Assembly (NCBI RefSeq): GCF_001625195.1
Contig: NC_054389.1
Span: forward strand, 8,924,520 to 8,988,519
Length of the DNA stretch: 64,000 nt
DNA from: Drechmeria coniospora
Lineage: Eukaryota > Ascomycota > Sordariomycetes > Hypocreales > Ophiocordycipitaceae
Reading direction: 5' to 3'
A program made the translations under genes and the position numbers. Within the stretch, counting starts at the first letter, position 1; each line of letters starts with the position of its first letter. Positions 1 through 64,000 of this stretch are shown here, piece after piece. The notes below the pieces were generated by a model that did not search any database, had not been told where the DNA came from, and saw only the letters and a list, made by a program, of their open reading frames with translations.

Positions 1-2916
1 CACCACTTCTTCTTATCAGATGAGATTGATAAAGATTCCCTTTTACACTGGCCCGCCCCCCTCGCCGCCGTCGAGTCGGACCTGCTCTTTGGGAGGATCA
101 AACGTCGTAACTCCGACGACGACCTGTTCTCCTCGCCCGCCATTGCCGCCGGCACCATGCCCATGCCCGTACCCGTACCCATACCACCCATGCCAGACCC
201 CGACGCCGGCCACGACGACGACGACGACGACCGAAGCTCGACGCCGGATTCCGACGACGGCGCCGAGGAAGCTCGCGTGCGGAGGGGCGGCTCCGGGGGC
301 TCCGCAGCCTCGCCGACCACCGGAGGCTCCGACCATCCGCCGGCCCGCAAGAGGCAGCGTGTGCGTCTCAGCTGCCTCGAGTGCCGCCGCCGCAAGCTCT
401 CCTGCGACCGAGGCTTCCCCTGCGAGCGTTGCATCAAGAGCGGGACGCCGGATCGTTGCAGCTACGAGGCGCGCAACGGCGACGTCGTCAACGCCTCCTC
501 GGGCGTGCCGCCGCCCTTTGGCCAGCTCGACGGCCGTCGCTTCGGCATCGGCATCGGCCTCGGCCTCGGCGGCGATGGCTCCTCGACCCTGACCTCGCGC
601 GAGGACCACGACCGACTCCGCAGGCTCGAGCTGGAGATTGCCCAGCTCAAGACGCAGCTTCTCGCGCGCCCCGGCGGCGGCGTCGGCTCCTTGGACGGCA
701 GCACCGTCGCCGGCAGCAGCCACTCGCCGGCGACGCAGCAGAGGGAGGACGGCGGCGCGGCCGGAGCCCTCGACGCCAACGGCGAGGCCGCCCCCCGGCC
801 CGACGTGCAGGAGTGCATCGACGCCAGCAACATGAGCGGCGACAAGGGCGAGCTGCGCTTCTTCCGCGGCAAGGGCTTCCGCACCCGCTACTTTGGCCCC
901 CACAACGCGAGCATGGCCTTTGTCGAGCTCACCGGCCTCTGCCCCTTTATGCGGGAGACGGCCGACGAGTGGCTGCGGCCCGTCATCCTGCACGATCGAA
1001 AGGACCGCAAGCGACGCCTCGAGGACCGCGAGCTGCGCTTCAACGAACCCGACGCCGAGCTCATGGCCCTGCTGCCGACGCGCGAGGAGGCCGACGCGCT
1101 CATCGCCGTCTACCTCGACCAGTTCGAGCAGGTCCACCGCATCGTCCACATACCCACCTTTCGTGCCGAGTACGCCGGCTTCTGGAAGGCCGACGCCGGC
1201 GGCAGCGTCCACGCCAACGGCAACGTCCACGCCAACGGCAACGTCCACGGCCACGGTCACGTCAAACCACCCCACGCCGCCTTCACCGCCCTCGTCCTCT
1301 CCATGATGGCCGTCGCGAGCTGCGTGCACACGCACGAATCGCTCAAGTTCATCGGCATGATGTCTAACGCCCGTCACTGGGCCGAGCGCTGGATCAACGC
1401 CTGCGATGGCTGGCTCGCGAGGCAGAGCCAGAAGCACCGCAAGCTCATTCACTTCCAGATCGCCTGCCTCCTCTACCTCGGCAAGCGCGTCAACACGATC
1501 AAGAAGAAGCGCTTCTGGACCAGCGCCGGCGCCCTCATCCAGGACGGCATCGCCGTCGGCCTGCACCGCGAGCCGAGCCACATGGCCGGCAAGATCAGCA
1601 TCTACAACCAGGAGATGCGTCGACGGATATGGACGACGGTCCAGGAGTTCGACATGCAGGCCTCCTTCGACCACGGCCTGCCAACGCTCGTGAGCCACCT
1701 GCACTACGACACGAACGCGCCCCGCAACCTCGACGACGACGACTTTGACGAGGACACGACGACGCTACCGCCGTCGAGGCCGGCCAAGGAGTACACCTTC
1801 TGCTCCTTCCAGAACCTCGCCCGCCAGAGCCTGCCGCTGCGGCTCGAGCTGTCCCGGCTGCTGACGGGCCCGCTCTCGGACATTGACTACGACCAGGTGA
1901 TCCGCTACACAAACGACCTGACGCACGAGATCGACGCGCTGCCGTCCTGGGACACGAACCCGAACCGGAACGCCGACGTCGACGTCGACGGGGCTCGCGG
2001 CGGCGGGAGGAAGAAGAACCCGCTCATCGCGTACACGCTGTTGCACGTCCAGCTGCGGCAGTACATCATCCCCCTCCACCAACCGTACCTCAAGCTGCGC
2101 AAGCAAAACTCCAAGTACCAGTACTCGGAAATCATCTACTACAACGCCGCCCGCGACATTGTCCTCCTCCACGACAAGTTGTACGAGCAGGGCGTGCGCG
2201 CCCTCAACTTCCTGCGCGAGGACGCGCTCACGACGGCCATCAACCTCTGCAGCGTCACCATGCTGCAGCCGCGGGGCTCGACCAACATGATCATGATCAA
2301 CTCGCACCACACCCTGAAGCTCATCGAAAAGTGCATCGCCATGAAGGAGGACCGGCTGCTGCGCTGCGGCAACAACGAGCCGTGGGGCTACTCCATCATG
2401 TGCGCCGCCCTCGGCCTCCTCGAGGCTCACCTGGGCACCAAGACGCCCGAGGTGGCCAAGTCGACGTCCGCCGAGCGTTTCGTCAACCTGCACTACCGCC
2501 TGCTTGCGAACCAGGAGCCGGCCGCGTCGTCGGCCGTGTCGAGCACGCCCGCGAGCGGCCCGACGGCGGTCACGACGACGACGACGCTGACCTCGGCGCC
2601 GGGACAGGGGCAGGGACCGGGACTCGGGCCCAACCAGGGCCTGGGCGTGCTGGAAAGGAGCAAGGTACGAGGGCCGCCGCCGTCGCCGCCGCCACCGGCG
2701 TCTGCTAACGCAGCCTCCGCACAGCTTGACGCAGCCTTTCCGTTTCACAACCACTCGTCGGTGGCGGCCAACGGCAGCGGAAGCCTCGATGCCTCCGGCG
2801 TGTCCGGTCCCGCGCCGTGGATCCTCGGCGACCAGACATTCAACATGGAGCCGAGCCTCGAGCTGCTGGGACTCAACCTCAACGAGCTCTGGGGCGAGTC
2901 GTGGGAGCTCGGCTGA
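1..2916 (+). CDS. Zn2Cys6 fungal transcription factor, 5' end open at window edge
   Basis: Likely sequence-specific nuclear DNA-binding regulator. Counting from the ATG at 157, a binuclear zinc cluster has cysteines at 73, 76, 83, 89, 92 and 101 (C-x2-C-x6-C-x5-C-x2-C-x8-C), preceded by a basic run (RKRQRVR). A short leucine-rich coiled coil follows (about 146-172), then a fungal_trans-like middle region (about 300-560). The N-terminus is acidic and of low complexity. The frame stays open from base 1 to 157 and reads coding-like, so the true start may lie upstream; TTCTTCTTATCAG at 7-19 resembles a 3' splice site. A 60-nt intron is likely at 2665-2724 (GTACGA ... CTAAC ... CACAG); being a multiple of three it leaves the frame open either way. 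The target genes cannot be told. The family is certain, the N-terminus is not. Confidence 0.88.
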   Translation, partial: HHFFLSDEIDKDSLLHWPAPLAAVESDLLFGRIKRRNSDDDLFSSPAIAAGTMPMPVPVPIPPMPDPDAGHDDDDDDRSSTPDSDDGAEEARVRRGGSGGSAASPTTGGSDHPPARKRQRVRLSCLECRRRKLSCDRGFPCERCIKSGTPDRCSYEARNGDVVNASSGVPPPFGQLDGRRFGIGIGLGLGGDGSSTLTSREDHDRLRRLELEIAQLKTQLLARPGGGVGSLDGSTVAGSSHSPATQQREDGGAAGALDANGEAAPRPDVQECIDASNMSGDKGELRFFRGKGFRTRYFGPHNASMAFVELTGLCPFMRETADEWLRPVILHDRKDRKRRLEDRELRFNEPDAELMALLPTREEADALIAVYLDQFEQVHRIVHIPTFRAEYAGFWKADAGGSVHANGNVHANGNVHGHGHVKPPHAAFTALVLSMMAVASCVHTHESLKFIGMMSNARHWAERWINACDGWLARQSQKHRKLIHFQIACLLYLGKRVNTIKKKRFWTSAGALIQDGIAVGLHREPSHMAGKISIYNQEMRRRIWTTVQEFDMQASFDHGLPTLVSHLHYDTNAPRNLDDDDFDEDTTTLPPSRPAKEYTFCSFQNLARQSLPLRLELSRLLTGPLSDIDYDQVIRYTNDLTHEIDALPSWDTNPNRNADVDVDGARGGGRKKNPLIAYTLLHVQLRQYIIPLHQPYLKLRKQNSKYQYSEIIYYNAARDIVLLHDKLYEQGVRALNFLREDALTTAINLCSVTMLQPRGSTNMIMINSHHTLKLIEKCIAMKEDRLLRCGNNEPWGYSIMCAALGLLEAHLGTKTPEVAKSTSAERFVNLHYRLLANQEPAASSAVSSTPASGPTAVTTTTTLTSAPGQGQGPGLGPNQGLGVLERSKVRGPPPSPPPPASANAASAQLDAAFPFHNHSSVAANGSGSLDASGVSGPAPWILGDQTFNMEPSLELLGLNLNELWGESWELG

Positions 2917-4004
2917 CGGTTGCCGTCGCGCGCGCACATGGGGCAGATTGAATTCCGAGCGAGCGGTGCATTTTATTCGTGCCAGTGTACAAAACGTGAG
3001 GGACGACGAAGAACGTCGGTTGGGTTTTCGAGCATACGAGCACTGTACTGTACACTAGAGATACCACAATTTGCAAACTCACATCTCCGTTGATGGCCAC
3101 CGCCACGGCTTCCATCTCTCCCCTGCCTATCCTGGTCACACTCTTTCGTGTACAGTGCACAGGTTTCTCATCGCCCTACGCCTGTTGATCTCCCCGGCCG
3201 TTGTCCTATACTGCATTCTTCTCGGTTATTCATCCGACACATGCCCACGCTTGCCAGTTCGTGCTGTTGTTGGAGGGTTTTTTTTCGTCAACTGGGTCCC
3301 TTCATTCAACCCATCCGGTTACCCTTGTTGCACTTGAGGAAACTCAAGAAAAATGTAGACGCGTGTTGATCATGGGACTTGCTGCTATGCACGAATACAC
3401 TTACAAGCATTCAAGCAAGCAAACGCTCGTCCACGCTTGTCCACGTATTTTAACCCGTCATGTAACTTGACATATCGAGGTAGTATTTTATATGTACAGA
3501 GTACTCAATACTGTTCTAGTATACTTTCAAGTAAGTACAGTTCAGCTGTGCTCAGCTACACATGGGCATTATCATTGAGATGCAAAGAAGTGTCATACAA
3601 CATTATGTCAATATGTACGGAGTAGTTGTAGGTGTACATACATGTACCTAAGTAAGTACTGTACTGTACGGTACTCCGTAAGTACTCCATATTTTGTAAT
3701 ATATGATAACTCGCACTGTACTCCGTATACTGTATATTGTTAGTAAAGTAAATACTCCGTAAAAAGTACATCCGAATACGTAATAATACTTGCCGGGAGG
3801 ATCAAGTTGGATGGAACGTCCCCACCCAGTCTCCATCTGCACGATCCATTTTATGGATCAGAAATTCAACTATCAAGTCACAAGCGAGCAAACTTCAGAA
3901 GCACGGCCCTGGGCAGGAACGGGGGCTCATACCCTTAAATATGGTATTGCGTCCAGCGAATCCTCAACGGAAAGCGCAGCGAGCGCTTGAGCCGCCAACA
4001 AGTC
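2917..4004. other. gene-free spacer with TACGGAGTA motifs
   Basis: I see no credible gene. The AT-richer stretch 3480-3790 carries TACGGAGTA or its complement at 3616, 3672, 3719 and 3753, plus many short GTAC and ACATGTAC runs. Confidence 0.6.
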
Positions 4005-4076
4005 AGCAACATAGCTCAGCGGAAGAGCGACGGGCTCATAACCCGTAGGTCCCTGGATCGAGACCAGGTGTTGCTA
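4005..4076 (+). tRNA. initiator tRNA-Met (CAT)
   Basis: The 72-nt gene folds into a full cloverleaf without intron. Acceptor stem AGCAACA (4005-4011) pairs with TGTTGCT (4069-4075), discriminator A4076. The D stem is GCTC/GAGC. The anticodon arm is ACGGG-CTCATAA-CCCGT with anticodon CAT at 4037-4039. The T stem is CCTGG/CCAGG. It carries the marks of a eukaryotic initiator rather than an elongator: A1:U72 pair, three G:C pairs at the base of the anticodon stem, and T loop ATCGAGA (A54 and A60 instead of T54 and a pyrimidine at 60). The internal B box is GGATCGAGACC. Confidence 0.93.
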
Positions 4077-4077
4077 C

Positions 4078-4089
4078 TTTTTTTTTTTT
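4078..4089 (+). terminator. RNA polymerase III T-tract terminator
   Basis: A run of 12 T starts 2 nt after the discriminator base of the initiator tRNA, the usual Pol III stop signal. Confidence 0.88.
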
Positions 4090-6761
4090 CTATGCCACAC
4101 TTGGTTTGATTGACATTGCTTACTGTGGTTGTTGGCTCGGGTTGTTGAAACGTCATTTTTGGCAGGAGAATCTGCTCGCATCTGTTTGTATTGATTTTTC
4201 TTTCTTGCTTGTTGGACAACAAACAATTGTGCAGTGCCGATGAGTCGCTCGCTGTGTGATGCGAGTTGCTGGCGCGCATCGATCATGGCTGAACAGCTTC
4301 TCACTGATTAGACGACATACTGTACGCATCATGTCCTGTCCAAGTCCTCCAAGGCCGAGCCTTTCCAGAAACGAGGTTTTCACATGAACCTGCCATCTGG
4401 TGTCCTTCGATCGGCAGCATCATCCCGGCGTCCGGCGGCAATTTGCTAGCAGGGACGTGATTGCTCTAGAGATGCAACCCGGGTTGGTAGATCGAAGGAG
4501 ACTTTGCAACCGCTCGTCAGCCTCGCATCGTCCTAGTGCCGTCGCCCTCCAACGGGTCCAGTCTTGGTCGACTCCGAAGATTTCGAGTATTGCGTTTGAC
4601 CACGGCAAAGCATCGAACTATTTCGGCTCCGAAGAGAGAACCGAGGCCCCAAAGAAATCCCCTTATCTTCTCGTCCGTCATGCGACGAGCCAGTTCTTGG
4701 TGGCCGGCCCTTTGGCACAGGCTAGTGCAATATCGTTGGCGCTGAGCGAGGCTTTTCCCCAGCACAGCGAGTTCATGTCGGCAGTGATGAGCAACAGGCC
4801 AAGGCTTCGGAATGGTGCAAGACGTGTCATCTGCCAGCCAATTACGCTGGTGATGTTGGGATACTCATCTAGTCCACGAGCAACGGCCGCCTTTGCCGTC
4901 GATTTGCTTCGGCACGAACTTCCCCGACGATTCTGCACCCTCTCTGCCCAGTTCAGCAGGAGGGTGGCGATTGGATGTACGTGCAGGTCCCGGGTAAGTG
5001 CTCAGTGCAGCCTGCGTCTAGTGCGAGAGCCCTGACCGCCGGGACGAAAAAGGCCGACCTCCGCGCCCGTACAAGACGAAGAATGTGCCGTTTGGAAGCT
5101 CGAGACTGCAGAAGACGGCAAGGGATCGATCGATCGGTACAAAGACCAACCGGCCAGCTCGGGCTCGCGATGGAGAAAGCCGCCATTTCGTGCGACGTTC
5201 CTACATCCCATCAACATCCCATTATAGTCCTCATTCCGAGCCCTTGCTTGCTGCTCCGAGTCTCGAAATGCCTTGGCAGCCCTCATCACGAACCCTTTCT
5301 TGCTGCTACGCGTCTCGTCGAGTTTGGCACGATGGAGACTCTCCTTCGCTCCGGTATCGGCCATGCCGAACATATGGAGGCCGAGACGTTGCTGTTGTGG
5401 GCAATGATTTGCCTCAAAGTGACGAGTGCTGTTTGATGTCCCTGCCGCTGCCTCATCCGCCATCAACTTACCTGGGTCGAGGAATTGCCTTGCCGATGGA
5501 CGGGGCCAGTGGGAGACTGTACGCCAGCCCCCGATCAGTGGCCACAGCCAGTGGTCAGAGAACACTACAGTCCTGGTAGGCGCTGCTGCTTCGTCGCTGG
5601 GAGAAACGTTCAATCGTCCAAGTATTATTACTTGTAATACTCCGTACACGCAAACCAAAGGTACCAACAGCGTCTGCCGTGTCATCTTCAGGGCCTACGT
5701 GTGAGCACATAATTAGCAGGTGCGGCAGAGAATCCAGTCCGCTCCATCGTCAAATCCTTCTGCAACCTGTCTCCTCCCGGGCGTCAAGGCAGGTGTTCGC
5801 CGAGGTATTCAGCAACATTGATTCCCTGCGATAGGGATGCCCTTGACGCCCCTGCCCAAGGGTGGTGCATCAAAGTGAACCTGTAATTATGGGTGTACTG
5901 GTGGGTGGCAAAAGTGTCGATTCACTTTGTAGTGGTAGCGCAACCAAAAATGGACCGTCGCTTTTGTCTACCTAGTAATAGTGACTGGACCTGTGAAGAG
6001 CCGCTTTGCGCACCCGCGCTGGCCTTGCGCTGGCCTGTAGTGGACGAGAGTAAACGGTAGGCATCCGTGACGTTTGGCAACCGGCATTCCGAGCGCAGGC
6101 ATCTCCCATGGAACGGCGCAGTCTGTGGAAGGTTTGCAGGTAATCAGGTTTGCAGGTAACTAGGTTTGCAGGTAAACGGGATGGCGCCAGGAGAGACATG
6201 CGGGACGGAGAAAGTATCTTAATTAATCATCACGTGTGTCGACCACACTGTCCAGTGCGGTGCTGTGGAATACTATGAGGAGCATCCCCGACCACCAGTG
6301 CTTGTAACCTTCAATAGTTGCCATAGTTCAAACTCGTGCCATTCTTCCCGCCGTGGTTGGCAGCCTGTGGCTGAAGCTAAATCGCGCCTTGGGGGCAAGT
6401 TTTAGGGACTGGACAGCCGCAACCGCCGCCAACGGCACGCTCTTGGTTAGCCGTCTCCGGCGCTGTCGCCTCGCTATTGCGCCCCTAACCGTGGCAATTG
6501 ACCATCAGCACCCCCGTACGACTGCGAATGGACCACGAGTGGCTTGGGCACCGGTGGGCATACACGACACATATATCGTTCAAGTACGGAGTACTGGTTA
6601 TAAGTCATGGCTACGTACACGTGCTCTGCGATGTGTGCCTCGCGTACCAGACCCTTCACTCATCCGTCTCTGGACCAAACGGCCAAGGCTCCTCTGGCAG
6701 AACAAAACGACGACAGCGGCGCTGGATGGATTCGGCCTGCTGCTGACGCCTCTACTCAGCG
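4090..6761. other. gene-free spacer, no recognisable gene
   Basis: Several overlapping open frames of 150-230 codons occur on both strands between 4400 and 5700 (for example 5002-5685 minus), but none shows a domain, signal peptide or consistent splice pattern. A TACGGAGTA motif lies at 6585. I cannot exclude an orphan gene. Confidence 0.5.
6131..6177. repeat. 16-bp tandem repeat, three copies
   Basis: The unit GGTTTGCAGGTAAYYA occurs at 6131, 6147 and 6163, the last copy one base short. It is intergenic. Confidence 0.85.
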
Positions 6762-7853
6762 ATGCTGCCACTATCGCACTCTCTCGACAAAAGAGCCCGC
6801 CTGAGGCAGCTCCTTCTTGCCGTCGTCGCTGGCCTCGTCGTCGTCTCCATCTTACTGCTCCGCCCGGCGAGTCTGCTTCCGACCTTGGCCTTGATGGCAG
6901 GCGCCGACATCCCCGGCCTCGCCGAGGCACTGGAAGCGGCCGCTGAATCGTGCGAGAGCTACGGCTGGCAGAGGTTCGTGCCCGAATCGTCGAGCGGGAA
7001 GCGCAGGGTCTACGACCTGTTCATGATCAACACCGAGCTGGACTGGCTCGAGATTCGACTCGGGACGACGTACGACGCCGTCGACTACTTCATCATCTTC
7101 GAAGCGGACATAACCTTCACCGGCCTGGCGAAGCCGCTCTTCGTTCGCGACAACTGGTCCAAGTTCAAGCGCTTCCACCGCAAGATGATATACCACAAGG
7201 TCGAATTCCCGCCCGGGTTCAACGCAACCGACATGTGGAAGAAGGAGAGGTTCACCCGAGACGCCATGCTTGAGCAGGGCCTGCAGCAGCTCCGCGGTCG
7301 TCAAGAGCCCCGTGCCGGCGATGTCATCATCTTCGCCGATGTCGACGAGATTCCTCGACCAGAAGTCCTCCACCTGCTTCGCGCCTGCCAGTTCCCGCGT
7401 CGCGTCACCCTCCGTGGCCGGTTCTACTACTACAGCTTTCAGTTCCTGCACCGCGGAGACGAGTGGCGAGCGCCGCATGCGACCTACTACGAAGGACTGG
7501 ATACCATCCTGCCCAACGATTTGCGTGGTGGCGTCGGCAAGAACGCGCACGAGTCGGTGGATATTGCCAACGCCTCCTGGCATTGCTCCTCGTGCTTCAA
7601 AACCGTGCACGAGGTTCGCGTCAAGATGGAGTCATTCTCCCACACCGAGTACAACATCGAAAAATATCGGGACAGTCATTGGATTGCCGATCACGTACGT
7701 CAGGGAACCGACATGTGGGAAAGGAATAGGGAGGTGTACGACAGGATCGACGGCAACAGGGACCTACCCGACTACCTCCTGAAGCATGCCGACAGATTCC
7801 CTTACATGATCAACAGGGACGGACCGACTGCTGGCTTTTCTGATTATCCGTAA
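6762..7853 (+). CDS. family 17 glycosyltransferase, type II membrane protein
   Basis: Resembles the GT17 family (beta-1,4-N-acetylglucosaminyltransferase III-like, PF04724). The single exon encodes 363 aa. A short basic cytosolic tail is followed by a membrane anchor (about residues 16-34), a stem, and a lumenal domain. The domain starts with the family-typical VYDLFMINTELDWLEIRL (residues 83-100), then DYFIIFEADITFTG, and holds an acidic DVDE (193-196) in IIFADVDEIPRPE, a likely metal/nucleotide-sugar site. A conserved WHCSSCF segment and SHTEYN lie in the C-terminal half. Role inferred: Golgi or ER transfer of GlcNAc to glycans; the fungal substrate is not settled by sequence. The ATG at 6762 is chosen because it precedes the anchor. 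It converges on the LysM gene to its right. Confidence 0.88.
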   Translation: MLPLSHSLDKRARLRQLLLAVVAGLVVVSILLLRPASLLPTLALMAGADIPGLAEALEAAAESCESYGWQRFVPESSSGKRRVYDLFMINTELDWLEIRLGTTYDAVDYFIIFEADITFTGLAKPLFVRDNWSKFKRFHRKMIYHKVEFPPGFNATDMWKKERFTRDAMLEQGLQQLRGRQEPRAGDVIIFADVDEIPRPEVLHLLRACQFPRRVTLRGRFYYYSFQFLHRGDEWRAPHATYYEGLDTILPNDLRGGVGKNAHESVDIANASWHCSSCFKTVHEVRVKMESFSHTEYNIEKYRDSHWIADHVRQGTDMWERNREVYDRIDGNRDLPDYLLKHADRFPYMINRDGPTAGFSDYP

Positions 7854-8216
7854 AGGCCACGTGCTGCGGTTCCTCGTCGTCGACGCCGACCATGTCTGCT
7901 TCGAGAATCGCCTCCATCGCCCCCTCGCCCCGGATGCGCCGTCGACCGCTTTCAACGACGTATACCATCACACGGTCGACCTTGACCGGTCCACTGCTAG
8001 ATGGAAAGCCGGGGAAAATCTTAATTTACCGACCGAGAACTCCTATTGCCGCATAGCTGCTCTGGACGTTGCTTTTTCCGTCCATGGCCAATGCTGCAGT
8101 CGGCAAGCAGACAGGCGAAAAGAGCCCACCGGTGTGTTACTACGTACGTCGTCACCATGCAGCAGCACCGGCATGTCCAAGCTCCAGCAACAGGCATGTC
8201 CATTTCACCCGGTGAA
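7854..8216. other. convergent intergenic spacer
   Basis: 3' flanks of the glycosyltransferase and the LysM gene. No further gene seen. Confidence 0.6.
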
Positions 8217-9571
8217 CTAGCACAAAGAGTTGGCCGGCTCCGGTTCAAACTGGCAAGTCTGCTGGCTCACGCAGTCTTCTTCCTTCTTCGCGCACCGGAA
8301 ATGCAGCGACTTGAACTTCCAGCCCTCGCTCCAAGCGGTCCGGCACTGGCCCTTGTTGGCGTATCCGTACCCGAACCACTTGCCTGAGCATTCCGCTTGC
8401 TCCCAGTAGCTGATCTGCACCTGGCCTTCGGGGCAGTAACCCTCGGCCGCGATTTCCAAGGAAGCAACGGAGCAGGCTGTATTGATGCAGATCCCGTCGG
8501 CGACCGCGATGTCATTCTTGACCTCACCCGTGCAGTCGGCGTGGTATCGTGTCTTGAGCCTGAATGCGGGAAGGACGCCCACGCAGACGTAGGCTTTTGC
8601 CCAGAGACCTTCGCATGCGGCTCCGATGCTGGGATTCCACCGGGCCAAGTCGTCGAAGGAGATGCCTGCGTTGGAGGCAATATCAATGCAATTCTCGTCT
8701 GGCTTCACGTAACGGAATCGATTGCAGTTGCTGACCATGCCTGGCTGCGTTGGTGTAGGCGTCTGTATGCCGTTGCCCGGCGCACCCACGACCGGCGCAT
8801 TCACGACCGGCGTTGGCGTATAGCCGATGACGGAGACGCAGGCATACGTACCGGCCCAAAGCCCGCTGCACGCCTCTCCCTCTTGGGAGTTCCAAAGCAG
8901 AAACTCTCGAAGGGGAATATTGTACTTGACGGCGATGCTTTTGCAAGTATCCCCCCCGTTGACCCAAGCAAACTTGTCGCAGTTGCCCACCACGCCGGGC
9001 TGCAAAGGGGAAGGAGTTTTGATGCCTGCATGGATTGTGTTAGTTGAGATGTGGGAGGAATGTGGCGGGCGGCTCTGAAATGGTATTTACCATTCGGAGG
9101 CTCAGTCGTCGTCGTCGTTTCCACGATGGGAACCGCTGGACTTTCTGGATGAGGATTGCCAACATTCGATGGATCGCTCGGCACTTTCGAAGTTACCGTC
9201 GGCTCTTCCATTGCCTCGACACAATAGGACTTGCCCGCCAGCAAATTGGTGCAGCCAGAGCCAACGGAGGGGTTCTGAAAGGCGTATGGATTAGCCGCCG
9301 CCTACCTAGCGAATCGAACAGAGGCAGAATGATGGCATACCCATCTCAAAAAGGCATCCACGGAACATCCGTATACATCGCAGATGGCGGCACACGTTTG
9401 GGAGCCGTTGTAGTCAAGCCAGAAACTGCAATGAGGTGTCGTCCTCTGGTCATGCGGCAGTCCAGGCTTGTCACCGGCACGGCTCTGCAGAGTCCCCGGT
9501 GCCGGTCTGGCAATGCTCGCCAGGGCTAGAGGAATGACAATGTGTGCCAAACCAAGTAGGTGGAACCACAT
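8217..9571 (-). CDS. secreted protein with three LysM domains (LysM effector-like)
   Basis: Spliced from 9571-9341, 9274-9091 and 9025-8217 into 407 aa. Introns of 66 and 65 nt have GTATGC/GTAAAT donors and TTTCAG/ATGCAG acceptors, the second with CTAAC. The ATG at 9571 precedes a signal peptide (about 1-21). LysM1 lies near 37-92 and spans intron 1, with WNPSVG split at the junction. LysM2 is about 156-204 (NGGDTC ... LLWNS) and LysM3 about 241-288 (KPDENC ... RWNPSIG). Ser/Thr/Pro linkers separate them. Residues about 295-407 form a Cys-rich tail that I do not recognise. Fungal LysM effectors bind chitin oligomers outside the cell, hiding them from host receptors or shielding hyphae from chitinases. 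Proximity to the killer-toxin-like chitinase fits a self-protection or joint role, which is inference. Confidence 0.9.
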
Positions 9572-11521
9572 TGCGGCTGTTAATAGTGATGCAGCGGTGC
9601 ACCACACTTCGATCGTTTGTTTATCGCAACGCGCCGGAGAATTCGAGCTTTAGTGGCCGGCAACGCGCCTTTTCAATGACTGCTTGCTCCATGAACACCA
9701 GCTTATGCACCCGTGTGTAGCATCACGAAGCTTGTAATCATGCGTTCAAAAAGCCTTCCATCTGTAATCATGCGGTAAGCGAGTAAGAGCTATGACATCT
9801 TGCAGAATCCAAAACCGACCCTAAGCTGCCTTCGGCGAGGTAGTCCGAAATAAAGTCGGAGTCAAAGCTATTACATGTCCTCCGTACCCGTATTCAGTGT
9901 TACAGTGTCCCCGTATAGTGATAGAATGCGACAGGAGACTTCAGTTCCTTCGTAAAATACATGCTCCATGGTTCGTTGGGTGGCCATGGCGATGTCGGGG
10001 ACACCTTTGTCAACGCTCTTATCCTCTTATTTCATCTCTACCAATGTGCAAAAGTTCAGATAGACCAAAGCGAGGGAATTAATTTATTGTGGCAGCTAGA
10101 AATCTGGAAATAACTTTAACGAAGCAATGTGCCATGCGTGCAGAAACCGTATTGAGGGGATAATGATAAGCCTCGTGAAGATGGGGTTGACTCTACGGAA
10201 TGCTACATAATTCCTTCTATTAAGCCCAGAATACTCCTCAGTGAATACGGAGTACTTACTTGTACATCGTGCTCGTAATACGGAGTACTTATACGGAGTA
10301 CTCCGTAGCATCTTCGATTACCCCAACTTATGGGTCATATTGACACCCCTCCCCTATAATTGCCCCTCCGAACCACGTTGCAACACAACCAGAAAATACG
10401 GGGTATGTGCTCCGTACAAGAGAATCACCTACTTACTTGTAAACGAGGACCTGACGTACGGAGTACAAGAGAATTCAATATGTGAGGACATATAGTAAGC
10501 TTCGGTACATGGATAAAGAAGTCATCACCGTGTGATAATGGCTAAAGATTATGCGGCCCAGTTGAGCTTGACATCCTATACGGAGTACGGAGTATAGTTC
10601 ATGTACATGTACATGCAATGCTCCATACTAGCAATCGACAGGATGCCACGTTTGCAATTGTGCAGAGAAACAATTTTCAATGTTGCAATCAGCCTCAAAT
10701 GTCGGTTCACTATCATGAGGTATATCGCGCTGCCAAGAGTGCTGGTCACTTCCGAGTCAACCCATGCCTTTGGCTTACACTGGAGATGGGGTTTTGGTGA
10801 ATATTAAACAGATTATTGCAGCGCATGTGAAGTTCAATGGTTGATCCCAATGATTTTCTGGTTTAAAGGTGACAACAGTAATACAGCTACGTACAAGGAT
10901 AGTACCTTGGTGCGCTACGGAGTACATATCGTCCCATACCGCCAACTATTGCAGTGTATGCTTAAAGTATGGTACCCAGTAACTCTTGGCCGTGATGGAG
11001 GGCATATATCGATACTTGCCGAAGCTTTTACAAGGATTTGTATTTTCAATGCCATTTTTTGTCTACACGTGCATGTTTCACCTGTATGCCTGCCTACCCG
11101 CTTTCCTCGGACCTCGAAGTGCTATGCCTGGTTGGGTCAGCGCAAAGCTGTGGTCTCTCCCTCCTGGTGACGGATACCATACAGACAGGACAGGTTCAGT
11201 ACGGGCTGGCATGGTGCGAATCATGCCCTTTAGCGAAACCTAGTCAGATCGCGATGACCACTACGCGTTCTTGCTTCGTACTATTGGTGCTGCTTAGCAG
11301 CAATTACAATGAAAATCGATGGGAGCATGTAACATTTTCTGCGAAATCAAAGCGTAAAAGTCCTGCAATGAAGCGATACAGCCGTCTGGCCAAAAAAAGT
11401 CGTATTGAAACATATTCCTACCCCCCCCCCCCCCTTCTGGTTAAAGTACAATGGGACTGAAGAAATAGCCAATGACTTTTGGGGTGACGAGAGGCAGCGA
11501 CTTGACCTGTTGTGTCCTGCG
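9572..11521. other. gene-free spacer rich in TACGGAGTA motifs
   Basis: No credible gene. Motif copies lie at 10246, 10279, 10292-10307 (perfect palindrome), 10457, 10579-10594 (overlapping pair) and 10916. A 14-base C run is at 11421-11434. Confidence 0.6.
10292..10307. repeat. perfect 16-bp palindrome TACGGAGTACTCCGTA
   Basis: Clearest complete copy of the motif scattered through most intergenic regions of the window. Two half-site copies sit just upstream at 10246 and 10279. Confidence 0.8.
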
Positions 11522-12751
11522 TCAAGGGCACCTTCTGACCGATGCCGCGGCCGTGCCTTGGTAGCGGCCCCTCGTGTCTGACCAATTGGTGAAGACATTG
11601 ATGTGCTCAATGCTTTTTGGTGAGGACGCGAGTTTATCAAAAGCCTCCTCTGCCTCGGCCAGCGTTTTGAATCTGCCCGACTTGACGGCCGCCTCGGTAG
11701 TCGCTTGTCGCTTCGGCGCTTCCCAGCTCTCCCATGACCCTTTGATCACATCTGTCTGAAGATCTGTTCCGAATATTTTCCTCAAGCTAGGACTGCGAGC
11801 ATCTTTCGGTCTTCCATGCAAAACATTCTTGAAGTGGTCCCCTTTTCGCATCTCAATCACTCGGTCCGTTGCCACTGTCATCGTCGTAAACCAGGTCTTG
11901 AACTTCTCTTTCGTATCATCGGTGGAAGCCTCAAACGCTGTGTTGAGTCGCCGTTGGTAGTAAGATAGAGTTTTGACGAATTCCTGATACTTTGCCGGAC
12001 TGTCATCCCTTGCAATGCCGTCAATGTGCTCGTAGTTGAGGTTGCCCCTGAATGGCTTTGGTTTGATCGCCGACGGGATGACTTTGACCCCCCCTTTGTC
12101 TTGAACCACGACTGCTTTGGTGTACGGTTCTCCAGTTTTCATTCCTTCCTTCCAATCTGGATTTGCAGCGAGCCAGTCGACCCATTGCCTGGACGAGCGG
12201 GGGACATTCTCGCTTGGAGGATTCACTTTCTTAACCTCTCTCAACTCCGACCCTTCGATGCAGTCGACAATTATTTCCACTCGCTTCTCCGCCCCAATGT
12301 CGTCCCGGAACATGCCTGCCATTATACCCCAGTCTCCTTTCAGTTTACCAATTTCTGTTGTCGAGCTACCAATCATTACAGCGTCGTAGTTGATCTTCTT
12401 GACGTCCTTGCGGTCAATCCATGCCAAGAACTCGGAAAGGTAGCACTTTATCGTCAAGTCAGTCACGAGCATTAGCGGTCAAGAGCCTTTGTTTCTCTTA
12501 CCCTGCCTGCCTGACCGCCGAGACCTTTGCGACTCCCTTTGCAGCTCGCGGCAAATTTCATATCTCCCTCGGGGAGAATTTCTTCAGCAATGTATATCGC
12601 ATAATATACAGCTCTGAACCGCTGGTCAGCCCTGAATGCCGCTTGATCAATGTGTCGTTTCATACCGCTCTGCAGAGCCTCGAATCCCGAACGCTGTCGT
12701 GACCATAGCCCAAAAGGTCGCAGCAAGCAAGAGCAACAACGAGCGATTCAT
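11522..12751 (-). CDS. secreted protein of unknown function
   Basis: I reconstruct three exons (12751-12666, 12613-12502, 12445-11522) encoding 373 aa. Intron 1 is 52 nt (GTATGA ... GGCTGACC ... TTCAG); intron 2 is 56 nt (GTAAGA ... GCTAATG ... AAAG). The frame is kept only with these joins. The ATG at 12751 opens a strong signal peptide (MNRSLLLLLAATFWAMVTTA). The mature part has few cysteines (CKGSRKG, RCYLSEF, VDCIEG), is charged and mixed alpha/beta in character, and ends in ASVRRCP. I recognise no domain. It is transcribed away from the killer-toxin-like chitinase, with 840 bp between start codons, so shared control or a partner role is possible. Exon 2 boundaries are the least certain part. 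Confidence 0.68.
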
Positions 12752-13591
12752 TATTTCTGGTTTTTGTATTCTCAAGACAGAAAGTGGCTCGAGTTAGGAG
12801 GTTGACGAACTGTGAAAATGGCGCAGTTCATATATAGACTAGATCATACGGAGTACACACACCCGCGCGTTGTGATATCCAAGGAGTCCAAGTATATAAT
12901 TGCCTACAACAAATAAAGCAGGAATACTTAATTCCCAAGCTCTTGAAAGACGGCATAGGCCTGGGGAATCCGACGATGAGGTCCTCTCGAAACGGTCCGT
13001 AGCGTTGGCTCGTTGCAGGGATTCCGTGCTATGATCCCCACGCCATCCATGTTCTGATGTTCGGGATATCGCCAGGAATGGTTGCTGTAGTCCGGGCCCG
13101 CTCCGAACTCCGAGATAGAAGAGTAATGCTCCCAGAAATGTGGCACAGGCGATTAATAATCTGAATCAAATTCTGCTAATCGTTTCCTGGTTTCAGTAAG
13201 CAACTATTGAAAATATAGCCAGGGTTCAACGGCGCGGCTCTGTTCCAATTATAGATGATATTCACTTTCATGAATCACGAACTTGTGACTACATATCCTT
13301 GACTGTGCCTCAAAGTCATTTGTGCGATCTCCGGTTACAAAATGTCATGAAGAAATAATTTCTCCATCTATTTTAATCTGCCATTCCTTTACGCTTCTTT
13401 CGTCCTCATCCAATCTCCTCATTCCTTTGCCACCAACCATAGCCCTCTGCACTCTACTACAAGGCATCTGTGGCCTGTACTGTCGCTGTCATTCCTTGCT
13501 GATAAATATTCCAAAATCCCAACTTTCATCAAGTAGTTCTGCACCTCCTCCAGCTCAACGCCTGACCCGCTGATCCTCGAGCCACCGAGAG
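12752..13591. other. divergent promoter region between the secreted unknown and the chitinase
   Basis: Holds a TACGGAGTA motif at 12847 and TATATAGA/TATATAA stretches near 12830 and 12894 that could serve the minus-strand gene. It also contains the orphan frame at 12928-13146. The 100 bases before the chitinase start are pyrimidine-rich. Confidence 0.45.
12928..13146 (-). other. orphan open frame, possible gene relic
   Basis: About 70 codons without an ATG start, ending at a TAA 177 nt upstream of the secreted unknown's start codon. The translation has ordinary protein composition (WRYPEHQNMDGVGIIARNP; AYAVFQELGN) rather than the low-complexity look of chance frames nearby. The frame is closed by a stop just upstream, and I find no exon joining to it. 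It may be a relic of a vanished gene or chance. Confidence 0.25.
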
Positions 13592-16500
13592 ATGCGGTTA
13601 GATCTCTGCGCCGGTGCATTGGCCTTGGCTGTGCTGTGCTCCCAATTCGCAGAGGCATCTCAGACAGAGGATGATGCCAAAGATTTCTTCGAAGAACCAA
13701 CGGAAGATCCCCATACATTCTATTCAGATCTGCATCCCTGCCCTAGGAAATGCGATGGTAAAGCCCCTGAAGATTGGGATGTCTTTACGGATTTTGATCG
13801 GCTAAAACTTTGTCTTCAACCCGTGTTGTTTGACATGTCGTTATACAACCCCGTTGATGATTACGATACGCCTCTCAAGTTGCGCATATGTACAAAAGGT
13901 AACGACAGAACGCGTGTGAACGCTCTTTTCAGCAGCAGAGAGCCACCGGCTATCGGAGAAATTACGCCGCCACGAACTACGCAGTTGCGTGTGCGACAAT
14001 CCGTCGAGGAATGTATTACTGGAAGACAAAGCAAGGCTCGTTTGAAGCTCATTCGTGAAGTCTCCCAAGATGGCTCAGGCTATTCGGAACCTATCTCGAC
14101 GCTTCTTGGACACTTCTCGGAATATTTCGAGGACAAGGCAAATTGTCATGATCAAGTCCTTTTCGGATACGCCAATGGCACAGTCGTCGGCATGTATGCT
14201 GGCAAAGCCTTCGGAAGAGCCACAGTAAACTCCGTCGTGGGCCGTCTTCTGGCCTCCATTGCCAACGACGGGCACTCTTCTAACATGATGGGGGAAATCT
14301 GCGGGAAAGGACGCAATGCAGAGCATGTCTTTGGCATAGCGATCAGCGCTGATGGCGACTTGGCTGCTGTCCAGAGCGCTGTCCGAAGGTGGGATGGTGC
14401 TGAATGCGGAGAAGAGACATCAGCTTCTACTTCAAGTCTGGAATTGAACGTCTGGCAGACGCAGGACATTTTCAGAGGAAACGACACCAACCAATGGTTG
14501 AGCACCTTACCAAGGAATACGACCAGCCGACATGTGGTCAATCTTTCCGCCCGTGGCGATTGCCGTACGTTGAAGGTCATGGCTGGTGATTCCTGCAGTG
14601 CACTGGCTGTTCGATGCGGAATCTCAGGAGCTGCTTTCATGAATTATAATAGCGACCCGAAGCTATGCTCAAGCCTAATGCCTGAACAGAGGATCTGCTG
14701 CTCGTCTGGAAGCCTGCCCGACATCCGACCCAAACCAAATGATGACGGGTATGCCCCGTCTCAGATGCGACACCATTGTTCATTGCGCTAACCCCTTCCT
14801 TTGAAGATCCTGTGCCACTTATCATGTGAATCCTAACGATAGCTGTTCTAAAATTGCTGCTGCCAACGGGCTCGACATTGAAGACCTGTTCATTTTCAAT
14901 TCAGGTCAACGCGGGACCTGGGGGTGGACCGGGTGTGGAAGCTTAATGGCTGGTCTGAATATCGTGTGTTCATCTCACCTCCTATCATTCCGTCATAATA
15001 ATACTGAGATGCCTTCTATTTATAGTGTATAAGTCATGGCACGCCGCCTATGCCTGCACCGGTAGCCAACGCCGTCTGTGGCCCTACAAAGCCCGGTTCC
15101 AAACCACCTCTTGCCTCGCAGAGTCTTGCAGATCTTAATCCGTGCCCGCTGAAAGCTTGCTGCAACATTTGGGGACAATGTGGCATCTCTGGTGTAAGTG
15201 TGGATTACGAATGCCATAATTGACACTCAATCTGGTTGACTGGCAACATTAGGACTTTTGCCAGGAAAAGCGCGGCAAAACGGGCAATCCCGGAACGGCA
15301 CCTCGATCGGTGAACGGGTAAGTATCTAGGAGGCACGGTGCATAAAGAAATACTTTCTTGCTAAGAAATGGCACTGTAGATGTATATCCAACTGTGGTGT
15401 GGACATTATCAGCACTTCCCGGAATGCAAACTTCGGCCGTATCGGCTATTATGAGTCTTGGAATTTCAACCGCGACTGTCTCCATTTACGGGCCAGCAGC
15501 GCCAATACGGACGGGAGCTACACGATAATTCATTGGGCCTTTATGGACATTGATCCGTCAAATTGGATGCCTAAACTCAAAGACGATCATCAGCAATGGG
15601 ATGAGTTTACGTCCTTGCAAGGGGTGAAAAAGATCATCTCGTTTGGTGGCTGGAGTTTCTCAACAGATCCTGCGACGTATAACCTGCTTCGACAAGCAAT
15701 GAGCCCGCAGAATCGGATCGCCTTTTCCAACAACATCGCCAACTTCCTGGTTGATCAAGGCCTGGACGGTGTTGACTTTGATTGGGAATATCCCGGAGTA
15801 GGTACCCGAGCAATATGTGCACATCTACATACAATTAACCGAAGGAACTCACTAATGGTTAATGAAAGGCTACGGACATCGACGGGACACCACCAGGTTC
15901 TCCTAGTGATGGGCCCAACTACCTCAAATTCTTATGGACAATGAAAGATGCACTTGCTCGCGGATCCCATGATAAGTCGGTCTCGATAGCCGCTCCAGCA
16001 TCATATTGGTACCTCAAGGCCTTCCCGATACAGAAGATGGCGGAAGTGGTGGACTATATCGTGTACATGACGTACGATCTTCACGGTTTGTCTCCGCATT
16101 CCTTGCCTTCTCTCCCTCGATGAGACAGTAGTCGCTCATCTAAACGCATAGGGCAATGGGATGCCGGGAACCAATATTCTATGGATGGCTGCCCGGCAGG
16201 TAACTGCCTACGATCACACGTCAATCTCACGGAAACAACGGCGGCGCTTGCCATGAGTACGTATTACCGCACCATGTTATAATGCGCGTTGCACGAAGCT
16301 CACTTCACTTTGCAGTCACCAAAGCCGGGGTTCCCTCCACCAAGATCTACGTGGGCGAGGCAAGCTATGGCCGATCGTTCAAAATGTCCAAGGCGGGCTG
16401 TGTTGATCCCATGTGCACCTTTGAAGGAGATAGGTATAATTCCGAAGCAATGCCTGGCGTGTGCACCGGTACAGAAGGATATCTCTCGAATGCCGAGATC

Positions 16501-18210
16501 AACCGGATACAGAGTGTGCAAAGCAACGTTCGAACTTGGCACGATCATTCAAATTCGGATATAATGGTGTATGATGGTAAGTCTAAACGAAAATTGTAAA
16601 AAAAAAAAAAACCAGGGATCAGTCATGCGCGTTTAGTTCCCAATTCCGTGCATGCTGACCTTTGTGTCGTACCAGATACCGAGTGGGTTGCCTACATGAC
16701 CACTACGACAAAGAACACGCGCCGGAAGCATTGGAAGAACCATCAGTTCGCGGGTACAATTGATTGGGCAGTAGATCTTCAAGAGTTCACGTCCGACGAC
16801 GACTATGGCGGCAGCGGCGACGACGAAAAGGATGAGTTCGACGGGTCGACTCCGCCATCCAGCTGTGATGGCTCGTACAATACATTGGAAGCCATCGAAG
16901 CGGACAAAGACAAGATGGAGGATCACTGCCGGGACGAGTACATGCTGCAAGTGCTACAAAAGATGCTGGAAGACTCGCTCAAGACGCACGACACGCTCCT
17001 GGCCAATAATTACGACCACTACTTCGATCTCTATGCCGAGGCCGTCATCCACAGCTCCGGCAAAGCTGTCAAGGATTTCATGTACAAGCACGGAAACGAC
17101 TACTTTTCGTGCATCGTCACCGAGACGTACCACGGCTGCGACCATTGTAGAGCAATCAACACGAACCCTGAAACTGTTGACCGCAGTTGTCGATACTGCG
17201 AGAACTACGACTGCGGCGCGGCAAGCGGTTGCGTACCCGGAAAGGTTGACCTCTGCCAACTGCATCACTCGTTCCGATATCGTAACATATCGATGCCATG
17301 CCCACCTGACTACGCGATGCGGTCTTCTGGTCGTCCAGACGATGATAGTCCTCCACAGCAAGCAACGTACTGGACTATGCTCGAAGGCAAGTCGGACAGT
17401 TTCTACGCCGACCTCTACAAGGGTGTAGGCATCGACAACGAGCACATAAAATGGAAAGACGTGCAGCAATACCCTACGGAGAAGAATGATGCGAGCTATT
17501 CCCATCAATTTTGGGATTACAACTTCCCTGTAGTCGACAACTACAGAGAGAAAGATGTGGCCAATCCAAAGGAAATTATCGACAAGGGGCGCAGCAACCT
17601 GAACAGCATGGGCCCGGATCTTGCCTCGGTTCTGGAACAGATCAAGAAACAAAGCTACGGCGGCTTCGTTGGTGATCTTGTCGATGCGCTCGCGATGCCC
17701 ATCATCTTGGTCGAGCAAGCGGTGGCCAGCATGAAGACGGTCAATGACATTGGCGAGCACATCGACGAGGAAAAGCGCAAGGCCATCATCATCGGCTTCC
17801 TCACCGCTCTTTTGTTCTTTGTGCCCTTTGTAGGCGAGCTTGCGGGAACCTTTGTCGCCATGGCCGGCGTTTCTCGGATCCTGACCATCGTCGGGGCCGT
17901 CGGCAACGCGGCGCTGGACATATACTCGGTCGTCGATTCCAAAGGCAACGACCCTTTGGCCATTCTCAGCCTCGTTCTCGCTCCGGCTGCCATTTTCGAC
18001 GTCGCGCGTATCGGCAAAGCGGCGACGATTCGTCGGGGTGCGCAGGAGACGGAGGTTGCGAAGCTCGGCAAGGAGACGAAGGCTCGGCTCGACATGATTG
18101 ATCGCATCAAGGGCAGAACAACGTGTGCGCTGCAGAAGCGAGATTGGAAGGACAAGACGGCGCTTGGTGGCATGCCACTGCCAACGAGCAATCTAGCCAC
18201 ACAATGGTAA
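13592..18210 (+). CDS. killer-toxin-like chitinase: LysM x2, chitin-binding type 1, GH18, long C-terminal region
   Basis: Nine exons give 1360 aa: 13592-14748, 14807-14963, 15026-15193, 15253-15317, 15380-15797, 15869-16085, 16152-16256, 16316-16576, 16676-18210. The eight introns are 58-99 nt. Order: signal peptide (1-22); N-terminal Cys-containing domain of the family; LysM1 (about 322-370); LysM2 (387-438); type 1 chitin-binding domain (about 460-510, CCNIWGQCG); GH18 (about 520-855) with intact DGVDFDWEYPG, catalytic Glu 652, plus SFGGW and MTYDLHG. The C-terminal half (about 870-1360) has an Asp-rich linker, a Cys cluster (CDHCRAIN ... CRYCENYDC) and hydrophobic segments (GFLTALLFFVPFVGELAG and AILSLVLAPAAIF). 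This is subgroup C of fungal GH18 enzymes, related to the zymocin alpha/beta subunit that attacks chitin during toxin entry. Likely secreted and acting on fungal or arthropod/nematode chitin. All key GH18 residues are present. Confidence 0.93.
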
Positions 18211-19140
18211 GCGACGGAGGTGAGCGGAGGAGGTGAGCGGAAGCCGCGAGCGATGAGGTGAGCACTCGTGGTGAACCGTCGAGGATCGGCGTGCTTGGTG
18301 AGCGTTTGGTGGCAGGCCATGGCGGCAAGATTGACGGGCCATTCACAACGAGGGAATGTCGCAAGAGGAAGGGGGAAAAGAGATGGCGATGGGATCGCAT
18401 GCTATTTGGGTGTGTTGCATGATACGACCATATTGGTGTACCGGTCGTGGTTGGCGTTGAAGAACGATGACGTTTTTGTGTACTATCTCGTCATGGCAAA
18501 TTATGCCGATTCTCCATTCATACGTTATTACTCTTTCCTTCAACGCGTTAATCTTCTCCTCCATTGGCTTGGTTGATGCCACATCTATCCTTGATACCTG
18601 ATGAGCAATTTGAAGCAGTTTTCATTTTCACATGTTACGCTTTGTCTCGAGAACTGCCCACGAATTAATTATGTGAGCGTTGAGAGTGCCCAGCAAGCTG
18701 TAAGTACGGAGTAATATGACATGGAGAGGAGTTGTGCTCCAGAGGAACTCTGGGGAGTGACATATAATGACAAGTTTTCAAATTACTTAAGTACATGTAC
18801 ATGTACTTACAGTATGTGTACGGATAATTACTATGAACTAATTACTCCGTAATAATTGATTAATTACTACGGAGTAGCATGCTCACGCTTATTATCGTGA
18901 CCCACAACGCGGTAGGACATGCCAAAACGGGAAATATCAATAAGATATCCACAGCGGAAATATTACCCACTATAATCTAAGCTCACGCTTCGCAAACATG
19001 TCATAAATAGTACGGAGTACAGAGTACATGATAAATACATATATTTACACCGCTCTGCTCCTGTTGCCACCGAGCGAAGCCCACACTTTGAACATCTCCA
19101 TACTGCCTGTCTTCATACCATTTCCACGTGTTCATTTGCG
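18211..19140. other. gene-free spacer with TACGGAGTA motifs
   Basis: No gene seen. Motif copies at 18705, 18843, 18868 and 19011 lie within an AT-rich stretch upstream of the 2EXR gene. Confidence 0.6.
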
Positions 19141-20175
19141 ATGGATTTCGTCCGATTTCGTTCGCTTCCAACCGAGATTCGAGAGGTGATCTGGCTCCTG
19201 AGCCTGCCGGCCGACGAGCCCGAGGTCTGTCTCATGTGGCCGGTGAATCTATTCGAAAGAGAAGAGGGCCCGGCGAGCATGCGGCCAAGCCGACCATTCA
19301 TTGTCGATACCGCTTTTCCGGCCATGATGCACGTATGTCACGAATCCCGCGTGCTGGCGCAGGACTCGAAACGCAGTCGAGTGAGATTCCGATGGTCCAT
19401 TGCGGCAGCATGCCCGGTGCCCTTTCGTCATTATCGACCAGACCTCGACACAATGTACTTTGGAGCGGAGAATCTTCATCCGATCTTGCGGTCCTCCGAT
19501 TTGGACGACCAGCTGTCGGACGTGAAGTCGGTGGCGTTTGACATTCACGAGTGCCTTCGACATGAAATACACGTCATCGACTTCATCCGGCAAGAGTTTG
19601 GCTCGCTTCAGACTCTATCGTTCGTATTGGCAGACTCGACAGGCGAGAAGAAGATTGATGATTTCGGAAGACCCGAATGCGTTGCATTCAGACAGCCCTC
19701 TCGATGGTGCAAGCTGCAACAGATCCCCCAAGAAATGATGGATAAAACACGGCTCTATCCGAACTTTCCGGTGCGAGGGCGAAATCCAGTTTCGCTCTTG
19801 GATTTTCTCCATTATTTTCGAACGAAGCTTGAAGCCAGCGCACTCGAGGGGCGTCGACTCGCTTCGGCCATCCAGGGGACCGATCGGTCGCACGTCGTGG
19901 CCGACGAGGAGAACTTCCTCTGGCATGGGCCAAACTTGAAAATTCAGGCTCAGACATTCGTCGAGTACCAAAAAGACGGAAGCTGGAAAGAGGTTTGCGG
20001 CGATAGACAATTTGTTGCGTCTCTTGATACCGTCATGTCGGGCCGATATGTTCCCATGGCCAAGAGGCTGAACCCGGAACGCTGCCGAGTGAATGACCTG
20101 GATGGCGATTTCGAGTTGATTTATCTCACAGCTAGCGACGACTACGACGACGACGACGACGACGATATGTACTAA
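19141..20175 (+). CDS. 2EXR-domain protein
   Basis: The single exon encodes 344 aa. The first residues match the fungal 2EXR family (PF20150): FRSLPTEIREVIWLLSLP, then a short linker and the typical HVCHESRVLA segment (about residues 62-72). A basic/aromatic strand (RVRFRW) and a Y..D.D.MYFG element follow, as in family members. The C-terminus ends in a run of Asp (GACGAC repeats) before Met-Tyr. The family is large and expanded in filamentous ascomycetes and its biochemical role is unknown. There is no signal peptide, so it is probably intracellular. The ATG at 19141 is the first in frame and directly precedes the motif. Confidence 0.82.
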   Translation: MDFVRFRSLPTEIREVIWLLSLPADEPEVCLMWPVNLFEREEGPASMRPSRPFIVDTAFPAMMHVCHESRVLAQDSKRSRVRFRWSIAAACPVPFRHYRPDLDTMYFGAENLHPILRSSDLDDQLSDVKSVAFDIHECLRHEIHVIDFIRQEFGSLQTLSFVLADSTGEKKIDDFGRPECVAFRQPSRWCKLQQIPQEMMDKTRLYPNFPVRGRNPVSLLDFLHYFRTKLEASALEGRRLASAIQGTDRSHVVADEENFLWHGPNLKIQAQTFVEYQKDGSWKEVCGDRQFVASLDTVMSGRYVPMAKRLNPERCRVNDLDGDFELIYLTASDDYDDDDDDDMY

Positions 20176-21644
20176 GAGGATGCAGAGGACGAACGTCCAT
20201 CACGCGGCTGGTACGAGCCTTGCACCCTCTTTGCCGGAGATTTGCACGAATAATCCAACCTCGCATCATCTTAAAGGTGTTGGCTCAATGGTCAAATGGA
20301 ACAAGATGGATTGGAACAAGATGGATGGCCGACAGAGCGAGCGAGCGTTTTGGCGTCGCGTCGAAGGACCGCAGGCTACTCAACCGCAGCCAGACCAGCC
20401 GGTACTCGAAAAATGATACTCGCGCAACGACTGCATCTCTCTCCGGCAAGACGACCCATCCACCAATAGGATCCTGCTACCGAGCTCGACGAAGCTCGAT
20501 GACGCCTATCAAGTCCATCGTATCCGCCACTCCAGATCAATCTCGCGTCTCGGTTCGTCATCTGGACGTCTCGGAAAAAGGAAAGCCGATGGCTTCTACG
20601 GCATCGGAAGGGACCTCGGTACTTCCGATACAGATACCACCACCTTGAGGCTCTCATCCATCATCCTCATGTGGACACTATGATCCTGCCGCCGTGGGGC
20701 ATTCACTTGTGTTTCAATAACCCGCCAACATGGAGGCCCGCCCAACGAAATGAGGGGAAGTAAAGGAGGTGGCATGGATAAAATAATCTTGACTAGGACA
20801 GTCGTCCACGCCTGGGTCGTTCAACAAGCGAAATCTGCACCAGTACAACGCATGAACTTGATACGACCCTTTTACCCGCCTTCCGAAAAGGACGCCTTGG
20901 AAGGCAGTATTCATATGTGTCTATCCCTCATCGGGGGTTGGGTGTGAACGCTGACTTGGCAAAGCGGCCCTTAATGAACGGCGAGTGCGAAACTAGAATC
21001 CAAACCACCTACGACGAAGCAAAATTGGAAGCATTAGTCAAGCATGATTGATGCAGGTGTAGTTGGGATGGTACTAACAGAATCACGCACGACTCAACAT
21101 ATACCAAGCGCGCCTAAGAATAGAAATGCGTCTATGTCTGGATCAACGGACGCTATAAATAGTGGGTCAGGTTGCCATGTCAGGGGGCCATCTCCTGCAC
21201 TCCACCACCATGAGGAATGCCAACAATCGACGGCTAAGACTAATCTGCATCAACAACCACAATCTGTTGATTATGTTTGGCAGGTCGAGAGGAAGAGCCC
21301 GCAGCCAATCCAACGACCGCGTAAATGTCATCGGGCCTACCTCTTGCTGTCTGCCTCTTCCGAGCCACGGAATTTCGACGCTCGAACATTCAACTGGCAC
21401 AACGAGACCGGCCTAGAGCGATTGCTGCATCTGAATTCGCGGCTGTGCACTGGAGCAAATGAAGAAGCAACAACCGGATACATGCATCTGGTAATAATAC
21501 TATCCAGAAATCCAGAGTATCAGCAGTAGGACATACTGTGTCACTGAAGCATTCAAGTGCTCCCTAGCGATTCAGGTATTCATTCTTATAATACTGTGGC
21601 GGGACTAGCGTCGAGCACCAGTCAGCTCTGGTGAAACCAGGCGG
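20176..21644. other. gene-free spacer
   Basis: Only short unsupported frames (for example 21044-21529). A small local repeat GGAACAAGATGGATT/GGAACAAGATGGATG lies at about 20298-20328. Confidence 0.5.
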
Positions 21645-21650
21645 TATAAA
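21645..21650 (+). promoter_or_regulatory. TATA-like element of the M6 protease gene
   Basis: TATAAA in GGCGGTATAAAAATCC, 172 bp before the preferred start codon at 21822. The in-frame ATG at 21687 lies only about 40 bp downstream of it, which argues against that ATG being the start. Confidence 0.45.
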
Positions 21651-21821
21651 AATCCATGCAGGAAGCCGCATCTCCTGCCAGAGTCAATGCTCTTTCTGAT
21701 GCCGCTCATCGACTCAGTTTGCTTTCGTTTATTTAAAGGCGACGATGCCCAAGCAAAGAAGGAGTTCGTCTCGGCACCGGCTTTTTTCTTCAGTGATCCG
21801 CACATCGCATCTGTTTCTACC

Positions 21822-23816
21822 ATGTTGTTCACGATACTGTTAGCGGCATCGACTGCCTATGCTTCCGAGGGATTTCAAAAGACCGCTTCCAAAGACCCGT
21901 TCGAAGTCGTTGATGCCCAACGATGGGTCAAGGCAGAGGACATGACTTGGGCCGATTATAAGCCGCCTCCGGGGACGAACTGGGTCGATCCGGATCGCAA
22001 GGGCTCCATTCGAAACTTCAAAATCGCGCTCGTCACGATCGACTACAAAGATAGGCCGTTTGCTGTTACCTTGGCCCCCAACTCAACGGTGTTTGGGAAC
22101 CCGCTCCCGTTGGTGGCGAATCTCCCTCGGGAGGACGTGGCTCGATATTATCGCGACCTGCTCAATAAGCCATCGGAACTGAATCGAAACCATACCATTC
22201 ACGAATATTGGATGGAAGATTCGGCCGGTAGATATGGCGTTGACTTAACATCTTTTGGTCCGTACCGCATGCCAAAAAACTCATTCGAGTATGGCATCGA
22301 TGCCGATTACATGAACAAAGGAGGCTGCCCGGAGAATAGCCATTGCGACAGCGACACTCGAGGAGATGCTTGGGTCGCATGGAGCGGTGATATCGGAAGA
22401 GCAGCCGCTATGGATTTTGAATTGACCTTCATCCTTAGTGCTGGGGAAGATGAATATGCCACATGGCAAGAGTTCGGCGAGATGAAGTTTAACTCAAAGG
22501 AAGACGTGCCCGATTCCTTCGGACCGCCGGGGAACAGCTCACTCCCAAACCATGCAATGACGAGAAACCACCAGTGGACCTCGTGGGCGGCGGCGGCGGG
22601 CGTCTGGCCGAATGCGTGGAACGGCACGACGCAACAAGGCGAAACATCCCCCTTGGGTGTGTATTCACACGAGCTGAGCCACATCTTGAACATCAAGGAC
22701 AACTACATGACCAATCCAGACGCAGACCCGTTGCAGCGAGATTTCACTGGCCCCTGGTCCATGATGTCTCGCGGCCTATCCAACGGCCCCGGCGGAATAC
22801 ATTCGCAGTGGCATATTCCCTCGCTTCAGGGAGGCTCCATGGGTTCGCTGCATACAATGCGCGACAAGCAAGAGCTCGGCCTTGCTGCGCGCGAGACGAT
22901 GTTGCGGCTTTCGAGCACCGCCCTGAGCAGTCTAGGACCTCTTGTCGTCAACATCACGGCTCGAGCCGTTGCCGCCGACCTCATGGGCCTGCGCGTCGAG
23001 TTGGCCGCCGACCTCTCACCTCGATGCGATGCCGCAAAGGACGTGCTGTGCGATGGGGGCGGCTTCAACAACTACGACGTCGAGGTCATCGACCGCATGG
23101 GCTCGGACTCGTTCCAGCCCGACGCGGGCGTCATGATCAGCAAGACGAAGAACAGCAGCAAGCGGGAATGGTTCCAATGGACGATTGACGCGAACCCGCA
23201 AGACATCAACCTGGTCGACTTTCACCGCCCCAACGGCACGGCCGTCATGGTATCCACTGGGGACGCTCGCCAGCTGAACGATGCCTTGTTTCATGCCGGC
23301 ACTCGGTCGGGAAGCAAGTTCGAGCACGTCGACAAGGCGAACGGCCTTCACTTTTACATCCTGAACAAGCATCGAGACGAGGCCGGCGTCCTGTCGTACA
23401 CGGTGGGGGCGCGATCGCTGAAGGATAGCTCGAAGAGCCAATACGCCGCCGGCCTGTCGGCCGGAAAGGCGGATGCGACGCGGTACGAGACGAAGAGCGG
23501 CATTGCCTTGTTCTGCCGATTCGACTTGACCAACAACGGCACCCATTCGCCGACGGGGACGGCACCGGATGCAAGCCTGTCACCGCATCTCGGTTCGGAC
23601 GTGTATCGTCTGCAGGTCGAGGTAGAGGGATCCGGTTGGCGTGCCGAGTTGCCAAATGCGCTGGCCGCTGCCAAGTTTGGCCAGACTGTCGGTGTTGACG
23701 TCGCCGTCGGAGCGTCGGCAGGTGCGCAGTCGGAGGCCAAGGTGACGTTGACGGCCATTTCGGAGTCGGACGCGAATGTGAGACAGATGTCGGAATGTAG
23801 GGTTGCGTTGAAGTGA
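21822..23816 (+). CDS. secreted M6-type (immune inhibitor A-like) metalloprotease
   Basis: The single exon encodes 664 aa. The frame is open further up to an ATG at 21687, but the ATG at 21822 has a better context (CTACCATGT) and opens a clear signal peptide (MLFTILLAASTAYA). The zinc motif HELSH is at 283-287 within YSHELSHILNIKDNY, followed by DFTGPWSMMSRG, which fits an M6-like catalytic domain with a Met-containing turn. Upstream are family-like segments on the N-terminal side (KIALVTIDYKDRPFAVT; EYWMEDSAGRYGVDL). The C-terminal 300 residues are beta-rich. It probably degrades extracellular protein. Bacterial relatives cleave insect antimicrobial peptides, so a host-directed role is conceivable but unproven. 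The absence of introns is worth noting. Confidence 0.83.
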   Translation: MLFTILLAASTAYASEGFQKTASKDPFEVVDAQRWVKAEDMTWADYKPPPGTNWVDPDRKGSIRNFKIALVTIDYKDRPFAVTLAPNSTVFGNPLPLVANLPREDVARYYRDLLNKPSELNRNHTIHEYWMEDSAGRYGVDLTSFGPYRMPKNSFEYGIDADYMNKGGCPENSHCDSDTRGDAWVAWSGDIGRAAAMDFELTFILSAGEDEYATWQEFGEMKFNSKEDVPDSFGPPGNSSLPNHAMTRNHQWTSWAAAAGVWPNAWNGTTQQGETSPLGVYSHELSHILNIKDNYMTNPDADPLQRDFTGPWSMMSRGLSNGPGGIHSQWHIPSLQGGSMGSLHTMRDKQELGLAARETMLRLSSTALSSLGPLVVNITARAVAADLMGLRVELAADLSPRCDAAKDVLCDGGGFNNYDVEVIDRMGSDSFQPDAGVMISKTKNSSKREWFQWTIDANPQDINLVDFHRPNGTAVMVSTGDARQLNDALFHAGTRSGSKFEHVDKANGLHFYILNKHRDEAGVLSYTVGARSLKDSSKSQYAAGLSAGKADATRYETKSGIALFCRFDLTNNGTHSPTGTAPDASLSPHLGSDVYRLQVEVEGSGWRAELPNALAAAKFGQTVGVDVAVGASAGAQSEAKVTLTAISESDANVRQMSECRVALK

Positions 23817-23897
23817 AGGCCCCTGCTCGGTGTTACCATGTGATTCTTTCCTTTCTTGTTGCTTCGTTTTGGCCACCTGTACATGGAGTTTAGTACG
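23817..23897. other. 3' flank of the M6 protease gene
   Basis: Short T-rich 3' flank leading into the 60-bp minisatellite. Confidence 0.4.
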
Positions 23898-24079
23898 CAG
23901 TGTTCAATTTTACATTTATGCGCATGTGCCTGTGCCAACGGCTGGATGCCGGAATATGCAGTGTTCAATTTTCCATCATGTGCATGCGCCTGTGCAAACG
24001 GCTGGATGCCAGAATATGCAGTGTTCAATTTTCCATCATGTGCATGCGCTTGTACAAAAACGCCGGATGCCAGTATATG
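23898..24079. repeat. 60/61-bp minisatellite, three copies
   Basis: Each unit starts CAGTGTTCAATTTT and ends near GGATGCC-x-GAATATG. Units begin at 23898 (61 bp), 23959 (60 bp) and 24019 (60 bp, most diverged at its 3' half). It starts 82 bp after the protease stop codon. Confidence 0.9.
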
Positions 24080-27000
24080 TAGATGTATATTGACATTTTC
24101 CATGATCAGGTTTGATTATATGGTTCACGTTGAAGAAAGTTGATGACTCGCCCATGCTAATTGGATCAAGGTCATTCCATCTCATACCCAATCGCCACAC
24201 GTACACTATTACCTGCGACCTTTTTCTGTTGCGTTGCAGTTGCAATGCACCCATGCTTGGTGCAACTACTCTCGTGACGTAGCTGTACATTGAAGTTAAC
24301 AACATAAGTATATATAAGTGTTGATAACCTATCTGCTACCAAAACACAAAAAGTTCACACCAGTCATGCAACGTGTACGGAGTACGTGTATTGATGATTT
24401 ACTAGCAACATGGAGACTCCATCACGAGCATGATGAGGAGTGTGCGGCTTGGCGTTGGCAGGGTTAGCAAGCAGGGTTGGAGCCGTCACAAGCCTGTACA
24501 TGTACGCCGCCCTTGGCCGGAGCCTGAATTCGAGTTGCAGCCTCACGCATTCTCCTTGGGAGGAAAGCCAAGTCGAACAAGGATCGTTCTGCAAGCTATT
24601 GGAAGCAATCTATGACTCGGATTCGTCCTCCCTCAAGATGCTCTTCCTTGACCTTGTTCACGTCGGGAAGCCATATCATACATTCAATGCCCGGTCCCTG
24701 TGCAAGGAGAAGTTGTCCCGATGCAGGATGCAGGGCATCGGCACCTATTTGGCGACTTTGGCGACGGAGGGTTCGAGAAGAGGCTTCGATTTGATTAGGT
24801 GACCTTTGGCGTTCTTGTAATGGACAGTCCAGAGATGTCTCAGATCGCAACCGCCCTTGCTGAAACTAGCGTAAGTGGCTTGACTGGAAGAGAGATGGGA
24901 CAGATGTCTTACACGACGACGGCATATGCGGCGTCGGGAGGGGCATGACAAAGGGCCAGACGGGTGGCTTTCATCTTTCCTGCGGGATCGTTCTCGTACT
25001 CGCAGAGCGGAAAAAAACTGACTGTACAATGCTTGTCACCCATGATGAACGAAGCGCTGTGCTATGCGTCGACCGTTGCGTTGGAAAGTTGGGCTTCGAG
25101 AAGGTGGGAGGGAGAATGGACCTGGTAAAAGGGTGATTGCCGTTGGCATCGGCAGGTTGATGTGCTATGGCGAGGTCATGTTCATTTATATTCCCAACCG
25201 ACTCCAGCATCCCACTGGGCCATGGCGATGGAGATGCTCAACTTTCCCTGGGCTTCGCGACTCCTCTGTTGGTGGTTGTGGTGCCGAAGCATTTGATCAT
25301 GGTCGTCCGACGAAACCTGTTGGCCTCCCAGGGCGACGCATCTTGTTGGATTGATTTTTCCATCGGCCAGCGCGAGAACTGCATGAAGATAGCACCATTG
25401 CACATGGAGGCATAAAGAAACGGCCAGGCTTGGTCCCTCGAAGTTTCGGACAGGCGCGTAGCTTGGGATGGGTACCAATGGCAGCAGCCTCGACTGGTGA
25501 GTGAGTGCGGATTACCGCCCAGGTGTTGTATCATTCCGCAGAGCAGAGCAGAGCAGAGTACGGCACGTGATCTGTCAGGGTTTCAGACAGGCGCCTAATA
25601 TGGCAGGCCGCACATTGCAGCAGGCTTTGCCACATCGTCATCAGGTTTCGAGTGGCCGGCAAGACGCGTGGAGGCAAAGCAGGGAGAAGGCAAGTACTGT
25701 AGTTGCACTTGTGCATCAGCATGTGGAAATATGATTATGTCGCCGGTCAAGAAGCAACTCGCCCACGTTGATAGTAAAGAAAGAGACTCTTAGCGGGACA
25801 AATCCTCCCCGATTTACCATCCCTGTACAGTGCAAGTGCAGCAATACGTACGTACATGTAATACAGTACTTTGGAAATATTAGTTGGTACGTGCCCCGCC
25901 AAGATACTACTAGGTACTTAGTTAGGTACTCCGTAGATTTACAGTACATGCACGTACGTGTACAGTGCTCCGTACAGTACTCCGTATAGTGGTAATAAGT
26001 ACTACTATATGGACTCCATGCCAGGGTAGCATCATCTCCATCCCCATCGCCATAGGTTAGGTCACTCAATCCGCCTCGGGCCCATTGCAGCAGGAATTCA
26101 TCCGGGGCCCCCTTCGAGGAAAGGGCCGTCGCATCTATCCTGGGTTCGACAGCATGTGCCCCTGGCCGCGTCGTTGTGGCGAGGCCATGGTGCACAGGAT
26201 GCCCAGGGTCCAGACCGATGCTCCGGTGAGATGACACAGTCGCCTCCCCAAAGGTTTGGGCGTCTGCCATCGCCGCAGGGCAACACGTTCGAGTCGTCGA
26301 GGGACCTGAGTGAACCGAGTGGGCCCTTCCGTCTACTGTACAACTAGGTTCTCGGCACCTAGCAAGTACGTACGCAGGCAGTACAGAGTACGCTTGCTCA
26401 TGGATCGCTCGACCATTTTGACGGCGACCAAACATTGCACAATTTACGGTACGCTGCATACTGCACAGCACTACAAGTCCAGTCCATGGTATGCAATGCG
26501 GCCCCGATGAGGCGAGCCCTGAACCGCATGGCAGTGACTGCAACACTGTACGGTCCGTCATGTGCAATGGGCACCTTGTGCCTAGCAAGTACACGCGTGT
26601 GCTTATGCTTGGACCCTTGAGCCATACGGCAGCGACTGAAAATACCTGGGTGGTATGATAAGCAGGGTCCATCGTATGCAATGCGGCTCCGTATACGGAG
26701 TGCTCCGTACCCTATACGGAGTGCCACAAGTACTTGTACAACTAAGTACAACTATGCCATAGGGACTGCCATACCGGTTGCCGGCACCTGCACCTGCACC
26801 GAGGCCCCGCCACGCAGGTAATACCAGCCGACTCGTCGCGGTACTTGCACTTCGGCACGTGCTGCTGGAGATGGCTCTGACAAGGGCCGAGACGACGTGG
26901 TGCCAGCAGGCCCCCCCGCCAACCGACAAGCACAAGGTTAAGCTACTACGTTAGCCCCTCGGTTCCCGGTACTTCCACAGCTGCCAACCCCCCCCCCCCC

Positions 27001-27403
27001 CCCGCCCTCCCCCCGTAGCCCGCCCTGTCGCAGCTGCGCTCTAGTGCGCACTCTCAGCACGTCGACGAGGGTCGAGACACGGTGCTGGCGGGGTACCGTA
27101 AGCTGACCCGCGGCGATTAGCGGACGATGCTAGGACGAGTGCGGGCGATGCGGCGTCCTCCTCCTCTCGCCGACCTCATCCTCGGCCGCATCATTGGCCC
27201 TGCCGTGGCCCTGCCGTCGTGCGACATGGCTAGGCAAACTCAGTCATGGCCGTCTAGTCAGGGGGTGGTTCGTCGCGCCTCCGACTGGCCCAATGTCACG
27301 GCATGCTCGCTTCGATCCGACGGTGCCATTCGTTCTCGTCGACGGCGCCGTGCTCGGAGCATAAACCGCCACGCTGGTCGAGGATATGAGTCCGGGGTTC
27401 GCG
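24080..27403. other. gene-free, repeat-rich spacer
   Basis: No frame here has domain or splice support. It contains TACGGAGTA motifs at 24376, 25927 and 25978, an AGAGC microsatellite near 25538-25557, a 16-base C run at 26988-27003 and GTAC-rich stretches. Imperfect duplicated phrases (GTATGCAATGCGGC..., about 26490 and 26676) suggest local duplication. Confidence 0.55.
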
Positions 27404-27409
27404 TATAAA
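27404..27409 (+). promoter_or_regulatory. TATA-like element of the repeat-protein gene
   Basis: TATAAA in GCGTATAAAGCG, 117 bp before the start codon at 27526. Confidence 0.5.
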
Positions 27410-27525
27410 GCGATAGCGCCTCGAGGCGAGCATACGACGGCTCCCTCCTCTCTTCACCCTTGGAACTGATCAGCTAGCCAGTTCACCATCCCAACCTTTC
27501 CAATCCGATCGATCGATCGTTCGCC

Positions 27526-28440
27526 ATGCTCCTCGCCGCCGTCGTCAACGCCCTCCTGGTCGTGCCGGTCGCCTTTGCGTCCAGCCCTCCTCTGCCCAAA
27601 CCGGTGCTGGTCGAGCCGAAGAAGGTAGTCGATCCGGGGAAGCCGCTGCCGGAGATTGCCATCGATCCGACAGAAGGCCTGCCGATTGTCGTCGATCCGG
27701 GCCAGGTCCAACCGCAGGTGCAGCCACCGGTGGGCGAACCGATCAAGGTGGTCGACCCCGTCCCCCCTAAGCCGCAGGTGCAGCCGCCGGTGGGCGAACC
27801 GATCAAGGTGGTCGACCCCGTCCCTCCTAAGCCGCAGGTGCAGCCGCCGGTGGGCGAACCGATCACGATGGTCGACCCGGTCCCTCCTCAGCCGCAGATC
27901 CAGCCGCCGGTGGGCGAGCCGATCAAGGTCGTCGATCAAAAGGTCGTCGATCCAAAGTTGGTCTCGCCGCAGGGGGCCGGCCCTTCCGAATCCGTGCACG
28001 TTCGCGGCTTCGTCGGCAAGCTGACCAGCATCGTCGGAAAATCAAACACCTTGGACGCCAGCTTCATCATCAAACCCGACATTGGCAAGGTCATCAAGTG
28101 CAGCGTGAAGGACCAACCGTCGACGCAGAGCGGCGACACGCTCTCGAGGTGCGAAGACACCACGTACCAGTTCCAGATTGCCGTCGCGTCGGACTATGAG
28201 CACTTCCGAGTCCGAGTTTTCCACGAAACGACTTCCGGGTAAGGTCCCGGATTCAACCCACCCTTCTCGAAGCTTTCCACCGAGCTGACGCGAGATGCAT
28301 CCTTTAGCGTGAAACTGTCAAAGTCCGGGACGGTGCCGACCAAGAAGTGCGAGGCCGTCGGCAAGATTCTGAAGGATCGCGCCGTCAAGGCATGCAAGCA
28401 GTATCAACCCTTACCCCTGAGTCTCGTCAAGGACGGCTAA
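27526..28440 (+). CDS. small secreted protein with 20-residue Pro/Val repeats
   Basis: Two exons (27526-28238, 28308-28440) give 281 aa. The 69-nt intron has GTAAGG, CTGAC and TTTAG. The first 18 residues form a signal peptide ending at AFAS. Residues about 64-138 hold four tandem units of PQVQPPVGEPIKVVDPVPPK, with shorter KVVDP/VVDPG echoes before and after. The C-terminal domain (about 150-281) is not repetitive, has paired cysteines (KCSVKD, SRCED, KKCEA, KACKQ) and looks folded. I recognise no family. The Pro-rich repeat arm with a compact Cys domain suggests a wall-linked or effector-like protein, which is inference. It stands alone in a gene-poor, repeat-rich region. Confidence 0.78.
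27715..27938 (+). repeat. 60-bp coding minisatellite, about four copies
   Basis: Units start at 27715, 27775, 27835 and 27895 (CAGGTGCAGCC / CAGATCCAGCC). Copies one to three are nearly identical and the fourth is partial. The 60-bp period keeps the reading frame, so copy number can change without frameshift. Confidence 0.92.
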
Positions 28441-30650
28441 GCCCACCCTCGCCGGTTGCTGTCGTGGCCAAGGGCGCAGGAAGCACCATCTTGCTGCCGT
28501 TTTCGCCGACGAGACCATGGTACCATGTAGCAACCCGTTCGTGGCACGGGGCACCGGGTCATTGATGCTATCGGTACCGAAACCCGCATGGAGCGCCGAG
28601 GAGTAGTGTAGGTGAAATCGTACATGGAATCAATGTATCAATCAGTAAACGCACCTGCAAATGCCACGGCTGCGTCGGCTCTCATGGCCGTCGAGTTTGC
28701 CACCCTGGTGCGGTGCTTCATCGCTGGGACGGACGGACGACGCCATTGCCGCACCACCGACGGTCGTTGTCAAGCTTGAAATGTGGGCTCCCAGTGCCAC
28801 CCCACGATATGGGGCACGACAAGGGCACAAGGGGTTCGGGGTGCGTGCTGTGGAGCTTCATCACGACGGTGGATCTGAACGTCTGCCCCCCAGCCGGTTC
28901 CCTTCTGTTTGTCCCTACAAGTGCTCCGTAGTAGCGTGTACTGTAGTTGTACTGTGCCTGCTTGTACTATAAGTACAGTACTGTAAGTAAGTGTAAGAAC
29001 CTACCTGTAGTTGTAGGTAAGCACTACAGTATATTTACTAGTAGGTACTAAGGGTAGGTACTAGTTACTAATATTAAGCACAGCACCTACTCCGTAGTAC
29101 CTGCTAGGTAAGTACTACTAGGTAGGTAGGGACTAACTTGCGTGCTCAAGTTACCTTGGTGGCAATACAGCGCAGTGCATCATACTGTACCTACTAGTCT
29201 ACTACAAAGCAAGTACAGTCTACGGAGTACTAATACCTACTATGCAGTGATTACATATAGAGTGCGGCAGGCGGTAGTCCGTACCGTAGCTTGTACTTGT
29301 ACGTTGCGGCACTAGTTGTACGCAGTCCACTGTGACGAGTACATGTACTCCGCGCACAGGCAGTATATGGTCCTGTGCAAGTAATTACTAGGCGCATGTG
29401 CTCTGATTGTCATTCCTTACCAAGGTACCTAGTAACACAGCAGCAAGCACAGTGTATTCCTCGTGCGGACGCCTGCAGCGTGCATGTGCTGATTGGCACC
29501 ATCCACCAATTGCCGCGTACCTGTCTGACACAACTGAGGCACTGTGCTATGTAGGTGCAGTACCTACCTATAGGTAACTGCTAGGCAGATACCCGCCACA
29601 GAGGCGCCGGAGCAGCACGCGGTACTCCGTATGCTCAACATCATTCCGCTTCGAAGCCCATCGCATTCCCCCCTACTCGTTATCGTCTCGCTAGACGCCA
29701 TGACGCAGGAGGCAATCAGCCTGTGCCTCTGCGCAAGAAGCTGCTCCACCAGCACACCGACACTCGATCAACGATCTGCTCGTACGGTTGCGCCGCCTCC
29801 CGTTTCGGCACCGACACGCTACACAGCGCTGGGCCGAAAATACGCCGTCATCTGCAAATGCATGTACAGCACAGGCACGGCCCCGTGCGGTGCTTGGATG
29901 GCAACGGCAGCTTGGCGGCAAAGACTCTAATACCAGTCACCAACGCAGTGGATACTTCTGGCTGTACGGAGTGCGGTGTATTGCTTAGTCTTTGGCTGAA
30001 ACGGCCAATGCCCGTTTCGACGCCCGCCAGCGACGGGCACTACCGCCAGACCGGCTCATTCCAACCGTCGCCCTATCGTTTCGGACGGAGAGTTGCCGCC
30101 ATCGACTGGGTCATAGGGCCGCCACGATGCGCTCGATAGCCGCCCGGAGCCCTTTGACTTTCCATGGCGCGACGTGCCGTTTGAGTCTGTCAAAAGTCTA
30201 AAGCGATGTTGCCAAGGCCAGGTACATGCCCCGCCGAAGGTATACTTGTTGCGCATGTGCCGTGCGGAAACATCATCGTCAGGGTCCAGCTCCGTCACTG
30301 CGTCGTTTATAGCCACGGTGTCCTTGGCTTCGGATGCGTCACGAGCCGTCGTGGCATCATTAGGTGTCCCCGAGGTTGCGATCGGACGAGAACAGGATCC
30401 GAGGATGGGAGCGTGATGGCGGTGCTCGAAGTCTCCGGCCGGCTTCGCCTTGATCATTCACGGACAGCACGGGCAAAAGTCCATTGTACAATCCAAGTAA
30501 ACCGCCAAGGCACGCCGGCATGCGCACGACCGTCGAGTGCGTTGGAAGGGAGAACAAGGCCTTGCGAGTTCCTTTCACGGTGCTGGGAACGGGGAAGAAG
30601 GGGAAGAAGGAGCATCATCGGCAGAATGTCTGTCGGAAAGGAGGGCCTTC

Positions 30651-30836
30651 CCGACAGAGCATGAGCATTTGCCGCTGCCTGTCCCATGGCCTCGCCAGTC
30701 TCGGCGTCTGCGTGGACGTCGAAAGGAGGGCAACGTCGGGGAGCTCTACTCTTTCCGACAGAGCATGAGCATTTGACGCTGCCCGTCCCATGGCCTCGCC
30801 AGTCTCGGCGTCTGCGTGGACGCTGAAAGGAGGGCA
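30651..30836. repeat. 104-bp tandem duplication, about 1.8 copies
   Basis: CCGACAGAGCATGAGCATTTG begins both copies (30651 and 30755). Each continues through CCCATGGCCTCGCCAGTCTC and GTCTGCGTGGACG to GAAAGGAGGGCAA with few changes. A shorter echo (GGAAAGGAGGGCCTTC) precedes copy one. Confidence 0.85.
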
Positions 30837-31634
30837 AGACGGCGGCCGCAGGTGACGAGGCCAAGTTCGCACAGTAGTCCGCGAGTCACTCGTCAGCCGT
30901 GTTGGCCCGAGTCGCGACCTCGACGCCCCTCCAGTCAGCACAGTGCAGGCCCTGGCTTGCTACCGTGAGCGGCTACGGGCACGTCACCGCCACCGAATCG
31001 TCAAGTGACCTCGTCGTCTGGACACCTTCCTCGACCTTCCATCACCCTCCACCCCGTCCGCATGCACGACCGCGGCCAGCTGGTCCTCCTCACACTCCGC
31101 CGTCACCACACGCGATTCTTTCCCACCGAGCAACCGGCCTTTCCGCCCGGGGCTGCATTCTTCTCATCCGTGTTGGCCTCCCACATCGGCCCCTCGCGAC
31201 GCCCCTGCCGACCTCCCATTCCGATGGAAGCACTCGTTTGCCGACGACGCGGCCCGATGGCATGAAACCTCATCTGCCCCATGAGCGGCTCGCCGAGACG
31301 GCGTTAAATCGTCGCCGAACTTGCAGCAGATTTTCTCCTCACAAACAGGTGTTTCGTCGAGCAGCTGCCCCCTCAAGTCGGCGCGTGGCACCGATGCCAA
31401 GTTGGCCATGACCTCGAAACTGAAAGGGGGGGGGGGGGGGGAAGCACACGATATTCAGCCTCGTCAAGGCCTGCCGTCTCTCGTCTCTTGACGAAAGCAG
31501 CCTTGCCTCGGTCGGCGTACCATGAGATGGCTGCCTGGAGCGATGCGCCTGTCACGTCGCCTTGGCCATTGGGCGGTTCCGCGACAGCACCATCGACTAC
31601 CTATCCGTACCCGTACCTCTACTGATCCCTACGC

Positions 31635-31745
31635 ATATCGGTACACATATCGCCACGCAACGCTACACATATCGGTACACATATCGGTGCACATTTCGCT
31701 ACACATGTTGGCACACCTACCAGTACACAGGGCGGTACCAGTAGT
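31635..31745. repeat. degenerate 12-bp repeat (ATCGGTACACAT)
   Basis: ATCGGTACACAT and variants (ATCGCCACGCAA, TTCGCTACACAT, GTTGGCACACCT) run head to tail. No gene spans it. Confidence 0.7.
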
Positions 31746-32438
31746 GGTACAGTCTCGTACACATACCCGTACATTCTCCTTCGCCTGCCAACCCCCCCTC
31801 CCCCCCCCGGCTACCGGAGAGGGTCCTTCTCGAACCCAGCCACAGGATACGACTCGGCCTGTTCCTGCAACCGCTCTCGGTCGTGCCATTCAACTTGCGT
31901 CCTAGGCCATCTTCCCATCACCGTGCTCGTGGCCGCCAAGCGCAGACCTTTCTCCCGACGACGTTGACAGTCCTCGACCTGGACGAGGCAACCTGCCGGG
32001 GTAGTCTGGCTGTTATAAGTGACCATGTCTTCGCTCTTGACGCTTCGACGTGACCCTTCATGACCCTCGTTGACCCGCGTTAAGATCCCTTGCCTTCCAT
32101 CAGCTGGATGCCCCTCGCGTGCTCATCGTACCCCTCGTGTCTGCATCCAGAGACATCCAACCTGTCACCGGTGCGCTCGATCACGAACCGCTCTCATCCG
32201 GCGCTGATGGAAACATCTACACATCTATTTCTATCTTCCCCTTTCCTCCGGATCCATGATTCGCTTCTTTATGCCGTCGACAACCATCCTGCTCCAGGAC
32301 CCTGCCTTTTCCCCCTGGTTCGTCAAGATCAAGCACAGGTCTCGCGCCGCCTCTTCGCCGAAGCTGAAACGGACGGCCAAAGGAGGGACGCAATACTACA
32401 GCCAACCTCTGCCTCGGGTGGTGCTTCCCGAAGCGTAC

Positions 32439-33137
32439 ATGATGTCGAGCCGGTGGTACTACGAATCAGGCCCATCGGGCAAGCCGCAATACATACCCAT
32501 CAAGCGTTCTCACTCTCACGGCCATCATCATCACCACCACCACCACCACCGCCGCTGGCGCCTCCATCCCGATCATGACGTCATCGAGGTCGACCGTGAA
32601 GAGTGGAATCGACTCATCGAGCGCAAGGGCAGCCTCGAAGACGCCAACAAGAGCCTTCTCGCCGACATCGCCGCCTTGAAGGCGAGCCTGTCTACAGCCC
32701 AAGCGGAAGCCCACCACCTCTGTCACATTGTCGTGCCTCAGCTCCAGGGTCAAGTCAACGCCCTCGTCGCCGACAACGAAGCCCTGCGCCAGACCATCGA
32801 GAAGTCGACCGACGGCTCGGCCAAGCACTGCCGCGAGCTGGAGAGGCTGCGGAAGATGATGGAAGAGCTCGAGCGGGAAAAGTGCCATCTCGCCAAGGAG
32901 AACGAAGAGCTGAGGGACAAGATAAAGTGCCTCACGAGGCAGCTCGAGGCAGGATGCGGCCGTCGCCTCTCGGATCTGCTGAGGGACGTGGAGTACTGGA
33001 AAGACCGGTGCAGGTTCTGGAAGCGCAAGTACGAGGACACGAGACAACGCCACGACGACATATGCGGCTTGCTGGAAATCAGGACGCAGAAGATGAGGGC
33101 ATACGAAGAAATCTTGAGGCGACGGGGCATCATCTGA
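32439..33137 (+). CDS. His-rich coiled-coil protein
   Basis: About 232 aa from the ATG pair at 32439/32442. The frame is open up to an ATG at 32256, but those 61 residues read like a translated leader, so I prefer the later start. The N-terminus (SSRWYYESGPSGKPQYIPIKR) precedes a nine-His run (about residues 27-36) in an HSHGH context. From about residue 53 to the end, heptad-rich helices predominate (ELERLRKMMEELEREKCHLA), broken near GCGRRLSDL. There is no signal peptide or membrane segment. I do not recognise a named family. It looks like a cytosolic scaffold that might bind metal through the His tract. Confidence 0.75.
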   Translation: MMSSRWYYESGPSGKPQYIPIKRSHSHGHHHHHHHHHRRWRLHPDHDVIEVDREEWNRLIERKGSLEDANKSLLADIAALKASLSTAQAEAHHLCHIVVPQLQGQVNALVADNEALRQTIEKSTDGSAKHCRELERLRKMMEELEREKCHLAKENEELRDKIKCLTRQLEAGCGRRLSDLLRDVEYWKDRCRFWKRKYEDTRQRHDDICGLLEIRTQKMRAYEEILRRRGII

Positions 33138-35117
33138 GCGCGGATGCTTCCGACGCCATCCCGAACCGAGTCCGTCGCCAGGCCGCACCAGCTGGCTCTT
33201 GGTCCCTCGCCGCACCAGCTGGCTCTCGGTCCCTGTCCTTTGCGGCGCCGACGGCAGGGCATGATGCGACGACCAGGCCATCGCCTGTGGGTTGAAACCA
33301 AACCAGAGCCGGGAAAACAGTTCTCTGCTGACCGGCGGGAAGCAGTCAGGGAATGCGACCAAGTCAGGTAACGATGGCAAGGGATCATGGCGATGCATGC
33401 GCCACGCGGCTTGTCAGTGCGACGATGCCATTGCCGACGCGGCGAATGGAATATTCTGCGACGTGAACCCTTGATAGATATTGTGCATGCGCAGGTTGTG
33501 GAACGATGCTGAATAAAGTTGCATCTTTCAGAGGCCCGTTCCCGTTGCCGGTTCCGTTGCATCTTGTCCGTCCGGTACGAGCTGTTCGCTTTTCAACCGA
33601 TGATTTCTCTGTGAGTACTCGGCAGGGTAGGCATTCAGGCACCTGGACTTGGGTGATGGGATGACGGCCCTTAAAGGTCTGCTGTGCATCTTGAGGAGGG
33701 TCAGCTGTCCTTGGGGTCATTTGCGACCGGAACGGAGGACGGGTGGCCTATGGTTGAATCAAAAATCACAATGAAGATTGAAATCTTCATCCGCGTCTGT
33801 CGCAATGCAAATTGCTAGCATGCGGAATTGGGTCACTGCGCGAGCACGCGTGGGCATGCTTGCAGACGGTTGACTTTGCCGGGTTGACTGGTGGTGGTGA
33901 AGCGGTGTTGTGGTTTGGGCCTGCGTGGGCGTATAGCTACAGTACATGTACCATGTTACTGTCGAGGTCGTGGGTACTAATACTGTACCTGTAGGTCAGC
34001 AAAGGTGCACTGTACGACCACATGCAGCGTCCATTCCAGTGTACCAATCTCTCCCTAGGCACCCCTTGTACCGACAAGTACTAGGCACTTAGCTCTACTA
34101 GTTTTGGCACGCTCGCTATTATTATCCACGTACTGCATTTAATGCCTGTTCCTCCGTCCAGGTGTCTGTCTCGGTATCGCGTTCTGGAAACAACCACGAT
34201 AGCAACCCTCCCCTCGCATGCGTTGCCCTCGGCCCATTAAAAACCTCCAAACCTGAAGAGACAGAACCGATACGAGCCTTGGGGGCATTTCGTAGGGAAG
34301 TAGTAGGCAGAAGGGATAGCGACCCTTGGTTGAGGGGAACGGAGGGACGCGGCCTACCCTACCGCACACCGCATGTGGCCGAGCACGGAGCCCGTCATGG
34401 CGACCCCGACTCGGGGCATTTTAGGCAGCAATCAAACCATCACCAACCAACACGACGAGCCAAAACCACCGCTGTGCCGGACAAGCATCTACTTGCCTCA
34501 TTTACTTCCCTGCTGGACTGCATGGCTTGTTCTTCGGCCAGCAAAATCCATCCCTGCGCTCGCACAGCCACATATAGCCATGGAACCCTGTTCATGATTT
34601 CAACTTCAGACGCGGAGCAAGCGGCAAATGATTTGTTGATGGGCCATCATGACCGCAAACACGCCTCTGCCCTTCTCCCATCGAGCATTGGTGCGAGAGC
34701 ACGGTACATGCGATATCCATACGCTGCTGAAAAAAACACTAAGCCGCCCTTTTTTCTCTGCTTGGGCCGCATCCAACCCATGCTGCGCGATGCACCGAAG
34801 CTGGAGCCGAGGTGCCTAGACAGACAATGCACTTGGTAGCAGCGGCGACCGGCGCAGTCCTTTTACCCACGCAGTCTCGGCCGGTCCTGAGCTTTCATGC
34901 CGCGTCGTTGGAGCATGGGGTCGCAACGGCGTGCGTGCCGTACCCGAGTACTGCTTTCGATCGGCTGAGCAGCCTCGCATCCTGCGTACCGTAGCCCGTC
35001 GCATGCATAGTCGCCGACCTCGTGCTCGATCAGGATCCGCACCGAGACCAGCAATGGCCCATGACCTGCTAGACAGAAATTTTGTTTCGTCACTGGGCTC
35101 GAGGCCCCCTTCCAGCA
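33138..35117. other. gene-free spacer
   Basis: No domain-bearing frame. A 225-codon forward frame at 34162-34839 has no recognisable feature. GTAC-type words cluster near 33940-34090. Confidence 0.5.
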
Positions 35118-37188
35118 TCAGCCCCCTGTACTCGAGTTCGCGGCGGCGGCGGCGGCGGCGGTGGGTGTGGACTGTCCAGTAGCCTTGTTTCCGCCGCCCC
35201 TGCCTCGTCGACCGCGACTGGGAGCCTTGTCCGAAGTTGTCGTCCCTGCCGCTCCGCCCGCAGCGGCGACCGGTTTCTTGTCCTTGCGCTCCAAGACTAG
35301 AACCGATGTCTGCGCCACTTGAACCGGGTTGCTGCTGATCGCCTTGACGAGAGCACGATGCTCGGTGAACTCGGCATACGCAAAGCCCTTGCGCTTGTCC
35401 ACCTCTACCGTGCTGACGGGACCAAACGCTTCCAGCGCCTGTCTCAGGGTGGCCTCGGTCACGCCTTGAGCAGCGTTGGCGTTCTTGACAAAGGCCCGAG
35501 TGGCGCCCGAGGACACTGGCGCCGATGCCTTCCTGTTCGACGTCGAGGGTTTGGAGCCACCCTCCCTGCTGTTTGTCGAAATGGCCGTCGTGGCCTTCCC
35601 GTTGGGTGCATGCGCTGACCGCGACTCCGCGTTCGACCCGGGAGCTCCGGCCGCTTCGGCGTCGCCTCTCTTCTTGAGCAGGATGGGAGTCGGGGCCGGA
35701 GCCGCCACCGTCGCTTCCGTCGCCTTGCTCTTCTCCCCACCCTTGCCCCCACGAGCCTTGCGACCGGGCTGAGATTTTGCCGCCAGGGGATTCTCCTGCC
35801 CGGACTTTGGTCGGTGAGAAGCAGTGGGGGCAGCATCCGTCGCCGGCGCGGGTTCGGTCACGACGGCTCCCTCTTTGCCCGGCGACGCAGCCGTGTCGGC
35901 CTCTGTCTTGACGGCATCGTGCCTCGCTCGCCGATGAGCACTGCCGGGGCTGAGGCCGAGGTCTCGTTGGAGTATTCTGGCCGCCGCCGCGATGCCCGCT
36001 CGGCGGCTTTTCGGTGCGCCGGCGGCGTTGTTTGCCGCGTTTTGGCCCGCGCCATTCTTGGACGCTTGCGTCGCCTGCACCGTGGCCGCCTTCTTGGATA
36101 GGATCTTGACAGTCTCATGAGAAGCCTTCTCTGCCTTGTCCGATTTCGCCTCCCTCGATTTTCTCTTGGCAGCCTCGTCGTCCTTTTTGCTCTTGGCGCC
36201 CGATCGTGCGTTCCTTCCCGATCCATCCTTGCCCTTGGCCTTCTTCTCCTTGAGGTATTCGACGAGCGGCGTCGTCGTGACCTTGGTCTCCTCCTTCGCT
36301 TGATCGGCCTCTTCAATATCTATGCTGGCCCTGAGCGGAATCGGATTGGCGAGAGCCTCGAGAAAGGCCATGAATTCTTGGTCTTGGTCGATGGTGCCCT
36401 GTCGAGCGTCGACCCGCTTCTTGCTCCCGGGGATCTTTTTGTAGGGCGAGAACTCGAGCGTGGGCGGGCCAATGAGCGAGGGGTTGTTAAAGGTCGAGTT
36501 GGCATCTTCCCAGGTCGCAGTCCGCACCACCTGGCTGAGGGCCAAGATGTCGTCTTTTTGAATGAGATGAAGGTAGGCACGGCTTGGCCGCGACGGCTTC
36601 GACGGACTGGTGCGCCATCTTAGCCCAACCATTCACTCACGTCCGAACAAGACTTACTCGGAGGAAACCTTGCCCGGGCAGTAGCTGAACCAGTCTACCT
36701 TTCCCTTGCTCAGCTGCCAGTCGACGCCGAGGATGGAGACAAATTCGGCCTCGGTCATGCCGGGCGGGAGCCGTCTGACGATGAGCTTCTCTCCCGTATC
36801 GTGGACCCTGGGTCTTGCTCGTCTCGTGCTTTCGCCTTCATTTGCCGTCTGCGGGAGTGGTTAGGGAATGCCGCCGCAAGCATGCAGGTGGGCGGTGGGA
36901 GGAGGAGCGTACCTTGGTCTCACCGCTGCGGTCGGCAGGGCCTTTGCTCTTGGCGGATCTCGATTTGATCGCACTGCCGGCCGACTTCTCCTGCCTAGGG
37001 TCAGAACATGAGGGACGCAGATTGCCGTGACCGTCATGGCCACCTCCGACGCCGACGCCGACGAGGAGGGGAGGGAGGGGAGGGGAGGGGAGGGTAGGGG
37101 GGAAGATTTGGCTCACTCGGCTCGCGGGCTCCGTGGACGTCGAAGTGGTCCCGTTTGCCCTACGGGATAGGACTTGCGGGGTAGACAT
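35118..37188 (-). CDS. UPF3: UPF3-like nonsense-mediated mRNA decay protein
   Basis: Four exons (37188-37117, 36990-36913, 36848-36658, 36606-35118) encode 609 aa. Introns are 126, 64 and 51 nt, with CTGAC, CTAAC and GCTAAG branch sites. The Smg4/UPF3 domain covers about residues 60-235: KLIVRRLPPGMTEAEF, then DWQLSKGKVDWFSYCPGK and SRAYLHLIQKDDIL, and ends around EFSPYKKIPGSKKR. UPF3 links UPF2 to premature stop recognition. A long Lys/Ala/Glu-rich middle follows. Near the C-terminus (about 484-555) is a second RRM-like unit (RAFVKN ... KRKGFAYAEFT) and an RGRRGRGGG tail. Intron 1 contains a GGGGA-type repeat. The family is clear from the N-terminal domain. The second RRM-like unit is my reading. 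Confidence 0.9.
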
Positions 37189-37973
37189 TGCGCAGGCCGT
37201 TTACTACTCTGGCCGAGGGCGCAATTTCGAGCTGGAGGAGCCGGGATGCTTGCATTGGTGAAGCGTCTGCGTGAGATGCGTTGGCTGAGGATCCAGCTTT
37301 GGTTCCAAGGTGAAGTGACGCTGGACAAAATGCCCCACCAAGAATTCGTCAGTGCCACAAGCCGTCAACTGTTGGTACTGCTACCTGTGCTGCACTAGTT
37401 GGTAAATACAGGAGGTGTTTGCGCACGATCAACTGTCTGGAGAACCCCCGATTCTTGGTCGACTGCTACCGGTCACGTGGCACCATTGGGCAACCTAGGC
37501 AAGCACGCAGTACCGCAGCATGACCTGGCACGGAACGCAAGTGTACCTCGTAGCCGTACATATACAGTACTCGCTTGCCTGTATGGCAGCCGTTTGACCA
37601 GCAGCCGACAGCAGCGATTCGCATTCGAACCCTGTCGTCGCAGGTAGGGCACGACGTCTAGTCACGTCCAACTCGAGCAGGCCTTTCGTCATTTGTTTTC
37701 CCAGAATCCACAGAATTGCCACGTCCAAGCGGTGATGCTGCCGTATTCCCCCCCCCGAAGAAGATCCGACGACGCCTGACGAATGCCCACGATCGATTAT
37801 CAATACCAACCCCAGTTGCCAACACCGCATCGCACCAAGCAAGGGTCTACGTAAACTGAACCCAGAAAGTCGAAGCGCTCCGATACGCCCAGAAACGTCC
37901 TGCATCTCGCTCTCCCCTCCTCGGGGCGCCTGAATCCCCTCCACCCTTGGTGCCGCCCACCCGAATCTCGAAG
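37189..37973. other. divergent spacer between UPF3 and the phosphatase
   Basis: Shared upstream region of two housekeeping genes. It has a CACGTG-free, moderately GC-rich sequence and a short C run at 37748. No gene seen. Confidence 0.5.
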
Positions 37974-39481
37974 ATGGCGTCGACGTCCAACGTCCCTCGG
38001 CCTGGTCCTGCAAAGCTCGGTCCCAATGCTGGGCTGGACGAATGGTTGGATGAGGCGAAGCAGTGCCACTACCTACCCGAGCGGGCCATGAAGGAGTTGT
38101 GCGAAAAGGTCAAGGAGATCTTGATGGAGGGTTCGTCCCAAAAACACCCAGGGCCCTCCCGCCTACCGCCTCCCGTTTCCCGTGCCCCGCGGCTGACCAG
38201 TGCAGAGTCGAATATTCAACCGGTGTGCACACCCGTCACCATCTGCGGCGACATACACGGCCAGTTCTACGACCTGCTCGAGCTCTTCCGGGTAGCCGGC
38301 GGCATGCCGGGCGAGAACAACATCCAGTCTCCCCGGACGACGACGACGGTCATCACGTCAGAGGACATCGAGCCGCCGACGGAGATTACGAACCCCAAGC
38401 TCCGGAAGAAGCTGCGGTCGCCGATGGGTGCCGCTGGCGCTGCTGGTGCTGACGTCGAACAAGATGGCGAAAATGATGGCGAGCAAGATGGCGGGCAGGA
38501 TGCCATTTCCGCCGACCTATCCGGAGCCAACTCGACGGCGTCTTCCCAGAGCGCCGAGAACAGGTTCATCTTTCTTGGAGACTTTGTCGACCGAGGCTAC
38601 TTTAGTCTCGAGACCTTTACTCTCCTCATGTGCCTCAAGGCCAAGTACGCGCTGCCACCCACCGACCTACCCAACTACCTACACATTGCTATGCACGCCC
38701 TCCCTCTTGTTTGAATTTGTGCATGGGTGTGCATGCAGGCACATGGCACAGATCCATGGGCCCGTCCTGTCCGAACCCTTCCCGGCTGACGATTCTTCGC
38801 AGATACCCGGACCGCATCGTGCTCGTTCGGGGCAACCACGAGTCCCGCCAAATCACACAAGTGTACGGCTTCTACGAGGAATGCCAACAAAAATACGGCA
38901 ACGCGTCTGTGTGGAAGGCCTGCTGCCAGGTCTTTGACTTTCTCGTCCTTGCCGCCATTGTCGATGGGGAGGTCCTCTGCGTCCACGGCGGCCTCAGTCC
39001 CGAGATCAGGACAATCGATCAGATCCGGGTGGTGGCGCGCGCGCAGGAAATCCCCCACGAAGGTGCTTTCTGTGATCTCGTATGGTCAGACCCCGAGGAT
39101 GTCGAAACGTGGGCCATCAGCCCTCGTGGTGCCGGTTGGTTGTTTGGCGACAAGGTGGCGACCGAGTTCAACCATGTCAACGGCTTGAAACTGATCGCGC
39201 GAGCTCACCAGCTCGTCAACGAAGGCTACAAGGTGAGAGCCATTTTCGCATCGCACGCACCTCCCGCGCCGCTGACCCTTCCTCTCCAGTATCACTTTGC
39301 GGAGAACTCGGTGGTGACGGTATGGTCGGCGCCCAACTACTGCTACCGATGCGGCAACGTCGCCTCCATCATGTCTGTCGACAAGGACCTGAACCCCAAG
39401 TTCAGCATTTTCTCGGCCGTGCCTGATGACCAGCGTCACGTACCAGCGAGCAGAAGAGGGCCGAGCGACTACTTTTTGTAA
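37974..39481 (+). CDS. PPG1: PP2A-family Ser/Thr phosphatase, PPG1-like, with internal insertion
   Basis: Four exons (37974-38130, 38206-38644, 38803-39232, 39290-39481) encode 405 aa. Introns are 75, 158 and 57 nt. All phosphoesterase signatures are present: GDIHGQF (67-73), GDFVDRG (177-183), RGNHESRQ (208-215), then HGGLSP, SDPED and [12 protein letters not shown]. The tail SDYFL is the PP2A-type C-terminus that can be carboxymethylated. About 105 residues separate the first two metal motifs, against some 28 in canonical PP2A catalytic subunits; the extra part is Thr-, Gly- and Asp-rich. Fungal PPG1 enzymes are the PP2A-like group that I associate with such an insertion, so the symbol is likely but not certain (PP4 or PP6 types lack it). 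The start ATG follows a TCGAAG leader. Confidence 0.85.
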
Positions 39482-39913
39482 CGATGGACGAAATATACTT
39501 GCCGGTTTTGGGCTCTAGATGTATACTAGCATACGGTTGAGATATCCATGACTTGAGAGAACGAATGACAAACAGCATGATGGTTGGTTGGATAGGGTGC
39601 TTCAACATGTCGGTGTCCCTCGGGGCACGACATCTGAATCAGTCTACATGTACGTATAATTATTTACAGAGTATTCATTGCACGCTTGCCATGGCACATT
39701 TGCCATTGCACGTTTGCCACGGCACTTGTGCTCGGTGATGCGAGTCGAGCTCAACCATTGGCGGGCCCCACATGAAGCATGTGTCGAAATAGCCAACCAG
39801 CCAAGAAAGCGCAAAAATATTTCATCATAATTACCTCCTACGCTGCTTGAACTACAGTATGAGCGAAGACCTGATGGCGTAAGTTGGAGAGCAATTTGCG
39901 CTCGACGCCGGCC
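39482..39913. other. spacer between phosphatase and TYW2
   Basis: 3' flank of the phosphatase and 5' flank of TYW2. A short upstream frame with GTAAGT at about 39881 could be a non-coding or alternative 5' exon of TYW2. Confidence 0.4.
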
Positions 39914-41086
39914 ATGATCGAGAAGATGCCCAGGCCGCGACGCCGCGTGGCCAATCCAATTCAAGCTGCGGTGGAGCGATGGCTCGCCTCCGTCGACGGC
40001 CACGACACCGACGCACCTGGGTCGTCATCATGGCAGGCAGATCTTCTCGACAGCACTCCCAAGCGCTTCACAATCTACGAGCCCATGGCCCTGCTCCCTG
40101 CTGGAAGCTTCGCAGGCCCCACCTGGACGTCGGAGCTTGCGCGCCGTGAGCCGCAGACTGTTGCCACCTTGTGGGAGCTCGTCCTGGAGTGTCTGTCGAA
40201 GAGTGCCAAGGCTGCGTTGACGAACCTCGCGGTCAATGAGGGAATACCTCTCCTCGTCGCCGAGGGAGACGGTGTCGAAAATTTTCGTCGCAGTCCAAGC
40301 GGCCTGCGCATGCTCTTCGGTAACTTCGGTCCAGCGTTGACCGGCGTCGAAGCCCCGTCGCAAAATGACTATTCGAATGCGCTGTGGGTGTCGACAAAGC
40401 AGAATGGAATACACCAAACCTGGGCTCCGCGCTGGACAATGTTCAGCCGCGGAAATGTCAAGGAAAAAGCCCGATTGCTCGAGTTCCCCGGCGCGAAAAA
40501 GCGACAGGGACGGTCGACGGAGGAACACGTTTGGGCCGTGGACCTGTACGCTGGCATCGGGTACTTTGTCTTTTGCTACGCCTCCCTCGGCCTGAGGGTC
40601 TTGTGCTGGGAAGTGAACCCCTGGAGCGTCGAGGGCCTGCAGAGAGGGGCGCGGGCGAATCGATGGACGGTCCGGGTGGTCCAAGGGGGCGAGCTCGAGT
40701 TGCCGACGCGGGCGCTGACGTCTGGCGACGAGCAGATCATTGTCTTCTTGGAGAGCAACGAGAGAGCGTGGGAGCGGATCCGTGAGCTGCAGGAGGCAGG
40801 AAGTGCACAGGAGATTCGGCACGTCAACTGCGGTTACCTCCCGACGAGCGAGCCGACGTGGGAGGCGGCCTGGCAGATGACTCGGCTGAGCTCGGAATCG
40901 AGGCTTCATCTGCACGAGAATGTCGGCGTCAACGATACCGAGGCCAGGAGACGGTCCATTCAGCGCAGGTTCGAGGACTGGAGCACGGCAGAGGAGCGGG
41001 GCAAGGAGCCAGTCGTCGAGCATGTCGAGCTCGTCAAGACATTCGCGCCAGGCGTCTGGCACTGCGTCTTCGACGTCCGCGTTTGA
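39914..41086 (+). CDS. TYW2: tRNA wybutosine-synthesizing protein 2 (Trm12)
   Basis: The single exon encodes 390 aa from the ATG at 39914. TYW2/Trm12 transfers the aminocarboxypropyl group of S-adenosylmethionine to the 4-demethylwyosine base at position 37 of tRNA-Phe, in the cytosol. The class I fold is marked by VDLYAGIGYFVFCYASLG (SAM loop), followed by VLCWEVNPWSVEGLQRGA (acidic end of strand two). Upstream is the conserved TWAPRWTMFSRGN segment, typical of the TRM5/TYW2 family. The DNPP-type motif of TRM5 is absent; an NCGYLPTSEPTWEAA segment sits in its place, as expected for TYW2. The N-terminus is shorter than in yeast (390 against about 460 aa). Confidence 0.87.
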   Translation: MIEKMPRPRRRVANPIQAAVERWLASVDGHDTDAPGSSSWQADLLDSTPKRFTIYEPMALLPAGSFAGPTWTSELARREPQTVATLWELVLECLSKSAKAALTNLAVNEGIPLLVAEGDGVENFRRSPSGLRMLFGNFGPALTGVEAPSQNDYSNALWVSTKQNGIHQTWAPRWTMFSRGNVKEKARLLEFPGAKKRQGRSTEEHVWAVDLYAGIGYFVFCYASLGLRVLCWEVNPWSVEGLQRGARANRWTVRVVQGGELELPTRALTSGDEQIIVFLESNERAWERIRELQEAGSAQEIRHVNCGYLPTSEPTWEAAWQMTRLSSESRLHLHENVGVNDTEARRRSIQRRFEDWSTAEERGKEPVVEHVELVKTFAPGVWHCVFDVRV

Positions 41087-41238
41087 ACATGTCTATATTT
41101 CAACACGGCCAACTCTTCACATGGCAATTATACACGGCGCAGCACTGCCGCCGACTAGCATCCCACCGACCCCTACCCCGTTGTCGTTACATCGTGACGG
41201 CCTATCCAAAGCAACCAACCGGTGCCGTTCAACTCGCT
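41087..41238. other. convergent spacer
   Basis: 152 bp between the TYW2 and EF-hand stop codons. Nothing else seen. Confidence 0.5.
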
Positions 41239-41983
41239 TCAACCTTGGCGCTGGAACTTGGCGGGGATGTTATTCTCGATGATGGTCTTGAGGTCCATGG
41301 CGTCCTGCGCCTGTTCTGCCCGCTCGAGCTCCTCGTGATGTTTAAAGTGCGCGATATCCTCGGGGTGGGTCAAGTCCTCGAGCTTGGTGTCGTCGTCGTG
41401 GTACTTTTCCCAGTGATGCAGCTCATACTCGAACTCGTCGTCACCGTGGTGGCCGGGCCCGGTACCCATGTCGGGCAGCGTCTTGCCCTGAGCGATGAAC
41501 TCATCCCACTCGGCGCGCGAGACGGAGCCGTCGTGGTTTGTATCGAGCAGCTCCATGAGCTCCTTCACGATCTGATCTCTTCGCTCCAAGGAGACGTCCT
41601 TGTTGGTGGGGTCCATGAGTCCGTAGGTACGCCGGAGCTCGTCCTGCTGCCAGACGCCGTCGGCGTTGTAGTCGTGGAGAGAGAAGAAGGAGTTGGCATC
41701 CCAACTGCTAATGTGATGCTCCTCTGCACGGAAAGGAAGAAGCAACGGTCAGCCGGATGAGGTTCGGGGAAATGGAGAGGAAATGGAGAGGATTGGGAAT
41801 GCGAGTTGGACGAGGGAGAAAAAGGGGGCACCAGAGGGGGGGGCAGAAGGAGGACGCACCCGCCATGTGTTTCTCCATCCAGGTGGCATTCTTGTCCACC
41901 ACGGGCTTTTGGGAGTCGTGGCCGAGCGCGGCGCCCGCGAGGGCGAGGGCGAGGGCGAGGGTGCGATGGAGGTTTGTTCGCAT
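41239..41983 (-). CDS. secretory-pathway EF-hand calcium-binding protein
   Basis: Two exons (41983-41860, 41723-41239) encode 202 aa. The 136-nt intron has GTGCGT, CTGACC and GTGCAG. A signal peptide (about 1-21) has a core of alternating Leu and Ala coded by a GAGGGC hexanucleotide repeat. EF-hand 1 loop is D59-x-N-x-D-G ... E70; EF-hand 2 loop is D102-x-N-x-D-G ... E113; both keep the Ca-binding acidic positions. Before them lies WMEKHM, and after them a His/Glu-rich helical tail (HHWEKYHDDD; HHEELERAEQ). The layout resembles nucleobindin/reticulocalbin-type lumenal Ca sensors. There is no C-terminal KDEL/HDEL, so it may leave the ER. Confidence 0.87.
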
Positions 41984-42787
41984 TATGGCGTGGCGGTGGT
42001 ATTATCTCCGCTTCCAACGGCTAGCTAGCTTCACGATGGTTGGGAAGGGGGACGTGTCGAGTCGGAGGATCGAACGGAGCATAAGTAAGTATAGTGCATG
42101 CGGACTGACTGCGTAGCGGGTACTTATCGATAGGGGACGGTTTGGGGTACCATCTCATTACCTAATTAGATTATTGTACAGTACTTGTACGGAGTCCATG
42201 CACACAGTATTACTCCGTACTTCGTACTCCGTACTTACCTTTCAGTTACTCCGTACTCCGTACGTACCGTGTACTTACAGTTACAGTACTTGCAACTACT
42301 CCGTACATATTAGCACTGCGCTACGAGTACTCCGTGCCTTAAAAAGTACAGAAGAACGCATGTACTAGGTACTTACTTACAAGGTACGTTCGGAACACAC
42401 TTACCTGAACTGGTACTCCACAGCAGTGGTGCACCCGCTCTACCTGTAATAATACACGCATAGTATTACTTGTTTAATGCTTGCTTTGTCTCTAAGTACT
42501 AAGTAGGTAGTTCGCTGGCACTTGCTTCTCGTTTCTTCCCCAGCGCACGACAGCATCTTGCAAGCTCCAACCAGGCAATTTTTCCCGCAAAAGTCGCATA
42601 GGCACATTCGAATTTCGAGACGACGACCATCTCAGATGCCTAGAAGAAATTTAGGATTCTAGAGAGACGAGGTGGTGCGTTCTGCCTTTGGCAATCCTAT
42701 CAGCCTCAGGCCCAAATCCTTGTCGGTTGGATCATCACTGGGCTCGGCACATTGCCTTTTGCGTTCATTCTCGCCCGAAAGACCAAA
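41984..42787. other. divergent spacer with the densest TACGGAGTA cluster
   Basis: Upstream region of the EF-hand gene and of ORC6. Its left half is saturated with GTACTCCGTAC-type words. No gene seen. Confidence 0.6.
42172..42345. repeat. cluster of TACTCCGTA / GTACTCCGTAC words
   Basis: Within about 170 bp there are at least seven full or near-full copies in both orientations (TACGGAGTCC, ATTACTCCGTAC, CGTACTCCGTAC, GTTACTCCGTACTCCGTACG, CTACTCCGTACA, AGTACTCCGTGC). Confidence 0.8.
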
Positions 42788-43974
42788 ATGAGCAAACAAA
42801 TAGAGCTTGCGCTCCTCTCTCTGATGCCAGCACATGGCCCCGAGCTGCCGACATCACTCGTCGAGCTAACTGGCTCATTGCTCGCCCAGTCGAGGCATAG
42901 AGCCAGCACGCTCAAGGCCGAGGAGGAGGTCGCTCGTCACTACGCTTGCGCCAACATTGCCTGCGATCGGTATGTTCTTCCTTCTCCATACCTTCAAAGT
43001 GGCTCAGCTCCTTGATCGGAACGCTGACGACAGCTTGTAGGCTGAAGATCAGTCTGAACCTGCCGCCGATCGAGCCACGGCCTCCGGTCCCTCCACGTAT
43101 CTACAAACGACTGTACACGCACCTGGACAACATCTTGCCCAACAGCTCGACCACGCCTCGATCCAGTCGGATACGAACACCTAGGTCATCGAGGCAAGAC
43201 ATCGCCGAGTCGCCGGCGTCGAGTGCACGACAACTTCCCTCGAGGTGCACGCCGAGCAAGGAGACCAGCCTGTCCCAGTTTCGGACGTCAAAGGCAAGCC
43301 AGGCAACGCCGATCAAGGCAACCACCGCCCTTGGGCTGCACGCCTGGATCCAACCTGTGGTCCGGTACCTCTGCACAGAAACGGGAAACAGGAAGCTTGC
43401 ACCGACCGTATTGGCGGGCATCGAGTCCATCGTGGCCCCGGGCGGACAACGAACGGAGGATGTGTGGGTCTGCAAACATATCGTTGAGCTGGTAGCCACC
43501 ATCTACTTATTCGTCATGATGCGAGTCAGAGCTGTCACATCTGGCGGGGCCATCGATCGCGAGAGCTACGTCCCCATGCGCAAAGAAATCATCAGCTGCC
43601 TGACTCGAGCGCGCGGCGACGTCATCCGGAACGGTTCAACGAACGTCGACGTCTGGGATGGCTGGAAAGATGTCAAGACGCGAGAGTTTGATGCGGCGGT
43701 GGCACACATCAATGGTACCGATTGGCTTGCCGGTGACTGGTACAAGAGCATCGACGACATCGTCAGCTCGACGCGCGAAGTCGAATATCCAGACGAGCCG
43801 GTCGAGGACCTCTCCGGCTCCGCCTCGGCACGCCGTGCAGACTCGATGCTTCAGGAAAAATACGACTTTTTGAGCGACGCACGACGGGCAGACTACGATT
43901 CGTGGAAAGAAAAGATGCTGTTCAAGATTTGCCAGGCCAGCATGGCCAGCGGTTTCGCCCAAGTTGATCCATAA
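42788..43974 (+). CDS. ORC6: origin recognition complex subunit 6
   Basis: Two exons (42788-42969, 43041-43974) encode 371 aa. The 71-nt intron has GTATGT and CTTGTAG. ORC6 is the smallest subunit of the hexameric complex that loads MCM helicase at replication origins. The N-terminal part (ALLSLMPAHGPELP; GSLLAQSRHRASTLKAEEE; CANIACDRLKISLNLPPIEP) is a TFIIB-like cyclin fold typical of fungal ORC6; the intron falls inside the last segment. A Ser/Arg/Pro-rich linker (about 95-150) carries several SP/TP sites, plausible CDK targets. The second helical domain (about 155-240) and a C-terminal helix ending MASGFAQVDP complete it. Confidence 0.87.
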
Positions 43975-44042
43975 CAACCCGGCAAGATTGCCATGGTCGC
44001 TAACCGCTAGCTCATCACCGCCCGTCTTCCCCGGCTCGGGCT

Positions 44043-45178
44043 TCACAGTTCGCTCGACAAGGTGCCGGTGCCGTTGCGCTTGTCGGTGCCGCCGCCGGGA
44101 TGCCAGTGCGCGGCTGGAGTGCGATTCTTGTTGTAGTTTGCGTCGAGATCCAGACCAATCGTGAGCCACACGAGGATGCCGTCGTCGACCGAGTCGCCGA
44201 GGTAGACGTGCTTGAAGAAGGGGTCGTACTCGGGCGTCGCCTGATCGCCCGTGTACTTGTCTTGGAGGTTGCTCGTGACGTTCTGCTTGTTCCGAACGTA
44301 CGGCTCGACCGCCTCGACAGCGGCGATGAGGGATTGGTCAAAGTACGTCTGGCCAATGTGGCGGACGGTGCCACCTTCAAAGGTTCCGTTGAGCAGGAGA
44401 TTCGCCTGATCCGTCGACATGACGTGGATGTGGTTGGTGCGGCCGACATAGTGACCGGGAAAGATTGTGTCAAACTCGACGACACCGTCGCTGTTCGATA
44501 CCTGGATGCCGCGGCCAAAGTTGGTCTTCAAGCCGCCTTGCGACGGGGCCGAGACGCCCGAGTAGACACCGGTCGAGTTGGCCTGCCAGACGTCGATGAC
44601 GAGCTCGGGCACGGGCTCGCAGGTTTTGATGTTGATGAACTGGAAATCGACATGGGTTCGGACCCCAGGCTCGCCGTCGGTAATGTCGGTCCTGAGCAGC
44701 TCGCCGTCGACAAAGTAAGGCCCGATGATGGTCTCCGGAACAAGGGCGCAGGTGGTGTTGGAGGCGAAGATGACATCCGTCGGCGTGTTCAGATCAAAGC
44801 CTGATGCCGTGTAGTCGTGCGAGATGGAAGCCCATTTCTCCAGCGAAGCACTGTCGCGACGCACGTGTGCCGCGGCGGCTTCCATGCATGTCAACGGCGG
44901 CACGGAATAGGATGGGCATCGGAGTTTGGCATCATACCCGTCTTGATTCCGAACCGTTGCCGGAGCTCGGTTGCCCTGGCGGCGCGGCGAGCAACGGCAC
45001 GGTTCCTCAATGCCCGCGAGGCCGGGGAGTTGATGCACTTCTCGAGATTGTGCTTCGTGTTGGCGACAACCTGTCGTCTAGACTCAAAGTACGCCTGCTC
45101 AGCCTCCTCGGTGCTGGGGTGGCCATGGGTGGCGACGGAGAGGGCGAGGATCGCCATGAGGGTGGATAACTTGGCCAT
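44043..45178 (-). CDS. secreted intradiol ring-cleavage dioxygenase
   Basis: Two exons (45178-44938, 44878-44043) encode 358 aa. The 59-nt intron has GTATGA, TTGAC and an AAG acceptor, less usual than CAG. A signal peptide is about 1-19. A helical propeptide-like part with ARRAARATELRQR follows, as in fungal extracellular members. The catalytic beta-sandwich begins near CALVPETIIGPYFVDGEL and includes VIDVWQANSTGVYSG and FPGHYVGRTNHIHV, supplying the expected Tyr and His ligands for Fe(III). The family cleaves catechol-type aromatics between the hydroxyls. Secretion points to attack on lignin-derived, plant or cuticular phenolics, which is inference. It converges on ORC6 with 68 bp between stop codons. 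Confidence 0.9.
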
Positions 45179-47298
45179 GGTGACAGCCGTGCAAGGTACG
45201 ATGCCTGCCTTGATTCGTTTTACAGTCGCTCGCCCGTTTCGTGGTTGACGAGTGCACCTAACTAGCGCGTGCTCGACGTTGAAACTTTCGCGATGTCATC
45301 GCGGATGCGGTTCACTTTTATGCAAAACTGCGAACAGCCATTGACTTACTCGCCAGGCCGAGTTGACTCTCGGAACGGCCAACTACACCTAGATTCATTC
45401 AGAATCCCCTTTCACGCCATGGACAAATACAGCCAACGAGGACTCACGGGTGCTAAGCTGCCGCAGCATGACGAGGCTCGAGGCATGCAAGCGTGCGGGT
45501 ACACGGAGCAAATCAATCGACACCAGCGAACCCCTGCTCAGGTATTGCTACGCTACGTGCATGATACGTCGGCTAGCATCCACGGTTGCAGGTCATGGCG
45601 GATTAAAACTGTATCATCTCATCAGTAAGGCGGACAGGATTACGATTTTCTTCGTGTCGGTATGATGTCTAGGAGTACTTCTCGCTGCAGGTCGAACGGA
45701 TCTTTACCCTGCCTGATGCAGGATACAGAATCTATTTCAACTACGTATAAACGGTGTTGCGGAAACTTCATAGAACTCAACTCTGGAAAAACGAAATGCC
45801 CAACTAAAGTATGGAGTGCTCCATACAACAACATGGGTTCTCTCCCTCCCAAGAAGGTTTGAGATCAGGCCGTACTTGCATGAGTGAGAATCACACCGGA
45901 ACTGCCGCAATCATGCCGATGATGTTGCACCGCCAAGCATGACGTGCTGATCAGAACGATTTTCGTCTCGGAATACGCTTGGTCATCGGCATGGATTCCG
46001 AAGCATGAATTCCGAACCTGCGAGGTCGATACCCGACACCAGCCCTCCTGCCGGCATCCTTGAGACATGAATCATGAGGGCCATCGGATTTTCGATCCCA
46101 GAAGGGAGTGTCAGCGGAGATTGGTCGTCCAACCGGCCGTGCCCGACACGCTTGGCAGCTCCACGGCGGAAATGTTGGCATGTGCATCAATACGCCGTTC
46201 TCCGTACGGGAATGGCACATGTACATGAAGGTCCGGATGAACGGAGTATTACGTGCTCGTATACGAAGTATTGTGCTTGTATTTCCTGCTGGTGAGCAGG
46301 CACAACAAAAGGATCTCGGGCTCCAAAATGTTGGCAGTGGAATTCGGTAAGCCCTTCGCCCACATCAGCCGATCAAGCTACCCTTGCCGCGTCATTGCGG
46401 GATTCCCGATGGTTTGCTCCGCCGCTCGCCCGCTCTGCGGAGATGATGGCTAGCAGTTCCCTCCGCATTGCACAATTCCCTCGGATGCTACGTGCATGAT
46501 GGAAACGACGGCAAGGAGCAGGCACGTGACAACTGATACGAGGAGAGAGTATCATCCGTCGGCGACTTGACGAGCCGTGTGCGGAGGTCCGCGCCCGTGC
46601 TGAAGGAGGCCGCCGAACGGAACGGGCCGAATGGGGTTCCCTCCCCATTTGGTAAAGGAATCAAACAAGCGACGGAATCACAACGTGGAGTCGGCTACCG
46701 GGTTTCTCCTTCATTTTGCATCGATGGCGAAATCATCACGGCAAACCGAGCGCACCACAGCAACCCCCTTCCCCCCTCCCCCCTCTATCAGGGCCGACGG
46801 CGAGACACGGCGGAGCAGCCCCCGACGGTGGGGTAATGCCCCGCTCTCGCCGACGACGACCGCACAATTTCGTGGCCGGCCTGGCACTTCGGGGCTCGTG
46901 AATACCGTACGCCTATATCTAACTTACATCTACGAAGGAAAATCATGACGATATTTAACGCTCAGAAGGAGGTGCGTTTCTCCCCAAGAATGCATGTACA
47001 TGCGAGCATGCAATCATATAGCAGCCAAATACCGAATACGCAGGGCCGGAAACCGAAAACATGAAGTGGAGGAACGAGAATCAGAGCACGGCGGATGGGG
47101 CTTGATACACATGACAAGCTGACAGCTTCCCATGCAATTAACGACGAATCGCACGGTGAGCGAAGCAGATGGTACACCGGCCGTAAATGTACTAGTAGCC
47201 ATGAAAACCACGAGCACGAGCACGAGCACATGACCCGCACGCATTGGTTGCCTCCATGACGGGCTGGGCTGGAGGAGGGTTTGAGATCGTCTGCATCA
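45179..47298. other. gene-free spacer
   Basis: No frame with domain support. The middle (46190-46270) has GTAC-type words and near-copies of the CGGAGTA motif. Confidence 0.5.
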
Positions 47299-48409
47299 CT
47301 ATCCCAGCCTCCCCGGCACATACGGATGACCGGCGCTCAAGCCGCCGTCGACAGCCCATGCTTGGCCGTTGACGTAGCTGCTCTCGTCGCTGCCAAGGAA
47401 AAGGGCGACACGGGCAATCTCGTCGGCGTGACCGCCGCGACGAGTCGGGTTCAGATGGCCAATCTTGCGCTCGCTGCCACGCGCACGGGCTGCCGCGTAG
47501 ACGGGTGCCGTCATGCCCGTCTCGATGAGTCCCGGGCAGATGGCGTTGATGCGCACGCCGGTCCCCGCGAGCTGGTAGGAGATGGTCTGGGCAAGGGATA
47601 TGACGGCAGCCTTGGAAGCAGAGTATGGCGTCGAGCCGGCGTTGGAGCGGAGCCCTGCAACAGAGGCCGTGGCGATGATGCTGCCGCCAGCAACCGGCTT
47701 CACCTCCGACGTCCTCGCCATGGCGGGCGCTGCGTGCTTTGCGGCGAGGAAGACGCTGGGTTCGTCATGAGGCCGCGGTCAACAGAGGTCGTGCCGGGCG
47801 GTGCGAGCCGAGGGAGGAAGCCTATTACCTTAGCGTGTTTGTCCTGAGAACCGACATGAAGTCGTCATCGCTCAGCTCCGCGAAAACGACGTTCCGCCCC
47901 GTCACGCCGGCGTTGGCGAACAAGACGTCGAGCCTGCCGTATCGAATCAAGGCATCATCCACGACGGCCTGGACTTGGCCGTCATCGGCGGCGTCGAGCT
48001 GCCGCGTGTGGATCTCGACGGTTGGAAAGGAGGCGAGCATGTCTTGCTTGTGAGAGGCAAGGTGGGTGGCGTCCAAGTCGCAGAGGTAGAGAGCCCTCGC
48101 ACCGCTCTCGGCGAACTGGTGGGCCGTGGCGCGGCCGATGCCCATGGGCGAGTTTGCGCCTGGAAAACGCAACCAGCTCGGTCAGCCGTTAATCCTCCTC
48201 TAAGCGCTGCCCGACAGGGGGACGAGGGGCACCTCCTCCGCAGGCGAGCTTGTATCTGTACCGGTGATGATGGCAACCTTGCCCTGGAGCCGGGCGGCGC
48301 TGGAGCCGGGGGCCACCTGTATTATCGACGCCAGACCCGACGAGTTCGGGGAGGCTGACTGCAGCTGTTGGCCGATGGCTTGGATTCGCCGCTGCGCCTT
48401 GTCCGCCAT
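47299..48409 (-). CDS. short-chain dehydrogenase/reductase
   Basis: Three exons (48409-48262, 48159-47829, 47755-47299) encode 311 aa. Introns are 102 and 73 nt with GTACAG/GTAATA donors and CCAG acceptors. Classical SDR fold: cofactor loop TG50-x3-S-x-MG56-I-G58 at the first splice junction, acidic LYLCDLD after strand two (favouring NAD), LFANAG, then catalytic Ser191 (in SIIATAS), Tyr204 and Lys208 (YSASK). CPGLIETGM and the C-terminal [11 protein letters not shown] complete the signature. The first 45 residues form an extra Ser/Gln-rich lead, odd for this family. The substrate cannot be read from sequence. The only ATG in frame at the front is 48409. Confidence 0.88.
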
Positions 48410-51400
48410 GACGACACTGGCTGATTGCGCGGGGGCGATTATGCTTGCTGAAGCTAGGGTGGGGTAGCGGAGAAGATCAAGAGTCAAGACCGATGGATGT
48501 AATGAGCCTTTAGGGATGGGTATGGCAGGGTGGAGGGGAGGGCGGAGAGAGGGAGGGACGAGGGGATGGATGGATGGATGGATTCAAGGCATCAGCAGCA
48601 CCGAGGTCAAAAGGCTGACTCTCTCGCTCGCTAAAGCCCAGAAATCGAGAGGAGTTACTGACGTATATGGACGCGGACGCTCGATTGATCGCTGTCCTGG
48701 TTGTCGGCTGCCGTTAGCTGTTCAGCAGAGGTTGAATCGTTGCTGAATGGTGAGGTTGTTGCAGGTGTAGATTTGCTTTGGGTGCACCACGATACGGTCA
48801 GACCGGTGACATTACCGCCTTGTGCAATGAAGTGTACATACTTGGGTGTGTGTAGTACCTTGTACTGCGTGTACTGCTGCATGTACGTACTTACTGGTAT
48901 GTGCGGAGTATCAGCATACTGTGCACATAAGTAAAGTATATAATAATAGTAGGTGTACACCCTAAATCACTACTAATGATCGGGGGTTCGGAGTAACTAC
49001 ACACCGTACCTGCCGCAACTTCTCACACGCAAGTGTAAGTATATAAGTATATACTCTGTGCAGTACTGTACGTGCACGACAAAGGCAAGAGTCTCGCCTC
49101 GCGGCAGGAACGTTGCATCACAATTCACACCACCAACCTCAGGCCGACATTTGTGACTTCAGCAACTGTGCACCCCTGCAGTCGGATACTCCTCCTTACC
49201 AGGTTCCCATCTTATCATCGTGTCCCCCCTCCTCCGTCCGTGTTGCACGCGGTATTTCTCAACCAGGCCTCCAATGTAGGGAAATACATCAAATACTAAA
49301 TGTACACCTACTCGTCCGTCAGCTTCCCACGTCAACCGATGCAGGAACCGGACTGGGCCAACGGCTAACTCGGCCTCGCTCGCTTCCCGCTCTGCTGCAA
49401 GCTGCCGCCAGCATCAACCCAATGTCGAATCCTTCCTCCCTCACCCATCCATCACTCATCATCCAGCATCCAGCGTCCAGCATCCAGCGTCCAGCATCCA
49501 GCATCCAGCATCCATCATGAACCATGAATCATCACCACGGACCACCCATCACCTTCGTTGAATGCCCTCCACAACCCAACGACGGCGACAAAACGCCTCC
49601 CTCTTTTTCTCCGTCTTCTCCACCCATCTTATTGGAACGCCAAAATGCACAACATACGTGTATTCTGCCATGGTCGTTGCGCTTGTGTCATCTCGTTCAT
49701 TGCGCCCGCGCCCGCCAGTTCGAACAGTTGGTCGGATGTCGAGTTCGCACCTCCCGAGATCCGTCCTGCTCTGCTTGTCGTTGTGGCCTGCATGCGTCTC
49801 GTGCATGCGCCTCTGCGCATCCATTTCCCTGCATCCATGAAAAAAAAATCTACGCCTCCTCCATGCAGGGCGGGATGCCGCATCCCCTCCCGGTCGTCCT
49901 GATTTCGGGCCTTTCAGCCTCCCGTCACACCTCCACACCCTCACGGCGGCACAACCAACGTGACACCGTCACACCGCCGCCTGCATTCATTGGTAGCGCT
50001 TGAGCCCATCCCGTCCTTCACGCAGGGTCGCTGCCGGATCTGGCCTAACCCCCACCCTTGATGTCATGGCATTATGACCGTCGGAAGGAACCCTTCCCTG
50101 CCCAGTTGCTCCCTGGAATCTTTGTCTTCGCTTTCAGCTCCAGCCGCTTGAAACCTGTGTGCTGAGAGCGGACATGAGGCGCCAACCAGCAAGAACCTTG
50201 GCATTCGGTGCACCTACCGTGCGTTTATGCCCAATGTCAACATGCCCGCCGTCACCGGAACTCCTGCCTCGCACTCTCGAACCTGGTCTCATTCATGCCG
50301 TGGCCCGTACTTCGCCCACGCTCGAGATTCGTCGCGTGACCGCGTCGTCGGCTTCCTATGCGACCAGCCAATCTTCACCTTCCGCGTGAGAGGATGGGTC
50401 TTCGTGCTCCGGCAACGCTCTCGCCAGAAACCACGGTGGGAGTTGCATCGTCCACGAGACGTTCTTTGTCTGAGAAACCTTCCACAAGTGCGGCCGATCG
50501 AGTGTGAGATGTCTCGCCCTCTCCTTGTTGGACGGAACAATGACGCCGGTTCGTCACAGACAGTGCATCCTACCGTCTCGTCGGCCAAGTGGGATCGCTG
50601 AACCGCGTCCAGAAGGCTCTCTATCCTCCTGTCCTGTCACCGGTGCTGGTGCTCCATTACCTCGCCAGTGGCCGACCCCAACCTAGCTGTCATGTCTCTT
50701 CATGTGGGTTCTGCACGTGCCAGGCACCCGAATGTTTTGTATCGAGCGACAGCGTCGTCTGGAGAAGATGATTGGGAACGTGCGAACACGGTACCGACAC
50801 CCAAGTACCCGTGATGACCGGCTCCCCAACCGGACGTTCCCTTTCGGCTCGACTCGTGGCTTGGAGCCTTCGCGAAAGCCTGGGGATCATTGGCTGCTAC
50901 ACCCAGGGCGCCACGTTCATGGACAGGCTGGCTTGGTTCGTCAGGCGGTGACGAAAGGCCTCGATTCCCTTCTGAAGTTGCACGGCATTGTCCGAGGTCC
51001 ATTGGACGGCCTGCTGGTAATCCTTGCCTTCCTATGCTACGGCGATAATCCTCTCTGGGCGACATTCTCTGTCCAGCGCCATCCACCGTGCCCGTCAACA
51101 CAGCATTCAACGCCCCTGGAGCGATCCCCGATCAGGCAGGTTCGATGCCTTATGCTGCTTACTGGCTCATCCTACGATCATTCCATTGCCATCGAGACCA
51201 GCCCACGCGACAGGTATTTTTATTACCCACAATTGCACAGCAAGCGACCGTCCTGCCGACTCGCATGGCATGAGTTGCCGACATCAATGCGAATGTGGGA
51301 TTGAAATCGAAGCGTCATCTGACGTGGCAGCGGAAGATATCATGCCGATGTGTATCCCATTCGCCGACGACGTCGAAACTGCAGCCTCTGGGACGCCCGA

Positions 51401-52112
51401 TGAGGAGGGAGGGGGACCTCGATTTCAGGCCTTGGTGCATAACATTTGCTGCATCCCGCGCGGTTTTCGGTGCAGGGATGCGGCATCGCCAGTGACGGTC
51501 GGGCACGCCTGGCAACGCTTCAATTCATTGCCTTGATTGCCAAATGATGGGCTGTCGGGCGTCTGCCTCTCGTCAATCTAGCCTTTCCGTCCGAGTTCAG
51601 GTTTTGTCGAAACTATTCTCGTCGGGAACGGCGCGGTGCAGGAGCCGTGTGACGCACCGCCCCCTCTTGTTCCCGACCAGGTCCTACCCTTCATTGCACA
51701 ACGGACTCATCACTTCCACGTCCGTCCTGACATCATGTCTTTGACTTGCGCGTCATGGGTCACCGACCAACCATGCTGCGGCGCATAAGTGGCTTGTCAA
51801 TGCATTGTCTCTGCATTGGAATCTCACCACGTATCGCAAATCCCCGAGTGTCGTTGGTATGGGTTGCCTTTTCCCGTCCTCAACTAGAAAATCTCAAACT
51901 CCGAATGCCCGAAACGGTGTCCGTTTGGAGATGCAGCAAGAAGGCTCGACGACGTCGGGATCCAATTTCATCGTTGCCACCAACGGGTGCCGGGACAAGC
52001 TGATCTGAAGCTCGTCTCGTTTTACACTTTCTCCTAATTAATCCCCCTCTCCTCCCGAAAACTGCATCTTCCGCCCACCTGGAAGGTCTGGAATTTGAGC
52101 ATACGTTCGGTC
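48410..52112. other. 3.7-kb region without a supported gene
   Basis: Contains a GGAT microsatellite near 48563-48583, TACGGAGTA-like words at 48900-49070, an 11-bp repeat at 49463 and several frames of 100-200 codons (50159-51536) that match nothing I know. The 5' exon of the membrane protein at 52113 may lie in the right part, for example the ATG near 51735 (MSLTCASWVTDQPCCGA), but I could not join it. Confidence 0.45.
49463..49513. repeat. CCAGCATCCAGCGT tandem repeat
   Basis: CCAGCAT and CCAGCGT alternate about seven times, ending in CCATCATGAACCATGAATC. Confidence 0.8.
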
Positions 52113-53796
52113 ATGGAAACGAACCGGTGCCTTCCGCGAGCTTGGGGCTTCCTGGCAACCAATGTTCCAGATCCTCAAGCCTGTATAACGGACTGTCGAC
52201 GGCAGCTTCTGGAGTCAATGTTGCCGGGTAATGAGACATTGCAGCAAGTGTGCGAGGCGCTCTCAGACAGCATCCGCACCAACGACGGTCGACCATTTCG
52301 GATGACATATTGCTGCGACTCGCAGCTTTGCGGAGTGAATAACCTCGCCGGCAGAGGCAAAGACCGTGAGTCTACCAAAGGCCGCGCTCCATGTCCAGCA
52401 CCTGACGCCTCGTGCCTTTCGAAGCAAATGTCAACTGGCTGGTTAGCGATTGCCAAAGGTACAAGCTACACCAGCCCTGTCATCTGCATTGGCTGTTCTA
52501 AGGCAATACAGCATCGGCTATCATTCTCTAGTCGACCCCGGCCCGCCAGAAGCGACGTATAGCTGTGAGTACATGCCTTCAAATGTGCAAGACTCGTCCT
52601 GCACGATACGGTGGCCTGTGAAAGTATCGAAACCTTTCGAACCAGCCCACTCCAGTACGTTGAGAGTACCAGCTGTTGAGGGTGGCCAACAAGGCCTGGC
52701 CAGGCGGCAAATGATAACCGTTAGCTCAGATGTCGATGCACACAGTTCCTCAACCACCAAGGCGGCATCTTTTTTTCATGATCCTTCCTTGTCAACCACT
52801 CTTCTCTCCCGTCCAATATCTCATACACGGGCAGACACCCCGAGTGGCAAAGTTTCCACGGGCGTTATCGTCGCCGTCGTCCTTTCGACCATTGTTGGTG
52901 TAGCCGTGGTTGCTGCTCTTGTTCTCAAGCACTTCCGAACACGACGCCGCTATCGAATCTCGGGGGACGATGTAGATGGCGGCAGGAAAGACGAAAACAG
53001 TCTGACTGTCCCCGACTCGCCAACGCCGTTGGTGTCGGCGACATCTCCGTCCACGACCTCCGAGATCTCGCCAATAACACCTCCTGCTCTGCTTCAGGAG
53101 CGGAAGTTTCTGGCAACAGCTTCTAGCCATTGCTCGCTCGATGATGGGGACCCTCGGCATTGGATGAAGCTTCTGAACTCGTCTCAGCACTCGGCCTCCG
53201 CCTTTGCTACCGAAACGGGTCCTGCGACACAAAGCCAGTCGAGGACGTACTCGGCCAAGGGAACCATTGGGACTTTGACGGATGCTTCAGACACAACGCA
53301 GTTGGGTATGGGGCAAAGTGCACAGGATAGCATTAAGAATACGTTACCCACAGGGACTACATCAGAAGACTCCCTGGTCGTGGCAGCGGCTGTCTATGAG
53401 GTCAAGATGCCCGCTTCCTCGCGTTCAACTGGTGCGCGCCGAAAACACATTCCCCTACATATGAGCAAACTTGCTTGTCCCGGGCCACCGCCGACACGGG
53501 CACTCCCCTCAACACCGCAACAGAGCCCACCCACAACGCCAACGAGGCGTTTTCATGAAGTTGGCATCGCCATTGGATCAGTGTCGCCGATGGCATCGCC
53601 AGGCCCTAAGGCGGGCAGTGGCGCTGATGCGTTCTGTAAAGCGGCGAATGGGAAATGCCACAAAGCGAGGCACGGCTCAGGAAGCTGGAGAGGATGGAGC
53701 GGGAGCGGTTCTGGAGCTGCAGGACCTCCTATCCATGTGAGCAGGCCAGTTTTGGGGGAAGGGGAGCTGGAACTATTAGGAGGTACCTATAAGTAA
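52113..53796 (+). CDS. putative single-pass membrane protein with Cys-rich ectodomain
   Basis: Two frames join here. The first (52113 to about 52362) encodes a Cys-rich segment (ACITDCRRQ ... QQVCEAL ... YCCDSQLCG) and ends at a GTGAGT donor. The second (to the stop at 53796) encodes a Ser/Thr-rich stretch, then a strong membrane span (VSTGVIVAVVLSTIVGVAVV...) followed by a basic stop-transfer FRTRRRYR, then a long Ser/Pro/Thr-rich cytosolic tail of about 280 residues. Acceptors at 52465 or 52474 would keep phase; I cannot choose. Further introns (GTGAGT near 52565) are possible, and the signal peptide exon is not found. The topology resembles fungal cell-surface sensors with Ser/Thr-rich stalks, but no named domain is certain. 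Confidence 0.5.
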
Positions 53797-54456
53797 TTTA
53801 TCAGCCAGTGATGCATGCAGGCATCGTGTGCCGATTGGCATCTGAGTGTGTGTGAACCGGCGGAGAGCTTGTAGATTGGGCCATATATCTTCGCCGGCAG
53901 AGCCTTGGTGGACAATCACTCCCCCGTGCTCGCACACCTTCCCACGCACATGACAGGCAAGGCAGTTGGAGCGTTTGGTGCATACTCATCAAGTTAGTCG
54001 GGAGAGGGAATGCGGGCCATCCTGAACGATTTCAAGCGATGCACCATACACATAGCCCGTCGTTTTTGGACATATGCGCTGCTCTCGAGGTCGTCGGCTC
54101 AGGGATATGCGAGACGAAACGCAACTAATGATTGTAGGTGACCCAAGGGAATAATGCATTGTGAGGATATATAACGAAATTACTCAAATATACACGGGAC
54201 AGTTCCCGGCAGCCGCTGCTCTCACACGAGCGCTGAATCAAACCACACTCTCCATCTCCATCCAAAGCGCAGCCTTGAGTGTTCTGGGCATCATCCACCA
54301 TCATCAGTGTCCACCCTCTATCATGAAACAAGACGGTTTTGGGTCGCGGCACTCCAGTTGCGTATCCCTTGTCAAGCCCCGGCAAACCTGCTAAATGAGA
54401 GAACCAGGCTCAAGGGTCCGCGTCGCACCCGTTTGTATCCCCGATGCACCTCCAGC
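53797..54456. other. convergent spacer
   Basis: Between the membrane protein and YME1 stop codons. Nothing recognised. Confidence 0.5.
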
Positions 54457-56845
54457 TCAACTGTTTGCGCCCGAAGATTCCACGGGGGCCTCGGGAGCGG
54501 AAGACTCGGGAGGGTGCGGGTGAGGCAGGCCACCTAGTCCGGGGGCGTGGGGCACCTCGTCCGGGATGGGCAACACCAACGGCCCCCTCGGCACGATATT
54601 ACGGCCCTCCAGCTTCTCGCCTCGAATGACCTTCTCCACCTCTGATTTGTCGAGCGTCTCGTACTGCACCAGCGCTTCGGCCAGCAGGTCAAGCTCCTTT
54701 CGCTTCTCCGTCAGGAGCTTCCTCACATCCTCGTATGATTTCTTCATTGACTTCTGGACCTCGCCCTCGATGACGGACCTCGTCTCGGAGCTTAGGTTCT
54801 CGTAACGACGTCCGTACTCGACGGGTCCAAGTGCGTCCGACATGCCAAAGACGGTGACCATCATGAAGCTTAGGTCCGTGGCCTTTTCCAGATCCTACCA
54901 AGCCGTCAGCACAGATTCTGATGTTCACCAGCGGCGCGGACTCAACTTACGTTGGACACGCCCGACGTGACCTTGTCGTCACCATAGCGCAGTTCCTCGG
55001 CCATCTTGCCGCCAAGAAGCACTCGAATATTCGCCATGTACTCAGCAGCCGTGTAAGAGTACTTGTCCATCTGCGGCACGTGGGCGGTGTGGCCGAGGGA
55101 GGGACCCTTGGGCAGGATGGTAACCTTGTAAAGCTGGCTGGAGCTCTCCTTGTCAAAGAGCTGAACAAGGGCATGGCCAGCCTCGTGATAAGCCGTCATT
55201 TCCTTTTCCTTCTCCGTAATGACCATCGACTTTCGTTCGGCACCCATGGTGATTCTGTCAAATGCCCAGTCGAGATCTTTCTTGGACACGAGGGTGGCTC
55301 TGGAGCGAGAGGCTCGCAGCGCGGCGAGATTCAGCATATTCTCAAGCTCGGCACCAGAGCGACCGGGGGAGCGAGCGGCGATTGCATCCAAGTCAACGTC
55401 TGGGGCGCACTTGATCTTCTTCGCGTGGTGCTTCAAGATGGCGAGGCGGCCACGGACATCCGGCAGCTCCACGTTGATGTGGCGGTCGAATCTTCCTGGT
55501 CGTGTGAGCGCCTTGTCGAGGAGCTTTGGCAGGTTAGTGGCGCCCATGATGATGATCTTGGTGTCCTGATCGAATCCATCCAGCTCCGTGAGGAGCTGAT
55601 TCAGAGTCTGCTTCGCGTGCGCTTGATCTCGAGGATTTCGCTTTCCACCGATGGCATCCAACTCGTCGATGAAAATGATGGATGGCGATTTTGCCTTGGC
55701 AGCAGCGAATAGCTCTCTGACACGCTTCGCGCCAACTCCAACGAAGATCTCGTCGAATTCGCTACCAGACATGTAGAAGAACGGGACGCCAGCCTCACCG
55801 GCGACAGCCCTCGCGAGAAGCGTCTTTCCCGTACCGGGCGGTCCAACGAGAAGGACACCCTTGGGCAGCTTAGCTCCGAGATCCGAAAACTTTTCGGGGT
55901 TGCGAAGAAATTCGACAACTTCCTGGAGCTCCTCCTTGGCCTCGTCACAACCGTGCACGTCGTCAAAGCGAGTCGTCTGCTTCTCTGCTTTGACCTCGGA
56001 GTCATTTTTGGCTCCCGGCCCGCGTCTGAAGGTGCTCAGCGTCTCGATGAGGATGGTGACGGCAGCAAAACAGAGGTACGTGACCACGACGAAGGTAGCA
56101 AAGAACTTGACCCAGCGGAAGATGAGCGAACGTGTCGACTCCTGGACAACAACATGGATGGGTTCGCCTTTGCCGCCCATCGAGCTGGTAGCCAGGTTGT
56201 TGCCGCCATTGGCGACACCGGGGAAGTTTTGCTCGTTGCCAGACCAGTTTCCGCGCGCGAAAGAGGACTGCGCAGCCGAGCCAGCGGTCATGTTGGTGCC
56301 AGCGTTGAGGGCAGCGAGCGCCTTTCTGTATGCTTCTTCGGTCGTCGTGTTTGTCGCAAACCGTCCAGACTGATAACGTTCGACCAAGATGCCAGGCATG
56401 TTCGCCCTCAGCAAAAGCTGGTAGAAGGCATTTTGCAAATTGGCATTTCCAGGGTTCCTGTTTGCCGACTCCTCGAGGGTTGCCAGTTGGTTTCGCGAGA
56501 TGCCGCTGGAGGAGCCAAATGCTCTGCGATGAAGGCCGAGGGAGACCAAACCGGTACCAAGATAAGACGCAGTAACTATACTCCGACCGGTGACCGATGC
56601 ATCAAGGCTGGGTCGCATCAAGAGTCTGGCAAGTGCGAGCGAGGATCTCGGGGTTTGGAAACAGGGACGGCGCAGCACGGGGATTGCGGCATGCAGACCG
56701 ACGCGGTTCAGGTTGGCTACGGCGCTCTGGATTCTCGTTGCAGACACATTCTTGAACTTGAGTTAGTTGCCATTCAAAGGCCACTGGAGAAGCGGGGCAG
56801 ATGTCGAGCTCAACGTACGGGTCGCAAGGCTCCGTGAAGTGCCAT
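54457..56845 (-). CDS. YME1: mitochondrial i-AAA protease YME1 (FtsH family)
   Basis: Three exons (56845-56819, 56750-54951, 54894-54457) encode 754 aa. The first exon codes just nine residues (MALHGALRP), joined over a 68-nt intron with CTAAC; the second intron is 56 nt. The N-terminus is Arg-rich and free of acids, as in mitochondrial presequences. A membrane span lies near 233-255 (FFATFVVVTYLCFAAVTIL). AAA module: Walker A GPPGTGKT (312-319), Walker B IIFIDELDA, second region ATNLPKLLDKALTRPGRFDR. Zinc protease motif HEAGH is at 531-535. YME1 forms a hexamer in the inner membrane facing the intermembrane space and degrades misfolded or unassembled proteins. One span rather than two argues for i-AAA over m-AAA. 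The C-terminal tail is Pro-rich. Confidence 0.94.
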
Positions 56846-58538
56846 CCTGACCAAGCCGGTTGACGATATCGAGAGGCGATTTCAACGGTGGCGGGTTGGA
56901 CAGAATGAGACGGAACGTTGAGAGGGTGAGGATGGCTTTCTGATGACGTTGAGGGCGTCGGCCAAACAGCGCGACCGGCGGCGGCGGGTGTCGGTTGCCG
57001 CTGGCGGGAGTGTAGACGTGAGAGGGAAAGAAAAGAGGATGTCTTGAGGGCGTCTACCTCGTCACGGTCATGGTGCCAAGGCGCTGCAAGGGAACGCCAG
57101 CGAGGAATCGATGAAGTGCTGTGGTTGGCGATGATGAGCTTTCCGCTGACTGGATCACGCACCAACTGGTTCGAGTTCAGCCTGTGATGGTGCATTTTCT
57201 CCCAGCTAGGTAGAGGCTTTCTTTCCCATTAGTCAGCCTACTCCCGTTGCTCTGAGCATGGCTAAAACACATCACGTCACCTGACCGAAGGGAAGAGACG
57301 CTGTCCCTATTCTTGCCCCACTATTAACGGAAGGCGGCTCCCATTGAAATAACGACAGAGACGAGCAAACGTCCCAGGTCAGCTGACTGCAGTATTATTA
57401 ATGATACACTTACTCCGTACAGTACGGAGTACTTACCGCACTTGTATCCGTGCAGTACTTGATTACCACTAATTACGTAAGGCATGTATTATGCTGAAGT
57501 TTACAGCGAATGCGATGTCGGCAACGACTTCATTCTCGAGCACAACGATGCTCCATGCCAGCGAGGCGAGGGTTTCATTCGTAGACACAATCTCTCGTCT
57601 CATCGTCGTTAAAATAGCACGAGGGCGATCTAGTGAAGGACCCGCGGTCGAGACGCATCCCGTCACTTGGGTCGGACGGCTACGGCATTGACGACGCGCC
57701 GCTTCAACCATTGCCACATGGGACCGTGAAACTCGCGGTTTAATTCTTCAACGATAGCAGACGAAACGTGCCTAGCCAAAGACTTGTTGCTACTCATACA
57801 GTTCGTTCCCCAGAAAAGCCATGACGGCCAAGCATACGTGTATATGTGGCGGCGCACTCTTTCGCTTCCGCCCCCATCAATTTCCGCGCCGCTCGGTAAA
57901 TCTAGCGTCAAATCTGCCAGCTCTCACGCCAACTCCACCAAATGCTGCCGATCCATGCTCATCAAATAAATCAGGGTCACTCCGTCATGCCCCCGATGAC
58001 ACGGCCATGCGCAATGCGTACGGCTGCTTCGAGCCATGGTCTGGGTTGGTTCACCATGCGCATGGCGCGCTCATGTGCTCCGCCGACAGCATATCAAGCC
58101 GCGGCGCAGGCGGTCATCGTAATTAAAACGTTTAGAAACAACTGGCCCGACGGTACAGTTTGGCGTGTATGTAGCGGCTAAAATGTTCAAAATCACCGGG
58201 TCGTTGTCGAGGATTCGTGTTGAAAGCGACAGCCGGTGTCTCGTTGTGAAGTCGGGCGGTACCGACTAAACGCGCCGAGGGTGCGGTGAGGAGCAGCAAG
58301 TCAGCATCGCCGGGGCCACCTGGCCCTCTGCGACAACCCAAGGACGTTGGAGACGCATCTTGGTCCTGTAGAACCCAAGGGCGTTTCCCACCATGGAAAA
58401 GAAAACGAGCAAGCAATTAAAGGATATACATAAGTCTCCACAACTTGTCGGTGCGAGGAAGGTAGGTAGTAGTCGGTCGGTCCCACGTCGACGTCTTGCC
58501 GTGGAAGTCGGCGAACGGGGGAGAGTCGAAGTGGTTAT
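56846..58538. other. gene-free spacer
   Basis: TACGGAGTA words at 57411 and 57423. No supported gene. Confidence 0.5.
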
Positions 58539-59976
58539 TTACATGGTTTCGATTCTACTGCTGGGCAGCTGCATCGACGGATCGTCAAACTCGATCTTGG
58601 GTCCGGCGAAGAGGTCGTACTCGGCGGAGCCAAAGGGAGGAAGGGAGCCGATGGTGGCGACCTCGACGGGAGACTGATACTGGTACCAAGCCTCGGGCTC
58701 GGGCTGCGACGGCGGCTGGTACTGGTCCGGCGTGCTCTGCACCGGCGGGGGCTGGGGTTGACCGATGGCCTGGGGCATCTGCTGGGCGTACTGGACCATG
58801 CGATGCTGCTGGTCGACGGGCGAGGCGTCCTGCATGGCGTAGGGGGCCGGCGGTGCCTGGTGCGTGTACATGCCGTCGGCAATCGTCGGGCTCTGGCCGG
58901 AGGCGGGAGAGAAACTGGCGGGGCTGCTGCTGAGGGAGGTCATGCTTCCGGCCGAGTAGGGAATGTCGATGGCGGCGCGCTCGAGGTGCTGGCGAGGGAT
59001 GTGGTAGGCCGGTTGCATGCTGGTGTTCATCGTCGCGATGCCAGGGTTGCTCTGCTCGATGACGTAGTAGTGCTGCTGCATGCTGGGGGTGCGGTGAAGC
59101 ATCTGCATGCCGTGCTGCTGGCTCTGGTTCGGGGTGGCGTGGAAGTCTTGCGGCGCCTCGACGGAGGCGCTGTGCCGGTGAGGCATCTGCTGGCTCAAGT
59201 TGTAGTTGTTCATCTGGTGTCCAAAGTGGGCGAAGGTGGCGGCTCGGTGCATGCCGTGGGCGGCGTGCGTCATGGCAGGGTGAGAGATCATGGGGCCCTG
59301 CACCGGCCAGGACATGGTAGACTGCGTCGGCGTGGGCGGCGACTCCCCCGTGTCCGAGTCGGAGGTGCAGTCGTCAAGCAACTCGTTGGGGTGAAGTCCT
59401 CGCTGGTGAGATCTCCGCTGATGCTTGACCATGGTCGTCTTCCGGCAGAAGCTGCGCGAGCGTGAGACATGGTCGGGGGGACGTGGGGCGAAGGACGGTG
59501 CGAACCTCTTGAGACAGCCATCATGGGCGCACTTGTACGGGCGCTTCCCCGTGTGAATTCGTCGATGGCGGGCAAGACTGGACGACTGCGGAACGGTCAG
59601 TCAGCTCGGGCGGCGTCGTCGGAGGGGACAGGAGCGACGGGATACTGACGTCGGAAAAGCGCTTGCCGCACCCCATGTGCTGGCATTGGTGCGGTTTCTC
59701 GCCTGTGTGCGTTCGAATGTGGACGGTCAGAGCGCTGCGTTGGATGAAGCTCTTGCCGCAGCCGGGCGTCGCGCAGGTGTAGGGGCGTTCATTGGTGTGT
59801 ATCCTGTAGTGCCTCTGAAGGTCCGACTTGCGGTTGAAGCTCTGCCGGCCGTCAGCATGGCAGGTGGACGGATGCCGTTCGAGGCCGGGTGGCCCGCCTA
59901 CCTTGTTGCAAGAATCCCAGTCGCACTGGAAAGGACGAGTTGTGGGCTCGTATTCGACAAGTTCCAGAAGCTCCAT
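58539..59976 (-). CDS. four-finger C2H2 transcription factor
   Basis: Four exons (59976-59902, 59841-59650, 59585-59506, 59451-58539) encode 419 aa. Introns are 60, 64 and 54 nt, and each falls inside a zinc-finger module. Four consecutive C2H2 fingers occupy about 16-131: [57 protein letters not shown] and [19 protein letters not shown], joined by TNERPY, TGEKPH and TGKRPY linkers. The rest is Gln-, His-, Met- and Pro-rich, suggesting an activation domain, and ends in an acidic patch (KIEFDDPS). Likely nuclear regulator; the target pathway is unknown. The start codon is the first ATG of the frame; the frame is open about 150 nt further, without ATG. Confidence 0.85.
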
Positions 59977-60526
59977 GCCGGGCACGATCGGTGAGGCTTT
60001 GCGGTTTCCGAGACGGCTGAAAGTGATTTCGAATGGTCCGACGACGGTTCGAGGAAAGAGAGCGTTTTTCTTATACGGGAGAGGTGTAAGGAAAGTTGCC
60101 GGCGCGTCGACGAAGGCTACTCCCACACGAAACAGTCTGCTGTCGATGTTGGAGAGGATAGCGGTGGAGGAGATGCCGAAGTGGAAGGCGTATGTGTTTA
60201 TGAAGGAAGGGTGACGGCTTCTCGGCCGACGGAGCGAGAGCGCGTTGGAGCGGCCACGGGTGAGTCGGTACGGTCAGGTCAGACAAGACAAAAAAACAAG
60301 ATGTCCGTCCTGCCTTTCTTTTTCCTGTCGTGCGTGGAGCGTGGTAGCGCAGGCGCAGTATATGGGGAAGCGAGAGACGGTCGAGGACTGATGTCTGAGA
60401 CAGAGAAGGAAGAAGAGACGTGATGGATGATGCTATGGAAGAGACACAAGGCAAGGTCAAGTAGTCATGGAAGAGTACAGGGGTAGTCGACGAGAATGAA
60501 GCAGGATGGAGGAGCAGTGTAGGATC

Positions 60527-60528
<2 letters not shown>

Positions 60529-60570
<42 letters not shown>
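60529..60570. repeat. homopolymer run of 42 G
   Basis: Uninterrupted G from 60529 to 60570, about 550 bp upstream of the C2H2 start codon. The length may be a sequencing artefact. Confidence 0.8.
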
Positions 60571-60572
<2 letters not shown>

Positions 60573-61442
60573 GCTTTAGTATATAAGTATGGAGGAGAGG
60601 ATGGAGAGACGAAGACGGCCAAGATGGTGGTGGGTTCGATATGTACTCGTCGTAGGTTCGGCCACGAAACCATGCACCGGCGCGAGTACTGTACGAAGGA
60701 CTCGGTACCGCCGACGTGCGTGGGAAGGTGTGCGAGCACGGGGGAGTGAGTGTCCACCAAGGCTCTGCCGGCAAAGTAGCAGTCGTGATCGGGGCCGGGA
60801 GCCAGGGTGGTCGATGGTGGAACTCTGGCAAGGTGTGGGACGAGGCGCCAGGGGCAGCCAGGCCAGGACCGGACTGGACGGGACTCGAGGTAGGCCCGGG
60901 GTGTCAGCAGCCAGGCCCGAGGCAGAGGCTGCTCCTGTTATTTTGGTCGGTCCCAGACCCTGAAGAGGCCGTGGGAACGCTCGGGCGCTGTCGAGCCAGG
61001 ATCCGCTACAGAATCGGCTAGATCACAAGATGGAGGCCAGATGCTGCTGCAGCGGATATGGCGATCTTGGAAAGAGGGTCACGCCCGGGACAATGCGTCG
61101 GTGGAGCAGGCCGTGGCATCCAGCCAGCCTCTAGGCCAACCTATTTCTCCTGCTGCGTCGGAGGCGAAGACACGGCAGGAGACGTACGCACTCGCACACG
61201 CGCTCGCAGCGTATCCGTCCCGTCCGGCTGGCCAGCACGATGCTAGGTCGGGGGGGTAGGTCGCGGGCAGGTAGCGTCTGGTCCGCAGGCGTCGTGGGAG
61301 ATGAGAGATGGGAGACGGGAGATGGCGGGCCGCCAGCCGTTTGTTTGTTTGCCTCTCCTGTTTCCTGTTCGGCCGTCGTCTCGGGGGCTTTCTTTGCGCA
61401 GCTTTCGGCGTCCAGGGGTGGCTGTGCCAACAAGCAAGCACG

Positions 61443-61444
<2 letters not shown>

Positions 61445-61510
<66 letters not shown>
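61445..61510. repeat. (GA)33 microsatellite
   Basis: 66 bases of perfect GA, followed by CAGAGACAGAGAGAA. Confidence 0.95.
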
Positions 61511-61516
<6 letters not shown>

Positions 61517-63595
61517 CAGAGAGAATGCCGAACGGATTCGAGAGATTCGTGCCCGCTCGCAGGTACTCGTGGTCGTAAGTACGGCCGGCTCGCGGTACCA
61601 AGGCGAAGAGCCGTATAAATAAACAAGAAGGAAAGACGGAGGCTCGGGGCAAGACCAGGCGCTGCAGGTGCAACGGAGAGCAGCAGGCTCAGCAGCGCAT
61701 GCAGAGGAGGGGGGCGAAGGGGGGGGGTGTCCGGGGCTTCTGACTCGAGCGGTGGCCGCAGCATGCGATGGTAGCTCGCGGCGAGATATGATATGGGAGT
61801 CAGGTAAGACAAGGGAACGGCAAACGTTTGCGTTTCGACTGCGGGTTGGGGGGACGGAGCAGGGCGTGCGGGCAAACGTTTGCTTACAAGGACGCAGACT
61901 GGAATCGCCAGAGTCGGGAGCGATGTTACGTCGAGTACGTACACCCAAGACGGGAACGGGTGCGGGTGCGGGTGCGGGTACCCTCGCGAGAGCAGCAACG
62001 GAGAGGAGCAGGCCCAAGAGCAAAGTACAACTACATGCAAGTACTTTGCACGGCGTGCTGGTAGGTGCCATGACAAGTACGAGCAATTCGTGGCACCGCA
62101 CTCTGCACGTACGGAGGAGGTGGCATGTACCTGAAGCGATGCGGCCTGGCCTGGCCTGGCCTGGCCCTGCGGCACGGGGAGTATGACGGGAAATGGTGCA
62201 ACGCAACGGTCATTATTACACCGTACCGGCTCGTCCTGCCACGGCATAGTGCGAGGGCGAGTACGAGTAGGGTGCAGCGGACGTACATTCACGTACGTGT
62301 ACTCCGTACTCGAAGGTGCTAATCCCGAGCTACGCCTGCAGGGAGCTGGTAGGTACATGCGTAGTACAGCAGTTGCGGCAAAAGAAGCAATATGCGCGCC
62401 CGCGTCGCCACTGACATCGACCAGCGGGCGGAGCTGGAGCTGTGGCGGCAGGTACTCTGTACATGCACGAGCGATGGCAGAGGCCCGATGGTCGATATTC
62501 TTCCTTGTACCCCGTGATTGCACTCCGCACCACGCAGCTCACTACGGAGGACGGACGACGGAGCAGGCACTAGCGCCTCGTTATTGGGTAGGAGGTTGCA
62601 ACCTGGCACCGTACCGGCCCTCCTACCCGTCGTCAGCTTCCTGCCGGCGAGCACCCGCAGCACCTGCCTCGCACTGCGCACCTGCCTCCATGTGTGCGGC
62701 CTGCCAAGGTCTCGCAAGGAAAGAAAGGCCGAGGTAGGTACTCGCAGTAGCTGCCTCATCTCGCTCAACCTCTCGATTCGCTGGCTCGCTCCGCTCGACG
62801 GAGGGAACGAAGATCTCGCAAACGTCGTGGCACGTCGTCGCCACGAACGGGCGAGGTGGGGAGCCGGTGAACAGTCGCCGCGCGCCGAATCGGGCAGTTC
62901 TAGCGGCGAGACGGAAGGGAAAAACAGCATGATTATGACAACGAGGCGGAGGAGCAGGAGCTTAGTGTTGCGGCTAGCCGACGGACACGGGCGGAAGGAA
63001 ACGGGTGTGCACTCTGCTGCGACTAATATTCCTACTGTACCTGTACTGTGCACGCGGAATGATGCGGCCAAGTTTTGGGCGAGGACGAGTATTACTCGTA
63101 CGGGCATGTGCTGCACAAAAAGGTGGACACCTACTGTGGCCGCGAGTAGCACTCCGTTCCTGCGCCGCGTACGGTGTACTTGTTGCACAGTCCAGCACAA
63201 GCTCGCACCACGTACGGATACTCGTTGCTCCGTACCTACGAGTAGACATACGAGTAAGTGCCAGGCACGAGCGAGAGAACCGGCGAGGGTTGCGGCGCGC
63301 GTAGCAAGCGTACATGCACTTGTGCGCGCGTGCTACGGAGTAAGTACGTCCTGACATGTTTCTTGCATGGGCTCATGGGGAGCTTGAGAAGGGCTCTCGG
63401 GACCCCTGCCTGCCTGGTCGTTGCAACCTGGTTCCCTGGCCTGGCTTGGCCTGGGAGAGTTGCCGGAAAACAGGGGGATCATGCGGGCTAGCCAAGTTGG
63501 GGAACCTCGTCGTTTTTCTAGCTGCGGGGTCTTGGGAGGCCACAAGGATTATGGCACCAGGTGGACCACGTACACCTGCAGCACTTGCATGCGAG

Positions 63596-63786
63596 TACAC
63601 CTAGACTTGCATGTACACCTAGACTTGCATGTACACCTAGACTTGAATGTACTTACACCTAGACTTGCATGTACACCTAGGCTTGCATGTACAGCTAGGC
63701 TTGCGGGTACGCCTAACCTAAGTAGACTTGCATGTACTTACACCTAGACTGGCATGTACACCTACTTACACCTAGTACACCTAGGT
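63596..63786. repeat. 18-bp minisatellite (TACACCTAGACTTGCATG)
   Basis: About nine units, head to tail, some with an extra ACTT between them (TGTACTTACACCTAG) and with C/G or A/G changes in the core. It ends in CACCTAGTACACCTAGG. Confidence 0.88.
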
Positions 63787-64000
63787 GTAGTTGCTTGTGC
63801 ACTCTGAACACGCAAGTAGTACGGAGTAGTGATAATAGGTGTGCATGTGCTGTACATGTACAGCTACTAAGTAGGTAGGTACAGGTACGAGTACAACTAC
63901 CTGCGCTTGCTGCCGTCTACAACTACGCCTACTTGTACCGTACTGTACGCCATAGTGCCAAGGTACTCGCAGTCGTGCCAGTACTTGACCTTCCAGGGGA

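What the first reader, a model, noticed from the sequence alone, without database searches (positions are those of the whole stretch)
8217..18210. Chitin-directed secretory locus: LysM effector, unknown secreted protein and killer-toxin-like chitinase
Seen: three adjacent genes with signal peptides, two of them carrying LysM modules (five in all) and one an intact GH18 centre. Known: subgroup C fungal chitinases relate to the zymocin alpha/beta subunit, and LysM proteins can protect chitin or mask it. Inference: the locus pairs an attacking enzyme with a shielding protein and a third secreted partner, as in an antifungal or host-directed weapon with self-protection.
Basis: partly seen in the sequence, partly recalled or inferred. 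Interest (0 to 1): 0.78.

Follow-up and report, generated by a model that had tools for sequence, protein, structure and literature searches.

The report
Likely chitinase-delivered tRNase toxin locus
A nematode-killing fungus carries in its own genome what looks like a two-part killer toxin: a chitin-cutting enzyme that could open the way into a target cell and, beside it, an unnamed secreted protein that resembles the tRNA-cutting subunit of a yeast killer toxin.

The parts
8217..9571 (-). Gene A: secreted-type LysM protein, 407 aa, exons 9341-9571, 9091-9274, 8217-9025; three LysM modules and a cysteine-rich C-terminal part
   Evidence: diverged relative at C3:9277012-9277694
11522..12751 (-). 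Gene B: secreted-type protein, 373 aa, exons 12666-12751, 12502-12613, 11522-12445; proposed toxic (anticodon-nuclease-like) subunit
   Evidence: fold only through the related B'' family
11603..11605 (-). Codon of His347 of B (His332 of P0001), the column that is His in 26 of 26 rows of the joint alignment A3; proposed catalytic histidine
   Evidence: PaOrf2 His287/His299 in PMC3775755 (passages)
12752..13591 (.). 840-base divergent intergenic stretch between B and C (745 bases between B'' and C'' at the third locus)
13592..18210 (+). Gene C: killer-toxin-like (subgroup C) chitinase, 9 exons, 1360 aa: two LysM, CBM18-like, GH18, ~500 aa C-terminal region
14573..14900 (+). The two LysM modules of C (14573-14698 and 14820-14900)
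15765..15788 (+). GH18 motif DGVDFDWE, residue 645 of C, intact
17677..18012 (+). Hydrophobic stretches in the C-terminal region of C; proposed membrane-transfer region (zymocin beta-like)
   Evidence: hydropathy peaks of P0004, mapped to the window by its length offset
18124..18126 (+). C-terminal cysteine of C (residue 1333; Cys763 of P0004), at least 90% conserved in the 13 aligned chitinases
19141..20175 (+). Gene D: 2EXR-family protein without a signal-like start, 344 aa; recurs at the second locus (50% identical); candidate immunity or regulatory gene

Best explanation
The locus encodes a chromosomal bipartite killer toxin of the zymocin/PaT type. Chitinase C docks on chitin through its LysM and CBM18-like modules and cuts it with its GH18 domain, and its hydrophobic C-terminal region helps a second protein cross the target's membrane. 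That second protein is B, a secreted ribonuclease-like subunit with the fold of the anticodon nuclease PaOrf2 and probably its catalytic histidine; once inside, it cleaves tRNA and stops translation. B and C may be joined by their conserved C-terminal cysteines. The likeliest targets are competing fungi or yeasts with chitin walls; nematodes are not excluded. D is a candidate intracellular protector or regulator and A an optional chitin-binding companion. Shown here: gene structures, recurrence of the set in the genome, homology of the B and B'' families, conserved residues. Inferred: fold of B itself (through B''), complex formation, uptake, tRNA cleavage, target, role of D.
Confidence: 0.7

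Rival explanations
1. B is a non-catalytic partner of the chitinase (secretion or assembly factor, cofactor, or extracellular inhibitor that keeps it off the producer's own wall); the resemblance to PaOrf2 is a shared helical arrangement only.
Confidence: 0.13
2. One reading: an attacking chitinase paired with a shielding LysM protein, B being an accessory effector; the weapon is the chitinase itself, directed at fungi or at the nematode host.
For: LysM genes next to chitinase genes are a known arrangement in Trichoderma (PMC3218866 and PMC4392113, passages); killer-toxin-like chitinases are described as permeabilising walls so that toxic metabolites can enter (PMC5999205, passage).
Against: No LysM gene beyond the chitinase's own modules was found at the third locus, and the one at the second is diverged and some 10 kb away, while a B-type gene is close to the chitinase at all three.
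Confidence: 0.1
3. The genes are merely neighbours carried along in a segmental duplication, without a joint function.
For: The window and C3 copies derive from one duplication, and A-D are all of the window that matches the 60 kb examined there.
Against: At C3 the order and orientation have changed, yet B and C keep open frames with third-position-biased changes (49% identity over B exon 3, 66% over the last exon of C); the more diverged third locus has the same divergent B-C layout with a similar gap (840 and 745 bases).
Confidence: 0.07

Closest known systems
PaT killer toxin of Pichia (Millerozyma) acaciae: PaOrf1 cell-invasion subunit plus PaOrf2 anticodon nuclease
   Same: Chitin-binding chitinase with hydrophobic region plus a separately encoded secreted protein; the B'' family model best matches PaOrf2 (4O87/4O88); conserved histidine near the C-terminus.
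   Different: In a chromosome-sized contig, with introns, 52-53% GC, not on an A/T-rich cytoplasmic linear plasmid; no detectable sequence similarity; nuclease activity untested; the candidate protector is a 2EXR protein.
Zymocin of Kluyveromyces lactis (alpha, beta, gamma subunits)
   Same: Chitin-binding/chitinase subunit with LysM, a transmembrane (beta) part said to carry the toxic subunit across (PMC8472843, passages), and a separate toxic subunit.
   Different: Comparison with the gamma-toxin sequence was not made here; plasmid-borne in yeast, chromosomal here.
Subgroup C (C-II) killer-toxin-like chitinases of filamentous fungi
   Same: C has the LysM, CBM18-like, GH18 and long C-terminal architecture; its nearest relatives include proteins named chitinase and killer toxin alpha/beta.
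   Different: In the passages read they are described as opening the wall for toxic metabolites (PMC5999205); here a dedicated protein partner is proposed.
tal6/tac6 pair of Trichoderma atroviride (LysM protein gene next to a subgroup C chitinase gene)
   Same: LysM-only secreted protein gene near a subgroup C chitinase gene (PMC4392113, passages).
   Different: Here B lies between A and C, and A has no counterpart at the third locus.
Hce2 proteins with chitinase domains (class III Hce2)
   Same: Also a chitinase linked to a putative effector (PMC8042737, passages).
   Different: No Hce2 domain among the Pfam matches of A, B or C; the partner is a separate gene of another family.

Membership tests
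Zymocin/PaT-type chitinase-delivered anticodon-nuclease toxin | Delivery subunit with chitin-binding modules and a GH18 chitinase domain | tested here: met
Zymocin/PaT-type chitinase-delivered anticodon-nuclease toxin | Hydrophobic stretch or subunit for membrane transfer | tested here: met
   Four hydropathy peaks of 1.64-2.29 in the C-terminal region of P0004; the transfer function itself was not testable
Zymocin/PaT-type chitinase-delivered anticodon-nuclease toxin | Separately encoded secreted cytotoxic subunit linked to the chitinase gene | tested here: inconclusive
   Linked secreted-type gene at 3 of 3 loci, one of them found by looking there; cytotoxicity not tested
Zymocin/PaT-type chitinase-delivered anticodon-nuclease toxin | PaOrf2 fold of the nuclease subunit | tested here: inconclusive
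Zymocin/PaT-type chitinase-delivered anticodon-nuclease toxin | Catalytic histidine near the C-terminus | tested here: inconclusive
   His in 26 of 26 rows of A3 and 31 of 34 rows of A2; its equivalence to PaOrf2 His287 rests on an offset good to about one residue, and its role is untested
Zymocin/PaT-type chitinase-delivered anticodon-nuclease toxin | tRNA anticodon cleavage | not testable with these tools
   Needs an assay
Zymocin/PaT-type chitinase-delivered anticodon-nuclease toxin | Cognate intracellular immunity gene | tested here: inconclusive
   A 2EXR gene is near all three loci, 3 of the 10 2EXR matches listed for the genome; function unknown; D'' did not appear in the search with D
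Yeast cytoplasmic killer plasmid (VLE) toxins | Location on an A/T-rich cytoplasmic linear plasmid | tested here: not met
   Contig of 12,542,233 bases, introns, GC 0.52 for B and C
PaOrf2/DrOrf3 sequence family | Detectable sequence similarity to PaOrf2 | tested here: not met
   No match to PDB chain sequences beyond chance; gamma-toxin and PaOrf2 hardly share any either (PMC4431711)
Subgroup C killer-toxin-like chitinases | GH18 with CBM18 and LysM modules and a long C-terminal extension | tested here: met
   the CBM18-type match is below Pfam's cut-off
LysM effectors (LysM-only secreted proteins) | Signal peptide, LysM modules, no hydrolase domain | tested here: met
   signal peptide by eye
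LysM effectors (LysM-only secreted proteins) | Chitin binding, protection or masking | not testable with these tools
   Needs an assay
Hce2-chitinase proteins | Hce2 domain in the chitinase | tested here: not met
   Not among the 4 Pfam matches of C at E <= 1

The most novel reading that the evidence does not exclude
Killer-toxin-like chitinases of filamentous fungi are delivery subunits of chromosomal tRNase toxins with their own dedicated toxin genes (the B and B'' families, spread over many ascomycetes and diversifying as a polymorphic toxin family), and the neighbouring 2EXR protein is the cognate immunity or control factor. Yeast killer plasmids would then hold a captured and reduced form of a fungal chromosomal weapon, or the reverse.
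Probability: 0.3. Interest if true: 0.9.

Novelty: new variant of a known kind. Interest (0 to 1): 0.72.

Why it matters
Killer-toxin-like chitinases are numerous in Trichoderma and present in other filamentous fungi, and deleting one in Clonostachys rosea (chiC2) and one in Aspergillus nidulans (chiC2-2) lowered the growth-inhibiting power of culture filtrates, in the first case against two of three fungi (PMC5999205, passage). That passage describes them as opening the wall for toxic metabolites and names no dedicated protein toxin. A linked PaOrf2-like subunit would supply the missing half, make the question testable with a single gene, connect yeast plasmid toxins to fungal chromosomes, and give a new family of candidate antifungal ribonucleases.

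Full report
What the window is. The names of the B protein's hits, and a contig length (9,751,215 bases) shared by C3 and DCS_08171, identify the genome as Drechmeria coniospora, the assembly with DCS_ locus tags, a nematode-parasitic fungus. The window is C1:8924520-8988519 of a 32.8 Mb assembly.

Observation. The three genes were modelled from GT-AG introns; all give complete frames. A is a LysM protein of 407 aa with three modules, B a 373 aa protein without any family, C a 1360 aa chitinase with two LysM, a weak CBM18-type match, an intact GH18 and about 500 further residues.

The recurring set. All open frames of at least 40 codons of the 64 kb window were compared with 60 kb around the nearest chitinase paralogue on C3; at E <= 1e-5 every match to C3 lies within 8217-20175, that is in A, B, C and one more gene, D at 19141-20175. 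D is a 2EXR-family protein (E 1.9e-11). At C3 the genes C', D' and B' lie in that order on the minus strand, and a diverged A' some 10 kb further on the plus strand, with stops between its pieces that may be introns or decay; small pieces of a D-like gene lie beyond B'. The changed order with retained B and C argues that these belong together. In the RJ55_ assembly B and C have consecutive locus tags, and so have B' and C' in the DCS_ annotation, where D' then seems not to be counted.

The third locus. The C-terminal region of C occurs at three places in the genome, a fourth match covering only its first 37 residues. At the third place (C1:7.76 Mb) a 299 aa secreted-type protein, B'', is divergent from the chitinase with a gap of 745 bases, against 840 in the window, and a 2EXR gene lies on its other side. 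No LysM match is there apart from the chitinase's own modules, and A has no match there. The genome search lists 10 2EXR matches at E <= 0.1, a lower bound, three of them at these three loci; D'' did not appear in the search with D. B'' was found by reading the neighbourhood, not by the genome search with B.

B'' is a family. The protein search gave 35 hits: P0018, which is the gene itself in another model, and 34 others, among them Trichoderma, Xylaria, Nemania, Dactylonectria and Cosmosporella. Thirty-four of the 35 were aligned as A2, P0018 included; P0030, an apparent fusion with an NB-ARC domain, was left out. No Pfam family matches more than one of the 34 members at E <= 0.1. B itself has three hits only: its own gene in the RJ55_ assembly, B', and MGU_08729 of Metarhizium guizhouense. 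B and B'' are too far apart for BLAST and nearly so for hmmsearch, but profile against profile gives 96.5% probability over 134 columns, with no shuffle of 200 coming near (73.7 against at most 26.6).

How it would work. [quoted passage not shown] A cysteine near the C-terminus of C is at least 90% conserved in 13 chitinases and that of B is kept in 26 of 26, which would allow a disulfide, as recalled for zymocin beta-gamma. D lacks a signal-like start and might protect the producer or control the system; yeast toxins have intracellular immunity proteins. A may be a chitin-binding companion, like Tal6, whose gene lies next to a subgroup C chitinase gene in Trichoderma.

Limits. No other fungal genome could be searched; B'' was found by looking beside the chitinase; two of the three loci are duplicates; nothing biochemical was tested. 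Of the literature searches for a linked nuclease in filamentous fungi (open-access library only; searches list 15 to 20 of 46 to 215 papers) no listed title or abstract start reports one; from 15 papers in all I read passages by term, no whole text. The two D. coniospora genome papers have no occurrence of 'killer' or 'LysM' in the main text.

Verdict. Observation confirmed; interpretation partly supported; the locus is best read as a chromosomal variant of the zymocin/PaT kind of toxin, with B as the likely toxic subunit.

Noticed in passing
window, 35 places, e.g. 10246-10924 between A and B, 18705-18876 beyond C, 42211-42305: The 9-mer TACGGAGTA occurs 35 times on both strands against 0.15 expected from shuffles, often in clusters; a dispersed repeat motif of unknown origin.
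   Followed up: partly
P0016 (Orbilia brochopaga TWF696_007988, 1367 aa): Here the killer-toxin-type C-terminal region is joined to pectate-lyase-type domains (PF12708, PF12218) and not to GH18: the region may be a movable delivery module with different wall-cutting enzymes.
   Followed up: no
G000:C1:6707205-6709938 (L035, L036): A fourth LysM/GH18 chitinase gene lacks the killer-type C-terminus and is followed on the same strand by an open frame with an HExxH metalloprotease-like motif; a piece similar to the start of A lies on its other side.
   Followed up: partly
G000:C3:9340374-9340580 and C3:9267970-9268171: Fragments related to D, one with an in-frame stop, lie near the second locus, suggesting repeated duplication and decay of this 2EXR gene there.
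   Followed up: no
P0030 (source ena, 461 aa): A B''-family protein predicted as fused behind an NB-ARC domain; may be a gene-model merger.
   Followed up: no
window 6765-7853 (+): A glycosyltransferase family 17 protein (PF04724, E 3.7e-51) lies next to the LysM gene but has no match in the 60 kb examined at the second locus.
   Followed up: no
G000:C2:10151435-10152801: The nearest relative of the LysM protein A (52% over its C-terminal part) lies here, about 290 kb from the nearest GH18 match.
   Followed up: no
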